From the NCBI RefSeq assembly GCF_022848905.1, contig NZ_JAFIRA010000003.1, positions 1-64,000 of the forward strand: a stretch of 64,000 nucleotides of DNA, read 5' to 3'. The notes under the pieces are model-generated. The model saw nothing but the letters and a program-made list of their open reading frames with translations, was not told where the DNA came from and searched no databases. The position numbers were made by a program, and so were the translations under genes. Source of the stretch: Thermostichus vulcanus str. 'Rupite' (GTDB lineage Bacteria > Cyanobacteriota > Cyanobacteriia > Thermostichales > Thermostichaceae). The number at the start of each line of letters is the position of its first letter. Positions within the stretch are counted from its first letter, which is position 1. Below are positions 1 to 64,000 of the stretch, piece by piece.

Positions 1-2
1 TA

Positions 3-143
3 GAGCCAGAGACCAAGTTTTATGATCTGATCCCACGGCGCAGCGGCTGGGCGCGGTTGATCCCTGGGGGAGAGGCCCTGGCGCGTTTGCATTTTGATGT
101 GGTGAGCTCCGGCCTACCCCTCTGGCTTTATACAGGCTTTTGA
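3..143 (+). CDS. C-terminal end of an unidentified protein (5' cut by window edge)
   Basis: An open frame runs from the left edge to a TGA at 141-143, giving the last 46 residues of a protein that ends ..LPLWLYTGF. I do not recognise the family. The residues are mixed polar and aromatic with no obvious membrane segment. The frame is supported only by its openness and protein-like composition; the start lies outside the window. It converges on the minus-strand lipoprotein gene that ends at 388. Confidence 0.4.
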   Translation, partial: EPETKFYDLIPRRSGWARLIPGGEALARLHFDVVSSGLPLWLYTGF

Positions 144-310
144 GGGGTGGTACTTGAATTATACAATCTCATCCATCTGGGGCAGAGGGTGAGCAAGAAA
201 TTGATCCAAGATGGCCACAGAAACCTTGCTGATGGCAGTTGAGTAATATTTTGTGGCAGCAAAACTGAACATTTGTTAAGAATCTACTCAAAGGCAAAAA
301 GCTTAGGAAA

Positions 311-337
311 ATCGGTGATCCAGAATCAGCGATTTTT
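311..337. terminator. Candidate bidirectional hairpin terminator
   Basis: ATCG-G-TGAT, loop CCAGA, ATCA-G-CGAT forms an 8-pair stem with one internal G/G mismatch. It is followed by six T on the plus strand, and the minus strand has TTTT on the other side. It sits between the converging gene tail ending at 143 and the lipoprotein gene ending at 388, where a shared terminator would be expected. Confidence 0.4.
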
Positions 338-387
338 TGAGAGCTGAACTTGGAAATGAGTTTCTCTGCTTTTTATTGAACTAGAAA

Positions 388-1092
388 TTAGGGCCTCCGA
401 TCCGTTATTTCAACGGTAACAGAAAAGACCTGAATGGCTCCAACCGAATCTTCGACACGAAACTGCACGTCAAAAATACCTGCAGTATCAAATTGGGCCT
501 GAAAAAACACTTGGCCATTAATGACAGCAGCGTTTGCAGTACCAGGTACAGAACCCTGGAGAGGTTGAATTTGAAAGTCAACTAGGTAGTTGCAGTTAAC
601 CGTCCCATTACAAGGAGGGTTGGGTGCACCAAAAACTCCTGAAGCAGGAGGATCAAAAGGAACTCCTCCAGTAACATTTGCCAGGATTAGGTTAACTGAA
701 GCAATTGGACTAGCAGTTGTAAGGGTACCAGAAATTGTTGAGCGATTTGGGAGGATAGTAACCCTTAAGTCTGGAGGAACTGGAGTTGGTGGGGGTGGAG
801 CTACAGGAACTTCACCCGCGATTGGCGGGACTGCACCTGGAGTAGGTACTGAAGCGGTTGTAGGTGCAGAAACGGGGCGAGTAATGCCTGAAGGGGTAGG
901 TTGACTAGAAGCAACCGGGCCTGACCCCACTCCGGTACTCCCGGTCGGAACAGTTGGGTTTTGCACACCAATTATTGGCCCCGGCAAAAAGCTCGTCACA
1001 TTCTTATCCTTAGCCTGCTGACAACCAATGAGGGTCGAAGCCATCAGCACAAGCGAGGTTCCACCAATTGCCAGGACTTGAAACTTACTCAT
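388..1092 (-). CDS. Uncharacterised lipoprotein with Pro/Thr-rich linker and beta-rich domain
   Basis: A 234-residue predicted lipoprotein. The N-terminus has a hydrophobic signal ending in a lipobox (L-I-G-C), so the mature protein is probably lipid-anchored. About 70 residues of Pro, Thr, Val and Gly follow as a linker, then a C-terminal domain of alternating hydrophobic residues, ending in a FSVTVEIT strand, that looks Ig- or cadherin-like. It contains a Cys pair (PPCNGTVNC) that could form a disulfide outside the cytoplasm. I chose the ATG at 1092 rather than the two GTG codons just before it. The next gene on this strand is another lipoprotein with the same architecture but no obvious sequence identity. 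Function unknown. Confidence 0.75.
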   Translation of the reverse strand: MSKFQVLAIGGTSLVLMASTLIGCQQAKDKNVTSFLPGPIIGVQNPTVPTGSTGVGSGPVASSQPTPSGITRPVSAPTTASVPTPGAVPPIAGEVPVAPPPPTPVPPDLRVTILPNRSTISGTLTTASPIASVNLILANVTGGVPFDPPASGVFGAPNPPCNGTVNCNYLVDFQIQPLQGSVPGTANAAVINGQVFFQAQFDTAGIFDVQFRVEDSVGAIQVFSVTVEITDRRP

Positions 1093-1172
1093 CACCACAC
1101 CCTCTCACACTCTCTAAAGTTCTCAACTAAGCCTCAACTTCGCCCGTCAAACCATTGCTAGAATTGCATTTT

Positions 1173-1940
1173 CTACAAGTTCCCACAAGCAGGAACCTGG
1201 GATCCGCGAATCTCTGTTCGGCTTTCTTCTCCACTAAATATGGAATTATCAACTCGCAAAACCTGACCAAAGGTATCTCGGATAGTTAGAATAATAACTA
1301 TGTCATCACCCGTCAATTCATCTTCAATGGTAACTTGCCCCTGGGCATCAAGCTTGCGAACACCGCGAATACGCTTGGATAAGATTCTGAGATCATTGAA
1401 GAATCGAGGATCGGTTGGGAAGGTGAAGCTAAAATTAAAGCCTCCAGCATCAGCGAAGGTATTGCCTCTACCAATCAGCAGATTCTTAAATTGTTCCAGT
1501 GCGGTTGGGAGAATGACATCCGTCACATCTGTACCACAAGTAATGTTCAAAACCTGTATATCAACGCTAGCAATGGTACCACGTACGATCAAATCAACTA
1601 TATCGACCTTATAGGATAACGAAGCAAGTTCCTGGTTGGCATTGAACCCACTGTTCGGATTTGTCGGATCAAATTGAGGTTGATCCGGCAAGTTGGGCCG
1701 TACCGGCGGTGGCGTAATCGGGGCAAAGTCTGGCGCAGGACGTACTGTAGTTGGGTTATTGTTGGGGGCAAGCGTAGGGGCAACCGCCACAGGTGGAGGG
1801 GTGGCAGAGCTAGAACTCAGCAACGGGGGCACACCACTCGTCGTCTCGCTGCTACAACCCGCTGCTAGCGCGATCGAGGCACAGGTTGCCAAAAGAGAGA
1901 GGCCGCCACGGCAAAGGGCTGAGCCAGAAAGTCGTCTCAT
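1173..1940 (-). CDS. Uncharacterised lipoprotein
   Basis: A 255-residue predicted lipoprotein with signal peptide and lipobox (L-A-A-G-C), then a Ser/Pro/Thr-rich linker of about 80 residues and a C-terminal domain of about 160 residues with two cysteines (ITCGTD and PACGNL near the end). The ATG at 1940 has a GGAG about nine bases upstream; a GTG at 1955 is an alternative. It lies 80 bases upstream of the lipoprotein gene ending at 388 on the same strand, so the two may be co-transcribed. A third lipoprotein is transcribed divergently from 2265. Family not recognised. Confidence 0.75.
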   Translation of the reverse strand: MRRLSGSALCRGGLSLLATCASIALAAGCSSETTSGVPPLLSSSSATPPPVAVAPTLAPNNNPTTVRPAPDFAPITPPPVRPNLPDQPQFDPTNPNSGFNANQELASLSYKVDIVDLIVRGTIASVDIQVLNITCGTDVTDVILPTALEQFKNLLIGRGNTFADAGGFNFSFTFPTDPRFFNDLRILSKRIRGVRKLDAQGQVTIEDELTGDDIVIILTIRDTFGQVLRVDNSIFSGEESRTEIRGSQVPACGNL

Positions 1941-2264
1941 CGAGAAATTCTCCACTCACTCACACCAAAAAATTGCGGACAAAGTCCAGCAGGGATCCAA
2001 CTCAACCACAAATTTGCAGGATGTGCCTGTATCCACGGGATCCCGTTTCAAAGGAGGGATCGCCTGCTGTTAGTTCTACTTCATCCTGGGGCATTGTCAA
2101 CCCACTGGCTAAGCAAATCAAAGGAATTTTCTGGAAACGGCCCATCCCCTACATATGGGGTATTATTACTTCGAGCAGGGGTGGGCAGCTTACCCGTAGC
2201 GTTTGTGGTCGAGTGCCTGTTGTCTCCTTTCGTGCATAGATTATGGTGTGTGAGGAAGTGCCGT
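1941..2264. other. Divergent intergenic region between lipoprotein genes
   Basis: A 324-base spacer between divergent lipoprotein genes. It must hold both promoters, but I see no convincing -35/-10 pair. It carries two GGGATCC-type palindromes (around 1993 and 2040). The plus-strand gene has a GAGG at 2252-2255 ahead of its ATG. Open frames crossing the spacer lack coding character. Confidence 0.5.
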
Positions 2265-3725
2265 ATGAACTTCAAATGTCGCTCATTGGCGGTTTTATGT
2301 GGAGTATTGCTGCTAGCCAGTTGCGGTGAAGTTGATGAGTCCCCAGCGTTACCTGGGCCTGTCCAGGTGGATCCCAGTGCGTTTGTCTCGGCCCAAGAAT
2401 ATCGGTTCACCCCAGGCTCGGTTTTGGAAACCACCAGCATGAGACTGGACTTTGTTAATCCAAGATTTGACCAGGGTATTGCTGTACGAAATACAGGCAC
2501 TCAAGGGAGTGGAGAAGCCCGCTTAACCAACATTGAGGCTTCTATTCGGCCCATAGGCCAGACAGGCTCTACCATCAGCGACTCTGTTGATGGTAGTACA
2601 CTTGCCATTGTTCTGCCTCCAACCTTACCACCTTTGGAAATTACTGCCTTTGCCCCTAATGATGCTCGTTTGGAGACGCAAGCCTTTGTAAATGGAATCA
2701 ACCTGATTTCTAGTACGCCAGAAGATCAGCGAATCCGAGTCAATTCCAGCTTCCGTGGAGCATTGGTCAATCCAGATCTTGATGAGGATGTTCAAGTAAG
2801 AACCATTCTTACGCTACGGGTGAACCGGATCTTGGTGAATACCACTGGCACTCAGGTGGTGATTGAAGGGGATGCCTCTCTGCAAGCTCGCACAACCAAT
2901 GTATTCAATACGGTAACGGGAGAAACGCTAGGAGATGATCCCCCAGACACTGCGATTGTAACGATGGGAGCTGGCTCTTTCTCTGCTAGCTTTGTGGTGC
3001 GGCAGCGGGGCATTGCTGGAGATGGTGGCGGTGAAGATGCACTGGCTTTGTTGGCCCGCCTCAACTTCCAGCCAAACCAAGCGGAGATTGTTTATCGGCC
3101 AACTCAAGTAGGTACCCAGTCAGTGCTTTTTGCGCCGGATCCGACTCGACCCAATATCCTGACCAATCAATTGGTGAGAATTCGGCGTTCTCTGAGCGGA
3201 AGAGTACAAGCTTCTTTTGACCCGGCTAACACCAGTACGGTGTTGAACTTCGTGCAAGTCAGTCCTCCCCCAGAACCTTTCCCAACCCCCATTCCCCAGC
3301 TACCCCCTCCCACCCGTCCGGGTGCTCCTACTGCCTTTGATTACTTTTTCTCGCTGCGTACTGAGCGTTCCACTGGCACATTACCTGGATCTCCTGTAGA
3401 GGGGGATAACCTTAGCCCTGTTATTCTTCAAGGCATCGTTCCCACTACAGGGGATTTCGTCTTCCGAAGCCTTGCTGGAGCGCAGTTGGCAGGACCATTC
3501 AACCGGCTTGATATTGGGGGTGGCACCCAAAGAGGGAACTTTAACCTTGTTTTCGACCAAACCACTTCTGCCGATCGCATTTCGGGTCAGTGGTTCCTGG
3601 AGCAGGAGTTCCCAACCGGCAACGTTGAAGCGGGTACAGCCGATGAACCGGGTACACCGGCTACTCAGCAAGGGGCCATTCTCATCATCCGTGGGTTCTT
3701 TAACGGGGTTCAGGTTAACCTTTAA
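2265..3725 (+). CDS. Large uncharacterised lipoprotein
   Basis: 486 residues starting at the ATG at 2265, nine bases after a GAGG. Starting here places a normal signal peptide and lipobox (L-L-A-S-C-G) at the N-terminus; the frame is open upstream to 2094, but that extension would bury the signal. The mature protein is rich in beta-type residues, Asn, Thr and Gly, and has no cysteine beyond the lipobox. A Pro-rich stretch around residues 345-370 (PPPEPFPTPIPQLPPPT) separates two beta-rich parts. Together with the two divergent lipoprotein genes it forms a small envelope-protein cluster. No family recognised. Confidence 0.75.
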   Translation: MNFKCRSLAVLCGVLLLASCGEVDESPALPGPVQVDPSAFVSAQEYRFTPGSVLETTSMRLDFVNPRFDQGIAVRNTGTQGSGEARLTNIEASIRPIGQTGSTISDSVDGSTLAIVLPPTLPPLEITAFAPNDARLETQAFVNGINLISSTPEDQRIRVNSSFRGALVNPDLDEDVQVRTILTLRVNRILVNTTGTQVVIEGDASLQARTTNVFNTVTGETLGDDPPDTAIVTMGAGSFSASFVVRQRGIAGDGGGEDALALLARLNFQPNQAEIVYRPTQVGTQSVLFAPDPTRPNILTNQLVRIRRSLSGRVQASFDPANTSTVLNFVQVSPPPEPFPTPIPQLPPPTRPGAPTAFDYFFSLRTERSTGTLPGSPVEGDNLSPVILQGIVPTTGDFVFRSLAGAQLAGPFNRLDIGGGTQRGNFNLVFDQTTSADRISGQWFLEQEFPTGNVEAGTADEPGTPATQQGAILIIRGFFNGVQVNL

Positions 3726-3798
3726 TGCCAGAAGCAAGTTAACTCCCAACCAGGGATCCCTTCCGGCTTGGTCATTGTGGCTGAGCCTTTTTTGTAGG

Positions 3799-5361
3799 TT
3801 ACAGGTTCGGGAAGTCGCCGAGCACCACCTGGGCGCAATTATGGCCAGGGATCCCGGTGACACCCCCGCCGGGATGGGCCCCGGAGCCACAGAGATATAA
3901 ACCGGCAATCGGGGAGCGGTAATCGGCAAAGCCGGAAATGGGCCGCAGGTTGTAGCTTTGATCCGGCGTGATTTCTCCGTGAAAAATGCTGCCCCCCATC
4001 AAGCCAAAGCGGGCTTCTAAATCCACGGGTGACAACATCTGCCGCGCAATGACGGCCTTTTTGATATTGGGGGCAAACTGGGCAATTTTATCGATCACCC
4101 GATCGGCAAATTCCTCCCGGAGGCCATCGTTCCAATCCCGCCCTTTCGGCTGGTAGGGCACAAACTGGCAAAAACAGGAGAGGATGTGCTTGCCCGGCGG
4201 AGCCATTGTTCGGTCGGTGGGGGACTGGCTGTAGATTTCAATAAAAGGATCCCGGGAAGGGATCCCGTACTTGTAGTCATCCCAGGCCCGCTCCAAATAA
4301 GCCACCGAAGGGGCAATATCCACCGTGGCCGAACTGACCACTTCCGGGGGGATCTCCGCCGGAGCTGCCGTGTAGCAGGGCAATTCCTCGAGGGCCAAGT
4401 TGAGCTTATAGACCGGCCCGCAGGTGCGGTAGTGCCGTTCTAGGTGAGTGCGAAACTCCGGCGGCAGGGATCCCGTGGGGCATAGTTTTAAGAACGTGAT
4501 CTGCGGATGGGCATTAGAGAGGATAGCCCGCGCCCGCAGGGTCTCCCCGGTTTCCAGAATGACACCTGTGGCTTGGCCATTTTCCACCCAGATCTCGGCT
4601 ACCGGAGCTGAGGTACGGATCTCCACCCCCAAATCGAGGGCGGCCTTGGCCATGGCCTGGGTGATCGCCCCCATTCCCCCACGTACATAGCCCCATACGC
4701 CACGGATCCCGATTGCCCGACCCACCGCATGAATCAGCCAGACATAAGGTGTACCCGGAGTCATCGGCCCGGCTGCCGTCCCGATCAGAGATTGGGGAGC
4801 CATCGCCGCCTTGACGTGCTCGGACTCAAAAAATTCATCCAGCAGATCGGTGGTGGAGAGGAGCATAATCCGCCGAAAATCATCTTCATATCCGGCTTGA
4901 GCAAAGCGATCCGCTAATTGCCCCAGCGATATCGGCGGCTGCATCAACGTGGGCTCAATCACCCCATTCACCCGATCCCAAAAATCCTCCCAGCGGTCGT
5001 AAGCCTCGGCATCCTTGGGAGAGAACTTAGCAATTTCCGCTTTGCTTTTGGCGCGGTTGTCGGCATAGAGGAAAAGGTGTTGCCCATCGGGGAAGGGCAT
5101 AAAGTAGGAGGGTTGCTTGGCATAGACCTCAAAGCCGTAATCCGGCAGACGCAGATCGCGGATGATCTCCGGGCGCAGCAAGCTACAGGAGTAGGAAGCC
5201 ACCGACACGCGAAACCCAGGGTGGATCTCTTCGGTGATGGCAGCACCGCCAACGGTGTGATAGCGCTCTAGCACCACGACTTTTTTCCCTGCTTTGGCCA
5301 GGTAGCAAGCACTCACCAACCCGTTGTGTCCACCCCCGATCACCACTGCGTCGTAGCTCAT
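3799..5361 (-). CDS. FAD-dependent oxidoreductase of the CrtO/PYROXD2 family
   Basis: 520 residues. The N-terminus carries a dinucleotide-binding Rossmann motif (VVIGGGHNGL, then VLERYHTVGGAA), and the C-terminus has the second FAD motif typical of phytoene-desaturase-like enzymes (LYLCGSGAHPGGGVTGIPGHN). The middle has the GYVRGGMGAI segment common to PYROXD2-like proteins and CrtO-type carotenoid ketolases. These enzymes act on hydrophobic substrates such as carotenoids, but no carotenoid gene is adjacent, so the substrate is open. The ATG at 5361 fits the family N-terminus; a GTG at 5397 would add 12 residues. It converges with the lipoprotein gene ending at 3725 and lies downstream of the linker gene on the same strand. 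Confidence 0.85.
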   Translation of the reverse strand: MSYDAVVIGGGHNGLVSACYLAKAGKKVVVLERYHTVGGAAITEEIHPGFRVSVASYSCSLLRPEIIRDLRLPDYGFEVYAKQPSYFMPFPDGQHLFLYADNRAKSKAEIAKFSPKDAEAYDRWEDFWDRVNGVIEPTLMQPPISLGQLADRFAQAGYEDDFRRIMLLSTTDLLDEFFESEHVKAAMAPQSLIGTAAGPMTPGTPYVWLIHAVGRAIGIRGVWGYVRGGMGAITQAMAKAALDLGVEIRTSAPVAEIWVENGQATGVILETGETLRARAILSNAHPQITFLKLCPTGSLPPEFRTHLERHYRTCGPVYKLNLALEELPCYTAAPAEIPPEVVSSATVDIAPSVAYLERAWDDYKYGIPSRDPFIEIYSQSPTDRTMAPPGKHILSCFCQFVPYQPKGRDWNDGLREEFADRVIDKIAQFAPNIKKAVIARQMLSPVDLEARFGLMGGSIFHGEITPDQSYNLRPISGFADYRSPIAGLYLCGSGAHPGGGVTGIPGHNCAQVVLGDFPNL

Positions 5362-5427
5362 CTGTTGCCCTTCGGCCTTTCCCTGTTGGATCTCCACCTA
5401 CGATACCGCTTTTCCCAGGGACATCTT

Positions 5428-5946
5428 CTACATCACCGCCAAACTTTGCAAAAGCGGCGATCCCTGCATCGCCAGTTGATGGCTGCGGTTCATGCGGTCT
5501 GTTAGTAGGTAAGCCACAGGAGGGTACCCCATGAGCCGTTGACGCGGGTGGGGCAGACGCTCATTGCCGAAATGGTGGTGATACTCCTCAGAATCCACAA
5601 AAGCATTAACCATCGCCTGGAAGCCCTGACGTACCAAAATGTCGTGGTAGGTGGCCACCTCAGCCTTATCTGCCGGCGCCCGCCCCAAAAAGTGCTTGAA
5701 CCCCTGCTCCACACAACGCGTGTTACAACCCGCATTAAAAAAGAGCTGCTGATAGAGATGGGATCCCCCTACTTGTCGAACCAGACGCTTAATACCCACC
5801 CGACCCCGGAGAAAATCCTGCTCAATTTTTTCTAGCTCACCTACTTTTTCGTGCTGGTAGGGCTGGCGTTCCAAAATCTGCTGATAGGCAGCGCGCAAAA
5901 GATTCTGTAAGGCTTGAGGATCCCGATTTCGCTGACGCGACTCCAT
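5428..5946 (-). CDS. Stand-alone phycobilisome linker-domain protein
   Basis: 172 residues dominated by a PBS linker domain (about residues 12-140). Recognisable signatures include LRAAYQQIL, a central FLRG..GIKRLVRQV, the FKHFLGRAP motif and a FVDSEEYHHHFG segment matching the D-S-x-E-Y end of the domain. The roughly 30-residue tail has no second domain, so it is shorter than rod linkers (CpcC) or rod-core linkers (CpcG). Such linkers bind the cavity of phycobiliprotein hexamers. An AAGGAG precedes the ATG by seven bases. It is transcribed divergently from the ferredoxin/V4R/phycobiliprotein-like cluster at 6384-9927, suggesting a shared role in pigment-protein assembly (inference). Confidence 0.85.
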   Translation of the reverse strand: MESRQRNRDPQALQNLLRAAYQQILERQPYQHEKVGELEKIEQDFLRGRVGIKRLVRQVGGSHLYQQLFFNAGCNTRCVEQGFKHFLGRAPADKAEVATYHDILVRQGFQAMVNAFVDSEEYHHHFGNERLPHPRQRLMGYPPVAYLLTDRMNRSHQLAMQGSPLLQSLAVM

Positions 5947-6383
5947 GATGGTTGCTCCTTAATAAACGAAACTGACCGGAAAGATTAAATTTGCGAAAAA
6001 GGCAAGAAGACCCATTCAAAGAAATGATGAAGCTGTCGTAGAGTTGGAATTAAGCTCATCCATCTCAAGGCAGAGGGAAGCAAAGGCTCTCATCCAGATT
6101 TATCTTGACAGCAGGATCAGCTGCTGGATTTTGCGATAAATATTTACGAAGAATACCCGATCTGAGCCTGTTTCCGTAATTCTACTTTCCAGAAAACTAA
6201 ATCAATAAAAATTCCGTATTTACTCGTAGTTAAGGATTATTTCATCCCTATTCACAGAACCCCAGCCAAAATGCAGAATACAAAAGAGGGCTTCTCTTGA
6301 TTCTCAACCAGCCCATTATTCCGGAGCATCCAGATCACATTCAGACCATTATTATGTGCTGAGCACGCCGATGGATCCCATTT
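5947..6383. promoter_or_regulatory. AT-rich divergent promoter region of linker gene and PAP-like cluster
   Basis: A 437-base AT-rich spacer between divergent photosynthesis-related genes, much lower in GC than its surroundings. The linker gene has an AAGGAG site at its edge. Toward the ferredoxin gene, TATTAT at 6350-6355 could be a -10 element, but no good -35 sits 16-18 bases upstream, so the promoter call is weak. The region around 6057 (ctcatccatct..ggcagaggg) resembles a short stretch at 166-187. No reading frame of interest. Confidence 0.4.
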
Positions 6384-6869
6384 ATGGTTAAACAAATTCG
6401 ACTGGAGCCTCTGTCCCGTATCTCCGAGGTAGATACCTATAGCAACTTGCTATCAGCTATTCTTTCGGAGGATTTGCACGTTTCGCGAGAATGTAATGGT
6501 CGCGGCATTTGTGCCACCTGCCACATCTATGTCAAAGAGGGTCTAGACAGTTTGACGCCAATGACCCCGCGCGAGTCGAAAACACTTGAAGTGATCACCA
6601 GCGCCAAAACCAATTCGCGTCTTGCCTGTCAAGCCAGAGTGATTTCTGATGGCGTGGTGGTGGAACTGCCGCCAGGGATGTACGTAAACTCCCTACAAGA
6701 TGTGGAAGTTCTTATCGGCAGACGAGCAGAACAAGACTTGCTTCATCCCCGCACAGGGAAAGTTTTGGTCGAGCAAGGTAAAGTCATTACCCGTTCTACC
6801 GTAAAGCAACTGGAAAATGAAGATTTCCACCTAATTGGTAGCACCCTAGCACAAACTCGGGAAGTTTGA
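6384..6869 (+). CDS. [2Fe-2S] ferredoxin-like protein (Slr0148-like)
   Basis: 161 residues. The N-terminal half is a plant-type 2Fe-2S ferredoxin fold with ligands Cys37, Cys43 and Cys46 (C-x5-C-x2-C) and Cys82 (LACQA). The C-terminal 65 residues have no cysteine and are an extension beyond a normal ferredoxin of about 97 residues. It should transfer single electrons in the cytoplasm. It is first in a same-strand run of six genes with V4R and phycobiliprotein-like proteins. That combination matches what I recall of the PAP operon (slr0144-slr0152) tied to photosystem II assembly in Synechocystis, where slr0148 encodes such a ferredoxin-like protein. The assignment to that operon is by content, not alignment. 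Confidence 0.8.
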   Translation: MVKQIRLEPLSRISEVDTYSNLLSAILSEDLHVSRECNGRGICATCHIYVKEGLDSLTPMTPRESKTLEVITSAKTNSRLACQARVISDGVVVELPPGMYVNSLQDVEVLIGRRAEQDLLHPRTGKVLVEQGKVITRSTVKQLENEDFHLIGSTLAQTREV

Positions 6870-6985
6870 AGATAGACCTCTAGGAATCCCCAAAGCAAAC
6901 TCTACTTTTCTTCTCGCAACTTGAGCATTCAGCGGCTACAGCTCTTGCATTGAATTGCTTGAATCTATTCCATCAGGAGAGACCG

Positions 6986-7669
6986 ATGACCACCTCTACC
7001 TCTCGACCCGATCCCCGTCCCGCGGTCACAATGCCCACTGGTCGTGAAAAACATTCCCACTACAGTTACCGAGATTTCTTTCGATTTAATCGAGACCAAG
7101 GCACAATTATCGATTGGAATAACACTCAAAATCTCCTGCTTAGCGAAGACTTTATCGTTGGCCTGCAGACGGGCTTGGAACGGGAAGTGGGGGATGCCTC
7201 TGCCGCTGTTATGTACACCATTGGCATGGATTGGGGCACTCGGGATTCTGTGTATTTCTCCCAATGGTACGAACGGGAATATGGGATCGGGGTGAAGCAA
7301 TCTAACCTACTCTTTCTGCTGGAAACCTGGTGGTGGCCCTTTACCGCCCAAGGTTGGGGTAAGTGGGAAGTGGAAACAGAATCCAAGCAAAAGGGATTTT
7401 TGTTTATCAACCTATTCGACTCGATGGTGGCCCGCACGCTTGGGGATGTGGGCAAACCTGTCTGCCATCTCTATGCCGGTTTGTTTGCTGGGTTCTTCAC
7501 TGCCATGACCTCCAGAGAGCTAGGCTGCATCGAGATCCAGTGCTACGCCATGGGAGAAACCTACTGCAAATTCCTCCTGGGTGGGCAAGAGCGAATTGAT
7601 GCTGCCAATTTCTGGATTGCGGAAGGAGCAAGCGCACGCGAGATCGAACATCGTTTGCACCAATTGTGA
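6986..7669 (+). CDS. V4R-domain protein (Slr0144-like)
   Basis: 227 residues from the ATG at 6986, which follows AGGAGA by six bases; the frame is open to 6950, but that start has no ribosome site. The C-terminal part (about residues 100-200) is a V4R domain, the small-molecule-binding module of 4-vinyl-reductase-type proteins, with its typical end ELGCIEIQCYAMGETYC. Cysteines 160, 181, 186 and 194 cluster there and could bind metal or a tetrapyrrole. The N-terminal part (DFFRFNRDQGTIIDW) is an extra helical region. In Synechocystis the V4R proteins of the PAP operon are linked to photosystem II assembly and predicted to bind bilin or another tetrapyrrole. A paralogue is encoded at 9226. Confidence 0.82.
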   Translation: MTTSTSRPDPRPAVTMPTGREKHSHYSYRDFFRFNRDQGTIIDWNNTQNLLLSEDFIVGLQTGLEREVGDASAAVMYTIGMDWGTRDSVYFSQWYEREYGIGVKQSNLLFLLETWWWPFTAQGWGKWEVETESKQKGFLFINLFDSMVARTLGDVGKPVCHLYAGLFAGFFTAMTSRELGCIEIQCYAMGETYCKFLLGGQERIDAANFWIAEGASAREIEHRLHQL

Positions 7670-7715
7670 GTGTCTTGTGATCACTGTTTATCCCCAGCTC
7701 TTCAGAGATTTAGCC

Positions 7716-7997
7716 ATGCTCACCCTACATCCTGGTCGAGATTTAACTCAGCCGCTATCGGCTTTTTTACAGGGGTTGAACTGGGACAACCGCCCCCTCA
7801 CTCCTACCTTGCCCACAGAGGATCCCATCTCTGCCCCAGCTGGAATGCTGCCTCTCACCCAGTCAGTCGGACAATTTTTTGCTGCCTTTAACTGGTCAGG
7901 GATCCGACCGCGCCTACAGCCTGTGCCCGAATTGCCGGAGGAGGATCCCTTCACGCTTGATGATTTTGCGGCTTTGTTTGGTGGGGCTTTGCTCTAG
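7716..7997 (+). CDS. Small PAP-operon-like protein with duplicated F-x(4)-NW motif
   Basis: 93 residues from the ATG at 7716. The sequence repeats itself: LTQPLSAFLQGLNWDNRPL near residue 10 and LTQSVGQFFAAFNWSGIRP near residue 50, each followed by a Pro-rich stretch. The C-terminus (DPFTLDDFAALFG) is acidic and helical. There is no signal peptide or membrane segment. Its place between the V4R gene and the phycobiliprotein-like genes matches the small unknown genes of the PAP operon (slr0145/slr0149 type); that match is from memory. The repeat suggests two equivalent binding faces. An open frame to 7581 overlaps the V4R gene and is unlikely to be used. Confidence 0.65.
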   Translation: MLTLHPGRDLTQPLSAFLQGLNWDNRPLTPTLPTEDPISAPAGMLPLTQSVGQFFAAFNWSGIRPRLQPVPELPEEDPFTLDDFAALFGGALL

Positions 7998-8075
7998 CAA
8001 GTTGCCCTCAAGCCTCCTCCCCCTTTTGCTGACTTGAATGGCTCTCGATTCTAATGGCTTAAGGAACCCCTACCT

Positions 8076-8624
8076 ATGCATGACATCTACTCTTGGCCCG
8101 AGCGCATTGCCGATCGAGAAGGGGATTACCTCCCTCCTGATGATCTGCAAAGCCTGATTCGCTACTCTCTCTCCTTTCCAGAACGATTGGATCTGTACCA
8201 AGTGTTTCAACAACAAGAACTCACTTGGATCCAAGAAGTCTTAAACCAGCAGGGATCCGTAGACACTGCCAACTTGTCTCCTGCCCAATGCCTCCTAGCC
8301 CGTCAATTGGCCCTGTGTTTGCGCTCCGTCGGGTTAAGCCTGCTCATGGGGGATCCCTTGCCGCTGCAGCAATGGATCTGTGGAGCAATGGAATACTATC
8401 TGGGCTTACCAGAGGCCCTTGACCAGCTCTGGCAGACTCTTCAGGGATCGCTGCCAACGGAGCAGCAGGATTTGGTTGCCCCTTACTGGCAAATGTTGCG
8501 GGCTGCCTGTCCTAGCCCAGCTCCCGAGGCAGAACCCAGCCCTACCCCATCCGTTGTCGCTGAAGTGGAACCACCCCACGCTTCTCCAGAACCGGCCCTC
8601 ACTCTGATGGAAATGTTTGTCTAA
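8076..8624 (+). CDS. Phycobiliprotein-fold-like protein lacking the bilin cysteine
   Basis: 182 residues, mostly helical, with a Pro/Glu-rich tail from about residue 140. Its start (ADREGDYLPPDDLQSLIRY, then LYQVFQQQE) aligns with the next gene's product (NAEGRYLHPNELKSLHDYV, then IYQVLQSKE), so the two are paralogues. Both resemble the N-terminal helices of phycobiliproteins (A-D-A-E-G-R-Y-L type). At the position matching the chromophore cysteine (C-x-R-D) this protein reads L-A-R-Q (residues 74-77), so it should not attach bilin there. AAGGA lies just before the ATG. Proposed role: helper in assembly or turnover of photosynthetic complexes. Confidence 0.7.
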   Translation: MHDIYSWPERIADREGDYLPPDDLQSLIRYSLSFPERLDLYQVFQQQELTWIQEVLNQQGSVDTANLSPAQCLLARQLALCLRSVGLSLLMGDPLPLQQWICGAMEYYLGLPEALDQLWQTLQGSLPTEQQDLVAPYWQMLRAACPSPAPEAEPSPTPSVVAEVEPPHASPEPALTLMEMFV

Positions 8625-8670
8625 CTCAGTCTGTCTAACTCACACCAACTCAAATAAGGAGTGACAACCC

Positions 8671-9141
8671 ATGAACTTGATGTTTGCGGATCTCCTTCAG
8701 AACGCGGAAGGCCGTTACCTGCACCCGAATGAACTCAAAAGTTTGCACGACTATGTGGAAGGGATCCCGAAACGAGTGCGCATCTACCAGGTCCTCCAGT
8801 CGAAAGAGAGTGAGCTGCTGGATCGGGTGATTGAGAAATTTCAGCCCATGCTACCCAACTTGACCCGTCGCCATGGGGTCTTGGCGTGGGAACGGTGTCG
8901 CCGCGATCTCAGTATGGTGTGGCGCTACTGCTGTATGGCCATGTTGCTCAACGACGAAGACTACCTGCGGGATAAGTTGCTCTACTGGCTAGAGACCATC
9001 CTCAAATCTTTCAAAATGCGCGACGAATGCAAACCGGCCTACAAACTGATGCTCGACTCCCTCCCCTATGTCTTCGGATCAGAAGAGAGCGAGATGATTC
9101 GCCCCTACCTGATTTTGGCCAAGACGATGCTGGTCAGTTAA
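8671..9141 (+). CDS. Phycobiliprotein-like protein retaining the bilin-site C-x-R-D motif
   Basis: 156 residues, close to the length of an allophycocyanin subunit. The N-terminal pattern NAEGRYLHPNELKSL matches the phycobiliprotein X/Y and A helices, and WERCRRDLSMVWRYCCMAML (from residue 73) matches the segment around the chromophore-binding cysteine (K-C-A-R-D-I-x-Y-Y-L-R in phycocyanin). Cys76, Arg78 and Asp79 therefore sit where the bilin-attachment Cys84 and its Arg/Asp partners lie. It has a strong AAGGAG site. Sequence outside this core diverges from true antenna subunits, so a specialised role beside V4R and ferredoxin proteins is more likely than light harvesting. Bilin binding is a prediction. 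Confidence 0.75.
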   Translation: MNLMFADLLQNAEGRYLHPNELKSLHDYVEGIPKRVRIYQVLQSKESELLDRVIEKFQPMLPNLTRRHGVLAWERCRRDLSMVWRYCCMAMLLNDEDYLRDKLLYWLETILKSFKMRDECKPAYKLMLDSLPYVFGSEESEMIRPYLILAKTMLVS

Positions 9142-9225
9142 CCCCGGTCGGTTAACCGAGCCCCCAATCTTGCACAATCTGAAGTCCGCCTTACTCCCGT
9201 TACCCAACTGCCCGCGAGGAGAACC

Positions 9226-9927
9226 ATGACCACCCTACAAGAGATTCTGCAGGAGCAAACCCTGCCTGGGCATTGCTTTAGCCCTGCTTACTACATTCGC
9301 CCCGATATTCATACCGGCATGTTGGAAAGCCGAGGTGGATACCGACTGGCCGCTTTCCCCATGCCCTTGCTAGAAGCTCTGTATTCGGGTTTGCGCTACG
9401 AAACCGGCCAAGCTGCCCGTGTCATCCTCTACAACTGCGGACGCGATTGGGGGGAAGAATTTTTTCGCCGCTTTGAAGATGAACTTTCCCGCTATCACAA
9501 CCAACCCCTGCGGGAGCTGCCGATGGGGATCCTCCTCGATGCTCTCAGCGATTTATGGGCTACCCACGGCTGGGGCAGACTGACCCTGGATTTTTCTGCC
9601 GGGGATCAGGGCGTGGTGCAGGCTAGCGTGTGCAACTCTGGGTTTGCGCTGGCGGCCCGCAACAGCTTTGGCCCAGAGGAAGCCGACAAACCCCGCGAGC
9701 CTAGCTGTTATTTGGAGGCAGGGGTTCTGGCCAGCCTCTTCTCGTTGCTCTCGGGCCGTGAGCTGGTCTGTGTCCAAACCACCTGTGAATCCCTGGGGGC
9801 CAACCAAAACCGTTTCTTAATTGGCACCGCCCAACGTCTGCACAACTGTGAAGAATGGGTACGCAAAGGGATGTCCCATGATGAGATCTTGGATCGGCTC
9901 ACCGCCACACCCGCGGGATCCCACTAA
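9226..9927 (+). CDS. V4R-domain protein (Slr0147-like)
   Basis: 233 residues with GAGGAGA before the ATG. The C-terminal half is a second V4R domain: LFSLLSGRELVCVQTTCESLG aligns with the same region of the 6986 product. Of the V4R cysteines, 161, 182 and 187 are present, but the third of the C-terminal trio (E-T-Y-C in the paralogue) is replaced by Asn, so ligand chemistry may differ between the two. Last gene of the six-gene cluster; its stop overlaps by four bases the stop of the convergent gene 9924-10661. Probably a cytoplasmic ligand-binding assembly factor, as for its paralogue. Confidence 0.8.
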   Translation: MTTLQEILQEQTLPGHCFSPAYYIRPDIHTGMLESRGGYRLAAFPMPLLEALYSGLRYETGQAARVILYNCGRDWGEEFFRRFEDELSRYHNQPLRELPMGILLDALSDLWATHGWGRLTLDFSAGDQGVVQASVCNSGFALAARNSFGPEEADKPREPSCYLEAGVLASLFSLLSGRELVCVQTTCESLGANQNRFLIGTAQRLHNCEEWVRKGMSHDEILDRLTATPAGSH

Positions 9928-10661
9928 GGCAGGTAGGGCTGAAAATCTTGGGTAACGGTAAGGGTCAGATTGGCATTGGGGTTGACCACGGCAACCTCTG
10001 GAGCCGTCACATTACCAATCACGGCCCCCGCTGCTGCTCCCCCCAGCACCTTCTCTGTCGAGATCACCTGGTTGCCAAACAGACCGCCCAGGATCGCCCC
10101 TGCTGCCGCCCCGATTAGCGCATCTTGGACAATCGCCTCTCCGGAGGTATGGCGGGGATCCTTTTGTAAGGGAATCACCTGGCTTTGGGCGTAGAGGGGG
10201 TAAGACTGTCCGTTGATCAGCAGAGAACGGGAAACAAATTGGGTCCCTCCACTCACCGGCTGAAACTGCCCTTCTAGAGTAGCCCCCGCCGGAACGATCA
10301 TATTTCCATAGACATCCCGCAAGGGGGTATCTAGGCTGAGGCTCACGGCACGAGTTTCCCCTGGGGCAATCAGCAGGGTTTCACCCGAGCGATGCACCGC
10401 TTGGATCAAATCTCCAGAACGCAACAGCAGAGCCGTTTGCAACTGAAACTGTTGGCTAGGCTGCAAAGGTTGCGGTTGGCCAAAACCACTGCCACTTTCG
10501 CTGGGTGTGAGGGGGCGCGGATTGACAGGGCGCCATCCCTCTCCTGCTGGGGGCGGCGGCAACGTCGAGTTGCTCATCTGGGCTAACACAGGCCCGGCCA
10601 CTTGCAGCGAGAGCACTCCCCCCAGCAAAGAAGCCAAAATTTGACGAGTGGGTTTGGTCAT
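9924..10661 (-). CDS. Secreted glycine-zipper protein, cyanobacterial, unknown function
   Basis: 245 residues. An N-terminal signal peptide (about residues 1-28, ending V-L-A-Q) is followed by a Pro/Ser/Gln linker and a beta-rich domain (residues 75-170: LLIAPGETRAVSLSL, DVYGNMIVPAGATLEG). Near residues 180-225 lie two Gly/Ala repeats (GAAAGAILGGLFGNQ and GGAAAGAVIGNVT) of the glycine-zipper type that inserts in or packs against membranes. Similar cyanobacterial proteins are usually annotated hypothetical. Single gene, convergent with the V4R gene and divergent from the HtrA gene. Confidence 0.7.
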   Translation of the reverse strand: MTKPTRQILASLLGGVLSLQVAGPVLAQMSNSTLPPPPAGEGWRPVNPRPLTPSESGSGFGQPQPLQPSQQFQLQTALLLRSGDLIQAVHRSGETLLIAPGETRAVSLSLDTPLRDVYGNMIVPAGATLEGQFQPVSGGTQFVSRSLLINGQSYPLYAQSQVIPLQKDPRHTSGEAIVQDALIGAAAGAILGGLFGNQVISTEKVLGGAAAGAVIGNVTAPEVAVVNPNANLTLTVTQDFQPYLP

Positions 10662-11007
10662 GGTTTCACCCCCAAATCACACATCTAAGGTAGCCTCTAA
10701 CAGACCGAAAACTGAAATCCAAACTGGGATCCCAAAAAGTCCCATAGCTCCATTCGACGAAATTCAGCTCTCTTATGTGGATCCCTTACCTTGATCAAAC
10801 CCAAACCCTTGTGAGATGGGCTACATCGAGCGAGCATATTCTCCTGCTCTCTGGCTCAGATGGGGGTACGGAAAAGCGCCATCCCCATCCCCAACGGGAT
10901 CCTTATTCCCCATGCTAGATTGAGCTTCAGATATTCAGATGACACCCGCTTCGAGCGGGGCAAAAGCTTTTTAGCAGTTCCAAACCCTTTCGTCCTTCTC
11001 GTGTGGT
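10662..11007. other. Divergent spacer upstream of HtrA protease gene
   Basis: 346 bases with no coding frame of interest. It contains three GGATCC palindromes and a strong small hairpin (10945-10959) about 50 bases before the protease start codon. Promoters for both flanking genes must lie here, but I cannot name one with confidence. Confidence 0.4.
10945..10959 (+). promoter_or_regulatory. Leader hairpin upstream of HtrA gene
   Basis: CCCGCT-TCG-AGCGGG is a perfect six-pair stem with a three-base loop, followed by AAAAGCTTTTT. It lies 48 bases upstream of the protease ATG, so it would be in the 5' leader if transcription starts further upstream. It could act as a pause, attenuator or RNA-stability element; the downstream T-run resembles a weak terminator. 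Confidence 0.35.
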
Positions 11008-12264
11008 ATGAAGCGCAGTAAGTTAACTTCCAGTTCATCGCCAAGCCAGCCCTCTCTGGGATCCCAGGCTCCTCTGCAAAGGGTTCAATCCTTTCTAAGT
11101 CGCCTTTTCGCCCCACTGACTTTGCGGCCCTTCCTCTCTCCGCTTCTACTCCTGGTGGTGGGGATGGTGCTCGGGGCCGGCTTGATGGGAGGCAAAGGGG
11201 TATCTGCTCAGACGACAGCGGTGCCGCAACTGAATATGAACTTCATCGCCGAAGTGGCGCAAAAGGTGGGGCCAGCGGTCGTCCGTATCGATTCGGAACG
11301 CACGGTGCCTACTCGGGGAGCTTTTCCGGAGGAGTTTTTCAGTGATCCCTTCTTCCGGGATTTCTTTGGCCAAAATATGCCTTCTATTCCCCGACAACGA
11401 CGACAACAGGGAACTGGTTCTGGGTTTATTATCAGCACCGATGGTCAGATCATCACCAATGCCCATGTGGTGGATGGCTCCGACAAGGTAACGGTCACTT
11501 TGAAGGACACCCGCAGTTTTGATGGAGAAGTGCTCGGCTCCGATCCAGTCACCGATGTAGCCGTGGTGAAGATCAAGGCCGAAAACCTGCCGACGGTGCA
11601 GTTGGGCCGTTCCGAAACCCTAGAACCAGGGCAGTGGGCCATCGCCATTGGCAACCCCTTGGGCTTGGATAACACCGTCACTGCTGGCATTATCAGCGCT
11701 TTGGGACGTTCCAGTGGTGAAATTCGTGTGCCCGACAAACGAGTTTCCTTTATCCAAACCGACGCTGCCATCAACCCCGGTAACTCGGGGGGGCCATTGC
11801 TCAACGCTCAAGGGGAAGTGATTGGGGTCAATACCGCCATCATCCAGGGGGCGCAGGGCTTGGGCTTTGCCATTCCGATTGAAACCGCCCAACGGGTGGC
11901 TAACCAACTGATCACCCGCGGCAGGGTGGATCACCCCTATTTGGGCATCCGCATGGTGACCCTAACTCCAGAGTTGAAGGAACGCCTCAATCAGGATCCC
12001 AACAGCCGCATTTTCGTAACGGTGGATCAGGGGGTGCTGATTGGAGAAGTGGTGCAGGGATCCCCGGCTGAACGGTCAGGGTTGCGTTCTGGAGATGTCA
12101 TCCTCTCGGTAAATGGCCGTACCGTCACCACTGCAGATCAGGTGCAACAGGAGGTGGAACGCACCGAAGTAGGCAGTACCCTGGAGCTGGAAATCGAGCG
12201 GGGTGGGCGCCGTCAACGCATTCGCGCTACGACAGGATCTTTCCCGGTAGCCAGTGAACAGTGA
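11008..12264 (+). CDS. HtrA/Deg-family serine protease with PDZ domain
   Basis: 418 residues. An N-terminal basic segment and a hydrophobic stretch (LLLLVVGMVLGAGLMGG, about residues 47-63) form a signal or membrane anchor ending near VSAQ. The trypsin-like domain shows all triad motifs: His in IITNAHVV, Asp in DPVTDVAVVKI and Ser in NPGNSGGPL. A single PDZ domain follows (about residues 310-410). HtrA-type proteases degrade or refold damaged proteins in the periplasm or thylakoid lumen; cyanobacteria have HtrA, HhoA and HhoB, and I cannot tell which this is. A second copy is at 47114-48331. No clear Shine-Dalgarno precedes the ATG. Confidence 0.9.
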   Translation: MKRSKLTSSSSPSQPSLGSQAPLQRVQSFLSRLFAPLTLRPFLSPLLLLVVGMVLGAGLMGGKGVSAQTTAVPQLNMNFIAEVAQKVGPAVVRIDSERTVPTRGAFPEEFFSDPFFRDFFGQNMPSIPRQRRQQGTGSGFIISTDGQIITNAHVVDGSDKVTVTLKDTRSFDGEVLGSDPVTDVAVVKIKAENLPTVQLGRSETLEPGQWAIAIGNPLGLDNTVTAGIISALGRSSGEIRVPDKRVSFIQTDAAINPGNSGGPLLNAQGEVIGVNTAIIQGAQGLGFAIPIETAQRVANQLITRGRVDHPYLGIRMVTLTPELKERLNQDPNSRIFVTVDQGVLIGEVVQGSPAERSGLRSGDVILSVNGRTVTTADQVQQEVERTEVGSTLELEIERGGRRQRIRATTGSFPVASEQ

Positions 12265-12419
12265 AGGGTGATGCTCCGATGCCTAGCAAACCTTCAGCAA
12301 GAGATCCCTACCCATTTTTGTAGTATCAGCCTGGGGATAATAATGGTTTAATGGTCGAAACTTCTTTGCGGACTGTACCCTAGTCCGTCTGTCTCAGGGC
12401 TGGAAACATTCTGGCTAAG

Positions 12420-12438
12420 CCTGTTGTCTCGAAACAGG
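12420..12438 (+). promoter_or_regulatory. Inverted repeat upstream of betaine-type ABC operon
   Basis: CCTGTT-7-AACAGG is a perfect six-base inverted repeat, 19 bases before the start codon of the substrate-binding protein gene. Its position suits an operator or leader hairpin. The gene has no visible Shine-Dalgarno, so this leader may matter for translation. It could also be chance. Confidence 0.25.
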
Positions 12439-12457
12439 GATCCCTTACACCCCGCTT

Positions 12458-13357
12458 ATGCTGAAAACCACTCGTCGTCTTGTCCTGTTGGCCCTGTCTG
12501 GGTTGGCAGCCCTTACCCTTGCTCCTCAAGTCAGCCGTGCTGACACCATCACCGTTGGCTCCAAGGACTTTACCGAGCAATTCATTCTGGGGGAAATGTA
12601 TGCCCTGGCTTTGGAGGCAGCCGGTTTTACCGTCGAACGGAAGCTCAACCTTGGAGGCACTCCTGTGGCTCATGCGGGTTTGCTCAGCGGTGAGATCGAC
12701 CTTTACCCGGAATACACGGGTACCGGGCTGTTGACCGTCCTGAAATTGCCCACCAGTGGTGACCCGGCGGAAGTTTATGAAACCGTAGCCCGCGAGTACG
12801 AAGCGCAGTTCCAACTGATTTGGTTGGATCCCGCCCCCATGAACAACACCCAAGCTCTGGCCATGACCCGCGCTAGGGCAGCGGAGTTGGGCATTGCCAC
12901 TCTTTCCGATATGGCCGCCAAAGCCAGTGAACTGGTGATGATCGGGCCGCCCGAGTTTCAAGCCCGTGAAGATGGTCTACCTGGGATCCAAGCCACCTAT
13001 GGCAATTTCCGCCTCAAGGAGTACAAAGCTGTGGATCCGGGCCTGCGCTACCGGGGCTTGGTGAATGGTGAGGCAGATGTAGCGGTTGCCTTTGGTACCG
13101 ATGGGGAAATTGCTGCTTTTGATCTGGTGCTTTTAGAGGATGACAAACAACTTTTCCCCCCCTACCAAGTGGCACCCGTGGTGCGGCAAGATACTCTAGA
13201 GGCCAACCCTGGTATTGCTGAAGCCTTGAATGCTCTTTCTCCTCTTCTCACCGATGCGGTGATGCAGGAGCTGAACTACGAGGTGAGCGGCAACCAAAAG
13301 GAACCCGCGGATGTAGCCAGAGCCTTTTTGGTAAAAGCTGGCATTCTGACGGAATAA
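12458..13357 (+). CDS. Glycine betaine/choline-type ABC transporter substrate-binding protein (OpuC/OsmX-like)
   Basis: 299 residues. A signal peptide (residues 1-28, ending SRA-D) precedes an OpuAC-type binding domain with characteristic motifs TVGSKDFTEQFILGEM, the YPEYTGTG signature and GLVNGEADVAVAF. The family binds quaternary amines such as glycine betaine, choline or carnitine; with no lipobox it is probably free in the periplasm. First gene of an importer operon: the ATPase starts 26 bases downstream and the permease overlaps that. Likely role: osmoprotectant uptake; the exact ligand cannot be read from sequence by eye. Confidence 0.88.
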   Translation: MLKTTRRLVLLALSGLAALTLAPQVSRADTITVGSKDFTEQFILGEMYALALEAAGFTVERKLNLGGTPVAHAGLLSGEIDLYPEYTGTGLLTVLKLPTSGDPAEVYETVAREYEAQFQLIWLDPAPMNNTQALAMTRARAAELGIATLSDMAAKASELVMIGPPEFQAREDGLPGIQATYGNFRLKEYKAVDPGLRYRGLVNGEADVAVAFGTDGEIAAFDLVLLEDDKQLFPPYQVAPVVRQDTLEANPGIAEALNALSPLLTDAVMQELNYEVSGNQKEPADVARAFLVKAGILTE

Positions 13358-13383
13358 TCCTGGCCATTCGATGAGGCCCCAGT

Positions 13384-14373
13384 GTGAGCAAAATTGAGTT
13401 CGAGCGGGTATCGCTGCGCTTTCCCCACAGTTCCCGTCCTGCAGTGGATGAGTGCAGCTTTTCCGTGGAGTCGGGCCAGTTTGTGGTCATTTTGGGGCCT
13501 TCTGGCTGTGGCAAGACCACCCTCCTGAAAATGGTGAATCGCCTCGTGGATCCCACCCAAGGGCAAATTCGCCTCGAGGGTAAAGACATTCGCCAGTTTC
13601 CCGTCACGGCTCTGCGGCAACGCATTGGTTATGTCATCCAGCAGTCGGGACTTTTCCCCCACATGACCGTAGCGCAAAATATATCCGTGGTACCTAGGCT
13701 TTTGGGGTGGGCAAAGGAGCGCATCCGCGAACGGGTGGATGATCTGCTTAGTTTGGTCAATTTACCGCCCCATGAATATCGACACCGGTACCCCACCCAA
13801 CTGTCCGGTGGGCAACAACAACGGGTGGGCTTGGCCCGGGCTCTGGCGGGAGATCCGGATCTCCTCCTCATGGACGAGCCTTTCGGAGCCATCGATGCCA
13901 TCACCCGCAGCAAGTTGCAAGAGGAGATCCTGCGCCTACAACGACAGCTGAAAAAAACCATCCTCTTCGTTTCTCACGATGTGGAGGAGGCCCTGCGTCT
14001 AGCGGATCAGATTTTGGTCATGCATAAGGGACGGGTTGCTCAATTCGATACCCCCTTTCGGCTGCTCACCCAACCGGCCAGCCCTTTTGTCAAGGAGTTG
14101 CTAGGGGCAGATGATATGGTGCGGCAACTGAGCGTGTTGCGGGTGGAAACCGCCATGGCGGAGATTCCCCATAACCACACCATTCAAGAAGGAGCAGTGG
14201 TTAAACCGCAGGAGAGCCTGCGGCGGGCCTTGTCGGTATTGTTGCGAACCGGGGCGGCGGCCCTAACGGTATGGGAGGATGGACGGGCCATTGGCATTCT
14301 CACCTTGGATCACATTCGGGATTTGGCAGTGCTGGAGGAGACACCCGCGTACGGAGCACAGGGATCCGCATGA
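13384..14373 (+). CDS. Betaine/choline ABC transporter ATP-binding protein with CBS-like tail
   Basis: 329 residues from a GTG at 13384 with GAGG upstream. Nucleotide-binding motifs are complete: Walker A GPSGCGKTT (about residues 39-47), signature LSGGQQQR, Walker B LLLMDEP and the switch His in FVSHD. After residue 240 the tail carries one CBS-like motif (ALTVWEDGRAIGILTLDHI), typical of OpuCA/ProV-type ATPases where CBS domains sense ionic strength; a full tandem pair is not evident. The stop overlaps the permease start (ATGA), indicating translational coupling. Confidence 0.9.
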   Translation: MSKIEFERVSLRFPHSSRPAVDECSFSVESGQFVVILGPSGCGKTTLLKMVNRLVDPTQGQIRLEGKDIRQFPVTALRQRIGYVIQQSGLFPHMTVAQNISVVPRLLGWAKERIRERVDDLLSLVNLPPHEYRHRYPTQLSGGQQQRVGLARALAGDPDLLLMDEPFGAIDAITRSKLQEEILRLQRQLKKTILFVSHDVEEALRLADQILVMHKGRVAQFDTPFRLLTQPASPFVKELLGADDMVRQLSVLRVETAMAEIPHNHTIQEGAVVKPQESLRRALSVLLRTGAAALTVWEDGRAIGILTLDHIRDLAVLEETPAYGAQGSA

Positions 14374-14987
14374 GTTACATCCTTAACAATCCCGGCTTAG
14401 TGTGGCAGCTGACCCAAGAGCACATAGTCATGATCGCGGTCACCCTAGCTATTGCCGTGGTTTTGGCCTTGCCGATTGCGCTGTTGATCCACCAGGTGCG
14501 CTGGCTCACGGTGCCGGTGATGGGAATCTTAAGCACCCTCTACACCGTGCCCAGCCTGGCCTTGATTATTTTGTTGGTGCCCTTGTTTGGCCTCAATGCC
14601 CGCTCGGTGATCGTGGCCATGGTGCTCTACACCCAAGTGATCTTGGTACGCCACATTTCTGTGGGGTTGCACTCCATTCCGCCTGCGATTTTGGAAGCGG
14701 CCAAAGGCATGGGCATGAACCTCTGGCAACGCTGGTGGCAGGTGCAAGTCCCTCTTATGCTGCCGATCTTTTTGGCAGGACTGCGGCTTTCGGCGATTGT
14801 GGCCATTGCCATTGCCACGATTGGGGCCAAGTTTGGGGCCGGAGGACTGGGGACGCTGCTGTTTGATGGTATCGCCCAGGCCGGTCGCTACGACAAGATT
14901 TGGGCGGGATCCCTGGCGGTGGGATCCCTGGCTTTGCTGGTGAATACGGCTTTGTTGGCTTTGGAGTGGGCGGCCCGCCGGGATTGA
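14370..14987 (+). CDS. Betaine/choline ABC transporter permease
   Basis: 205 residues with five or six membrane segments and the EAA-type cytoplasmic loop motif (AILEAAKGMGMNLWQRWW). The start ATG at 14370 overlaps the ATPase stop by four bases. OpuC/Osm-type importers normally encode two different permeases flanking the ATPase and binding protein; only one is present here, so the channel may be a homodimer or a second permease may lie elsewhere. The operon ends six bases before the end of the convergent ycf39 gene. Confidence 0.88.
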   Translation: MSYILNNPGLVWQLTQEHIVMIAVTLAIAVVLALPIALLIHQVRWLTVPVMGILSTLYTVPSLALIILLVPLFGLNARSVIVAMVLYTQVILVRHISVGLHSIPPAILEAAKGMGMNLWQRWWQVQVPLMLPIFLAGLRLSAIVAIAIATIGAKFGAGGLGTLLFDGIAQAGRYDKIWAGSLAVGSLALLVNTALLALEWAARRD

Positions 14988-14993
14988 GATGGG

Positions 14994-15950
14994 TTAGAAG
15001 GGAGTTTTCACCTTCGGCTGCTTGACCTTCAGGTCGCGGATGCGCTTCAGCATTTTTTGGAAATACTCCGCCAGGTAATCCTCCAGCGTTGTCACCGAGG
15101 CGGGATCCATCCCCAAGGTTTCATAAACAGCGGTCATATCGGCGTGCATCGGTTCTTTGGCGGCGATGACTTCCGCAAACGCAAGCCGGTCGGCAATATT
15201 CCAGCTCCATTGAAAGAACTGTGCCACTTTACGTGCTCCTCGCAATAACCCTAGTGGCATGGTGCTCACCTTGGCCTTTTTGCTGGATAGCTGTTCACAC
15301 AAGGCGATCACTTCTCGGGCCGTCCAGGCTTTTGGCCCCGCCAAAGGAAAAATCTGTTGCTTGGCTGCTTCTACACTGAGGGCACGCACCGCAAATCGCG
15401 CCACATCCCACGTATCCAGATAGGCCGTGGGTACCGTTTCACTGGTCACCCAAACCATTTGTTCTTCCAAAATCGGGATAGCGTACTGACTGATCAAGCC
15501 CTGCATGAAGCCCGCCGTCCGAAAAATTGTGTAGGGCATCTGGGATCCAATCAAATACTTCTCAATGTGATGCTTGAAGTTCATCAGCGGCACATTGGCA
15601 TACTCATGGTGGGCACCCATAATCGAGAAAAAGATGAAATGTCCCACCTGAGCCGCCCGCGCCGCGTTGATCAGGGCCACTTTGCCATCCCAATCCACTT
15701 GGCGGGCACTGAGGCTATCGGTTACCCGTACCGTGGCACAGTCGATGACGGCTTCAATCCCCTCCATAGCCGCCTGAAGCGTGCTCGGTTGCAGCAAATT
15801 ACCCACCTTGAGGTGGGCCCCCCACTCACTTAAGAAAGCCGCCTTGGCGGGGTTTCGTACCAGACAGGTCACCTGATGCCCCTCTTCAATGGCTCGCCGC
15901 ACCACTTGCCGGCCCAGCGTTCCCGTCGCCCCCACAACCAGAACTTTCAT
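14994..15950 (-). CDS. ycf39: Ycf39-like atypical short-chain dehydrogenase (PSII assembly)
   Basis: 318 residues from the ATG at 15950; an in-frame extension to 16046 runs through a spacer with three GGATCC sites and is unlikely. The N-terminus is a Rossmann fold with the NAD(P) motif VVGATGTLGRQVV, and the sequence follows the NmrA-like/Ycf39 pattern (FIFFSIMGAHHE, MPYTIFRTAGFMQGL, TVPTAYLDTWDVARF). Ycf39/HCF244 binds early photosystem II assembly modules with high-light-inducible proteins and helps pigment delivery to D1. Length agrees with the family. It is convergent with the ABC importer and a few kilobases from the PAP-like cluster. Confidence 0.88.
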   Translation of the reverse strand: MKVLVVGATGTLGRQVVRRAIEEGHQVTCLVRNPAKAAFLSEWGAHLKVGNLLQPSTLQAAMEGIEAVIDCATVRVTDSLSARQVDWDGKVALINAARAAQVGHFIFFSIMGAHHEYANVPLMNFKHHIEKYLIGSQMPYTIFRTAGFMQGLISQYAIPILEEQMVWVTSETVPTAYLDTWDVARFAVRALSVEAAKQQIFPLAGPKAWTAREVIALCEQLSSKKAKVSTMPLGLLRGARKVAQFFQWSWNIADRLAFAEVIAAKEPMHADMTAVYETLGMDPASVTTLEDYLAEYFQKMLKRIRDLKVKQPKVKTPF

Positions 15951-16109
15951 AAAGTTATCATTTCTTAACCTTACGCATAGTTTATCAGACCCATGGGGAT
16001 CCCAACACAAATCTGATGGGGCCAAAGCAAAAGGGATCCCTTTCAAAACCCAGCCAGACGGGTCTGAAGGGATCCACGGCCTAAAGAATAGACAAAGAAA
16101 AGAAAGGAT

Positions 16110-16400
16110 CTACTTGGCCAACTCGCTCATGCGCTGCGCCAGCGTGAAGTCGAGCTCTGTGATACCGCCAACATCGTGGGTGTTGAGATCGACGCTGACG
16201 CGGTTGTACACATTGCTCCAATCGGGGTGATGACCCATGCTCTCAGCCACCAAAGCAACGCTGCTCATCCAACCAAAAGCTTCAACAAAAGAAGCAAATT
16301 GAAACTCCCGATGCAGTTTTCCAGCCTGTAAAGACCAGCCGGGCAGGGTCTCCAGCTTGGCGTGGATCTCGGTTTCACTTAGTTTGACGGGTCTGGACAT
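16110..16400 (-). CDS. Pterin-4a-carbinolamine dehydratase
   Basis: 96 residues, the normal length. Family motifs are clear: LPGWSLQAGKLHREFQF, MGHHPDWSNVYNRV with the catalytic His-His-Pro, and LNTHDVGGITELDFTLA. It dehydrates 4a-hydroxytetrahydropterin to the quinonoid form in pterin recycling. GGAGGAAG lies just before the ATG. No phenylalanine hydroxylase is nearby, so a broader pterin role is likely. It follows the GNAT gene on the same strand after a 68-base gap. Confidence 0.9.
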   Translation of the reverse strand: MSRPVKLSETEIHAKLETLPGWSLQAGKLHREFQFASFVEAFGWMSSVALVAESMGHHPDWSNVYNRVSVDLNTHDVGGITELDFTLAQRMSELAK

Positions 16401-16468
16401 GGATGCTTCCTCCAGTCAATGCCATCGTTTTCATCAAAAGGGCAAGTAAGACCGGATCCCCGCTTAAT

Positions 16469-16978
16469 TTACAAAACTTCACGATTTTCAGGAAGGGCAG
16501 GGGTAAGGGGTTTGTGAAGCCAGTAACCCTGCACCGCAAAATCCGCCTGCTGATAAAGGCTGAGGGCGGCTTGGTTGTGATGGTAAACCTGCAGGGTGAT
16601 GGCTGCCAGCTGCTGCTGGGATCCCCACCGTTCCACCTGCTGAATTAGGGCTTTACCCAGCCCTTGCCGCCGATGTTCGGGATCCACCCAGAGCAGAAAA
16701 ATATAGGCTACCCGCTGATGCGTGGCTTGGTCGGTGGAAATCCCCACCCAAACACAGCCCACCGGTTCCGCTGTTTCTTCTTTTAGGATCCACCAGCAAG
16801 GGGTATTGGGCGGATCAAACAGCCGATCCAGCGTCACCTCCAAATGATCCCAGTTGGTTTGCTCCGGGAAGGACTCTTGTAAAGTTGCTTGCAAGCTTTG
16901 CCGGATGCGGGGCCGATCCCAGGCAGAGCCAATGCGCCAGCGGTAGCCAGGGGGCAACGGGATCCCTTGTTCAGGCAT
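16469..16978 (-). CDS. GNAT-family N-acetyltransferase
   Basis: 169 residues. The acetyl-CoA-binding motif is visible as RRQGLGKALI (about residues 112-121), preceded by the beta-4 strand (YIFLLWVDPEH) and followed by LQVYHHNQAALSLYQQADF, typical of RimI-like GNATs. The substrate (protein N-terminus, amine or antibiotic) cannot be judged. Its ATG overlaps the end of the upstream small membrane-protein gene by eight bases, so the two are probably translated together. Confidence 0.85.
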   Translation of the reverse strand: MPEQGIPLPPGYRWRIGSAWDRPRIRQSLQATLQESFPEQTNWDHLEVTLDRLFDPPNTPCWWILKEETAEPVGCVWVGISTDQATHQRVAYIFLLWVDPEHRRQGLGKALIQQVERWGSQQQLAAITLQVYHHNQAALSLYQQADFAVQGYWLHKPLTPALPENREVL

Positions 16979-17144
16979 TCTCAGCCATTAGTGCAGTAGA
17001 GCTTGCTATCGGGGTTAGGTCTTCAATTGGGGCAGGCTGAGCCATATCTCCCGGCAAAAACGAGCGGATGCTCACCACCACAAGGGTGAATAGAAACACC
17101 AGCAAAATGAGAGCGGGGAAGACGTATTGACGCAGGATGTTCAT
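16971..17144 (-). CDS. Small single-span membrane protein coupled to the GNAT gene
   Basis: 57 residues starting MNILRQYVFPALILLVFLF. A hydrophobic segment (about residues 8-25) is followed by a polar, partly acidic tail (PAPIEDLTP), as in a small N-anchored membrane protein. The last eight bases overlap the GNAT start (ATG CCT GA.), strong support for a real, coupled gene despite its size. The start codon lies inside the extreme 5' end of the divergent pentapeptide-repeat frame, so one of those two starts is probably misplaced. Function unknown. Confidence 0.65.
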   Translation of the reverse strand: MNILRQYVFPALILLVFLFTLVVVSIRSFLPGDMAQPAPIEDLTPIASSTALMAENA

Positions 17145-18554
17145 ATTTCTACACGATCTTCATCCCTACAGCATAGCGCGAGGGAGGGGATCCCAGCGGT
17201 TTCACTAAAGGAGATCTTGGACACGCTTTCAGGAACTTCCTTGCCCTCCCACCTGGACTTGCTAGACTGTGCCTGTTTGCTCAAAGCTGATTGGCCCATG
17301 TTGCCTGAACCTAATTCAGTGGATCCAGCGGCTCTAGGGGATGCTTACCACCCACAGGAATTGGAAAGAAAACTGCGTGCTTTGGAAAGCATACCCAGCT
17401 TTGGTGAAAAAGGGATTAAACTTTTACTTCGGATTGTCAAAACCGACCCTGACTGGAAAGTTAGAGCCAGGGCTTATGAATTGTTGATGGCTCAAGGGGA
17501 TCCCAGAGTTCATCTCGTTCCCAAACCTCTAAGGGATCTCGGAGACATTGAGAATCTTATAAGGCTTTATTCCAGTGGAGAACGTGACTTTCGATTTGCA
17601 GATTTATCAGGAATGGACTTGAGCAAAGTGTGTCTTGAAGAGGCCAATCTAAGCTATGCCTGCCTAAAAAATACTCACTTAAAGGCGGACTTGCTGAAGA
17701 GGGCAAACTTATTTGGAGCTGACTTATCTAGAGCAAAGTTAACTGCCAATTCAATATACTACATAAACTTAAGAAAAGTGATCATCTCCGATTCAACGCA
17801 GTTGGGCGATGCTTACACATTGTTGTGGCAGGTGTTCAATACAGATGTGACCGGTCGAGACTTAACTGCCATTCAAGTTAACGAGGGCTTTGATCTCAGT
17901 GGACTCAATCTATCAGAGACCAATTTGCGGCAGAGGAGGCTAGACGGAGTCAACCTGGCAGGAACGAATTTACGCAACGCAAATCTCAGTGAAACTTGGC
18001 TGAGAAAAGCCAACTTAAAAGATTGTATTCTTTCTGGTGCCAACCTGAAGCGGGCGAATCTAGAATTTGCCAACTTGGCTGGCACCGATCTTACTGGGGC
18101 CATCCTCTGGCATGCCAATTTAAAATTTGCGCATATTTCTAGCACGACTAAATTGGATCCCAAGTGGAAACTGGTTTGGGAACTGGTCAATTTTGGAGAG
18201 ATGGGTCGTGACTTAACGGGCAAAGACTTGAGTGGAGCCAATCTCAAAAGCGCTCAATTAAAAAGTGCCGTTTTACGAAATGCCAACTTGAGAGGAGCGC
18301 TTCTCAGTGGAGCAGATCTGACTGGTGCAGATTTGCGGGAGAACAATTTGAGAGGAGCAGATTTAAGTCATGCCCACCTGGTGGGGGCTGACTTAGAAGG
18401 TAGCGTGCTCAGGGGAGCAAATCTCCACGGTGCAAGATTCGATGGAGCCAATTTGAAAAATGCTGACCTCAGTTTGGAGGCTTATCCGGGGCTGTCTTTG
18501 AAAGGTGCAACCCTGCCAGATGGATCCACCTACTCCGGCAACAAACCCAGCTGA
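17127..18554 (+). CDS. Pentapeptide-repeat protein with N-terminal helical domain
   Basis: Up to 475 residues. From about residue 150 it consists of A(D/N)LxG-type pentapeptide repeats (ADLSGMDLS, GADLTGADL, RGADLSHAHL), which form a right-handed beta-helix. The helix is interrupted twice by a similar 30-residue insert (STQLGDAYTLLWQVFN and TTKLDPKWKLVWELVN, each followed by GRDLT). The first 145 residues are helical with a HEAT-like stretch (WKVRARAYELLMAQGDPRV). The start is uncertain: TTG at 17127 overlaps the opposite-strand small gene; TTG at 17217 or 17241 (AGGAA upstream) are alternatives. No signal peptide. Role unknown. Confidence 0.82.
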   Translation: MTQDVHISTRSSSLQHSAREGIPAVSLKEILDTLSGTSLPSHLDLLDCACLLKADWPMLPEPNSVDPAALGDAYHPQELERKLRALESIPSFGEKGIKLLLRIVKTDPDWKVRARAYELLMAQGDPRVHLVPKPLRDLGDIENLIRLYSSGERDFRFADLSGMDLSKVCLEEANLSYACLKNTHLKADLLKRANLFGADLSRAKLTANSIYYINLRKVIISDSTQLGDAYTLLWQVFNTDVTGRDLTAIQVNEGFDLSGLNLSETNLRQRRLDGVNLAGTNLRNANLSETWLRKANLKDCILSGANLKRANLEFANLAGTDLTGAILWHANLKFAHISSTTKLDPKWKLVWELVNFGEMGRDLTGKDLSGANLKSAQLKSAVLRNANLRGALLSGADLTGADLRENNLRGADLSHAHLVGADLEGSVLRGANLHGARFDGANLKNADLSLEAYPGLSLKGATLPDGSTYSGNKPS

Positions 18555-18727
18555 TCTGCACCCCTCATTGGGGATCCCATGCGTAAATAAGGTGAGAAAA
18601 CTGTAACCTACGATTCCAAAGTGACGGTAGGAGTGTACTAAGGTCAAGCGTGGTTGGTGGCAGTCCTTCCAACTCCCCACCTCTCAACCCATGCCTACGG
18701 TGCGCTACGCAAGTGGAGACTCCAGTG

Positions 18728-19507
18728 ATGAGCACCCCAAATCGCCCCTTGAAAACGCTAGGGATCCCTCCCAATGCTTGGGCTGTTGATGCGGAAATGG
18801 CCGATATTACCCGTCCGCCTTTGGATCCCCGGCCCATCTTGCTGCCCACCGCCACCAAAACCCTACGGCTGGATCTGGCAAAGGCGGCGATGATTGTTAT
18901 CGATATGCAAAATGACTTTTGTCATCCGGATGGGTGGTTGGCCAGTATCGGTGTCGATGTCACTCCGGCCCGTGCTCCGATTGGCCCTTTGAAAACCTTG
19001 CTCCCTGAGTTGCGGCAAGCCCAAGTTCCGATCCTCTGGGTCAACTGGGGCAACCGACCCGACCTGCTCAATATCAGCGCCGGCCTCAGGCACGTCTATA
19101 ACCCGACGGGAGAAGGCATAGGGTTAGCGGATCCCTTGCCCAAAAATGGAGCGCGGGTGCTCACCAAAGACAGTTGGGCAGCCGCGGTTGTAGATGAGCT
19201 AGAGATCAAACCCGAAGATATTTGGGTCGATAAGTTCCGCATGAGTGGCTTTTGGGATACTCCTTTAGATAGCATTCTGAAGAATCTCGGGCGAACCACA
19301 CTCTTTTTTGGTGGTGTCAATATCGACCAATGTGTCATGGCCACGTTACAAGATGCTAATTTCCTCGGCTACGATTGCATTTTGCTCGAAGATTGTGCTG
19401 CCACCACCTCCCCGGAATACTGTTTGCTGGCTACTCTTTACAACGTCAAGCAGTGCTTTGGATTTGTAGCTTCTTCATCAGATTTGCTGGCGGCTCTTCC
19501 CCGCTAA
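18728..19507 (+). CDS. Isochorismatase-like cysteine hydrolase
   Basis: 259 residues from the ATG at 18728. The family triad is visible: Asp in MIVIDMQNDFCHP, Lys in VDKFRMSGFW and nucleophilic Cys in NIDQCVMATLQDA. This group contains nicotinamidases, RutB-type ureidoacrylate hydrolases and biuret hydrolases, all cleaving amide-type bonds. An N-terminal extension of about 50 residues (AWAVDAEMADITRPP..) precedes the core, as in RutB-like members. A cupin gene starts 44 bases downstream and a CocE-type hydrolase follows, suggesting a small degradative cassette. Substrate unknown. Confidence 0.85.
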   Translation: MSTPNRPLKTLGIPPNAWAVDAEMADITRPPLDPRPILLPTATKTLRLDLAKAAMIVIDMQNDFCHPDGWLASIGVDVTPARAPIGPLKTLLPELRQAQVPILWVNWGNRPDLLNISAGLRHVYNPTGEGIGLADPLPKNGARVLTKDSWAAAVVDELEIKPEDIWVDKFRMSGFWDTPLDSILKNLGRTTLFFGGVNIDQCVMATLQDANFLGYDCILLEDCAATTSPEYCLLATLYNVKQCFGFVASSSDLLAALPR

Positions 19508-19551
19508 CTTGCTGACTTTGCACCCAGTCATCCCTTGAGCGGAGGATCTCC

Positions 19552-20028
19552 ATGCAAACTCTCTCCCAGTCTTTCTCTCAATGTGTGATCCCAGTGATCA
19601 AAACCCCTGCCGATTATCAAGCCTTTCGCATTAGCCCCAACGACTCTAATCGGCTCGCTATTGTTTTTGATCCCTCCCATTCACAAATCTCGTTGACCTT
19701 TTGTGTTGAGATTTTTGATGAAGGGGGTAAAACCCCTCCCAATCGCCATCAACTGGCCGTCGAAATGTTTTTCATCCTCAAGGGCGAGGGCGTTGCCATT
19801 TGTGATGGGAAAGCCGCCCCCATCAAAGCTGGAGATAGCCTTTTGGTTCCGCCTACGGGAGTCCATGAAATCCACAACACCGGCCCTGGTCGTCTTTATG
19901 CGCTGTGTATCATGGTGCCCAATGAAGACTTTGCCGAGCTGATCCGGGCAGGTACCCCTGCGGAGCTGGATGAGGATGATCTACAGGTGCTTTCAGGCTG
20001 CTGGAGAACTGCCCTTTCAGTGGCTTAA
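19552..20028 (+). CDS. Cupin-domain protein
   Basis: 158 residues with a strong GGAGGA ribosome site. A single cupin barrel is visible: motif 1 around NRHQLAVEMFFILKGEGVAICDGK and motif 2 around GDSLLVPPTGVHEIHNTGPGRL. Candidate metal ligands are His, Glu (VEMFF) and His (VHEIHNT). It sits 44 bases after the cysteine hydrolase, so the two are likely co-transcribed and may act on one substrate. It could be an enzyme (isomerase or dioxygenase type) or a binding protein. Confidence 0.8.
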   Translation: MQTLSQSFSQCVIPVIKTPADYQAFRISPNDSNRLAIVFDPSHSQISLTFCVEIFDEGGKTPPNRHQLAVEMFFILKGEGVAICDGKAAPIKAGDSLLVPPTGVHEIHNTGPGRLYALCIMVPNEDFAELIRAGTPAELDEDDLQVLSGCWRTALSVA

Positions 20029-20115
20029 GTCGCAACTGTCCTAAGATCATCGGGTAGGTACAGGGATCCCTGATCCCTTAATTACCCCTTGCTCTTTTCC
20101 TAAGCCGCTAAACTG

Positions 20116-21765
20116 ATGCTGCCTGTTCGCCCCCGAGAAACCGCCTCCATGTTCACCCGCGACGGGATCCAATTGGATGCCGATGTTTATCGTCCGGCGG
20201 TCGACGGTTCCTATCCCGTTCTGTTGATGCGGCAACCTTATGGGCGCTCCATTGCCTCAACGGTGGTCTATGCCCACCCCAGTTGGTATGCAGCCCAGGG
20301 CTACATTGTCGTCATTCAGGATGTGCGCGGGCGAGGAACCTCCAAGGGATCCTTTTATCCCTTTCGCCACGAAGCAGAAGATGGCTTTGATAGCGTCAAT
20401 TGGGCGGCCACCCTGCCAGGTAGCAATGGCTCTGTGGGCATGTATGGCTTTTCCTACCAGGGCATGACCCAACTGTATGCCGCCTCCACCCGCCCGGTGG
20501 CTCTGAAGACCCTTTGTCCAGCCATGATGCCCTACGACCTCTACGCGGATGCCGCCTATCAAGGAGGGGCATTCCAGTTTCAGGGCAACTTGAGCTGGGC
20601 TTTGCAATTGGAAACCGAAGGGGCACGTCTGAGAGGAGATGCCAACGCTTACCAGGCGTTGTTCAAAGCCTCCCGCAACCTACCCCTTTACGACCCGATC
20701 CCAGTCAAACCTGGGGTATTGCAGCAGTACGCACCCCAGTCCTACTACTTCGATTGGCTAGAGCATTCCGAGCCGGATGAATACTGGCAGAAGCTCTCCC
20801 CTCACTTGGATGCGGTGGATTTGCCCATGTTGCACATTGGCGGCTGGTTCGATAGCTACCTGACGGGAAATTTGCGGCTGTACAAGGAGATGCTTGCCCG
20901 TAGCCAAAACCCTCAACATTTGATCATTGGTCCGTGGCCCCATATTCCCTGGGGGCGCAAGGTTGGGGCGTTAGACTTTGGCCCAGCGGCAGTCAACCCA
21001 ATCGATCGGCTGCAGGTGCGTTGGTTTGACCAGTTTCTTAAGGGCAAAGATACCGGCATTCTTGAGGAGCCGCCCGTTCAGCTATTTGAAATGGGATCCA
21101 ACCAATGGCGCGGTTTGGAAACTTGGCCTACCCCGCAGCCCCAATCCTTTTATTTGCATAGCTCTGGCCTAGCCGCCCTGTCGGAAGCGGAAGGATCCCT
21201 CAAACCTGAACGTCCTGCAGAGAAGCAATCTGATACCTTTGTTCACGATCCCTGGCGACCCGTGCCTGCTCTGGGGGGTCACTTGGCCTATCCCCCCGGC
21301 CCGCAAGAGCGCTCTGCCCTTGATTGCCGTACCGATGTCCTCACCTATACCACTCCACCGTTAGAAAGCGACTGGATACTGGCAGGGGAACTGAGCCTAG
21401 AACTCTATGCCGAAGCGGATAGCCCCAGCTTTGATCTGTGTGCCGTGATCTCGGAAGTGAAACCCAACGGTCAGGTCTATACCCTCACTCAGGGTTACCG
21501 GCGGGTGCAAAATGCCCAACCGGACACCCCCATTACCCTTGACTGCCAACCCACCTGCATTCGCATCTCTCGGGGTCATGCCTTGCGCCTCAGCCTTAGC
21601 GCCGCTTGTTTCCCTGCCTACCCGGTGAATACGGGCACGGGATCCCCGGTGCGGGAGGAACGGTGGATCGAGGCTCGCATTCTCACCCTCACCCTCCACA
21701 GCGGTGGCGATACCGGCTCGCGGTTGCTCCTGCCCCTGGCTGAGATGTGCTCGGAGGGGCTTTGA
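20116..21765 (+). CDS. CocE/NonD-family (X-Pro dipeptidyl-peptidase S15-like) hydrolase
   Basis: 549 residues. The alpha/beta-hydrolase core has the nucleophile elbow GFSYQG (Ser about residue 115), the oxyanion region RQPYGR and IQDVRGRGTSKG. The C-terminal third is the jelly-roll domain of CocE-type enzymes (LELYAEADSPSFDLCAVISEV). Members hydrolyse esters or amides such as cocaine, cephalosporin precursors and N-terminal X-Pro dipeptides. No signal peptide, so cytoplasmic. The gene lies 87 bases after the cupin. Start at 20116 is the first ATG; ATG at 20149 is possible. Confidence 0.88.
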   Translation: MLPVRPRETASMFTRDGIQLDADVYRPAVDGSYPVLLMRQPYGRSIASTVVYAHPSWYAAQGYIVVIQDVRGRGTSKGSFYPFRHEAEDGFDSVNWAATLPGSNGSVGMYGFSYQGMTQLYAASTRPVALKTLCPAMMPYDLYADAAYQGGAFQFQGNLSWALQLETEGARLRGDANAYQALFKASRNLPLYDPIPVKPGVLQQYAPQSYYFDWLEHSEPDEYWQKLSPHLDAVDLPMLHIGGWFDSYLTGNLRLYKEMLARSQNPQHLIIGPWPHIPWGRKVGALDFGPAAVNPIDRLQVRWFDQFLKGKDTGILEEPPVQLFEMGSNQWRGLETWPTPQPQSFYLHSSGLAALSEAEGSLKPERPAEKQSDTFVHDPWRPVPALGGHLAYPPGPQERSALDCRTDVLTYTTPPLESDWILAGELSLELYAEADSPSFDLCAVISEVKPNGQVYTLTQGYRRVQNAQPDTPITLDCQPTCIRISRGHALRLSLSAACFPAYPVNTGTGSPVREERWIEARILTLTLHSGGDTGSRLLLPLAEMCSEGL

Positions 21766-21847
21766 AATTTCGGATCCCGTCTGCAACCGTCGCTCATAAG
21801 GCGAAATCAAACGTTAGGATAAAGACAGGTGGGGCGAGGGAACACCC

Positions 21848-22114
21848 ATGTTGCAAGACCCAAAGTTAATCCGGCATTACCAAGCAGTTACCGACGCTCT
21901 GGTGGACACGTGGCGGCGCGGCTATCAACGCACGGACGAACTGCGCCTATTGGTGGATGGTTATCTTTTGGCACTGCGCGGTACAGGATTGTTGGAACCT
22001 TTTGAAATTTACCGCCTTGAAGATGATGTCAATCGCTTCCTCTACGATCCCTCTAATTTTTCTGAGCCGGAGTTTGAGCTCGAAACCGAACCGGAACCGC
22101 TGCGGGGCTACTGA
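21848..22114 (+). CDS. Small cyanobacterial protein, DUF6761-like
   Basis: 88 residues with GAGGGAA before the ATG. Helical N-terminal part (IRHYQAVTDALVDTWRRGY.. LRLLVDGYLLALRGTG), then an acidic tail rich in Glu and Pro (SEPEFELETEPEPLRGY). The pattern matches a small protein conserved across cyanobacteria that I recall as DUF6761; function unknown. Single gene between the CocE-type hydrolase and the glycosyltransferase. Confidence 0.65.
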   Translation: MLQDPKLIRHYQAVTDALVDTWRRGYQRTDELRLLVDGYLLALRGTGLLEPFEIYRLEDDVNRFLYDPSNFSEPEFELETEPEPLRGY

Positions 22115-22293
22115 TCCTGCGCTGACATAATTTACATATTTACAACTCTTGCAAGGGTTTCCTAGCGCAAGGCTTGTATTCTGGGGAGATTCTAAGCTCT
22201 TGCCCTGTGAACAAGCCAAGGCAAGGTCACTGGTAAAGGGGCCGTAAACCCCTGGTAGGATGCAAAAATGCCTACTGGGATCCTGCTCCGGTT

Positions 22294-24129
22294 ATGACTG
22301 TTTTGGATACTGTGATCTCCTCCCGCCGCCCCAGCGTATTGGGAGCGGGGTTGGGGATGGGGCTTGCACTCACCCTTTGGTACGGAGTATTTGGCTATCA
22401 CGTCCTGCAAATCGGTCTTTGGCTGCTGGCGTTGCTGCTGGTGGGCTTCTACTTGGCTCAGTTTCCTGCCGCCCAACCCATCTGGGATGCCGCTCAGGTG
22501 CGATGGCGACGGGAGTTGCTGCATCTGGGCCTGTTGGCGTTGGTCTTTATCCCGATTTACCTCTACGACTCTGCCAACATTCCCTTCCAGGTGAACACTG
22601 ATGAGATCGTGATTACCTCCATGTCCCGCAATGCCTCGGGGGTGCGCTTTCCTGATGTATTTGGCTTAATGCCGGAGTATTTTTACTTTCCCCGTTTCAT
22701 GTTCAGCTTGTTCGGTGGGCTGACCCGGCTGATGGGGGGAGTGACCCTCACCCATGTGCGCATGGTTCATGCCAGCTTTGGGGTGGTCACCATCCTCGTC
22801 GCCTATGGGTTCTTCCGGGCTTTTTGGGGATCCCGTTTGGCTCTGGCCGGGGCGGCACTCCTGGGATCCAACCATGCTTTGCTGGGTATCAGTCGCATGG
22901 CCATGCGGGAGAACCTGATCGTACTGGTGGAGTGTGCCGCGCTTGGGTTGATTTTGAAGGGGGTGCGGGAGAAAAATCCTCTCTTGCTGTATTTGGGGGG
23001 GGTGGCAGCGGGCTTTTCTTTGTACGGCTATTTGCCGGGGCGAGTGGTGATCCTGCTGGGGTTGTTGTTTGGGGGCATGTATTTGCTCTTGGGCCGAGAA
23101 GACTTGAAAGCAGGGGATCCGCAGGCGCATCCGTTTTGGGCCTTAGCCAAGTTGACGGTACCGGCAGCCTTGGGCTTTTTTCTCATGGCAGCCCCGATTT
23201 TGGTGGCTACAGCCACTTCTCCTCCTGTCAGCGCCGAATATTCTCGCCAACAATTTCTGATTTTCCCAGAGGGGCGGGCGCTGCAACAGATGTGGGTCAA
23301 CGCGGCAACCCCAGGGGAAGCGGTGTGGCGCAATATCCTCAATGGCCTGAGTATGTTTAACGATCCTAGCCAGCACGATCGCGGCTATATCTATCCCAAT
23401 TACGGACATGCTTTTGTGGATCCCTTAACGGGGGTTCTCATCTGGTTAGGCTTAGGATCGGGCCTGTATCGCATTTTCAAACGGCGCAGCCAGCCCCACG
23501 ACTGGCTCTGCATCGGCAGCTTTGTCTTTCTCTATTTGCTGTTTAGTTTTGTCATCACCAAAGCGCCCAACTACACCCGCCTGTTGGTGATTTTGCCTTT
23601 CGTGACCTATCTCACTTTAGAAGGGATCCAGGTCCTTTTGCGGGCGCTAGGAGATGTTTTGGAGCGCTCCGGATCCCTGACGCAAGGCTGGCTACCGGCT
23701 GTCCTGGGGCTGGGCTTGGTGCTGCTGATCGGGGCTTGGAACTTGGCCATTTTCGGCGATTTTGTCCAGAAAGGCTGGAGAGAGGGCAACGATGTTGCCG
23801 CGACCGGGCGCTATGTGGAGGCGCGCAAAACGGATCCCGACCATCATTTTTACCTGGCAGCCAGTGCTTCTTTCCCCTATTTCAGTTGGGGTGAACCCTA
23901 CTTTTGGCAAAGCTGGATCCAATTTTTTGCCGGGCGAGAGCAATCGGCAACCGTGTTTCCCCCAGAGGAGCTACCGACTCAAGTGCTGGAGCCACCCTTT
24001 ACCCTGTTTATGAACCAATGGGTTTGGGATCAACAGGGATCCGACCTGCAACAGCGCTTTCCCAACGGTCGGTTAGAACGGATCCCGGCGGAGCGGGGGT
24101 TGTGGGCCTTTGAGGTGGTGGATCCCTAG
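22294..24129 (+). CDS. GT39-like integral-membrane glycosyltransferase
   Basis: 611 residues with around ten membrane segments. The first extracytoplasmic loop contains an acidic site (QVNTDEIVITS) of the kind GT-C enzymes use for catalysis and metal binding, and a later loop has SRMAMRENLIVLVE, common in PMT/ArnT-like proteins. GT39/GT83-type enzymes transfer sugars from polyprenyl-phosphate donors to proteins or lipids outside the cytoplasm. A soluble C-terminal domain (about residues 500-611) follows the last helix. Upstream DNA has two short hairpins (GGGG..CCCC and GTAGG..CCTAC, about 22236-22276). Acceptor unknown. Confidence 0.8.
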   Translation: MTVLDTVISSRRPSVLGAGLGMGLALTLWYGVFGYHVLQIGLWLLALLLVGFYLAQFPAAQPIWDAAQVRWRRELLHLGLLALVFIPIYLYDSANIPFQVNTDEIVITSMSRNASGVRFPDVFGLMPEYFYFPRFMFSLFGGLTRLMGGVTLTHVRMVHASFGVVTILVAYGFFRAFWGSRLALAGAALLGSNHALLGISRMAMRENLIVLVECAALGLILKGVREKNPLLLYLGGVAAGFSLYGYLPGRVVILLGLLFGGMYLLLGREDLKAGDPQAHPFWALAKLTVPAALGFFLMAAPILVATATSPPVSAEYSRQQFLIFPEGRALQQMWVNAATPGEAVWRNILNGLSMFNDPSQHDRGYIYPNYGHAFVDPLTGVLIWLGLGSGLYRIFKRRSQPHDWLCIGSFVFLYLLFSFVITKAPNYTRLLVILPFVTYLTLEGIQVLLRALGDVLERSGSLTQGWLPAVLGLGLVLLIGAWNLAIFGDFVQKGWREGNDVAATGRYVEARKTDPDHHFYLAASASFPYFSWGEPYFWQSWIQFFAGREQSATVFPPEELPTQVLEPPFTLFMNQWVWDQQGSDLQQRFPNGRLERIPAERGLWAFEVVDP

Positions 24130-24164
24130 GGGAACCTCTATCTTTACGTTTATCTTAACAAAAG

Positions 24165-25727
24165 TCAGCTTCCAGAAGGGGCAGCCAGCAAAGGATCATA
24201 GCCTAGCTGTTGTGTGAGCCGAGCACGGGCCAATTCTCGATATTCCCAAAAGTGTTCTCCGGCAGCACAGAGGCCCAAATACATGTTCAAGACATACGGT
24301 TTTTGTTGCAGAATAATCCACAGCTGCCACCAAAACTGGCCGCGAATTTCAGGACGCAGAATCCCTTGTCGCCAGATCAGTTGAGCGATTAGCTGTAGTC
24401 CTTTGCGCAAGGGCAGCTTCATGGTTTGTCGCTGTCTATTCTTGATACCAAGATTCAAGCATTGTTGTAAGCAGCGGGATAGATATCGGCTGGGTTCATA
24501 GAGCCGCCAAAACCCTTCCACATACTCGCGGGCGATCTCCGCCAAAGACCGGGTAGGAATAAAATTCATCAGGGTGTTCTGATCTCCCACCTCCGTAACA
24601 CCGATCCCCTCCACTAGGCGCTGCTCCCTTTTCAAACGGTTCCAAAGCTGCGTGTTCGGCAAGGCTTGCAAAATGCCCAACATCGGCTGGGGAATGCTGG
24701 TTTGTTCCACAAAAGCTTGGATTCGTTCTCCAGCTCCTGAACGCTCCCCATCAAAGCCAAGAATAAAGCCAGCATAGATCAGCAGCCCAGCATTGTTGAT
24801 CTTGCGGCAGGCTTCTACCAACGGATGACGAGTATTTTGAAGCTTTTGGGTGACCTGTAAGCTGTCTTGATCCGGGGTTTCAATGCCCAAAAAGACAGAA
24901 TAAAATCCTGCCTCCACCATCAGGCTTAACAATTCCTCATCTTCGGCCAAATTGACCGAAGCCTCGGTCATGAAGGTAAATGGGTAATGGCGTTCCTTCA
25001 TCCAAGGGATCAGCGCTTTTAGAAATCGCTTCACATTCCTTTGATTGCCAATAAAGTTGTCATCCACCACAAAAACGGATCCCCGCCAGCCCAAGTCATA
25101 GAGACATTGCAACTCCGCCAACATCTGACTGGGCTCTTTCGTGCGAGGCTTGCGCCCATAAAGGGAAATAATGTCACAAAACTCACAATTAAACGGACAT
25201 CCCCGCGAAAACTGCACCGACATCATAAAATACTGATCCATGCGCAGTAGATCAAAGCGGGGGATTGGGCTTTGGGTTACATCTGGCTTTTCAGAGGCCC
25301 GAAAGATCCCTGACTCTTGCCCGGCGTTTAGGGCCTCAACAAAAGCCGGTATCGTGATCTCCCCTTCGTCCAAAACCAAGTAGTGGGCTCCCGAATCAAG
25401 GGCATCCTGGGGTACCGAAGTCGGATAGGGGCCTCCTACCGCTACTTTTTTGCCAAGAGCCACTCCCTTACGAATCAGAGCATGAAAATCTTGTTTTTGC
25501 ACCAGCATGGCGGACAGAATGACCAAATCACACCACTGCCAATCGGCTTCTGTTTCAAAAGCTACATTGCGATCCACAAAGCGAATGTCCCAGTCTTGAG
25601 GCAGTAGGGCGGCAACCGTGATCAACCCAAGGGGGGGAATCACAGATTTGAGTCCCACCATCTCAATCGTGCGATTGTAAGACCAGAAAGACTGAGGGAA
25701 CTGAGGATAGAGCAACAGTGCTTTCAT
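24165..25727 (-). CDS. B12-binding radical SAM protein (DUF4070 type)
   Basis: 520 residues. A cobalamin-binding Rossmann domain (residues 1-140: IPPLGLITVAALLP, VAVGGPYPTSVPQ) precedes the radical SAM core with the cluster motif GCPFNCEFCD (about residues 179-188) and the SAM-binding GIETPDQDSLQ segment. The C-terminal 150 residues are DUF4070-like and basic. Class B radical SAM methylases of this group include the hopanoid C-2 methylase HpnP, but the motif around the cluster differs from HpnP as I recall it, so the substrate is left open. Single gene, convergent with the glycosyltransferase. Confidence 0.85.
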   Translation of the reverse strand: MKALLLYPQFPQSFWSYNRTIEMVGLKSVIPPLGLITVAALLPQDWDIRFVDRNVAFETEADWQWCDLVILSAMLVQKQDFHALIRKGVALGKKVAVGGPYPTSVPQDALDSGAHYLVLDEGEITIPAFVEALNAGQESGIFRASEKPDVTQSPIPRFDLLRMDQYFMMSVQFSRGCPFNCEFCDIISLYGRKPRTKEPSQMLAELQCLYDLGWRGSVFVVDDNFIGNQRNVKRFLKALIPWMKERHYPFTFMTEASVNLAEDEELLSLMVEAGFYSVFLGIETPDQDSLQVTQKLQNTRHPLVEACRKINNAGLLIYAGFILGFDGERSGAGERIQAFVEQTSIPQPMLGILQALPNTQLWNRLKREQRLVEGIGVTEVGDQNTLMNFIPTRSLAEIAREYVEGFWRLYEPSRYLSRCLQQCLNLGIKNRQRQTMKLPLRKGLQLIAQLIWRQGILRPEIRGQFWWQLWIILQQKPYVLNMYLGLCAAGEHFWEYRELARARLTQQLGYDPLLAAPSGS

Positions 25728-25913
25728 ACCGCTCTGCTCCGGAATTGGGATAGTTTTTACCTGGGCATTTGCTATGGGATCCTGACTGCAATTGCCCCTA
25801 AGATTATAGGGTGCTTGTATATGGAGTGCTTATAGGGTGCCATCCTGGCTAAGTAGAGATCCGGTAAGGACTCCACAAATCTTGGCTGATTAAGACTTTG
25901 CAGAACTCAGGGC

Positions 25914-28900
25914 CTAAGGGGTTTCTTCCGGCAACAACCCTTTCGGATCTTCGGGCGCAGCCAAATGGGACAAATCCACACGGGCTCCAAAAATCCGCGT
26001 CTGGATCCTCTTAATCAGAATGTAGAGCACCGGCACCACAAACAAACTGAGCAGGGTAGAAACGAACATCCCCCCCATTACCGCCGTTCCCAACGACTGT
26101 CGGCTGCCGGCCCCTGCTCCCACAGCCACCGCCAGAGGAAAAATCCCCAGGATGGTGCTCAAGGCAGTCATCAAAATGGCTCGAAAGCGAGTTTCTGCCG
26201 CCTGTACCGCCGCTTTGAAAATCGGGATCCCTTGTTCCAGCAGCTGATTGGCAAACTCCACAATCAAAATCGAGTTTTTACTAGCCAGCCCGATCAACAT
26301 CACCAGCCCCACCTGACAGAAGATATCGTTGGATAGTCCGCGCAGCAACTGCGCCGAGAGCGCTCCCAAGACCGCCAGCGGCACCGCCAGCAAAATAATA
26401 AAGGGATCCACATAGCTCTCAAACTGAGCCGCCAACACCAGAAACACAAACACCAGACCCAGACCAAAGATAATCGGTGCTTGTCCGCCCGACTCAATCT
26501 CTTCAAGGGAAATGCCCGACCACTCGAACCCAAACCCCTGCGGCAACAGTTGGGCAGCCAACCTTTCCATGGATTGGATCGCTTGACCGGAACTGAACCC
26601 TGGCAGCGGATTACCCTGAATCTCGGTGGAACGAAAGAGGTTGAAGTGGTTAATGATGTCAGGGCCGGTGGTTTCCTCGACCTGCACCAAGGTGCTCAAG
26701 GGCAACATCTGGCCCTCGCCACCGCGTACATAAAATTGGTTGATGCTATCCGGGTTGGCCCGGAAGGGCTGATCCGCCTGCACATAGACGCGGTAGTTGC
26801 GGTTGAACAGGTCGAAGTTATTCACGTAGGTGCCCCCCAGCAGAGTTTGCAAGGTGCCAAAGATATCCGCCATCGGGATCCCTAGCAGTTGTGCCATGTT
26901 GCGATCCACCCGTACCTGGAGCTGGGGTGAGTTGGCGCTGAAGGTGGGTGGGTTAATTTGCAAACCGAGCGGGGGTTGTCCCGGTTGGGGTGGGGAGTTG
27001 CCGACAAAGAACAGGGTGTTCGCCGTTTGCTCGAGCAAATTAAAATCGTTGACCCCGCGATCCTGCAGCTGAAAGCTAAACCCACCCGAGACCCCCAAAT
27101 CTGGAATGGCCGGGGGCAAAATCGGGATGACCAGCGATTTACTGATCCCTCCCAAGAAAGGCCCAAACAGTTGTCCCACAATTGCTTGAGCTGACTGATC
27201 CGGTCGCCGTCGCTCTTCCCAGGGTTTAAGGGCGGCAAAAATCAAGCCATTGCTTGCGGAAGGACCCGTAAAGCTAAAGCCCCCAACAATCGCCGTATCG
27301 CGGATTTCCGGGATCCCTTGCATAATCCCCGTCGCCTGCTGGATCACCCCATCGGTGTAGTTCAGGGAAACCCCCGGTGGTCCTTGAATGAAGGTGATGA
27401 AATAGCCCTGATCCTCATCCGGCACAAAGCCTGTGGGCACGATCTGGAACAGCCAGTAGGTCAAACCCAAGCACCCGATGAACAACGCCACTACCAACAG
27501 CCGCAACTTCACCACCCAGCCCAAGAGCCCACTGTAGGCAGCGCGGATCCCTTCTACCAAGCGATCAAACCCGCGCAACAGCCAAAACATTTGCCCAGAC
27601 TGCGGGCGAATCAGAAGAGCGGATAGGGCCGGGGCCAGGGTAATGGCATTAAACGTGGATAAAGAGACCGACACGGCAATGGTGACTGCAAACTGCTGAT
27701 AAATGCGGCCACTGGTACCAGGGAAAAAAGCAATCGGCAGAAACAACCCCAACAACACCAGCGTCGTCGCCAGCACCGCCCCAAACACCTCGCTCATCCC
27801 CGCCGAAGCCCCTTGCAGAGGCCGCATCCCTCGGTCGCGGATGTAGCGGGAGATATTCTCCACCACCACGATCGTGTCATCCACCACCAAGCCCGTCGCC
27901 AACGTCAGGCCGAACATTGTCAGCGTATTGATGGAGAAACCAAACAGGCGCACGAAAATAAAGGTGCCCAGCAGCGCCACCGGGATCGTGATCGTTGGGA
28001 TCAGGGTGATGCGCCAATCTTGCAAAAAGATGAACAGCACCAGCACCACCAAGCCAATCGCCTGCAATAGGGTGCGAATCACCTCCCGTACCGACTCGTT
28101 GATGAACAGAGTGGCATCGAAGGGGATTTCGTAAATCAATCCCGGCGGGAAACTTTGGGCCAAATCCTCTAGGGTCTGCTTCACCCGCTCCGCTACTTCT
28201 AGGGCGTTGGCATCTGCCTGTTTGGTAATGGCGATCCCGACCGCCTCCTGACCACCAATGCGGAAGAAAGTATCGTAACTTTGGGCCCCCAGCTCCACCC
28301 GCCCGACATCGGCAATGCGGACCAAGCTGCCATCCGGGTTGGCCCTGAGAATGACTTGGGCAAATTCATCCGGTTCCGCCAGTCGCCCCACCGCCTGCAC
28401 ATTGATCTGAAACTGCTGATCGGGGGCACTGGGTTGGCTGCCTATTTGTCCGGCGGGCACCTGAATGTTCTGTTGGCGTACCGCGTTCACCACATCCTGG
28501 GCCGTCAACCCGTAGCTGGCCAGCCGCAAGGGATCCAACCAAATGCGCATGGCATACTTGCGATCCCCAAACACAATCACATCGCTCACGCCCCGAATGC
28601 GGCGGAGAGCATCTCGCACGTACAACTCGGCATAGTTGCTGACAAACAGCTCGTCATATTCTCCTGCCTGCGAACGGAGCGACACCACCTGAATGAAGGC
28701 ACTGTCTCCCGACTTTTGCACCGTAATGCCGTTTTGGTTCACCTCTGCCGGCAACTGCCCTTGCACCTGGGAGACGCGGTTTTGGACATCGATAGCGGCG
28801 GAGTCCAGATCCCGTTCCGGGTTAAAGGTGACCGTGATTTGGCTGGTGCCGTTGCTGCTGCTCACCGAGGAGATGTAGCGCAAACCCTCCACGCCGTTGA

Positions 28901-29108
28901 TCTCTTGCTCCAACAGATTGGTAACGGCTGTTTCTACCGTCTCGGCGTTGGCTCCCGGGTAAACCGCCGTCACCGTCACCGCCGGGGGGGCCACCTGGGG
29001 GTAGTAATCCACCGGCAAAAGGGGAATGGACACGGCCCCCACCAGCACAATAATGATGGAGCAGACAGTGGCAAAAACAGGACGGCGAATGAAAAAATCA
29101 ACGAACAT
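25914..29108 (-). CDS. RND multidrug efflux transporter (HAE1/AcrB type)
   Basis: 1064 residues. Starts FFIRRPVFATVCSIIIVLVG, the family's first membrane helix. The proton-relay Asp pair in TM4 (GLVVDDTIVVVEN) and the TM10 Lys (LASKNSILIVEF) are present, as are two large periplasmic porter regions. It exports hydrophobic or amphipathic compounds using proton motive force, as a trimer with a membrane-fusion protein and an outer-membrane channel. The fusion protein is encoded 72 bases upstream; no TolC-type channel gene is in the window. Confidence 0.93.
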   Translation of the reverse strand: MFVDFFIRRPVFATVCSIIIVLVGAVSIPLLPVDYYPQVAPPAVTVTAVYPGANAETVETAVTNLLEQEINGVEGLRYISSVSSSNGTSQITVTFNPERDLDSAAIDVQNRVSQVQGQLPAEVNQNGITVQKSGDSAFIQVVSLRSQAGEYDELFVSNYAELYVRDALRRIRGVSDVIVFGDRKYAMRIWLDPLRLASYGLTAQDVVNAVRQQNIQVPAGQIGSQPSAPDQQFQINVQAVGRLAEPDEFAQVILRANPDGSLVRIADVGRVELGAQSYDTFFRIGGQEAVGIAITKQADANALEVAERVKQTLEDLAQSFPPGLIYEIPFDATLFINESVREVIRTLLQAIGLVVLVLFIFLQDWRITLIPTITIPVALLGTFIFVRLFGFSINTLTMFGLTLATGLVVDDTIVVVENISRYIRDRGMRPLQGASAGMSEVFGAVLATTLVLLGLFLPIAFFPGTSGRIYQQFAVTIAVSVSLSTFNAITLAPALSALLIRPQSGQMFWLLRGFDRLVEGIRAAYSGLLGWVVKLRLLVVALFIGCLGLTYWLFQIVPTGFVPDEDQGYFITFIQGPPGVSLNYTDGVIQQATGIMQGIPEIRDTAIVGGFSFTGPSASNGLIFAALKPWEERRRPDQSAQAIVGQLFGPFLGGISKSLVIPILPPAIPDLGVSGGFSFQLQDRGVNDFNLLEQTANTLFFVGNSPPQPGQPPLGLQINPPTFSANSPQLQVRVDRNMAQLLGIPMADIFGTLQTLLGGTYVNNFDLFNRNYRVYVQADQPFRANPDSINQFYVRGGEGQMLPLSTLVQVEETTGPDIINHFNLFRSTEIQGNPLPGFSSGQAIQSMERLAAQLLPQGFGFEWSGISLEEIESGGQAPIIFGLGLVFVFLVLAAQFESYVDPFIILLAVPLAVLGALSAQLLRGLSNDIFCQVGLVMLIGLASKNSILIVEFANQLLEQGIPIFKAAVQAAETRFRAILMTALSTILGIFPLAVAVGAGAGSRQSLGTAVMGGMFVSTLLSLFVVPVLYILIKRIQTRIFGARVDLSHLAAPEDPKGLLPEETP

Positions 29109-29180
29109 AGGCCAGGGATCCGCTCCAATAGGGGGTTAGCTTGTACTCGAGGATCCGCACCTTGGGATCCCCAGGAGAAT

Positions 29181-30491
29181 TTAGGGTTGGGACGGGGATC
29201 CCTCAGGGGGTCCCCCTTGTTGCATCATCATTTGCTGGAAGATCACCTCATCCATAATCGGTGCGCCATCGCGGATTTTTTGCAGACCAGTCAGCACAAT
29301 CGGCTCATTCGCCTCCAGCCCCTCCAGCACCTCGTAGCTATCGCCCTGAATGGATCCCAGTCGAACTGGCCTCTGGACAGCAACTGCCCCTGGGGGCATT
29401 CCCTCTGCTACTGGCGGGGTCGTTTCGACGGTGTAAACAAAGTTTTGCCCCGCCACCCGCGCCACCGCTGTCACCGGAACCACCAACCCCGGTCGCTCCT
29501 CCCAAATGATGCGGGCTCGCACAAACTGTGCCGAGCGCAACTGCCCACTAGGGTTATCCAACAAAGCCTTGGCCAGAACCGATTGGGTACCTGCTTCCGC
29601 CTGCGGAGAAATGAAGGAAATTTGGCTGCTGCCGATTACCTGATTGCGGCTATCCAAAATTTGTACTGGGGTACCGATGCGCAACTGGGGGGCCCGTTCC
29701 AGCGGGATATTCAAATTGATCTCCAAAGACTGGCTCTGGCTTAGCGTGGTCAAAATCGTTTGGGGAGTCACATAGTCCCCCTGCTTGACCAGCACCTCCC
29801 CTACAACCCCAGAAAAAGGGGCATTGACCTGGAAAAAGCGCAACTGCACCTGCTGCTGAGCGGCATCCGCCTGAGCCCTTTGCACCTCTCGCTCCGCCCG
29901 TAGAATTGCCGCCTCTTGCGCCCGAATTTGCTCTTCCTGGGCCGCCAAAGCCGCTTCCGCTTGCCGCAGATCACGACTGGATTGATCCACCTGCAGTTGG
30001 GTGATCACCCCTTCTGCCAACAAACCCGTGTTGCGCTCGTGCTGTTCACGGGCAAAATCGACCTCCGCCTGCAAACGCAGCCGATCCGCTTGTAATTGGC
30101 TGAGAGTGGCCCGACTACTTTCGACGGCAGCTTGGGCAGAGGCAATGGCTGCCGATTGGCTGGCGACCACTGCCTGCTGCTGGCTAGAGTCGATCTGAAA
30201 CATGGGGGATCCAGCAGCCACTTCGGATCCGAGCTGGACAAAGACTTGGGTAATCTGACCACTCACCTGGGGGTTAATGCTAGCCACCTGCTGAGCCCCA
30301 AGACTGGCAATAAACTCTGAGGCATCCTCTAGCATCCGCTCCTCAACCACACCGATTTCCACAGGCGTAGGGGGTGGCCCATCTCCTCCACCCATGCTTT
30401 CCATCCCTTCCGGCGGCCCCCCAGCTCGACAGGCCGTCAACAGCAAGGAGAGACATAGCACCGGCAGAGCTGTCCACGATCTGGTCTTCAT
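29181..30491 (-). CDS. RND efflux membrane-fusion lipoprotein (AcrA/MexA type)
   Basis: 436 residues. Signal peptide and lipobox (L-L-T-A-C) anchor it to the inner membrane. A lipoyl half-domain (ISGQ-type region ASINPQVSGQITQVFV), a long coiled-coil hairpin rich in Ala, Gln and Glu (about residues 95-225), the second lipoyl half (FFQVNAPFSGVVGEVLVKQGDYV) and beta-barrel domains follow. It bridges the RND pump to the outer-membrane channel. GGGAGCAA precedes the ATG. First gene of the two-gene pump operon. Confidence 0.92.
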   Translation of the reverse strand: MKTRSWTALPVLCLSLLLTACRAGGPPEGMESMGGGDGPPPTPVEIGVVEERMLEDASEFIASLGAQQVASINPQVSGQITQVFVQLGSEVAAGSPMFQIDSSQQQAVVASQSAAIASAQAAVESSRATLSQLQADRLRLQAEVDFAREQHERNTGLLAEGVITQLQVDQSSRDLRQAEAALAAQEEQIRAQEAAILRAEREVQRAQADAAQQQVQLRFFQVNAPFSGVVGEVLVKQGDYVTPQTILTTLSQSQSLEINLNIPLERAPQLRIGTPVQILDSRNQVIGSSQISFISPQAEAGTQSVLAKALLDNPSGQLRSAQFVRARIIWEERPGLVVPVTAVARVAGQNFVYTVETTPPVAEGMPPGAVAVQRPVRLGSIQGDSYEVLEGLEANEPIVLTGLQKIRDGAPIMDEVIFQQMMMQQGGPPEGSPSQP

Positions 30492-30863
30492 GATGTTGCT
30501 CCCACTCCAGGGATCCCGCCACTGGACTTCTCGATAACTTAGGGTAGTGAACCTGAGCTGCCTCGCACCTGCACAAAAACGCTTGAAATTCTTCGCAATA
30601 CAGAACTACGCTGTATGCTTAGCAAAATTTCTAGACGGTTTACCTCTCCCAGCCCTCTGTGTCCCGGGAAATTCCTCGCTAGACTGTCTTAGAGCTGGGA
30701 CTTTGCCTGCCCTCTGCTTATTAGGTTATTGGGAACCGTGGAATCTGAACCATTGTCTGCAATCTTGAGTCCAGTCAAGATCCTCTTCGGCAAATCCTAC
30801 AGAATAGGCTAGAGCTACCCCTGGCTAGAACAATTGGATAACAATTGGATGAGGAAACCTGTC
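30492..30863. other. Divergent spacer between RND operon and secreted-protein gene
   Basis: 372 bases separating the divergent efflux operon and the gene at 30864. It should contain both promoters. I see no TetR- or MarR-type palindrome that would mark a pump operator, and no gene for a local regulator is adjacent. Frames in this stretch lack coding character. Confidence 0.4.
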
Positions 30864-31625
30864 ATGACCCGCTCCTGCCTACCCCAAATGGAGTTTCACC
30901 CGCAACGCTGGCTGTGGAGCTGTGTCGGGGGCATCGCCATCGCTGCCCTCAGTGCTGCTGCCGCTTGGGCCCGCCCTGTGCTGGAAGTGCGCATGACCTT
31001 GGGATTGCCCATCAACCCCAATTACTGGTACATGGTGGCCCTGAGCCGTGCCGGTAGCCCTGGCCCCACCGCCAACCTAGTGGATCCCAACGTCAGCTTG
31101 GGGCCCAATGACTATGCCTTTGTGCGGGACTGGGATTATTTGATTCGGGTCACTCCCCTCAACGACGAGTCGGTTTTGCAGTCCACTATCCAGCGTTTTG
31201 GCGAGCCAGAACGGGAATTTGCGGTCGGCTTTAACGAAGTACGGGTGGATCGCCTCAGCCGCGACCGAGATACCCTGAACTTCCAAATCGACATCTCCGA
31301 ATTGGAGGGCTTAGATGGGCAAGAACAAGATATTCAAGTGGCGCTACTCACCGCCCGTGCCCCTTTCCGAGTCGCTTCTGAAGAAGCCAACCTGGCTATC
31401 GATGCTACCCGTGGGGATTTGCCCAACTTCTATCGCCTCAGTCTGTCCAACCAACGGCAGGTGATTGTGGATGATCCGCAACGACAAGAAACGGTACGCC
31501 GCAGCCGCGAGTTAATTCAGATGGGCACCGGAGCCACCACCACCCGCGACATTATTGAGGGGGGAGCTTTAGAAATTCTGGCCGCCAACATCCTGACTTT
31601 TGATTTGCGCCTGGTGGATCGATAA
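30864..31625 (+). CDS. Secreted protein of unknown function
   Basis: 253 residues. The ATG at 30864 follows GAGGAAA by six bases; TTG at 30834 or ATG at 30849 would add 10 or 5 residues. An N-terminal basic region and a hydrophobic stretch (CVGGIAIAALSAAAAWARP) form a signal peptide. The mature part is about 210 residues, soluble, with mixed alpha/beta composition (YWYMVALSRAGSPGPT, DWDYLIRVTPLNDESV). No family recognised; probably conserved in cyanobacteria and exported to periplasm or lumen. Confidence 0.65.
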   Translation: MTRSCLPQMEFHPQRWLWSCVGGIAIAALSAAAAWARPVLEVRMTLGLPINPNYWYMVALSRAGSPGPTANLVDPNVSLGPNDYAFVRDWDYLIRVTPLNDESVLQSTIQRFGEPEREFAVGFNEVRVDRLSRDRDTLNFQIDISELEGLDGQEQDIQVALLTARAPFRVASEEANLAIDATRGDLPNFYRLSLSNQRQVIVDDPQRQETVRRSRELIQMGTGATTTRDIIEGGALEILAANILTFDLRLVDR

Positions 31626-32012
31626 GGGTTTGATGAAGGCAAGGATTGCTTCACCCCACCTCACCTGCCAGATTTTGTGGAGGCTTGGAAGCGGCGGGTG
31701 GTTCTGTACTACAGCCTGAAGTGAAAGTCCTAGAAATCCAACCCTACGCGCTAATCAAACAACGGCTGCTGCTGGAATGTACGGCTCTCCTTATCTTAAA
31801 GGGCGTAAAACTGCGCACCTCCGCACCCCTGGAAGCCAGAAGCCCACTCGGTCGGTCGGATCCCATCCTTTACAATGGACTACGATGTTGTCGCCCGTGG
31901 TGTCAACCAGGGGTCGTGTCTGTGGATTTTGTTTGAAGGTGCTGAAGTGTTTTGGCGAACGGAGGTTTCGGTGTTGGGAGCAGGAGAGCGTTCGCATGGA
32001 GTTCCTACGGGG
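31626..32012. other. Spacer upstream of DUF2808 gene
   Basis: 387 bases. TACAAT around 31870-31875 could be a -10 element, but no matching -35 is evident. Several frames are open here, including one continuous with the downstream gene from 31875, but their composition is not protein-like and the signal peptide of the next gene begins at 32013. No RNA structure recognised. Confidence 0.35.
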
Positions 32013-32531
32013 ATGAAGCTGCTGTTGGCAGGATTACTGCTGGGGGGGCTGGGATCCCTGGTGATACCCCGCTCTGTAGAGGCACAGTCAGGCTTGGTGA
32101 TCACCGGCAGCGAAGGGGTACCTGTCCTCAGCTATCGGCTCGATTTTCGCGGTATTCGCGGACGGTTAGAGCGCTACCGTCTGACGATTCCCCCTCAGGA
32201 TCTGGCGGTGGCAGAAGTGCAGATCAATGGGGATAGAAATTTTGATGCCCGTATCGATCCCGAAAATGTGCGATTGGAGGTGGAGGGCAACCCGGTGGAG
32301 CTCGATGAGGTGTACTGGAACGAAGAATTTCGCTCTTTGGAGGTGGTAGCTCGTCAACCGATTGCGGCTGGACAAGAGATGCGATTGGTTCTTTCCAATG
32401 TCCGCAACCCTAGTGCTGCCGGGATCTATCGGGTGGAGGCGCGGGTGCGCGGCACAGAACCAAACCCCCTCTTCCGTAATGTCGGCAACTGGTTGATCAC
32501 CATCGATGATCCGGAGCGGATCGGGTTCTAG
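32013..32531 (+). CDS. Secreted DUF2808-like protein
   Basis: 172 residues from the ATG at 32013. A signal peptide (LLLAGLLLGGLGSLVIPRSVEAQ) precedes one beta-rich domain that resembles DUF2808, a family found mainly in cyanobacteria: RYRLTIPPQDLAVAEVQI, then VRLEVEGNPVELDEVYWNE and LSNVRNPSAAGIYRVEA. Function unknown; extracytoplasmic location is predicted. uppP begins 45 bases downstream and may be co-transcribed. No clear ribosome site near this ATG. Confidence 0.65.
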   Translation: MKLLLAGLLLGGLGSLVIPRSVEAQSGLVITGSEGVPVLSYRLDFRGIRGRLERYRLTIPPQDLAVAEVQINGDRNFDARIDPENVRLEVEGNPVELDEVYWNEEFRSLEVVARQPIAAGQEMRLVLSNVRNPSAAGIYRVEARVRGTEPNPLFRNVGNWLITIDDPERIGF

Positions 32532-32576
32532 AGGAAGGTTGGCTCAGGGGTTGAGGGAGAAGAGAGGGCTTGGTCT

Positions 32577-33410
32577 TTGCTGTTGGCTGACATTTGGTAT
32601 CCCAACTGGTGGCAGGCCCTCATTTTGGGTATGGTGCAGGGGCTGACCGAGTTTATTCCGATTAGCAGTACCGCCCATCTGCGGGTCTTTCCGGCCTTGG
32701 TGGGATGGCCGGATGCAGGCGCCTCCTTTACTGCGGTGATCCAGTTGGGCAGTTTGCTGGCGGTGTTGATCTACTTTGCCTCCGACTTGCGACAACTCCT
32801 CCTAGCCTCTTGGAACGCCTGGCAAAAGCGAGACTTTCATCAGGAAGCATGGCGGCTCTTGGTCGGGATCCTGGTGGGAACATTGCCGATTGTGGTGGTG
32901 GGGTTAGCGATCAAGGTGATCTGGGGATCCCCGCCACGTCAGTTGTGGGTGATTGCCGCAGCCGCCATTGGTCTGGCCCTGCTGTTGGGGTGGGCAGAAC
33001 AGACGGGTAAACGAGAGCGGGATGTTCATAGCCTCGGCATTTGGGATGGGATCTGGGTGGGGTTGGCCCAAACGTTGGCTCTGATTCCAGGAGTTTCTCG
33101 GTCGGGAGCCACCATTACTGCCGGGTTGTTCCTCAATTTGCAGCGTTCTGTGGCCGCTCGTTATTCTTTCTTGTTGGGGATCCCAGCTTTGTTTTTGGCG
33201 GGAGGGCTGGAATTTATCTCGGATTTTGAGGTGGAGGCTTTGCTGTCGCAAGCGGTGGGCACTGTCTCTGCGTTTGTCTTTTCTTATCTCTCGATCGATT
33301 GGTTGCTTCAGTTTTTGCAGCGCAGCAGCACCTGGCTGTTCATCTTTTACCGGATTGGCTTTGGCTTGTTTATTGTCTTGGGCCTGACACTAGGATTCTT
33401 AAGACCCTAA
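32577..33410 (+). CDS. uppP: Undecaprenyl-diphosphate phosphatase
   Basis: 277 residues with about eight membrane helices. The catalytic signature QGLTEFIPISSTAHLR lies near residues 22-37 and the second motif PGVSRSGATI near 171-180. The enzyme recycles C55-PP to C55-P, the lipid carrier for peptidoglycan and surface polysaccharides, and is linked to bacitracin resistance. The start appears to be TTG at 32577 (or TTG at 32583), since the first in-frame ATG falls inside the family N-terminus. Confidence 0.92.
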   Translation: MLLADIWYPNWWQALILGMVQGLTEFIPISSTAHLRVFPALVGWPDAGASFTAVIQLGSLLAVLIYFASDLRQLLLASWNAWQKRDFHQEAWRLLVGILVGTLPIVVVGLAIKVIWGSPPRQLWVIAAAAIGLALLLGWAEQTGKRERDVHSLGIWDGIWVGLAQTLALIPGVSRSGATITAGLFLNLQRSVAARYSFLLGIPALFLAGGLEFISDFEVEALLSQAVGTVSAFVFSYLSIDWLLQFLQRSSTWLFIFYRIGFGLFIVLGLTLGFLRP

Positions 33411-33420
33411 TCCGTTGCGG

Positions 33421-34032
33421 TCAACCGCAATCCGTAGGGATCCCTGAAGTAGTCGCTCCTTTGGGGAGGCTTTTCCGACTGAGAAGATTGGCCTCACAAA
33501 CTCTGAAGATCTGTTGTAGCAACCCTAACAGTTGCCCCATATCGCCAGTGGCATAGGGCGAGGATTCATAAACACTACCCAACGATACAAGTTTGTAAAA
33601 TTGCCAGGTGGTGCCATTGGTTACAATTCCGAAAATGTCAATGTCCCATCCCGTCTGCTGGTTTTGCCATTGACAGGCTTGCATTGCCACCAAACACTGA
33701 GCTAAACCCTGTTCAAAATCATCCTTTTTAGCTTCGATAATGCAAAGGCATGGGTTTTCCAAATACCGTTTGCGTTCTGCGATCAGATAATCGACAAATC
33801 CAGTTGCCTGTTCCCCTTCTAGAGGCACACCTTTCCAAATCTTGAGGTGTTGAGTGGTGAGAATAGCTTCTTCACAAATCGCATCGATCAATAGCTTTTT
33901 AGATTCTTCATAGCTCTGGAGATCAAATGACCTTTCCAGTCGGGTTAGGCGCTCTTGAAAAAAATCACTGAGGGGGGCGCGCTCCGCTTTTAGCGGCCAC
34001 GGGAGCAGATCAGTCAGACCCAGCTGTTTCAT
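33421..34032 (-). CDS. PD-(D/E)XK nuclease-like protein of unknown function
   Basis: 203 residues from the ATG at 34032 (TTG at 34044 adds four). The core has a GFVDYLIAERKR segment and a C-L-C-I-I-E-A-K-K strand, i.e. the D..ExK pattern of restriction-endonuclease-like folds, followed by a Gln-rich helix (LAQCLVAMQA) and a FGIVTNGTTWQFYKL segment. Such proteins are widespread in cyanobacteria, often near transposable elements, and are annotated only as hypothetical or endonuclease-like. No methyltransferase partner is adjacent. It converges with uppP ten bases away. Confidence 0.65.
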   Translation of the reverse strand: MKQLGLTDLLPWPLKAERAPLSDFFQERLTRLERSFDLQSYEESKKLLIDAICEEAILTTQHLKIWKGVPLEGEQATGFVDYLIAERKRYLENPCLCIIEAKKDDFEQGLAQCLVAMQACQWQNQQTGWDIDIFGIVTNGTTWQFYKLVSLGSVYESSPYATGDMGQLLGLLQQIFRVCEANLLSRKSLPKGATTSGIPTDCG

Positions 34033-34179
34033 GGCTTGCGCCAAGGAATAACTGGAGAATTGTTTTTTTGGGTATAGGCGGCAGGCATAGCAACAATCCC
34101 CTGCTCAAAATGACGGCTCCGACTCCATTGAGTCTAACAGGGGGGGAACAGAATACCTTCTGACCTAGAGCGGATCCCT

Positions 34180-34380
34180 TTAGCGCCGTTTGGAACAGCG
34201 CCGCAGCAACCAACTGGCGGCGGCTCGATCTCCTTCATCCCAGGCCAATCGTTCCACAGCCACCATCACCATCGAGGCAATGACTGCCTCACTCAGACGT
34301 CGGGAACGTAAATCCTGCACGGCTGAGGTGGCGGCCTCGAGGTCGCGGCTACGGATCGCACGGAGCAGATCGTCAGACAT
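34180..34380 (-). CDS. Small helical protein, unknown
   Basis: 66 residues, MSDDLLRAIRSRDLEAATSA.., Arg- and Ala-rich and predicted almost entirely helical; two helix-turn-helix-like repeats (LLRAIRSRDLEAA and AVERLAWDEGDRAAA) recall ankyrin-type packing. Starts at an ATG after a spacer. Composition is protein-like and nothing overlaps on the other strand, so I consider it likely real. It could be co-transcribed with the nuclease-like gene downstream. No function assigned. Confidence 0.5.
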   Translation of the reverse strand: MSDDLLRAIRSRDLEAATSAVQDLRSRRLSEAVIASMVMVAVERLAWDEGDRAAASWLLRRCSKRR

Positions 34381-34569
34381 AGGCGAGGGCCAACTAGCCT
34401 TATTACCATTCCTTCTGTCACACTTCTACCCCAAAAGGAAGAAGTTTCCGTTTTGCTTCCACTTTCCGTCAGAGATTGCAAGGGTTTGTCTTGCTTCCTC
34501 AAAGTGCCTTAGGAAACGTTACATTTTTGCTACTGGATGTGGAGATCCTTTGTGTTCTCATCGGGATCC

Positions 34570-36687
<2,118 letters not shown>

Positions 36688-36841
36688 GGGCGAAGATTCT
36701 CTCGGCTGAACTGCAAGCCTTGAACTGCCAGCGGGCAAAGCTCGAGATCAGTTCGAACAAACTCCCGGCAGCTCCCGGCTCCGTTATTGTTGTATTGTTG
36801 CACACTTCCTGAGAGGAGATTTCCGCCACCTCTACTGGAGA

Positions 36842-38251
36842 TTAACCGGTTACGACCTCTTGCGGGTAGGGTTTCCCTTTCAAGAGTCGCTCCATTTCCG
36901 CTTGCAGATCTTGGGTCAGGGTTTGCACGGCTTGGCGGCGGTTGGCTTGGTAAAGGGGCCAGCGCTCTGAAACCGAGAGGGGATCCCCAATGCTAAAGCG
37001 AGCCAACCGCGGTCCTAAGTTGGGAGGAGCCAATTCGGCGGGGTTTTTTCCCTTAATCCAGGCCAGCAGATTCCAAAGGCGCAGAGCCGTTTCTGCCAAT
37101 CCTTGTAGGCTGGGTTGTTCCGGTACTGGGCGCACCGCAAACACCATCAGGGTTTCCACAAGGCGCATGTGCCAGAGGTGAAAACTAGCCTCAGAAGCAA
37201 CTCGGTTGGCCAAACCCAGCTCCAAGGCTGAGAGGGAGGAAATATCAGGAATATCTTCCCGATAGATCCAAGCCCATCCCGCCTGTTCAATGCGGTGTCG
37301 CCGCTCAATTAAATCCCCTTGAGGTTGCAGGCCAAAATGCTGTTCTGCCACGCGCAGGGCTAGGTCCGATAAGCTCTGTAGACGCGCCAACAGCTCGAGA
37401 TCTTCTGCTGGAGCTTTGCCTACATTAGCTAGATCGGTATTGGGGAGGGCAGGGACGTAAAAACGCTCATAGAAGCGTTGCATCACCTGGATCAGGTGTT
37501 CTCCCAAGCGCAGGATGCGAGCCAGTAGGAACTCTTGGCTGGTATGGGCCGATTTGACCGGCGGGAGCTTACAGTCTGCTTCCATGCGGCTCAGCAGTTT
37601 ATCCAGAGCAGCACGGGGATCCCTTAGGTAATAGTAGCGAAGGCCCACGGGCAGGATCAGAACCTGTTCTGGACGCTCCGCTTTACGCAGATCCTCTACG
37701 GCCCAGAAACCCATCTGGGCCACTCCCGGTTCTAGGGGGTTGAGAAAACCACTCAGTCCATTTACGGCCCCTTCGGGCGCTACCGCTAAGGGATACTGCC
37801 CCGAGACAAACTGCTCCCGAGAACTTTTCAGGCCAGCGCGATCCAATCGGCCCCGCAAAATCGGGATCCCTCCCAAACGGGGTAATCCCCAGGCGGCCAG
37901 GGATCCCAACCATAGAGGCAAACCCCGGTCGTAGACAAACAAAACATGCGGACGGCGCCGAAAACGGATCCCCTGTTGCTGGGCCACCTGCGGCAAGAGA
38001 TGAGAAAACAAGTACATCAAACAGGGGGGATCGTCAAGTGTGGGATGACGAAACGCCACCAACAGGCGAACTTTGCCCGCCTCAAATTGCTCATACAGCC
38101 GAACCAATCTCTCACCCCCTTCCACCTCAACCCGTGGGATCCCTTTGGAGAACCACAGCCAAAAGGGTAAACAGGTTTGCACAAAACTTACCACCCACGG
38201 GGTTAATCGCGGTGGCAAAAACTTGAGGGGAGGCTGAACCGTTTGCTGCAT
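36842..38251 (-). CDS. PlsC-like acyltransferase with long C-terminal extension
   Basis: 469 residues from the ATG at 38251, preceded by AAAGGATCC. The acyltransferase motif H-P-T-L-D-D (HX4D, about residue 72) and the EGAVNG motif lie in the first 200 residues, which resemble 1-acyl-glycerol-3-phosphate acyltransferases. The remaining 260 residues (helical, ending GKPYPQEVVTG) are unusual for PlsC and could be a separate domain. Likely substrates are lysophospholipids or a related acceptor at the membrane. An upstream frame extension to 38389 overlaps the spacer and is unlikely. Confidence 0.75.
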   Translation of the reverse strand: MQQTVQPPLKFLPPRLTPWVVSFVQTCLPFWLWFSKGIPRVEVEGGERLVRLYEQFEAGKVRLLVAFRHPTLDDPPCLMYLFSHLLPQVAQQQGIRFRRRPHVLFVYDRGLPLWLGSLAAWGLPRLGGIPILRGRLDRAGLKSSREQFVSGQYPLAVAPEGAVNGLSGFLNPLEPGVAQMGFWAVEDLRKAERPEQVLILPVGLRYYYLRDPRAALDKLLSRMEADCKLPPVKSAHTSQEFLLARILRLGEHLIQVMQRFYERFYVPALPNTDLANVGKAPAEDLELLARLQSLSDLALRVAEQHFGLQPQGDLIERRHRIEQAGWAWIYREDIPDISSLSALELGLANRVASEASFHLWHMRLVETLMVFAVRPVPEQPSLQGLAETALRLWNLLAWIKGKNPAELAPPNLGPRLARFSIGDPLSVSERWPLYQANRRQAVQTLTQDLQAEMERLLKGKPYPQEVVTG

Positions 38252-38385
38252 AGGGATCCTTTCTAGGGCCAACAGAGTGAATGAACCTAGCCTTTGGATC
38301 CAATCTAAAGAGGGTAAAGACTGAGAGGAGCAGCTCAGTGACAGTTTTCTGTCTGGCCTAACGCTGCCTAGCCCCAAAATAAAGT

Positions 38386-38838
38386 TCAAGCCTCAGCTAC
38401 TTTTTTCTTGCGGCCTCGGGTTGCTTTGGGAGGAGCTTCTTCCGTTGTGGTTGCCTCCTCCATCACCTGACCATTCAAGACTTGCTTGAGGTGAATATGC
38501 TTGTAACCCAACTGAATCTCAAACTCATCACCCGGATGAAGCTGCATTTTTTCGGTGTAAACTGCCCCAATGATCAGTTGACCATTTTTGTGAACACTGA
38601 CCCGAAAGGTTGGCTCACGCCCCCGCTTGTCCCGGCTGGAACCGGGAGTAAGACTCAGACCTTTTGCCGCCAACACCGCATCATAAAACTCATTTAAGTT
38701 GACACGAGGCTTGTTGGTCTTGGTTAGGGTTACATAGCCACATCGCTTCGCCGTTTCCCGGCGCGGAAGATGCCCCAGGGATTCAACCTTCTGAAGCAGA
38801 GCTTTGCCAGTTAAAGGTTGTGGTGGTATATCCGACAT
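38386..38838 (-). CDS. cyAbrB-family transcriptional regulator
   Basis: 150 residues. It has the cyanobacterial AbrB arrangement: an N-terminal part (LTGKALLQKVESLGHLPRRETAKRCGYVT), then the swapped-hairpin DNA-binding AbrB-like region toward the C-terminus (QLHPGDEFEIQLGYKHIHL), and a basic tail (RGRKKKVAEA). cyAbrB proteins (Sll0359/Sll0822 in Synechocystis) bind DNA broadly and tune carbon/nitrogen and hydrogenase genes; I cannot decide which paralogue this is. It sits between PlsC and an old yellow enzyme gene on the same strand. Confidence 0.9.
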   Translation of the reverse strand: MSDIPPQPLTGKALLQKVESLGHLPRRETAKRCGYVTLTKTNKPRVNLNEFYDAVLAAKGLSLTPGSSRDKRGREPTFRVSVHKNGQLIIGAVYTEKMQLHPGDEFEIQLGYKHIHLKQVLNGQVMEEATTTEEAPPKATRGRKKKVAEA

Positions 38839-38866
38839 TTCTTAATGTCCTACATCCTTCTCTAAA

Positions 38867-38894
38867 ATCATAGCCTCCGAATGTCCTTCTGCAA
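38867..38894 (-). promoter_or_regulatory. Candidate sigma-70-type promoter of the cyAbrB gene
   Basis: On the minus strand, TATGAT (38872-38867) matches the -10 consensus in five of six positions, and TTGCAG (38894-38889) lies 16 bases upstream as a weak -35. Transcription would start near 38860, leaving a leader of about 22 bases before the ATG at 38838. Confidence 0.4.
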
Positions 38895-39023
38895 CCAAAA
38901 GTCTGAAGCATTTTTTTGAGGACAAGTTTTCCTGCTCTTGCGTGAAGCAAGAGACCGGAAGGGAAAGATTCTTGTGAGCTGGCGTTCCCGCTCTTACCAA
39001 AAGGTGGTAGGGGCAAAAAGAAC

Positions 39024-40139
39024 TCAAGCGCCGAAGGCCGCTGCTGCTTTTGTTGGGTTCAGGGTTGGGTAATCGATATAACCCTTTGGCCCTTCCGTGT
39101 AGTAGGTGGATCGATCCACAGGATTCAGTTGGGATCCCTGGGCAAAGCGTTGTGGCAGATCGGGATTGGCAATAAAAAGTCGCCCAAACGAGACGAGATC
39201 TGCCCCTTGACGCGCCAGAACCTGGTTGGCTTTTTCGTAGTCATAGCCGCCATTCACCATCAAATTGCCTCGATAGAGGGGGCGAAAGATCGCGGTTGGG
39301 ATCAGAGTGCCTCCGTGGCGTAAATCCGATTCGCCGGTCTCCATGATTTGTAAATGGGAGAGCGGAAAGTGGTTCAGTTGCTCAACCACGTAGCTAAAGG
39401 TGCGAATCGGATCGGAATCCGCCATGTTGTGGTAGGTGTTGCTTGGAGACAGTTTAATTCCCACTCGTCCAGCGCCCCAAACCCCAATCACCGCCTCTGT
39501 GACTTCCAGCAGAAAGCGAGCCCGATTTTCCAAAGAACCGCCATACAGATCGGTACGGTGATTGCTGTTGTCTTGCAGGAATTGGTCGAAAAGATAGCCA
39601 AAAGCAGCATGAAGCTCAATGCCATCAAACCCAGCCCGGCGGGCATTTTCGGCTCCTTTGCGGAAGTCTAGGATAAGCTGGGCAATTTCTTCGGTTTCTA
39701 AGGGGCGCGGGGTGACATAGGGATGCTGGCTGCCATCAGCCAAGGTGACATGGCCTGTAGCGGCAATGGCTGAAGGAGCAACGGGCAATTGACCCTGTTC
39801 TTGCAACAGAGGGTGCGACAGCCGTCCCACATGCCACAGTTGCAAAAAGATGCGTCCCCCCGCTTGATGGACTGCTGTGGTCACCTGTTGCCACCCTGCC
39901 ACCTGGGCATCGCTGTAAATACCGGGTGTGCGAGGATACCCTACCCCTTGGGGAGACACTTGAGTGGCCTCGGCAATGATCAGTCCGGCACTAGCCCGTT
40001 GACTGTAGTAGAGGGCGTTCAAGGAAGTGGGAACATTGCCTGCTCCCGCTCGGCAGCGTGTCAGGGCCGCCATGACGATGCGGTTGGGCAACGGTACGGC
40101 TCCCATCTGGAAGGGAGTAAACAGATCGGGGGTGACCAT
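39024..40139 (-). CDS. Old yellow enzyme-type NADH:flavin oxidoreductase/alkene reductase
   Basis: 371 residues from the ATG at 40139. FMN-binding barrel with typical motifs: PLPNRIVMAALTRCRA, LWHVGRLSHP, GFDGIELHAAFGYLFDQFL with DNSNHRTDLYGGSLENRARF, and the C-terminal NGGYD..LVSFGR phosphate-binding part. The enzymes reduce activated C=C bonds of enals, enones, nitro compounds or quinones at the expense of NAD(P)H. Probably a stress or xenobiotic detoxification function. Starts 113 bases downstream of the P-type ATPase on the same strand. Confidence 0.92.
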   Translation of the reverse strand: MVTPDLFTPFQMGAVPLPNRIVMAALTRCRAGAGNVPTSLNALYYSQRASAGLIIAEATQVSPQGVGYPRTPGIYSDAQVAGWQQVTTAVHQAGGRIFLQLWHVGRLSHPLLQEQGQLPVAPSAIAATGHVTLADGSQHPYVTPRPLETEEIAQLILDFRKGAENARRAGFDGIELHAAFGYLFDQFLQDNSNHRTDLYGGSLENRARFLLEVTEAVIGVWGAGRVGIKLSPSNTYHNMADSDPIRTFSYVVEQLNHFPLSHLQIMETGESDLRHGGTLIPTAIFRPLYRGNLMVNGGYDYEKANQVLARQGADLVSFGRLFIANPDLPQRFAQGSQLNPVDRSTYYTEGPKGYIDYPTLNPTKAAAAFGA

Positions 40140-40252
40140 AGGGCGAACTTCTGAACTACAGCCCTGCAGTGTAGAGGGCAACAGTCCAAAGAAGCTGTAG
40201 CCAGGGATCCCCTCCTCAATCGCAGCCGAAGGCACTGGTTAGGGACTTATAC

Positions 40253-43021
40253 TTAATTGGGATCCACGCGATTGGCCACCGCTGAGACAACGATCATCGG
40301 CAAGCTCACCGCCAGGCAAATGCCCCATTGCCCCCAAGACAGCGGTGCGGTGTCGAAGATGATGTTAAACAGGCTCCATTGGCTGAACAGGATCTGGAGC
40401 AGGATTGCCCCCCCAATGCCAATGGCGATGGCGGCTGTATCCATAAGGCGTTCGTGTTGTTCCAACTGGCTGGCACGCCCCCGGCCCAACAGGGTGGGAA
40501 TGGCTTGGCTGAGACTAAGCAAATAGAAGATTCGCCCCATCACCAAGGCTTGAATAGCCATCGAACGGGCGAGATCGATATTGCCGGTCGTTTGCTCGAT
40601 GTACTCGAAGATGCCAAAAATGAGGATCCAGTTGAAGACTGAGACCAACAGAATCCGTTGCAACAGCTTGGGGGAGAGCAAATTGGCCTTCGGATCCCGG
40701 GGGGGACGGGTCATTTCGCGGCCTGTACTCGGCTCGAAGGAGAGGGGCACCGTCATGGTGATGGAGTTAATCATGTTCAGCCACAACACCTGAATGGCCA
40801 GAATCGGCAGCTCACGGCCCAGGAGCACGCTGAGCAGGATCGTCATCGATTCCCCCCCATTCACTGGCAGGATGAAGGCGATGGCTTTGAGGAGATTGTT
40901 GTAGACGGTGCGCCCCTCTTCCACTGCCGCTTCGATGGAGGCAAAATTGTCATCCGTCAGAATCATGTCGGCAGCCGCCTTGGCCACCTCTGTACCGCTG
41001 CGCCCCATGGCAATACCGACATCTGCTTGTTTCAGGGCGGGCGCATCATTAACCCCATCTCCGGTCATGGCGACAATCTGCCCCCGCGATTGCAGCGCTT
41101 CCACCAGGCGCAGTTTTTGTTCCGGGATCACCCGCGCAAAGACGGATCCCTGGTTGGCTGCCTCCACAAATTCTTCTGGGCTTAACTGCTCCAGATCCCG
41201 GCCACTGTAGGCTTGTACCGCCTGTCCTGCCCCCAAGCCCATCTGTTCGGCAATTGCTTGGGCGGTGAGAACGTGGTCGCCGGTAATCATCTTGACTTGG
41301 ATCCCGGCAGACTGACAGGAACGAACGGCGGCGATGGCCTCTTGCCGGGGTGGATCGATCATCCCTTGTAACCCGAGAAAGGTCAGGCCAGATTCGATGT
41401 CCTTATGGTCGAGTGTCTCCTGCGTGGGAGGAACGATCTTCTGAGCGAAGGCCAAGACCCGCAATCCCTGACGGGCCAGGTAATCCGCCTGTTGCCAAAT
41501 TCGATCCCCCTCAATCGGTTGGATGTCTCCCTGTGAACCCAGTTCCGTTTGGCAGCGCTTTAGCAGCGCTTCCAGGGATCCCTTGACGTAAATACAGTGC
41601 TCATCTGGCCCGAGCCGATGGAGGCTGGCCATGTATTGAAACTGAGACTCGAAGGGAATGCTATCGAGGCGGGGATAGCGCCGCTGCAGCTCTTCCACTT
41701 CCATAGCCACCTTTTGCCCCACCACGATCAGGGCCGCTTCTGTGGGATCCCCCACCACCTCCAGTTGGCCGTTGTCCTTGAGTTTCAGCCGCGTATCATT
41801 ACACAGGCATCCGGTCAGCAGACAAGCCTGTAGACCAGGCAAAGATTGTGGATGCACCGCAGTAGCGGTCTCGGGTTGGAGGATTTGGCCCTGCGGGCTG
41901 TAGCCTGTCCCTGTCACCCGATACAGCTCGCCCCCAGCGTAGATGGCCTGCACCGTCATTTGATTCTCGGTGAGCGTGCCGGTTTTGTCAGAACAAATCA
42001 CGGTGGCACTGCCCAAGGTTTCCACAGCCGGCAGTTTGCGAATGATGGCATGTCGTTGCGCCATCCGCGAGACCCCAATCGCCAAGGTTACCGTCACCAC
42101 TGCTGGCAAGCCTTCGGGAATGGCACTCACCGCCAAGGCCACCGCCGCCTCGAACATGGTCACCGCCTCTTGCCCTTGCACCAGCCCAACTGCAAAGGTG
42201 ACCCCAGCTAGGGTGAGAATGATCTTGAGCAACATCAGGCTAAATTGCTCAAACTTGCGGGTGAGGGGGGTTTCCAGGGATCCCCCCTTTTCGATCAGCC
42301 CCGAGATGCGGCCCGTTTGGGTATCGTTGCCAATGGCCACCACCAAGCCCATCCCCTGGCCAAAGGTGACGAAGCTACCGGCATAGGCCATGTTCTGTCG
42401 ATCAGCAAGGGGGGTATCTTCCGGTAGGGATCCCGTCTGCTTTTCTACTGGTACCGATTCGCCGGTGAGGGCGGATTCATCCACTTGTAAATTGCGCACA
42501 CTCAACAGGCGCAGATCTGCAGGGACTTTATCCCCCGAGGCCAACAGCACCACATCCCCCGGCACCAACTCCCGCGAGGGTACCTTGAGTTTTTGCCCTC
42601 CCCGTATCACGGTTGCTTCTGTCGTCACCGACTGGGCCAGAGCTGAGATGGCTTCTTCCGCTTTCGCCTCTTGGATGTAGCCGATGATGGCGTTGATCAG
42701 CACCACCCCCCAAATCACAATGGCGTTACGCCAGGATCCCAGGAAGGCTTTGATGGTACCCGCCACCATCAGAATGTAGAGGAGCGACTGGTTGAATTGC
42801 AGTAAAAACCGCATCCAGGCAGGAGTTGCCGCCTTGGCCTTCAGTTCATTGGGGCCGTACTGTTCCTGTCGCTCCTTCACCAGCGCCGGGCTTAAGCCCG
42901 TTTCCGAAAGGGTGGCCAGGGATCCCGATGTCCCGGTGATTTGCTGGATGACCTCCAGTTCTGACAAAGTGTGCCAATTGAGGGTGGGTAAAGTCAGGGG
43001 AGCGGGGGCCGAGCTTGGCAT
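40253..43021 (-). CDS. Cation-transporting P-type ATPase (P2A, Ca-ATPase/PacL-like)
   Basis: 922 residues from the ATG at 43021, with GGAG upstream. N-terminal cation-ATPase domain, actuator TGES motif (ESALTGESVPVEKQ), phosphorylation site CSDKTGTLTENQMT, nucleotide-binding and hinge motifs (MTGDGVNDAPALKQADVGIAMG) are all intact. The TM4 sequence A-I-P-E-G-L-P and the six C-terminal helices fit SERCA-like Ca or Mn pumps such as PacL. Likely exports Ca2+ (or Mn2+). Ion specificity is inferred from family motifs only. Confidence 0.92.
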   Translation of the reverse strand: MPSSAPAPLTLPTLNWHTLSELEVIQQITGTSGSLATLSETGLSPALVKERQEQYGPNELKAKAATPAWMRFLLQFNQSLLYILMVAGTIKAFLGSWRNAIVIWGVVLINAIIGYIQEAKAEEAISALAQSVTTEATVIRGGQKLKVPSRELVPGDVVLLASGDKVPADLRLLSVRNLQVDESALTGESVPVEKQTGSLPEDTPLADRQNMAYAGSFVTFGQGMGLVVAIGNDTQTGRISGLIEKGGSLETPLTRKFEQFSLMLLKIILTLAGVTFAVGLVQGQEAVTMFEAAVALAVSAIPEGLPAVVTVTLAIGVSRMAQRHAIIRKLPAVETLGSATVICSDKTGTLTENQMTVQAIYAGGELYRVTGTGYSPQGQILQPETATAVHPQSLPGLQACLLTGCLCNDTRLKLKDNGQLEVVGDPTEAALIVVGQKVAMEVEELQRRYPRLDSIPFESQFQYMASLHRLGPDEHCIYVKGSLEALLKRCQTELGSQGDIQPIEGDRIWQQADYLARQGLRVLAFAQKIVPPTQETLDHKDIESGLTFLGLQGMIDPPRQEAIAAVRSCQSAGIQVKMITGDHVLTAQAIAEQMGLGAGQAVQAYSGRDLEQLSPEEFVEAANQGSVFARVIPEQKLRLVEALQSRGQIVAMTGDGVNDAPALKQADVGIAMGRSGTEVAKAAADMILTDDNFASIEAAVEEGRTVYNNLLKAIAFILPVNGGESMTILLSVLLGRELPILAIQVLWLNMINSITMTVPLSFEPSTGREMTRPPRDPKANLLSPKLLQRILLVSVFNWILIFGIFEYIEQTTGNIDLARSMAIQALVMGRIFYLLSLSQAIPTLLGRGRASQLEQHERLMDTAAIAIGIGGAILLQILFSQWSLFNIIFDTAPLSWGQWGICLAVSLPMIVVSAVANRVDPN

Positions 43022-43258
43022 AGAGCTGTCTCCAGTCCGACACAACAAGATTGGGGCTCGAATGTCTGTTTTTGCCCTTAAGACGTAACAGTTAGCCTAA
43101 CGGATGATACCAGACTGTTAAAGTCAAGCTGCTGACCTGAGGGTGCAATCCATCCTGTAATCAATCCGGTAAATTTAACCAGAACAAGAGTGTCAAGGGC
43201 TACATGGTAAGGATCCCAGCAGTATCTTCGCTATTTGCTGCAATCGGCTCATTTGCCC

Positions 43259-44863
43259 TCAAAGACAAGCATTCATTTTTTTCAGTACCACCTGATCCAA
43301 CAGCAACAAAGCGGAGCGTAAACCCCCCGCATACCCCCAAAAGAAACCGATGGGTAAATGCCCCTTTGCCGCCTGTAAAGAGGTATTCAGCTCGTCATAG
43401 CCCAGCCAGCGGCCTTGCACCCACCAACCTACTTTTTCCGCCATCTGTTCTTCACGGGGAAGAGCACCACTTCTCCCTGTGAACGTCCCACTTGGGCCCA
43501 AGCCTTGCCACAACTGCTTTTGCACACTGAAGCCGAAGCGCCCCAGACTGGTTTGCACCCAAAATTGGTCGATCAGGCGCAACATCGGGCAAGGAAAAGC
43601 CTGAATGTCTTCCAGGGCAAAGTAGCCGGTGGTGGAGCGGCCACTGAGTTTCAACATCAGGGCCGATGTCCAGCGATCCGCCTCTCTCCATTGCCCGGCT
43701 TGCAGCCGATCCCATAATCCTTGAAACGCAGGAGCTGCTTCACCAACCCATTCTTGCCAGGGGGACGTGACCGGGTTTGCTGCTGGCTGGGATCCCCTTG
43801 GGCCAAAGTCCGGCCCCATCTGTACTTCTGGAAATACAAGAGATCCGGGATCCGGGGCCATTTTCACCGTGGCGGGGGTGGGCGGCGCAACGATGCGTTC
43901 CAGCTCCTCCGCAGAATGCTCTATCAGCAACCGTTCCAATTCATCTTCAGGTTTGGCCAGGATTTGCTGCAATTCCTGGAGATCGCGGGTTTGGATCCCG
44001 ATCCCCGGGTGGGGCTTACCCTGTTGGATCCCTGCAGAAGTATCAGAAGGCTCTTCGACAAGCAGTTGCAGCCACTCTGCGATGGTTTGTGGGCGCTCCT
44101 CCCATTTCAAAGCCATCCCCTGCTCAATCGCTCGGCTCACCCGGCCAGGAATATCGGGGTTCAGCCGTTGGGGTGGATCCAGCTCCCGGCCTGTGGCTCG
44201 TACCGGCGCACACAGGGGTACCATTCCAGTCAGCAGTGTGTAGAGGGTAGCGGCTAGGGCATAGACATCGATAAAGGCTCCCCGACGGCGCCAGGTATCG
44301 TATTGCTCCAAAGGGGCATAGCCATCGGTACCTAAGGAAGTGTGCCGCTGCAGGATCCCTTGAGCAAAGCCTCGGGCCAAGCCAAAGTCAATCAACACCG
44401 CCTGTTTAGACTCAGCCCGCACCATAATGTTGGCAGGTTTCACATCCCGATGCAGGATCCCTTGCTCATGCAAGGCGCTGAGGGCGGATCCCACCTCTTG
44501 GGTGAAGCGCAGTGCTTCCGGCAAGGGCAGTGGCCCCGTTTGACGCAGGAGCTGATGCAGGGTTTGGCCGCGAATAAACTCCATGACGATGCACCAGCGT
44601 TCCCCTTCGCGGATCACCTCCTCCACCTTGACCACATGGGGGTGACGGCAGCGGGCCAACTGGAGGGCCTCGTTCATGAAACTCTGCTCAAAGCGCGGAT
44701 AGTCGGGATCCCGGGCAATACTATCGTTCAAGACCTTGATCACCACCTGGTCAGCACGGAAGTTGTCCCAGGCACAGTAGGTGATGCCAAAGCCGCCCTC
44801 CCCTAGGATCGACTCAATGCGATAGCGCCCCTCCTGTAGTTTCTCCCCGACTGCCCAAGCCAT
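43259..44863 (-). CDS. Serine/threonine protein kinase fused to a GUN4 domain
   Basis: 534 residues. Kinase domain (about 1-270): P-loop GEGGFGITYCAWD, VVIKVL lysine, catalytic loop HRDVKPANIM and DFGLARG. A linker of about 95 residues leads to a C-terminal GUN4 domain (about 369-515): GQWREADRWTSALMLKLSG, GYFALEDIQAFPCPMLRLID and LGRFGFSVQKQLW. GUN4 binds (Mg-)protoporphyrin and activates Mg-chelatase; kinase-GUN4 fusions occur in cyanobacteria and could couple phosphorylation to tetrapyrrole status. The gene starts 40 bases after the PPK2 stop, so the two are probably one operon. The last 30 residues (GGLRSALLLLDQVVL) are hydrophobic. Confidence 0.9.
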   Translation of the reverse strand: MAWAVGEKLQEGRYRIESILGEGGFGITYCAWDNFRADQVVIKVLNDSIARDPDYPRFEQSFMNEALQLARCRHPHVVKVEEVIREGERWCIVMEFIRGQTLHQLLRQTGPLPLPEALRFTQEVGSALSALHEQGILHRDVKPANIMVRAESKQAVLIDFGLARGFAQGILQRHTSLGTDGYAPLEQYDTWRRRGAFIDVYALAATLYTLLTGMVPLCAPVRATGRELDPPQRLNPDIPGRVSRAIEQGMALKWEERPQTIAEWLQLLVEEPSDTSAGIQQGKPHPGIGIQTRDLQELQQILAKPEDELERLLIEHSAEELERIVAPPTPATVKMAPDPGSLVFPEVQMGPDFGPRGSQPAANPVTSPWQEWVGEAAPAFQGLWDRLQAGQWREADRWTSALMLKLSGRSTTGYFALEDIQAFPCPMLRLIDQFWVQTSLGRFGFSVQKQLWQGLGPSGTFTGRSGALPREEQMAEKVGWWVQGRWLGYDELNTSLQAAKGHLPIGFFWGYAGGLRSALLLLDQVVLKKMNACL

Positions 44864-44903
44864 ACCCAGTTCCCCGCTCTGGGGCTATTCTGTCACAGGC
44901 TTC

Positions 44904-45764
44904 TCAGTACACCTGCGGCACGTAGAACTGTTCGTTGCGGGGTGGGCGCTGATAATGTCCCCCTTCCTTGCGAGGTGGTAGCTCCACAGCCTCAGGGATC
45001 AGATCTTCGTAGGGGATCTTGCTGAGGATGTGGTGAATGCAGTTGAGGCGGGCACGGCGTTTGTCGTCAGCTTCCACCGTAAACCACGGGGCTTCAGGAA
45101 TATTGGTGTGGGCCAGCATCGTGTCTTTGGCTTGGGAATATTCCACCCAACGGTTACGGGACTCAATATCCATGGGACTGAGCTTCCAGCGCTTAAGGGG
45201 ATCGTTAACCCGCTTTTGGAAGCGCCGTTCCTGTTCGTCATCACTGACGGAAAACCAATATTTCAAAAGAATAATATCGGAGCGCACCAGCATTCGCTCA
45301 AACTCGGGGCAGGAGCGCATGAACTCCTGATACTCCTCTTCGGTGCAAAAGCCCATCACTTTCTCCACCCCAGCCCGGTTGTACCAACTGCGGTCAAAGA
45401 TGACAATCTCTCCGGCAGCAGGCAAATGGGCTACATAGCGCTGAAAGTACCACTGGGTTTGCTCCCGATCCGACGGTACCCCTAAGGCCACCACCCGACA
45501 GCCGCGTGGATTCAACGGTTGGGTCAGGGTAGTGATCATGCCCCCCTTCCCAGCGGCATCTCGCCCCTCAAAGATGATCACCACCTTCAATCCTTTGTGC
45601 TTTACCCAGTACTGCAGCTTCACCAGCTCCACTTTCAAAGGGAACAACTCCCGCTCATAATCCTTTTGCGAGAGTTTGCGACGCTTGGGGCCCGGCTGCC
45701 CAGGGAAAAAAGTGGGTTTCGGGATCCCGGTGGCTTTGAGACGCTTCTTTTTGCCCTTGGCCAT
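44904..45764 (-). CDS. ppk2: Polyphosphate kinase 2 (PPK2)
   Basis: 286 residues from the ATG at 45764 (GAGG eight bases upstream); a TTG at 45848 would add 28 Ser/Pro-rich residues. Walker A EGRDAAGKGGMI, Walker B region FDRSWYNRAGVEKVM and the lid KRWKLSPMD mark a single-domain PPK2. These enzymes use polyphosphate to phosphorylate nucleoside di- or monophosphates, or the reverse. The basic N-terminus (KGKKKRLK) may bind polyphosphate. The kinase-GUN4 gene follows 40 bases downstream. Confidence 0.92.
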   Translation of the reverse strand: MAKGKKKRLKATGIPKPTFFPGQPGPKRRKLSQKDYERELFPLKVELVKLQYWVKHKGLKVVIIFEGRDAAGKGGMITTLTQPLNPRGCRVVALGVPSDREQTQWYFQRYVAHLPAAGEIVIFDRSWYNRAGVEKVMGFCTEEEYQEFMRSCPEFERMLVRSDIILLKYWFSVSDDEQERRFQKRVNDPLKRWKLSPMDIESRNRWVEYSQAKDTMLAHTNIPEAPWFTVEADDKRRARLNCIHHILSKIPYEDLIPEAVELPPRKEGGHYQRPPRNEQFYVPQVY

Positions 45765-46128
45765 GGGTTTTGCCTCGGGGGTAGAGGGCAGGAGAATCGG
45801 TTGGGAATCCGGTTCAGGGGTCACGTGGCTACTCCGACTAAAGGACAAGCACTGACTCTATGAAGCCAGATCTAACTCGGGATCCCACCCTAGCTCAACA
45901 AACTGTCATGCTGTTGAACCCTGATGTAGGGCAAACACCTGACAACAGCCCGCCAGAGTTGGGGCGCAGATTGAGTTGGACTGCCGAGCAAATAAAGCTT
46001 CTCAACAAGCAATCGCCAATAACAATGAGCTATTACGGCTGTCTCTTACCCATTTACTACAACAAGCCATTGAACAACTGACATCCTCCTGACGCTGACC
46101 CTAACGGGTACAGCACGGGGTTCCTCCT
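45765..46128. other. Spacer between PPK2 and tnpB remnant, with transposon-end hairpin
   Basis: 364 bases. A 73-codon frame (45860-46081) exists but has weak coding character and no ribosome site. The part nearest the tnpB remnant holds its downstream hairpin (46094-46114). PPK2 promoter elements should be near 45770-45870; none is convincing. Confidence 0.4.
46094..46114. repeat. IS200/IS605-type imperfect hairpin, copy A (3' of tnpB remnant)
   Basis: GCTG-ACCC-TAAC-GGGT-A-CAGC folds into an eight-pair stem with a four-base loop and one bulged A. It begins 15 bases beyond the tnpB stop at 46129, the place where IS200/IS605-family elements carry their right-end hairpin and guide-RNA scaffold. 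Copies B (46932) and C (53148) share the design. Confidence 0.6.
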
Positions 46129-46977
46129 TCAACCAGCCGACTTGTCCAAATCAATGACCCTACGGGTCGTGCGGAGCACGATTGCTTGACTTGGATAGTG
46201 GTCGTTCTGTCCAGAGGCGTTAATTCCGGTGTGCCCCACCGTACTCAACCCAGCCAATCTCAATCCCTTCTCCAGACGGGCTTGTTTCACAGCCCAGTCT
46301 TTACGCTGCCGACTCACTTTCAGGTGTTGCCGTCTCAGACGATTTGTTGCTTTCTTGCGATTTTGGGATCCCTTTTGCTTTTTGGAAACTCGCCGCTGCA
46401 ACCGTTTCAGTTTGCGCTCCGACTTCCTCAAAAACCTGGGGTTTTCTACCTCAGTGCCATCGGTTGCCTTGTAGAAATACTTCAACCCCAGGTCAATGCC
46501 AACGGCTTTGCCTGTGGGTGGAATCGTTTCCTGTCGGTCAACCGCAATGCAAAACTGAGCGTAGTAGCCATCCGCTTTGCGCACAACCCGAACCCGCTTA
46601 ATCTGGGAAATCGGGTAGAAATGCAAGTCCCTGGCTCCTACCAGCAAAAAGGTTCCGGCCTTGAAACCATCGGTGAAGGTAAGATGCTTCCGGTCGGCAG
46701 AGAGCTTCCACCCAGAGGTTTTGTATTCCACCGAGCGGCAATTCTTCTTGAACCTGGGGAAGCCCTTCTTCCCGGGCTTCTTAGCTTTGCAATTGTCGTA
46801 GAACCGTTTGATAGCAGACCAGGCACGCTCCGCGCTAGCCTGTCTTGCCATTGAATTAAGCTTGCCTGCCCATTCAAATTCCTTGGCCAATACAGCACAG
46901 AGTTTGGAGAGGTCGTACTGTCCTACCCCCTCGACGCTGACCCTAACGGGTACAGCGCGAGCCTTCCCGTCTAGCAA
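46129..46977 (-). pseudogene. Internally deleted TnpB (IS200/IS605, IS1341-type) transposon nuclease
   Basis: A 282-codon frame. From residue 17 (GVGQYDLSKLCAVLAKEF) it matches TnpB through the oligonucleotide-binding part and the first RuvC Asp (AVGIDLGLKYF), then runs to KDWAVKQA. There it jumps directly to the TnpB C-terminus (LSTVGHTGINASGQ), losing about 90-100 residues with the RuvC-II Glu, the CxxC zinc ribbon and RuvC-III. The first 16 residues are encoded by a transposon hairpin (copy B), so the true N-terminus is also missing. It cannot be an active nuclease, but the frame stays open, so the product might still bind RNA. Confidence 0.8.
46932..46959. repeat. IS200/IS605-type imperfect hairpin, copy B (5' junction of tnpB remnant)
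   Basis: CG-a-CGCTG-ACCC-TAAC-GGGT-a-CAGCG-CG, with the same 21-base core as copy A. It stands exactly where the tnpB homology begins, so it marks a junction where the tnpB 5' end was lost or where another element's right end abuts. Together with copy A it makes a direct repeat flanking the remnant. Confidence 0.6.
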
Positions 46978-47113
46978 GGTAATTGGTGAAGCAAAGTATC
47001 TGTTGAAACCTCAAGACCCGCTTCAGACGCTACCAAACCGTCATTGCCAAATCAATCACTCATGGCAATCAATCTGGGGAATGCGAACAGCAAGGGATAC
47101 ACAAACACAAATG

Positions 47114-48331
47114 CTAGGGCTCCGTTGGGAGTACCCCGGTTCTGACTTCAAAGGCTTGCTCCTGCCCGTCCCGGATCACCCGCACAGTGAGAGCATTGCC
47201 CACGCCGGTCGCCTCCACCATCTGCTGTACCTGTTCAGCATCGCGAATGGGTTGATCGTTGATTTGGGTGATCACATCTCCCTCCCGCAAGCCGATTTGC
47301 TCGGCTGGGGAGCCAGGGATCACCTGCCCAATCAAGACCCCTTCCTGCACAGTCAAGGTTGTGGGGCGCTCGGGATCCCGGTTGAGGCGCTCAACCATTT
47401 CCGGGTTAAGCGTAATCATACGGATGCCCAAGAAGGCGTGATCGACGCGGCCATGCTTGATGAGCTGCTCAGCAATTTCCATGGCTCGGTTGATGGGAAT
47501 GGAGAAGCCAACGCTCTGGGCCCGTTGGAAAATGGCTGTGTTCACCCCAATCACACGACCTTCTGCATCCAAGAGTGGGCCACCGGAGTTGCCCGGATTA
47601 ATCGCCGCATCCGTTTGTAGGAAAGCCACTCGTTTGTTGGCGGCCCCAATTTGACCTGAGGAACGGCCAACCGCACTGATGATCCCGGCGGTTACAGTGT
47701 TATCCAAACCAAGTGGGTTGCCAATGGCAATGGCCCAATCCCCCGGACGCACTCGGTCGGAGTCTCCCAACGTCACTGTCGGCAGATCCTCGCCCTCAAC
47801 TTTGATCACCGCCACATCTGTGACGGGATCCGACCCCTTCACTTCCCCCTCAAAGGTGCGCCCATCCAGCAAATGCACCGTCACCCGCTCGCTGCCCTCC
47901 ACCACATGGGCATTGGTAATGATCAGGCCACTGGCATCGATGATGAACCCGGAACCCGTCCCTTCCCGCTGAAACTCCTGTGGCAGTTGTGGTATCTGAT
48001 CCCCAAAGAAGCGGCGGAACAGGGGCTGGTTAAACAATTCGGGATTGGCCACTCTTGACACCGTGCGGGTCGCATCAATGCGTACCACCGCCGGCCCCAC
48101 CTCTTCGGCAACCGCTGCGATGAAGTTGGAAGGCCGAACAACATCGGCAGAGCGAGGCTCAGCCTGAGGCAAACGAGATTGCACCTCTTCTGTGGCCCGT
48201 CGTGTCCAGGTGCTGACAGGGCTCTGCTCCAGCCATTCTTGCCCAGAGCGAGACGACAGCCAGACTCCACCCGCAACGCCTCCACCAAACAAAACCATCG
48301 CCAGAAGTGTGTGCCGTAGAATCCGCACCAT
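47114..48331 (-). CDS. HtrA/Deg-family serine protease with PDZ domain (second copy)
   Basis: 405 residues from the ATG at 48331, preceded by GGGAGGA. N-terminal hydrophobic anchor (LLAMVLFGGGVAGGVWLSS), then the trypsin fold with His (IITNAHVV), Asp (DPVTDVAVIKV) and Ser (NPGNSGGPL), and one PDZ domain (about residues 305-395). It is clearly paralogous to the 11008 product, sharing most of the protease core. Expected in periplasm or thylakoid lumen for protein quality control. Its end lies 136 bases from the tnpB remnant. TadA starts divergently on the other side. Confidence 0.9.
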   Translation of the reverse strand: MVRILRHTLLAMVLFGGGVAGGVWLSSRSGQEWLEQSPVSTWTRRATEEVQSRLPQAEPRSADVVRPSNFIAAVAEEVGPAVVRIDATRTVSRVANPELFNQPLFRRFFGDQIPQLPQEFQREGTGSGFIIDASGLIITNAHVVEGSERVTVHLLDGRTFEGEVKGSDPVTDVAVIKVEGEDLPTVTLGDSDRVRPGDWAIAIGNPLGLDNTVTAGIISAVGRSSGQIGAANKRVAFLQTDAAINPGNSGGPLLDAEGRVIGVNTAIFQRAQSVGFSIPINRAMEIAEQLIKHGRVDHAFLGIRMITLNPEMVERLNRDPERPTTLTVQEGVLIGQVIPGSPAEQIGLREGDVITQINDQPIRDAEQVQQMVEATGVGNALTVRVIRDGQEQAFEVRTGVLPTEP

Positions 48332-48516
48332 GAATCCTCCCAAAGCTGTGCAAGGTCGATTAAGAGAGCTGATGGCTGTGACAAGCCAGCGTGCGCCGAT
48401 TCTGGGTCAGACAGCCCGATTCACGCTTGATACTTCACTTGATATTTCATTAGTAAGGCCATGTGTGATCAACCTAGCAAATCCTGAAGAGGGCGGCAGT
48501 GCTCGAAAGGCCCAAA

Positions 48517-49044
48517 ATGATCGGGAATAAGAGCAATTTCCCCAACGCCTCACAGCCAAGCGGTCGGGATCCCTGGCAAATCCATCGTGGCTGGATGCAA
48601 TTGGCCCTTGAGGCAGCCCAACAAGCGGGAGAGGCGGGAGAGATTCCCGTAGCCGCTCTGGTGGTCGGCCCTGGAGAAGCGTTGCTCGCCCTGAGCAGTA
48701 ATCGACGGGAACGAGATCGGGATCCCACTGCTCATGCGGAAATCTTGGCTTTGCGGCAGGCGGGACAACACCTGGGAGATTGGCAACTGCTGGGCTGTCG
48801 GTTATATGTGACCCTCGAACCCTGTCCGATGTGTGCCGGGGCAATCAGCCAATCTCGCCTGGCTCAGGTGATCTACGGCGCTGATGACCCTAAGGCTGGC
48901 GCATTGCGCAGTGTGCTGAATTTGCCAGCATCCGGCGCTAGTTTCCATTGCCCAGAGGTGATCGGCGGGGTTTGTGAAGCCGAGTGTCGGCAACTGTTGC
49001 AGCAGTGGTTCCTGCGGCTGCGACGGATCCCACCCCACCCCTAG
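48517..49044 (+). CDS. tadA: tRNA-specific adenosine deaminase
   Basis: 175 residues from the ATG at 48517 (AAAGG upstream; GTG at 48499 adds six). Zinc-site motifs HAEIL (His and catalytic Glu) and EPCPMCAGAI (two Cys) are intact, and YGADDPKAGAL fits TadA. It converts A34 to inosine in tRNA-Arg(ACG), an essential decoding step. The N-terminal 25 residues before the helix WMQLALEAAQQAGEAGE are longer than usual. Divergent from the HtrA gene. Confidence 0.9.
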   Translation: MIGNKSNFPNASQPSGRDPWQIHRGWMQLALEAAQQAGEAGEIPVAALVVGPGEALLALSSNRRERDRDPTAHAEILALRQAGQHLGDWQLLGCRLYVTLEPCPMCAGAISQSRLAQVIYGADDPKAGALRSVLNLPASGASFHCPEVIGGVCEAECRQLLQQWFLRLRRIPPHP

Positions 49045-49249
49045 TAATTTTGTCCGGTTAGGGTCGTGCATCTGCAGGATGTTTTTGATACTGTCATAAC
49101 GGGCTTGACCGCTACTCTCCTGTGATTCTTGAGGTGGGTTATGCCCCTCAGGGATCCCCTACCTGTGGAGTTTGTCGGCCTATTCTGTCAATCAATCTTT
49201 TGATTCTTAACAGTAATTTCTGTGCTCATTGCTCAGGCTGTCGTTGCTC

Positions 49250-50473
49250 ATGTTGAGGATCTGGTGCGTGCCTGTTGCCCTTTTTTCTTCTCCTTCCCCT
49301 CCTGTTCTGTCCTATCGTCAGTCCGCTTGGTTGAAGGGTATTGCTCTTCTGATTTGGGCCTGGCTGTGTTTAACTTTCCCGGTACAGGCGCGCGTGTTGC
49401 TGCGGGTGGGCATTGCCGTCAACAAACCGCAGGTGACCCTCGGGAGCTCTACAGGGGCGCGGCTGCTGAATGCCCAAGGGCAACCTCTGGCAGAGGTTCA
49501 AGCCATGCAACCGTTGCGGGCTACCCGTTCTGGTGCGGGGGTCAGCTTAGCCGGCCAGCAGGGACAACGCCTCTACCTGCAGCCGACATCCCCGGATGGG
49601 CTAGTGTTTATCAACCAAAATTGGTATCGCGGCTTGGTGGAGTTGATCCCAGGCGAGAACGGGGTGATCGCCATCAATCAAGTCGGCCTGGATGACTACG
49701 TTTCCAGCGTGGTGGGCAGCGAAATGGGGCACCGTTTCCCACTTGAGGCTCTTAAAGCTCAAGCGGTGGCCTCCCGCACATATGCCCTCTACCACCGCGG
49801 TCGCCGTTCTAACCAGCCATTTGATCTGGGGGATGGTGTCGATTGGCAGGTGTACAAAGGGGTGGCCGCCGAATCCAGTCGGACCCAAGCGGCGGCCCGC
49901 GAGACTGCCGGACAGGTTCTCATCCACCAAGGTCAGCTGATCAATGCCGTTTTCCACTCCTCTGCGGGGGGGCATACGGATGATGCGGGGAATGTGTGGC
50001 TAGAGTCGTTGCCCTATTTGCAGGGGGTGCCGGATTTTGACCAAAACTCGCCTGTCTTTAGCTGGACCGCTACCATCCCCGCCCAGCAAATCCAACAGTT
50101 GGCCTCTGGCATTGGCGCGATTCGCTCGGTTGAGGTGTTGCGCAGCTCCCCTTGGGGACGGGCGATGATGTTGCGCTTGACGGGATCCCAAGGCAGCAAA
50201 GACCTGAATGCCGGTGAGTTTCGTCGGTTATTGGGGTTGCGCAGCACGATGATCGCCATTAGCCCGCGCGGAGCTGCCACAACTACCGCCAGCCTCACCC
50301 CCGTAACAGGATCCCCACCGGCGTTTTTTGAGATTCAGGGGCGCGGCTATGGACATGGAGTGGGCATGAGCCAGTGGGGCGCTGCCGGTATGGCGGGCCA
50401 AAACTATTCCTACCAGCAGATCCTCAGCCATTATTACCGCAATACGGGCCTAGCCTTGGTGGAAGGGCGCTAG
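49250..50473 (+). CDS. SpoIID/LytB-domain protein
   Basis: 407 residues from the ATG at 49250 (TTG at 49229 is an alternative). A signal anchor (IALLIWAWLCLTFPVQA) precedes a SpoIID domain: VGLDDYVSSVVGSEM, FPLEALKAQAVASRTYAL and the C-terminal GRGYGHGVGMSQWGAAGMA motif. SpoIID proteins cleave denuded peptidoglycan glycans; cyanobacterial copies lack sporulation context and probably act in cell-wall remodelling or division. The region between residues 55 and 130 is a beta-rich N-terminal domain. Confidence 0.87.
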   Translation: MLRIWCVPVALFSSPSPPVLSYRQSAWLKGIALLIWAWLCLTFPVQARVLLRVGIAVNKPQVTLGSSTGARLLNAQGQPLAEVQAMQPLRATRSGAGVSLAGQQGQRLYLQPTSPDGLVFINQNWYRGLVELIPGENGVIAINQVGLDDYVSSVVGSEMGHRFPLEALKAQAVASRTYALYHRGRRSNQPFDLGDGVDWQVYKGVAAESSRTQAAARETAGQVLIHQGQLINAVFHSSAGGHTDDAGNVWLESLPYLQGVPDFDQNSPVFSWTATIPAQQIQQLASGIGAIRSVEVLRSSPWGRAMMLRLTGSQGSKDLNAGEFRRLLGLRSTMIAISPRGAATTTASLTPVTGSPPAFFEIQGRGYGHGVGMSQWGAAGMAGQNYSYQQILSHYYRNTGLALVEGR

Positions 50474-50918
50474 AAACAGGCCAGGGATCCCAGATCCCAG
50501 GACAGTATTGGACAAGAGAGATTGAAATAGACTATTTGGTAGCAAAAGCGGCAGCAGTCTTTAGGGTTGTGTGGAAGACAAGATTTTTATTGTCTCTGTG
50601 GTTGATTCCTGAGAGCCTGTTGCGATTCTATAGATTTTGTTAACTCCAATGGCGGATTGTCTTTGGATGTTCTGACATTATTGACTCCCTCTTTGGCTGA
50701 ATTGCCGATAGGGCCTAGGATTTGAGTGCTTCCTGCTGTGGTGGCAAGACTGAGGGGATCCCGAAAAAGTCCGGTTTGGATCTCTTGGGGATCTTGTAGA
50801 GATCTTGAATTCTCCTGTCGAAATCCTCAGAATTGACCCAATAATTGAAACACGTTTACCAGGATCGCTCTCTCCTTCTTTTTTTCCAGCCTAAACTTTA
50901 TCCCCAGGTATCTGTACT
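50474..50918. other. Long leader/promoter region of the glucan phosphorylase gene
   Basis: 445 bases with low GC near its centre. TTGACC at 50833-50838 is a good -35, but the expected -10 (TTACCA at 50856) is poor. Frames here are short. Two GGGATCC-type palindromes lie at each end. I see no riboswitch or small RNA I can name. Confidence 0.35.
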
Positions 50919-53120
50919 ATGTCCATCGCCACCCTAGCCCCTGCCTTTCCTGAGCGTTGTCCCGTACTACCCGAGGCTCTCATGCCGTTGTGCGAGATCG
51001 CCCGCAACTATTGGTGGACTTGGAACCCGGATCACCTCACCATCTTCCGAGAAATGGATCCCGCCTTGTGGGAGAGAACCTCCCATAATCCTGTGCGCAT
51101 GCTGGAGGAGGTTTCCTACCTGCGGCTGGCGGCTCTGGCCACAGATGTGAACTATTTGGCGACTCTGCAACGGATGGTGAAGTCCTATCGTGCCTACATG
51201 GCCGCTGAGGACACCTGGGCTAAGCGCACCATGAAAAGCTACAACTGGCAGCGCCCGATTGCCTATTTCTGTGCCGAATACGGTTTGCACGAGTCTTTGC
51301 CCACCTACTCCGGTGGTTTGGGCATGTTGGCTGCCGACCACCTCAAGTCGGCCTCCGATTTGGGGGTACCGATGGTGGCGATTGGATTGCTCTATCGTCA
51401 GGGCTATTTCCAACAGCGCCTCGACAACAGTGGCTGGCAAGGGGAACTCTACGAAGATTCGGAATTTGACTCGCTGCCCCTCACCTTGGTACGTGGTCAG
51501 GATGGCAACCCTCTGTTGGTGGAAGTGGCCATGCGGCAGCGGCTGGTGAAGGCCCGTACCTGGCGGGTAGATGTGGGTCGGGTGCCCCTCTTCCTACTTG
51601 ATACTGACATTCCAGAAAATGATCCGATTGATCGCTGGATTACTGGCCATCTTTACGGCGGTAGCACCGATACTCGCATCGCGCAGGAGTGCATTCTCGG
51701 CATCGGGGGTGTGCGCCTGCTGCGCCAGTTGGGCTTGGATCCCTCGGTCTACCATATGAATGAGGGGCATGCTGCGTTCTTAACCCTGGAGCTGTTGCGG
51801 GAAGAAATTTCCCGAGGAACGCCCTTTTTGGCGGCAGAGCCGAAGGTGCGGGAGAAGTGTCTGTTCACCACCCATACCCCTGTGCCGGCGGGTCACGATG
51901 CCTTTAGCCCCAATGAGATGGATGCCTTCTTTGCCTCCTTCTGGCCACAACTGGGCCTGACACGGGAGCAATTTTTGGCATTGGGGGCACGTCGAACCGG
52001 GGATCCCTGGGAGCGCTTTAACATGACGGTACTGGCGTTGCGGTACGCACGGGCGGCCAATGGGGTGAGCAAGCTACACGGACGGGTATCCCGCGAAATG
52101 TGGCATGTGCTTTACCCGGAGCGCTCTGTAGATGAGGTACCGATCGGCTCAATTACCAATGGTGTTCACGCTCGCACCTGGATCTCACCCCTGTTCTGGA
52201 ATCTCTACGACCAGTACTTGGGGCCCGATTGGCTAGAGCGGATATCAGACCCTGAGGTGTGGGCGCGGGTTAACGAGATCCCCGATGAGGAGTTGTGGCG
52301 GCGTAAGGCGGCCCTGCGGGAGCGCTTGGTCTCTTTTGCTCGCCACCGGGTGCTGCGATCCCGGCGTAATCGCGGGGAAGCTAACGAGCGCATTCAAGCG
52401 GTAGGCCACCTTTTGGATCCGAAGATCCTAACGATTGGGTTTGCCCGTCGCTTCAGCACCTACAAACGAGGCGATCTGATCCTGCGGGATCTGGAGCGGA
52501 TCACCCGCATCTTCACCAATAAGGATTACCCGGTTCAAATCATTTTTGCCGGTAAGGCTCACCCCCGCGATGAAGGGGGTAAACGCTTAATTCAACGGGT
52601 GGTGGAATGGTCCAACCAACCGGAAGTGGCGGATCGCATCGCCTTCATCGAAAATTACGATGCCTATGTCGGTCGCAACTTGGTGCAAGGGGTGGATGTG
52701 TGGCTGAATAACCCCCGGCGACCGTTGGAAGCTTCCGGTACCTCTGGGCAAAAGGTGGGCTTTAGCGGTGGTTTAAATTTGTCGGTTTTGGATGGCTGGT
52801 GGCCCGAGGGCTACAACGGTCATAATGGTTGGGCTATTGGCCAAGAAATCGACGGTCTCGATCCGGCGGCCCAAGATGATTTGGATGCCAACTCCCTCTA
52901 TGATCTGCTGGAGTATGAGGTCATCCCGATGTTCTATGACCGTGATGAGCACGGGATCCCGCGCCGCTGGGTGGCCCGGATGAAGGAGGCAATTCGCACC
53001 CTTAACCCTGTCTTCAACACCGACCGCATGGTGGCGGAATACGTGTTGAAGATGTACGAGCCTGAGCATATGTCCGCTGAGGTTCGGCCCACTTTATCGG
53101 GCTCGGCAGTGGCCGGTTAA
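50919..53120 (+). CDS. glgP: Alpha-glucan (glycogen) phosphorylase, GT35
   Basis: 733 residues. The N-terminus (LCEIARNYWWTWNPDHLTIF) is the DUF3417 region of the shorter TIGR02094-type phosphorylases. Catalytic features include FCAEYGLHESLPTYSGGLG, NEGHAAF, the TNGVHARTW loop and the pyridoxal-phosphate Lys in ASGTSGQKVGFSGGLN. It releases glucose-1-phosphate from glycogen ends, working with the debranching enzyme GlgX encoded at 34570. The gene is followed at once by a transposon-type hairpin and a tnpB remnant on the other strand. Confidence 0.92.
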   Translation: MSIATLAPAFPERCPVLPEALMPLCEIARNYWWTWNPDHLTIFREMDPALWERTSHNPVRMLEEVSYLRLAALATDVNYLATLQRMVKSYRAYMAAEDTWAKRTMKSYNWQRPIAYFCAEYGLHESLPTYSGGLGMLAADHLKSASDLGVPMVAIGLLYRQGYFQQRLDNSGWQGELYEDSEFDSLPLTLVRGQDGNPLLVEVAMRQRLVKARTWRVDVGRVPLFLLDTDIPENDPIDRWITGHLYGGSTDTRIAQECILGIGGVRLLRQLGLDPSVYHMNEGHAAFLTLELLREEISRGTPFLAAEPKVREKCLFTTHTPVPAGHDAFSPNEMDAFFASFWPQLGLTREQFLALGARRTGDPWERFNMTVLALRYARAANGVSKLHGRVSREMWHVLYPERSVDEVPIGSITNGVHARTWISPLFWNLYDQYLGPDWLERISDPEVWARVNEIPDEELWRRKAALRERLVSFARHRVLRSRRNRGEANERIQAVGHLLDPKILTIGFARRFSTYKRGDLILRDLERITRIFTNKDYPVQIIFAGKAHPRDEGGKRLIQRVVEWSNQPEVADRIAFIENYDAYVGRNLVQGVDVWLNNPRRPLEASGTSGQKVGFSGGLNLSVLDGWWPEGYNGHNGWAIGQEIDGLDPAAQDDLDANSLYDLLEYEVIPMFYDRDEHGIPRRWVARMKEAIRTLNPVFNTDRMVAEYVLKMYEPEHMSAEVRPTLSGSAVAG

Positions 53121-53147
53121 GGGTTGTTGAGCCGCTCTGGTGAAGTG

Positions 53148-53178
53148 CCCGACGCTGATGCTCTGCATACAGCGCGGG
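53148..53178. repeat. IS200/IS605-type imperfect hairpin, copy C (3' of second tnpB remnant)
   Basis: CCC-ga-CGCTG-ATGC-TCT-GCAT-a-CAGCG-c-GGG: same arrangement as copies A and B, but the inner stem is ATGC/GCAT instead of ACCC/GGGT, a compensatory change that keeps pairing. It lies six bases beyond the stop of the tnpB remnant at 53184 and between that remnant and glgP, where it could also stop transcription. Confidence 0.6.
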
Positions 53179-53183
53179 CTTCT

Positions 53184-53772
53184 CTAATCATCCACAACAG
53201 CCTCGGAGAGGGTGGACTTGCGCCTTCCTCCCTTTGGTCTTACATCGCGTCCTAGATCAGAAGCCCCACTTCCTGAGGCCAGAATCCGCAAGCCTTCATT
53301 GCTGATATTGATTGCTCCATTGATGTCCCTATCATGCTGTTGTGAGCCGCAACCCTACCCAGAGAACCAAGAAACTTGATTGCAGACTCAGAAATCACGA
53401 AATCACTTTGACGTTTTGAGGGAACTGAACCGACTGCCGATGGCGTAAGTCTGCCGTCGGCACATGATGCTTAGATTTGCAGTTGGGGTACTTCGCTCTC
53501 CCCTCAAAGAAGGGTTGGAACGCCCGTGACAGATTCAGTACCGACGGCTGCAAGCACTGCGAATAGCATTCCTTCCGCCATTCATGCTCAACCTTCAGCG
53601 CTGGGATCTGTTTTTTCACGATGAAAGCAGAAATCTCCTTGCCGGTCGTCTTGTAGGTTTCCGTCACGACAGACAAGCAGTGATGCCACAGCCATCGGGT
53701 CCAGTCAAAATGCTTGGCTAGTAGGATGGACTGCTCATCGGCAGGATAGATGCTGACCTTGATTACTTTCAA
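53184..53772 (-). pseudogene. Internally deleted, frame-broken TnpB transposon nuclease
   Basis: The 5' part (from TTG at 53772: LKVIKVSIYPADEQSILLAKHF.., ending FPQNVKVIS and a stop at 53395) matches the N-terminal third of TnpB. The 3' part in another frame (QHDRDINGAINISNEGLRIL.. VVDD, stop at 53184) matches the C-terminus, including the RuvC-III Asp. The middle, with RuvC-I, RuvC-II and the zinc ribbon, is missing, so the gene is a non-functional deletion derivative. It differs in sequence from the 46 kb copy (a separate subfamily) but shows the same end-preserving decay. Confidence 0.75.
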
Positions 53773-53886
53773 CCTGTTTCTAATGTTTCTGAGTTGGCAG
53801 AAACCAAGTATTGTGATGAGGGTCATGGTGGCCCATAGGGCAACGCTGGTCACCTAGCACAGGGTCAATCCCTTTCGCGACAGCGG

Positions 53887-54032
53887 TGCGGAGCACTCTA
53901 GCTCTTTTGAAAGGGGTTAGGGACACAATCGTTGTTGTCGCAAACCCGCGTTCACTTTTGGGGTGGCGCAGCCTGCCGTAGGCATTGTTGCTACGCAACA
54001 CTAATGCTACGCGACATGCGACTGCGGAGCAT
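53887..54032. repeat. Short TGCGGAGCA(C/T) repeats beside tnpB remnant
   Basis: TGCGGAGCAC at 53887-53896 and TGCGGAGCAT at 54023-54032 lie in the spacer upstream of the second tnpB remnant. The same word (TGCGGAGCAC) occurs at 46170-46179 in the first remnant. ATGCT..AGCAT around 54003-54032 can pair. These may be pieces of the left end of the element or independent REP-like repeats. Confidence 0.4.
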
Positions 54033-54044
54033 GAAAGGGTTGTA

Positions 54045-56777
54045 TCAATAGCCCGAGAGCCTGCCTACCCCTGCCAATGCTTCGGGATAGCCGGGGCGTA
54101 ACTCCACAGCCCGTTTGTAGGAGTTTACCGCTTCTTCATTGCGGCCCAGTTGCTCCAGGATCAGACCCCGACCATACCAGGCATCTGCCAAATTTGGGCG
54201 CAATTCCACTGCTTTGTCAGAAGCACGTAGAGCCTCATCAAAGCGACGTAAGGCAGATAAAGATAGAGACTGGTTGAACCATGCCTGGTAGAGATTGCTG
54301 TTGAGTTGGGTTGCTTTTTGGCTGGCTTCAGCGGCCTTAGCAAAGTCTTGTGCCCAAATCAGGTACGCCCCCTGATTCAGCCAGGAATAGGCATTGTTGG
54401 CATCCAACTGCACAGCTCGGTTACAGACCGTCCCTGCTTCCGACTGCCGCCCCAACCCCACCAAAGCTGCACAACGTCCGGTTGCAGCCTCTGGGTGATC
54501 GGCAGAAATTTGTTGTGACCGTTCGCAGGCAGACAGCGCTTCCGGGAATTGTCCAAGTAACACAGCCGCCATACACTTCCCACTCCAGGCAGCAGCAGAA
54601 TTCGGATCGGCTTCAGTGGCTCGCTCATAGGTGACTAAGGCGTCTAACCCGCGCCCGGATCCAATCAAGCTGCGACCTTGATCCAAAAGGGCAACTACAT
54701 CTACTCCCGCTTGAGCGGCGGTGGGAGCTGGGGTAGGTGTGGTTTGAGGTCGAACTCCTTGTAGCAGAGGGGTAAATTGTGGAACAGGGGTTGGTGGTGG
54801 TGTTGCGGGTACAGGGGTCGGGGTCGGTTCTGGGGTTGGTGTCGGAGTGAGGGCTGGTGCAGGGGTTGGTGTTGGAACCGGGGTTGGAGTCGGGGTGGCT
54901 TCTGGTGTCGGATTTGGAGTTGAGGTCGGCGTTGGGGTGGCCTCTGGTGTCGGGGTCGGGATCGCTTCTGGAGTGGGGGTTGGCGTCACTTCCGGTGTCG
55001 GTTCTGGAGTCGTCTCTACTTCTGGAGTTGGGGGAGGCGTCGTTTCTGGGGAGGGATCCGGTTCGGGGGTTGCCGCGACCAGAGTGGGGGAGGGATCCGG
55101 TTCGGGGGTTTCAGGCCCAAAAGCGGTCTGCATGGAGAGATACCACAGTCCTCCCCCAGCAGAACCCAAGAGCACCAGGAGCAGGCCAAACAACCAGGCT
55201 CCTTTGCCAGTTGTGGGTTTGGCTACAACCCGAGTGGAAGGAGCTGGTGTCTTTTGAGCAGAGCTTGCTGGGGATCCTGGGGGGAATGTCCGTCTTGCCT
55301 GTGCAGTGGAGAGTTCGGTCTTCTGCGGTTGAGTGGGTGGGTCTGGCTGTGCGACCGGTGTGGGAGGAACAACCGAGATAGAAGAATACTGAATGGTGGC
55401 CGGGATCCCTTCTCGGGGTTCCTGCGTGGAGCTGTCTTTTGGATCAATATCGCTAACCTCTTGAACTGGAGCTGGCTGAGAAGGTTCAGAGGAGATGATT
55501 TCAGACGGCTGCTGCAAGGCATCTTCTAGCAGGGAAGGACTCTCTTCTCGCGCCGCAAATAAGGGAGTGCCGGGGGTAACAGGCCGTGAAGGGTGAGAAG
55601 CTGGAGACCCGGAAACAGGCCCAGAACCATCGGAACGGGATCCCTGTGGGCCAGACGCAGCCTGAGAACGGAGGGGTTGATTGGGTGTACCCACCTTGCC
55701 ACTAGGGGCAGGGCCAGAAACAGGTTTTGGAGGAAGTTCAACCGTCGTGTCGGGGCGGGTGACTGGTACAGAAGGGGGTGCCGTATGTTTCAAAAGTTGT
55801 GTGATCCAGGTGGTGATATCCGCAACGGTTGCCCCTTCTGGGGGAGGTTGCAGCACAGCCTCTAGGGCATTGCTCAGGGCCTGCATACTGACGGGGCGTT
55901 CCTCCCGATCCTTTTCCAGGCAGGCGAAGACAATCTGTTGCAACGTCGGTGGAATCGAATGAGGCAGTTGCTCTAGGGGCAGGGGCTTAGGGGGCTGATG
56001 GTTGTGGGCATCGATCCAGGCCCAAAAAGAGTCGGTTTCGGGTTCTAGCGGAGACTGCCCCGCCAACATCTCGTAAAGCACCAACCCCAGCGAATAGATA
56101 TCGGAACGGGCATCCAAGACCTTGCCGCGCAGCTGTTCGGGGGAAGCGTACTGGGCAGTACCTAGAAATCCCAAAGCCTCAGTGCCCAAGCTCAGGGTCA
56201 TATCGCTTAAGACTTTGGCAATGCCAAAATCCAGCAACTTAACGGTTTCTCCTCCCTGGCCCGAGGTGGGATCCCGGACAATGTAAATATTGCTGGGCTT
56301 GATGTCGCGGTGGATCACCCCTTTGATGGAAATGCCATCCAGCTCCCGCTCAAAGCAGTGGGCATGGTGTAATCCCGCGCAAATCTGACGGGCCAAGCGC
56401 ACCACCCGTTCGGGAGCCATCGGCCCCTCTTGCTTCAACAATTGGCTCAGGCTCTGTCCGACTAGAGGTGCTTCCCCCAAAAATTCCATCACCAAAAAGG
56501 GTTGATCCCCTTCGAGTCCATAATCCATCACCTTAATGATGTTGGGATGATTGCCCAAGAGAATGCTGACCTTAGCTTCAGTGGCAAATCGTTGCAACAA
56601 TTGATCGTGAAGATGAGATTTAACCAGCAGCCTTTGGTGCAGCAATTTCACCGCCACTGTGGCATCGAAGCGTTGCGTATCCACCGCCTGGTAGACAGCT
56701 CCCATCCCCCCTTCACTGATTAAATGCTGAAGACGGTAGCGATCATTGAGGATGTGGTTCTCCAGATGGGGTTGCAT
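54045..56777 (-). CDS. Membrane-anchored Ser/Thr kinase with Pro/Thr linker and TPR domain
   Basis: 910 residues from the ATG at 56777. The kinase domain (about 10-285) has [18 protein letters not shown], catalytic [10 protein letters not shown] and [10 protein letters not shown] Ser/Pro/Thr stretch leads to one membrane helix ([21 protein letters not shown], about 535-555). Outside it follows a long T-P-T-P-E repeat linker and at least four TPR units at the C-terminus (e.g. [40 protein letters not shown]). TPRs on the far side may sense a protein ligand. It shares kinase-domain features with the 60685 gene, suggesting a local duplication. Confidence 0.92.
54730..55110 (-). repeat. Minisatellite-like coding repeat (Thr-Pro-Glu linker)
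   Basis: Imperfect repeats of a GG(N)GT(N)GG(N)GT-type unit on the plus strand encode alternating Thr-Pro with Glu, Val and Ala between the kinase's membrane helix and its TPR domain. Such low-complexity DNA tends to change length by slippage, so linker length probably varies between strains. Confidence 0.6.
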
Positions 56778-57109
56778 GATCTTGACCTGAAGGGATCCGA
56801 TAGAGGCAGCTTGCCTTGTGAACAATCTCTCACACGTTCCCTTTCAAGACTGGATGGAGAGATCTTTTTTTCACTTACCCGCAAGCATAATGCTGTTTTA
56901 CTCACTGGGGCAGTGATCAAGGTCGCATTTCAAAACTTTGTATTTCCTACGTTTTTGTGCCTGGAGGGATCCCTGCCTGTATCATCCTGTGGGTCCCCCC
57001 AGGTTACTAATGATTCTCTTTCATCCGTAAAGATGCTGATTGGCAGTTTTATTTGCTACTTTTATGGAGATCCCGGATCCCAGCTCTGCCTACCCATGTC
57101 TACCCACTT
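56778..57109. other. Divergent spacer between kinase and remA
   Basis: 332 bases. A short hairpin (CCTG..CAGG, around 56984-56999) and a candidate remA promoter (57040-57068) are the only structures I can point to. Two GGATCC palindromes are present. Confidence 0.4.
57040..57068 (+). promoter_or_regulatory. Candidate promoter of remA
   Basis: TTGGCA (57040-57045, five of six -35 positions) and TATGGA (57063-57068, a weak -10) with a 17-base spacer. Initiation near 57075 would give a leader of about 35 bases before the ATG at 57110. Confidence 0.35.
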
Positions 57110-57379
57110 ATGGATACCCGCCTGATTAACATTGGCTTTGGCAACATTGTCGCGGCTGGACGTGTGATCGCCATTGTCAGCCCAGAGTCTGCTCCCATTA
57201 AACGCATCATCAGCGATGCCCGCGAGCGAGGTCAATTGGTGGATGCCACCTATGGTCGGCGTACCCGTGCGGTGATCATCACCGATTCCGGGCATATTAT
57301 CCTGTCTGCGATTCAACCGGAAACTGTGGCCAACCGCTTCCTAACCGCCAAGCTTGGGTTGCCAGAGGAAACCGATTAG
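57110..57379 (+). CDS. remA: RemA/DUF370-family DNA-binding regulator
   Basis: 89 residues from the ATG at 57110: [40 protein letters not shown] and [20 protein letters not shown] are the signature of DUF370. In Bacillus RemA activates matrix and osmoprotection genes and forms a ring that wraps DNA. Cyanobacteria conserve it without a known role, usually near gmk; here it precedes a class A PBP instead. No Shine-Dalgarno is visible. Confidence 0.9.
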
Positions 57380-57416
57380 AGGATCCCTGAACCTGCCTTG
57401 CCCACAGGGAGAGACT

Positions 57417-57422
57417 TATAAT
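57417..57422 (+). promoter_or_regulatory. Candidate -10 element before the PBP gene
   Basis: A perfect TATAAT occurs 20 bases before the GTG start. No -35 is found at 16-18 bases; TTGCCC lies 13 bases upstream. It could indicate a separate promoter for the PBP gene in addition to read-through from remA. Confidence 0.25.
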
Positions 57423-57442
57423 AAGTCAGGTTTGTTGGGGTT

Positions 57443-59434
57443 GTGGACGTGGCGTACAGTCGCAAACAATCGGTACCGTGGGCAAAAGACCCCGCTTCAG
57501 GTCGTCTCCCCAGTCGTCCAACTCCCGGAGCACGGTTCAACGGGCAAGCCGAATATTCGCCACCCCCAAGGCCTTCTTTGCTCGCTCAAGTTGGGGGTGT
57601 AGTAGGGAATTTGCTCCTGGGATCCCTATTGCTCGGTTCCACTGCTACCGCTGCCGGGTTGGTGGGTTTGGCCATCAGCTTCCGCAATCTGCCGGATGTG
57701 CATCAACTGCGGGACTATGTACCGATTGCTACTACCCACATTGTGGATATTCGGGGTGAACCGATCGCCAGCCTGCATGGAGAAGCCAACCGGGAAGTGA
57801 TCTCGGTGGAAGAAGTTTCACCGGAAATGAAAAAGGCGCTCCTAGCCATTGAAGACAGCCACTTTTACACCCACCAAGGCATCAACCCCATCAGCTTAGG
57901 GCGGGTGATCTTGGGCAGTGTGGAGGGTGGGCTTGGCTCTGCGGGCGGGGGATCCACCCTCACGATGCAGCTGGTGAAAAACCTGTTCCTAACGCCGGAA
58001 CGGAGTCTCAGTCGTAAGGTGGCCGAGGCGGTGTTGGCGGTGCGGATGGAGCAGGTCTTCAGCAAAGACGAAATCTTAGAAATGTACCTCAATCAGGTGT
58101 ATTGGGGGCACAACCTCTACGGCATTCAAACAGCGGCCCGGAGCTACTTCAACAAGAATGCGGCGGAGCTGAACCTAGCCGAGTCAGCCATGTTGGCCGG
58201 GATCCTGCCCGCCCCAGAAACCCTCAGCCCTTTTCGTAATCTGGAGGGAGCCAAACGGCGGCAACGACTGGTGTTGGATCGCCTGGTGGAACTGAACTGG
58301 ATCACCCCCGAAGAGGCGCAAGCAGCCCGCGACCAGGAATTGACCCTGGGCCGGATCACCTCCTTTCAGAGCAATGCTCCGGCGGTTACCGATGCTATTG
58401 AGGCGGAAATTCGTCGCCGCTATGGGGAACAAGCCCTGGTGCAGGGAGGATTGCGGATTCAGTCCACCATCGATCTGCGGCTCCAACGGATTGCTCAGCG
58501 CATTGTCAATGAAGATGGCCCACGGATAGGAGCAGCTCGACGGGCCAATCAAATGGCTTTGGCAGCGGTGGATCCCCGCACGGGGTATGTCAAGGCCATT
58601 GTAGGCGGGATCAATGCGCAGCGAGGGCAGTTTAACCGCGCCACCCAAGCCTTTCGCCAAACGGGATCCACCTTTAAGCCCTACGTGTTTTACACAGCTT
58701 TGGCCACAGGGCGCTATTCACCCGGCAGCATTTTGGAGGATACCCCGATTACCTATCCGGGATCCCCGCCCTACAGCCCGAAAAACTACGACAACACCTT
58801 CTACGGTCCTCTCTCCTTTGCCCGTGCCCTAGAGCTTTCCCGCAATGTGCCGACAGTGAAACTGGCGGATGATGTCGGGATCCGCAATGTGATTGCGGCT
58901 GCTCAGGCCACAGGCATTAGCGCCGAGATGTTCCCCAACCTGGCCACAGCCCTGGGTTCTGCCAGCATTAGCCCGCTGGAGATGGCCGCTAGCTATGCGG
59001 TGTTTGCCAATGGCGGCCATGCCCTAGAGCCTACCCTCTTGGCCCAGGTGGTGGATCGCAACGGCCAAATCCTCTTTGAGGCCAAGCCCAGCCTGGAGCA
59101 GGTCTTGGATCCCTGGTCGGTGGCGGTACTGAACCAAATCCTCAAAGGGGTTGTAACCGGGGGAACGGGCACCGCTGCTCGGCTAGATGATGGGCGGCCT
59201 GTGGCGGGTAAAACTGGAACCACTTCCGACTTCCGAGATGCCTGGTTTATTGGCTATGTACCCCAGCTTTCCACGGCCATTTGGATCGGCAACGACGACA
59301 ACTCCCCAATGCTGGCGGGTACCGCAGGGGGTGCTTTTGTCGCCCCCACCTGGAAACGCTTTATGACCGAAGCGCTCGAAGGGATCCCGGCCCAGGATTT
59401 TCCCAGCCCAAACCAGTTCGCCCGCCCTCGATGA
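57443..59434 (+). CDS. Class A penicillin-binding protein (bifunctional, PBP1A type)
   Basis: 663 residues, probably from the GTG at 57443. A proline-rich cytoplasmic start, one membrane helix (LLLGSLLLGSTATAAGLVGLAI), a GT51 glycosyltransferase domain (AIEDSHFYTHQGI, GGGSTLTMQLVKNLF) and a transpeptidase domain with STFK (serine in GSTFKPYVF), the SRN motif (ELSRNVPT) and KTGTT are all intact. It polymerises and cross-links peptidoglycan. Its stop overlaps the next start (ATGA), tying it to the small coiled-coil membrane protein. Confidence 0.93.
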   Translation: MDVAYSRKQSVPWAKDPASGRLPSRPTPGARFNGQAEYSPPPRPSLLAQVGGVVGNLLLGSLLLGSTATAAGLVGLAISFRNLPDVHQLRDYVPIATTHIVDIRGEPIASLHGEANREVISVEEVSPEMKKALLAIEDSHFYTHQGINPISLGRVILGSVEGGLGSAGGGSTLTMQLVKNLFLTPERSLSRKVAEAVLAVRMEQVFSKDEILEMYLNQVYWGHNLYGIQTAARSYFNKNAAELNLAESAMLAGILPAPETLSPFRNLEGAKRRQRLVLDRLVELNWITPEEAQAARDQELTLGRITSFQSNAPAVTDAIEAEIRRRYGEQALVQGGLRIQSTIDLRLQRIAQRIVNEDGPRIGAARRANQMALAAVDPRTGYVKAIVGGINAQRGQFNRATQAFRQTGSTFKPYVFYTALATGRYSPGSILEDTPITYPGSPPYSPKNYDNTFYGPLSFARALELSRNVPTVKLADDVGIRNVIAAAQATGISAEMFPNLATALGSASISPLEMAASYAVFANGGHALEPTLLAQVVDRNGQILFEAKPSLEQVLDPWSVAVLNQILKGVVTGGTGTAARLDDGRPVAGKTGTTSDFRDAWFIGYVPQLSTAIWIGNDDNSPMLAGTAGGAFVAPTWKRFMTEALEGIPAQDFPSPNQFARPR

Positions 59435-59727
59435 CTTACACCGAAGACAGGCTAGATCGCATCGAGCGCACGGTGGAGGCCAATGCCCAAGCGATTGCGC
59501 AACTGGCCGAGCAAAGTCAAGAGGTTTTGGAGAGCATCGCCAACACGGAAGAACGGATCGAAGCCGAAGTGAAGCGCTGGGATGAACGGTTTTTTCAGCT
59601 GAGCCGCGACACCCTCAACTTCACCCGCAATGCCGTGACCATCGCTGCAGTAACTGCCGTTTTGATCCCCCTGCTCAAAGATGTTGTCCCATTGGTCATT
59701 GAGCTGCTACGGGAGGGATCCCGTTAG
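59431..59727 (+). CDS. Small coiled-coil protein with C-terminal membrane helix, coupled to PBP
   Basis: 98 residues. The ATG at 59431 overlaps the PBP stop by four bases, so expression is translationally coupled. Residues 5-50 (DRLDRIERTVEANAQAIAQL..) form a coiled coil and residues 67-90 (AVTIAAVTAVLIPLLKDVVPLV) a membrane helix. A role as a PBP partner or scaffold is plausible from coupling alone; family not recognised. Confidence 0.75.
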   Translation: MTYTEDRLDRIERTVEANAQAIAQLAEQSQEVLESIANTEERIEAEVKRWDERFFQLSRDTLNFTRNAVTIAAVTAVLIPLLKDVVPLVIELLREGSR

Positions 59728-59888
59728 AGTTGACCGAGAAGACCTATCCTATTGGGAGAGACCGACTGGGATCCCAAAGCGTAGTCATTCTGAGTTACAC
59801 TGGGACTGCAAAGAAAGGTAACACCTCCCTCAGGTAGAAGCCTTATTTCCTTGCACTCCTTCGCACAAGACACAGAGGACAGACGATT

Positions 59889-60488
59889 ATGGCTTTCGAA
59901 CTCCCGGCTCTGCCCTACGCCTCCGATGCGCTACAGCCTTACATGTCAGCGGAGACTTTCTCCTTCCATCACGGCAAACACCATGCTGCCTATGTGACCA
60001 ACCTGAACAAACTGATCGAAGGTACCGAACTGGCCAGCAAATCCTTGGAGGAGATCGTCAAGGCTACCTTCGGGGATCCGGCCAAAGCGGGTATCTTCAA
60101 CAATGCGGCCCAAGTCTGGAATCACACGTTCTTCTGGGAATCCATGAAGCCGGGTGGAGGCGGCGCGCCCACAGGAGCCATTGCCGAGAAGATCAATGCC
60201 GATTTCGGTGGCTACGACCAATTTGCCGAGGCGTTCAAAACCGCTGCTGCCACTCAGTTCGGCAGTGGTTGGGCCTGGTTGGTACTGGAGAATGGCACCC
60301 TGAAAGTGACCAAAACCCCCAACGCCGAAAACCCCCTGGTGCATGGGCAAACTCCACTCCTCACCCTGGATGTATGGGAGCACGCCTACTACCTCGACTA
60401 CCAGAACAGGCGCCCCGACTTCATTAGCACCTACCTAGAGCACCTGGTGAATTGGGATGCCGCCAATGCCCGTCTGGCTGCGGCTTGA
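59889..60488 (+). CDS. sodB: Iron superoxide dismutase
   Basis: 199 residues, usual length. Metal ligands are visible in [25 protein letters not shown] and [11 protein letters not shown]. The outer-sphere Gln in NNAAQVWNH and [11 protein letters not shown] are typical of the Fe type. It removes superoxide in the cytoplasm, important near photosystem I. GAGGA precedes the ATG. A strong terminator follows at 60602. The T-run favours stopping transcription from this strand. Confidence 0.95.
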
Positions 60489-60601
60489 ATCCGCCTGTTT
60501 TGGGATCCGCTCACCGGGGATCCGATTCATGACTAACTAGCAACTTGAGGATCAATTGAAACCGCAAGTCAGCTAGAAAACCTTGACCTTTTGTAGGGGA
60601 T

Positions 60602-60626
60602 CCCGATGACAGTCATCGGGATTTTT
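60602..60626 (+). terminator. Rho-independent terminator of sodB
   Basis: CCCGATGA-CAG-TCATCGGG, a perfect eight-pair stem, is followed by ATTTTTT. It lies 114 bases past the sodB stop. The opposite strand has no T-run, so it acts on plus-strand transcription. Confidence 0.85.
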
Positions 60627-60684
60627 TGTGCTGATTTTGTTGTATCGAGTATCAATGGCAAAGTGATTGCAGAGTTTGTAGAGC

Positions 60685-62352
60685 CTAATCCCTTCCCAGG
60701 CGTTCCCGTTCCTCTCGCAGTTGCTGTAAGCGGCTGGGGGTAGGAGCTTCGCTAGGAACAGCGGCAGTCGGGGCAGGAGCAGGAGCACTCGCCGGATTTC
60801 TTTGTGGGAACAACGGTTGATTGAGCGGTTGGGCCGGTACGGGGGTAACAGGAGCCGCAACAGGCGGAGCCGGGGCTGGCGTAACCACAGGGGGCGGCGC
60901 TTGAGGGACAACCGGTGCAGGAACAACAGGAGCAGCAGGAAGAGGGGCCACCGGCTGAGCAGGGGTAGGGCTGGGATCCGGTTCTGGAGGCGCTTCTGTG
61001 GTTGTCTCTCCTTCAGATTCGCTTTCAGACTGCGTTTCCGATTCGGTAAGGGCGGGGTCAGGGTCATCCTCAAACACCAGCTCGCCTTCGGGATCCCGCA
61101 ACAACCCTAGATCTTCTAAATCTAGGGCTTCTGAGGGATCCGTCCCGGTGGTCTCGGCTGTTTCTGGATCCGGTTCTTCGGTGGGGGTCTCTGTTCTCCC
61201 GCCCGGAGCCAACAGCAGGCGCATCCCCCAAAAGGTACCTGTCATGATGGCAACCATCAGGGCCACCCCACCCAAAATCGGCCAAGCTTTGTGTCCAAAG
61301 GCTTTACGTCCAGTTTCCTGAGGGGAAATCAGTCGATACGTGCCTTCCTGCCCATCCATCGCTGCTAAGGTACGCTCCGAAAAAATCGGGGTTGTCGGCG
61401 GTGTCATGCGAGAGATGGGGGCAATCAGGCTGGCGGTGCCCTCCAGTTGCAGGGATCCCTCCAGTTGGGCACTGAGGATTTTCATATCCTGAGGCCGCTG
61501 GTCCGGGTCTTTGGCCAGACAAGAGAGCACCACCTGTTCCAGCTCTACCGGAATGGGGTAGGGCAGAGCGGAGCGGTCAAAGGGTTGAGGAGGCTGGTGG
61601 TTGTGGGCGTCATACCAACCGGGGAAAGAATCGGTTTTGGGTCGCAGGGGCTGTTGCCCAGTTAACATGCGATACAGCACCACCCCAAACGAGTAAATGT
61701 CAGAGCGGGCATCCAATTCTTCTCCCCGCACTTGCTCGGGCGAGGCATAGCGCACGGTTCCCAAAAAACCGGTGGTCTGGGTGCCAAGGGCAATGGAAAC
61801 ATCGCTGAGCAGCTTGGCAATACCGAAATCGAGGATTTTGATGGTTTCGCCCAAGGTTTCGTCTTTGATGGCAAAGATATTGCTGGGTTTGATATCCCGA
61901 TGGATGACTCCTTTAATCGCATGGCCATCTTGATTGGTCTCTAGACTGTGGGCATAGTACAGACCTGCGCAGACCTGCCGCGCGATATTGACCACACGGT
62001 TGGGGGGCATGGGTTTGTACTTGAGCATCAGCTCACCCAAGCTGTGGCCGGTCAGATACTCCATCACCAGATAGGGGTGATTGCTTTCCAAGCCATAGTC
62101 GAGCACTTTGACAATGGAGGGATGCTCCCCCAGCAAAGTGCTGATGCGGACTTCCTGCCCGAACCGCTTGCGCAATTGCTGCTGAGTCTTCTCGTCTCCA
62201 GCCAAGTTTTGGTGCAAGAGCTTCACCGCCACTGGACGATTAAACAGGCGTGTGTCGATTGCTTTAAACACTTGGCCCATGCCACCCGCTGAGATGCTTT
62301 GAACCAGTTGATAGCGCTGACCGATCAACTTCCCAGGAGCAAGCTGGTTCAT
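60685..62352 (-). CDS. Membrane-anchored Ser/Thr kinase with acidic/Pro-rich tail
   Basis: 555 residues. Kinase domain (about 12-285): [29 protein letters not shown] and ILDFGIAKL. A single membrane helix (PILGGVALMVAIMTGTFWGM, about 350-370) is followed by an acidic stretch (DPETAETTGTDPSEAL) and a Pro/Ala-rich tail ending QQLREERERLG. The domain arrangement matches the 54045 kinase except for lacking TPRs. It resembles the Pkn2/SpkG-like group. It converges with sodB and diverges from the antiporter. Confidence 0.92.
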   Translation of the reverse strand: MNQLAPGKLIGQRYQLVQSISAGGMGQVFKAIDTRLFNRPVAVKLLHQNLAGDEKTQQQLRKRFGQEVRISTLLGEHPSIVKVLDYGLESNHPYLVMEYLTGHSLGELMLKYKPMPPNRVVNIARQVCAGLYYAHSLETNQDGHAIKGVIHRDIKPSNIFAIKDETLGETIKILDFGIAKLLSDVSIALGTQTTGFLGTVRYASPEQVRGEELDARSDIYSFGVVLYRMLTGQQPLRPKTDSFPGWYDAHNHQPPQPFDRSALPYPIPVELEQVVLSCLAKDPDQRPQDMKILSAQLEGSLQLEGTASLIAPISRMTPPTTPIFSERTLAAMDGQEGTYRLISPQETGRKAFGHKAWPILGGVALMVAIMTGTFWGMRLLLAPGGRTETPTEEPDPETAETTGTDPSEALDLEDLGLLRDPEGELVFEDDPDPALTESETQSESESEGETTTEAPPEPDPSPTPAQPVAPLPAAPVVPAPVVPQAPPPVVTPAPAPPVAAPVTPVPAQPLNQPLFPQRNPASAPAPAPTAAVPSEAPTPSRLQQLREERERLGRD

Positions 62353-62532
62353 AAGCGGCAGAGGAGCTTTTACCCTCCGATTCTAATGCGTGCGGCTACT
62401 AGACGGTCTGTATTCTGCCTGACGGTCTTTTCAAGGTGTGAATGGACGGTTAAAAGCCGCTTGTAAGAATCTGATAGACTCATGCGGGCACTTTGTCCCG
62501 TTCGGGTGTATTCGCTGTTTGTCAGGTGATCT

Positions 62533-64000
62533 ATGTTTGCCAAGTTCGCCAACTGGACCCAGATGCATGGGGATCCTCTGGCAGTAGCCATTGGCCCGGT
62601 GGAGAATCCGGTGCTGGTGTTTTTGATCATCATGACGATCATGCTGGTGGCCCCCTTGCTGTTTGAGCGGGTACGGTTGCCGGGGATCATCGGGTTGATC
62701 TTGGCCGGCTTGGTGGTTGGCCCCTACGGCCTGGGCATCCTGCAGCGGGACGACACCATTATCCTGCTCGGCACAGTGGGGCTGTTGTTCCTCATGTTTA
62801 TGGCTGGGTTGGAAACCAGCCTGGAGGATTTGAAGTTGAATGCGGGCAAGGCCAGTATTTTTGGTGCCCTCACTTTTTTGTTACCAATGCTGATTGGCAC
62901 CGGGGCCATGCTGGCGCTGGGTTACAACTTTTTGGCGGCGGTGCTGGTAGCCTCCTGTTTTGCCTCCCACACCCTGATTGGCCTGCCGATTGTCTCGAAG
63001 CTGGGTTTGATGCGCCTACAAACGGTGACCGCAACCCTGGGGGCAACCCTGATCACCAATGTTTTGGCGCTGTTGGTGCTGGCGGTGGTGGTGCGGGCCC
63101 ATCAAGGGGAACTGACGCTGCAATTTTGGCTTACCCTGATCCCTTTGCTCACCCTCTACACCTTTGCCACCCTCTGGGGAGTTCCGAAGCTGGGAGGTTG
63201 GTTCTTTCAGCGCTTCGGGCACGATGAAGGGGCGGAGTTTACCTTCGTCATCGCCACCCTATTTGTGGTGGCCTATGGGGCAGAACTGATTGGCATTGAG
63301 CCGGTGGTGGGAGCCTTTCTGGCGGGTACCGCCATTACGCCGATCATCCCGCAGCTGAGTCCGCTCATGAACCGGATTCAGTTCATTGGTAATACCCTGT
63401 TTGTGCCCTTCTTTTTGATCTCGGTGGGGATGCTGATCAACCCCGGCATTCTGTTGGGGGAGCCGCGATCTCTGCTAGTGGGGGGGGTGATGATCGGGGC
63501 GGAGGTGGTGAGCAAGTTTGGGGCTGCTTGGATCCCGGCACAACTGTTTGGCTGGCGCTTCTCTAGCACGATGGTGATGTTTGGCCTGTCAATGGCTCAG
63601 GCGGCGGCAACGCTGGCGGCAATCACGGTGGCCTTTGAGGTGGAGCTGGTGGATGAGCTGACGGTGAATGGCACCATCGCCATGATCCTGGTCACCTGTG
63701 TTGCTTCTCCTTGGATTGTCGCCCGCTGGGGGGAACAAATGCAGCCGACGGAAGTGCTGGCAGAATCGACGGAATTACCGAAGCCTCGATGGGGAAGCCG
63801 GGTCTTGGTGCCGGTGGCCAACCCGGATACCGAGAATAATCTGCTGCGGCTGGCTTTAATTCTGGCCAAAAAAGAGGGTGGAACGCTGCTTCCCCTCCAT
63901 GTGCTGGTGGATCGCACCGGCATTTCACCGGGAGCGCTTTCCCAGCAGGAGCAGTTGTTGGCTTTTGCAGAAGCCTTTGCTCACAGTGCCCTGACCCAGG
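62533..64000 (+). CDS. CPA2 family cation/proton antiporter (3' end outside window)
   Basis: 489 codons are visible from the ATG at 62533 and the frame is open at the window edge. About twelve membrane segments (LFLMFMAGLETSLEDLKL, LIGLPIVSKLGLM, LIGIEPVVGAFLAGTAI) follow the KefB/NapA-like CPA2 pattern. From about residue 420 a soluble part begins (SRVLVPVANPDTENNLLRLA, LLPLHVLVDR), the start of a UspA-like regulatory domain. Likely exchanges Na+ or K+ for H+ across the plasma or thylakoid membrane. Confidence 0.85.
   Translation, partial: MFAKFANWTQMHGDPLAVAIGPVENPVLVFLIIMTIMLVAPLLFERVRLPGIIGLILAGLVVGPYGLGILQRDDTIILLGTVGLLFLMFMAGLETSLEDLKLNAGKASIFGALTFLLPMLIGTGAMLALGYNFLAAVLVASCFASHTLIGLPIVSKLGLMRLQTVTATLGATLITNVLALLVLAVVVRAHQGELTLQFWLTLIPLLTLYTFATLWGVPKLGGWFFQRFGHDEGAEFTFVIATLFVVAYGAELIGIEPVVGAFLAGTAITPIIPQLSPLMNRIQFIGNTLFVPFFLISVGMLINPGILLGEPRSLLVGGVMIGAEVVSKFGAAWIPAQLFGWRFSSTMVMFGLSMAQAAATLAAITVAFEVELVDELTVNGTIAMILVTCVASPWIVARWGEQMQPTEVLAESTELPKPRWGSRVLVPVANPDTENNLLRLALILAKKEGGTLLPLHVLVDRTGISPGALSQQEQLLAFAEAFAHSALTQ

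Follow-up and report, generated by a model that had tools for sequence, protein, structure and literature searches.

A bilin-motif globin outside the antenna and its co-occurrence with a separate clade of PF00427 linkers in Thermostichus

Results

Gene content of the locus

We analysed a window of 64,000 nucleotides from Thermostichus vulcanus str. 'Rupite', in which one ORF encodes the focal protein of this study, a 156-aa globin of phycobiliprotein type (Table 1). The ORF begins with ATG, has AAGGAG upstream and is separated by 46 nt from the ORF that precedes it. It belongs to a plus-strand cluster in the order Fe-S protein, V4R-A, NW-repeat protein, second globin, focal globin and V4R-B. 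A preliminary description had placed it between V4R and ferredoxin genes; a V4R gene does adjoin it downstream, but its other immediate neighbour is the degenerate second globin, and the 2Fe-2S ferredoxin-like gene lies 1.8 kb upstream. The same description had stated that the gene is not in an antenna operon, which is right for the cluster, but it had missed the second globin, the NW-repeat protein and a linker-domain gene that stands divergently beside the cluster and whose product we call LINK.

Table 1. Features of the locus (positions within the window)
Feature	Position	Strand	Basis
LINK, single-domain PF00427 phycobilisome-linker-like protein, divergent from the cluster	5428..5946	-	PF00427 124 bits; own clade
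2Fe-2S ferredoxin-like protein (Slr0148-side)	6384..6869	+	PF00111 30 bits; fdx_isc-like 57 bits
V4R protein A (Slr0144-side), likely start ATG at 6986	6950..7669	+	PF02830 69 bits
Small NW-repeat protein, slr0145 position	7716..7997	+	Similar ORFs in other clusters
Second, degenerate globin, LARQ at motif	8076..8624	+	PF00502 21.2 bits, under cutoff
Focal protein, cyanobacterial BBAG, phycobiliprotein-fold globin	8671..9141	+	PF00502; AlphaFold2 model; PDB structure matches
CxRD bilin-attachment motif, codons of Cys76-Arg77-Arg78-Asp79	8896..8907	+	Alignment with own antenna subunits and orthologues
V4R protein B (Slr0147-side)	9226..9927	+	PF02830 43.6 bits

The same gene set is found in varying orders in many cyanobacteria, one common order being V4R-A, small protein, globin, V4R-B, Fe-S and globin, which we read as the slr0144–slr0149 order. 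By gene content (V4R, NW protein, globin, V4R, Fe-S), the cluster is of the slr0144–slr0149 (Pap, PSII-assembly) type. V4R-A shows weak similarity to BchJ. The NW-repeat protein, for which a Pfam search matched no family, has two or three copies of an FFxxxNWxG repeat, followed by a short C-terminal tail of acidic/hydrophobic character (DLSDLF type), and an NW-like ORF lies between V4R-A and globin in most of the related clusters examined. The second globin has Leu-Ala-Arg-Gln in place of the bilin motif in Thermostichus, and its predicted model (pLDDT 76) matches allophycocyanin weakly, at a TM of about 0.6. It also bears an added disordered C-terminal tail ending in ALTLMEMFV, which is similar to that of the NW-repeat protein, as though the two shared a docking motif.

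Scans for promoters and terminators found no more of them than in shuffled sequence. An FAD-dependent oxidoreductase gene of the amine-oxidase/phytoene-desaturase-like kind (3799–5397, minus strand) adjoins the LINK gene; in the Thermostichus loci checked, it was not detected next to the linker. The same genome contains a second, partial cluster on another contig (G000:C7:44000-52500; L059), made up of V4R-A, NW protein, a globin with CQRH at the motif and V4R-B. At other sites, the genome encodes PcyA and two CpeS-family lyases, and bilin is therefore available.

Fold and bilin-attachment motif of the focal protein

The preliminary description had taken the product for a non-antenna relative of the phycobiliproteins with an intact bilin motif, and several comparisons bear this out. 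The protein matches the Pfam phycobilisome family PF00502 at 61 bits (E = 1.7e-16; cutoff 22.2), and the matches listed by phmmer against the PDB are phycobiliproteins only (best E about 1e-6). An AlphaFold2 model built with 69 homologues (mean pLDDT 93, pTM 0.86) has the globin-like phycobiliprotein fold, and all 50 of the 50 Foldseek matches listed for it in the PDB are antenna phycobiliproteins, either allophycocyanins or phycocyanins (TM about 0.8, E about 1e-5), with 16–23% sequence identity between the focal protein and these structural neighbours.

In the alignment, Cys76-Arg77-Arg78-Asp79 lies opposite the CxRD of the antenna subunits of the same genome, as had been proposed from the first reading. 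Cys, Arg78 and Asp79 are all retained in the orthologues, which share 79–100% identity within Thermostichus. The motif is not a chance occurrence: each of the six Thermostichus genomes has CRRD, and a sister genus, at 53–56% identity, has CHRD. Of the two outcomes named in advance as refuting the preliminary description, neither occurred, since the model has the fold and the orthologues keep the Cys. Two features speak against bilin binding: the residues six and seven positions past the Cys are Met and Val, where several antenna subunits have aromatic residues, and the segment that precedes the Cys is shorter than its antenna counterpart by at least four residues.

The focal protein is a BBAG

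The class to which this protein belongs is known, since bilin biosynthesis-associated globins (BBAGs) have already been named by Rockwell et al. 2023 (PMC10151467), who noted CXRD in some cyanobacterial members and whose tree included Thermostichales clusters, basal among the cyanobacterial BBAG clusters. We found that the focal protein is a cyanobacterial BBAG and not an antenna subunit. Its gene shares a cluster with one Fe-S and two V4R genes, and the protein carries the CXRD feature of some BBAGs as CRRD, and falls outside the antenna phycobiliprotein clade in trees rooted on the genome's own antenna subunits (SH-aLRT 95–99 for the split). Its best score against the antenna models, 37.9 bits for apcB, is far from the curated cutoff of 228. 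Model scores, tree and gene context together led us to reject an ordinary antenna subunit. In an Acaryochloris study, 'apcA' copies had been reassigned to slr0149 homologues, and several CpcG-like genes were noted (PMC6002478).

Outside the antenna, the genome encodes three full-length BBAG-type globins and one degenerate one. The full-length proteins are the focal globin (CRRD), the member of the partial cluster on contig C7 (CQRH) and the product of a lone gene on contig C41 (WKAD). Across the phylum, the residue at the bilin site of BBAGs is Cys, Trp, Ser, Ala, Gly, Val, Leu or Thr. Several paralogues have lost the Cys, and the Cys/non-Cys state changes at least nine times on a BBAG tree computed with the motif columns excluded, so the BBAG fold can work without a thioether. 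In many Slr0149-type globins the Cys has become Trp, and it has apparently been regained or kept several times.

The exact orthology of the focal protein is compatible with several assignments. In free trees, its Thermostichus clade stands beside an Slr0146-like clade (support 87–88), the labels Slr0146-like and Slr0149-like being taken from gene order. The focal protein is probably not a one-to-one orthologue of Slr0149, because the genome's own member of the Slr0149-like clade is the lone C41 gene with Trp at the Cys site. When the focal protein and globins with a Cys-x-Tyr-Asp (CxYD) motif were constrained to one clade, the likelihood was slightly better than that of the free tree (p-AU 0.67), a result that permits this grouping but does not prove it. 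Judged by these trees, Slr0146, Slr0149 and the CxYD type are all candidates. CxYD globins are present in 13 of 18 genomes with a Trp-type Slr0149 and in none of 23 with a Cys-type Slr0149 (Fisher p = 5e-7). We considered, and set aside, a rule by which each genome keeps one Cys-bearing BBAG; the tree has just three independent Cys/Trp changes, and the pattern is therefore inseparable from shared ancestry.

LINK represents a separate clade of PF00427 linkers

In PF00427 trees that included ApcE domains, rod linkers and 25 CpcG/CpcL-type sequences, the LINK family forms one clade (support 100/99). LINK falls outside CpcG in this phylogeny, and it scores 62–82 bits against CpcG models whose cutoffs are 420–440; the CpcG of this genome is encoded separately, on contig C4. 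LINK is thus a member of a deep PF00427 clade apart from the ApcE, rod and CpcG linkers. A survey of thermophile phycobilisomes gives apcC, apcE, cpcC, cpcD and one cpcG in its Thermostichus row (PMC10053587). Relatives of LINK were found directly downstream of stand-alone CxYD globins, and the linker clade divides in the same way as the globins, with one branch for Thermostichus and one for CxYD. Among the CxYD-paired linkers, a C-terminal stretch with a Cys pair, of the form RGWxxPTxYWHELGLDCxxGxC, is conserved. The clade, which is unlabelled in the sources read, pairs with Cys-bearing BBAG globins at 5428–5946 and at loci L027, L028, L032, L023, L024, L041, L054, L068, L072, L147, L159, L162 and L165.

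Globin and linker co-occur across ten families

With a profile built from these relatives of LINK (A3), family members score 173–371 bits, and no other linker scores above about 140. Of 292 cyanobacterial genomes, exactly 16 have a member of the LINK family at E <= 1e-43. These 16 are exactly the genomes with either an orthologue of the focal globin (G000 and G177) or a CxYD globin (14 genomes), a union that was formed after the linker had been seen. For the CxYD globin taken alone, a linker is matched in 14/14 genomes, and the two Thermostichus genomes are the remaining carriers. Globin and linker are neighbours or share a locus in 15 of the 16 genomes, across 10 families; the sole case with the two on different contigs is G060, whose member was recovered although it had not been part of the A3 profile.

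Presence and absence of the pair also co-vary inside three families, with four genomes that have it and four that lack it in one (f11), and one of each in the two others (f15 and f24). Beyond the 292-genome sample, three further Thermostichaceae (G292, G294 and G296) have both the globin orthologue and the linker, and a fourth (G293) has neither. The nominal chance of such a match, about 1e-26, is far too strong a figure because related genomes are counted separately; the evidence rests on the 10 families and on the three with internal contrasts. At ten CxYD loci, the globin–linker pair is the only widely shared content, and no additional conserved gene beside it is widely shared. Given the p-AU of 0.67 for the focal and CxYD globins held as one clade, a single ancestral globin–linker pair is compatible with the data, though not shown by them.

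Discussion

In the model that we consider most likely, the focal protein is a BBAG that carries phycocyanobilin (PCB) on Cys76, is held by a dedicated linker and acts with the other cluster proteins in photosystem assembly or repair, or in the handling of tetrapyrroles. To this explanation as a whole we assign a probability of roughly 60%. The bilin would be taken up by the globin on its own, without a dedicated lyase, and a bound bilin is plausible because members of BBAG-1 and BBAG-3 bind bilins independently of lyases (PMC10151467). The PF00427 linker-like LINK would hold the globin, and through it the globin would be mounted either on a phycobilisome or on a photosystem-assembly complex with the V4R and Fe-S proteins among its members. 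Together with these proteins and the NW-repeat protein, it may contribute to the assembly or repair of the photosystem or to the handling of its tetrapyrroles. From the co-occurrence, we infer that a globin of this type works on a dedicated linker; direct binding between LINK and the focal protein, and a role in assembly in this organism, are likewise inferred.

The surrounding literature bears on the assembly part of this model. The products of the Synechocystis slr0144–slr0152 operon have been named Pap and stabilise PSII intermediates (PMC4853703), and the link to PSII assembly has also been drawn in PMC9145668. Against this role, some studies attribute the PSII function to slr0150–slr0152 (PMC10151467), of which no counterparts were seen directly next to the present cluster. 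Interactions among Slr0144–Slr0149 have been confirmed through affinity purification–MS with GFP-tagged Slr0149 (PMC9880817). According to Rockwell et al., the function of cyanobacterial BBAGs is not known, and there is no evidence of conserved partners among the adjacent genes (PMC10151467). The preliminary description had suggested a sensor or a chromophore carrier for photosystem assembly. Its second half agrees with the implication of the homologous clusters in PSII assembly, but its first half finds no support: Rockwell et al. describe the BBAG-1 protein POZ53552 as photoinactive and report that the strong fluorescence typical of phycobiliproteins is missing from BBAGs (PMC10151467). A light-sensing photoswitch, for which possession of a bilin site is the only argument and to which the absence of a fused output domain is a further objection, is in our view the least credible reading of the protein.

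Other roles have to be weighed against a linker-held PCB carrier. The focal protein could be a structural subunit without bilin that scaffolds a V4R/Fe-S complex, its Cys being a leftover or otherwise used; clusters of the same kind do retain paralogues in which the site residue is Trp, Ser, Ala or Leu, and the second globin of the same operon lacks the motif. We nevertheless consider this unlikely, given that the orthologues keep all three motif residues, that most BBAG-bearing genomes retain at least one Cys-x-x-Asp globin and that the BBAG-1 and BBAG-3 proteins shown to bind bilins have CXRD (PMC10151467). It seems less probable still that the protein acts with the V4R and Fe-S proteins on a tetrapyrrole different from PCB (biliverdin, a chlorophyll precursor or heme), either as a carrier or as a tetrapyrrole-dependent assembly switch. 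The weak resemblance of V4R-A to BchJ and the presence of a bilin reductase, and usually a heme oxygenase, in related non-cyanobacterial clusters (PMC10151467) point in this direction, but CxRD is the bilin-attachment motif. An antenna role, whether as an ordinary subunit or as an alternative allophycocyanin joined to phycobilisomes by a linker, would fit the fold, the nearby PF00427 gene and the weak ApcB similarity; it is very improbable in view of the strongly supported position outside the antenna clade, the scores far under the subunit cutoffs, the lack of an alpha/beta partner pair and the fluorescence behaviour of BBAGs noted above.

The model of a PCB-carrying, linker-held globin can be taken a step further. 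The globin and LINK may be one form of a conserved two-protein module, of which the stand-alone CxYD globin–linker pair would be the other form, with a Cys-bearing BBAG physically mounted by a deep-branching PF00427 linker to give a bilin-carrying complex outside the antenna. We regard this broader proposal as an even bet. The BBAG could be mounted on a phycobilisome, on an intermediate of photosystem assembly or on its own ring.

What appears to be new is that a BBAG type is invariably accompanied by a branch of linkers of its own that had not been recognised before, the globin class itself being known. No prior report of the pairing was found in the papers that could be searched, and it may have been mentioned elsewhere; the main text of PMC10151467 uses 'linker' only for phycobilisomes and for one cloning step. 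The co-occurrence of a linker lineage with one BBAG type provides a concrete candidate partner, and suggests that PF00427 domains also act for relatives of phycobiliproteins that are not part of the antenna. Should the pair prove real, it would have a bearing both on the origin of the phycobilisome from bilin-binding globins and on the question whether bilins have a part in photosystem assembly.

Finally, the locus can be set beside the systems that it most resembles. The focal protein shares with cyanobacterial BBAGs of the Slr0149 type the fold, the size, the CXRD motif and a cluster of Fe-S, globin and two V4R genes, and differs from them in its flanking dedicated linker gene, which the main text of PMC10151467 does not mention. 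With the slr0144–slr0152/pap operon of Synechocystis sp. PCC 6803, the cluster has in common the set of V4R, small protein, globin, V4R, Fe-S and globin, but its order is different, it has the divergent linker, and no counterpart of slr0150–slr0152 was seen directly beside it. Allophycocyanin (ApcA/ApcB) shares the fold (TM about 0.8) and Cys-x-Arg-Asp with the focal protein, which has a shorter stretch before the Cys and sits outside both the antenna clade and an antenna operon. LINK, for its part, has the PF00427 domain of CpcG/CpcL, the rod linkers and the ApcE REP domains, yet belongs to a clade separate from all of them.
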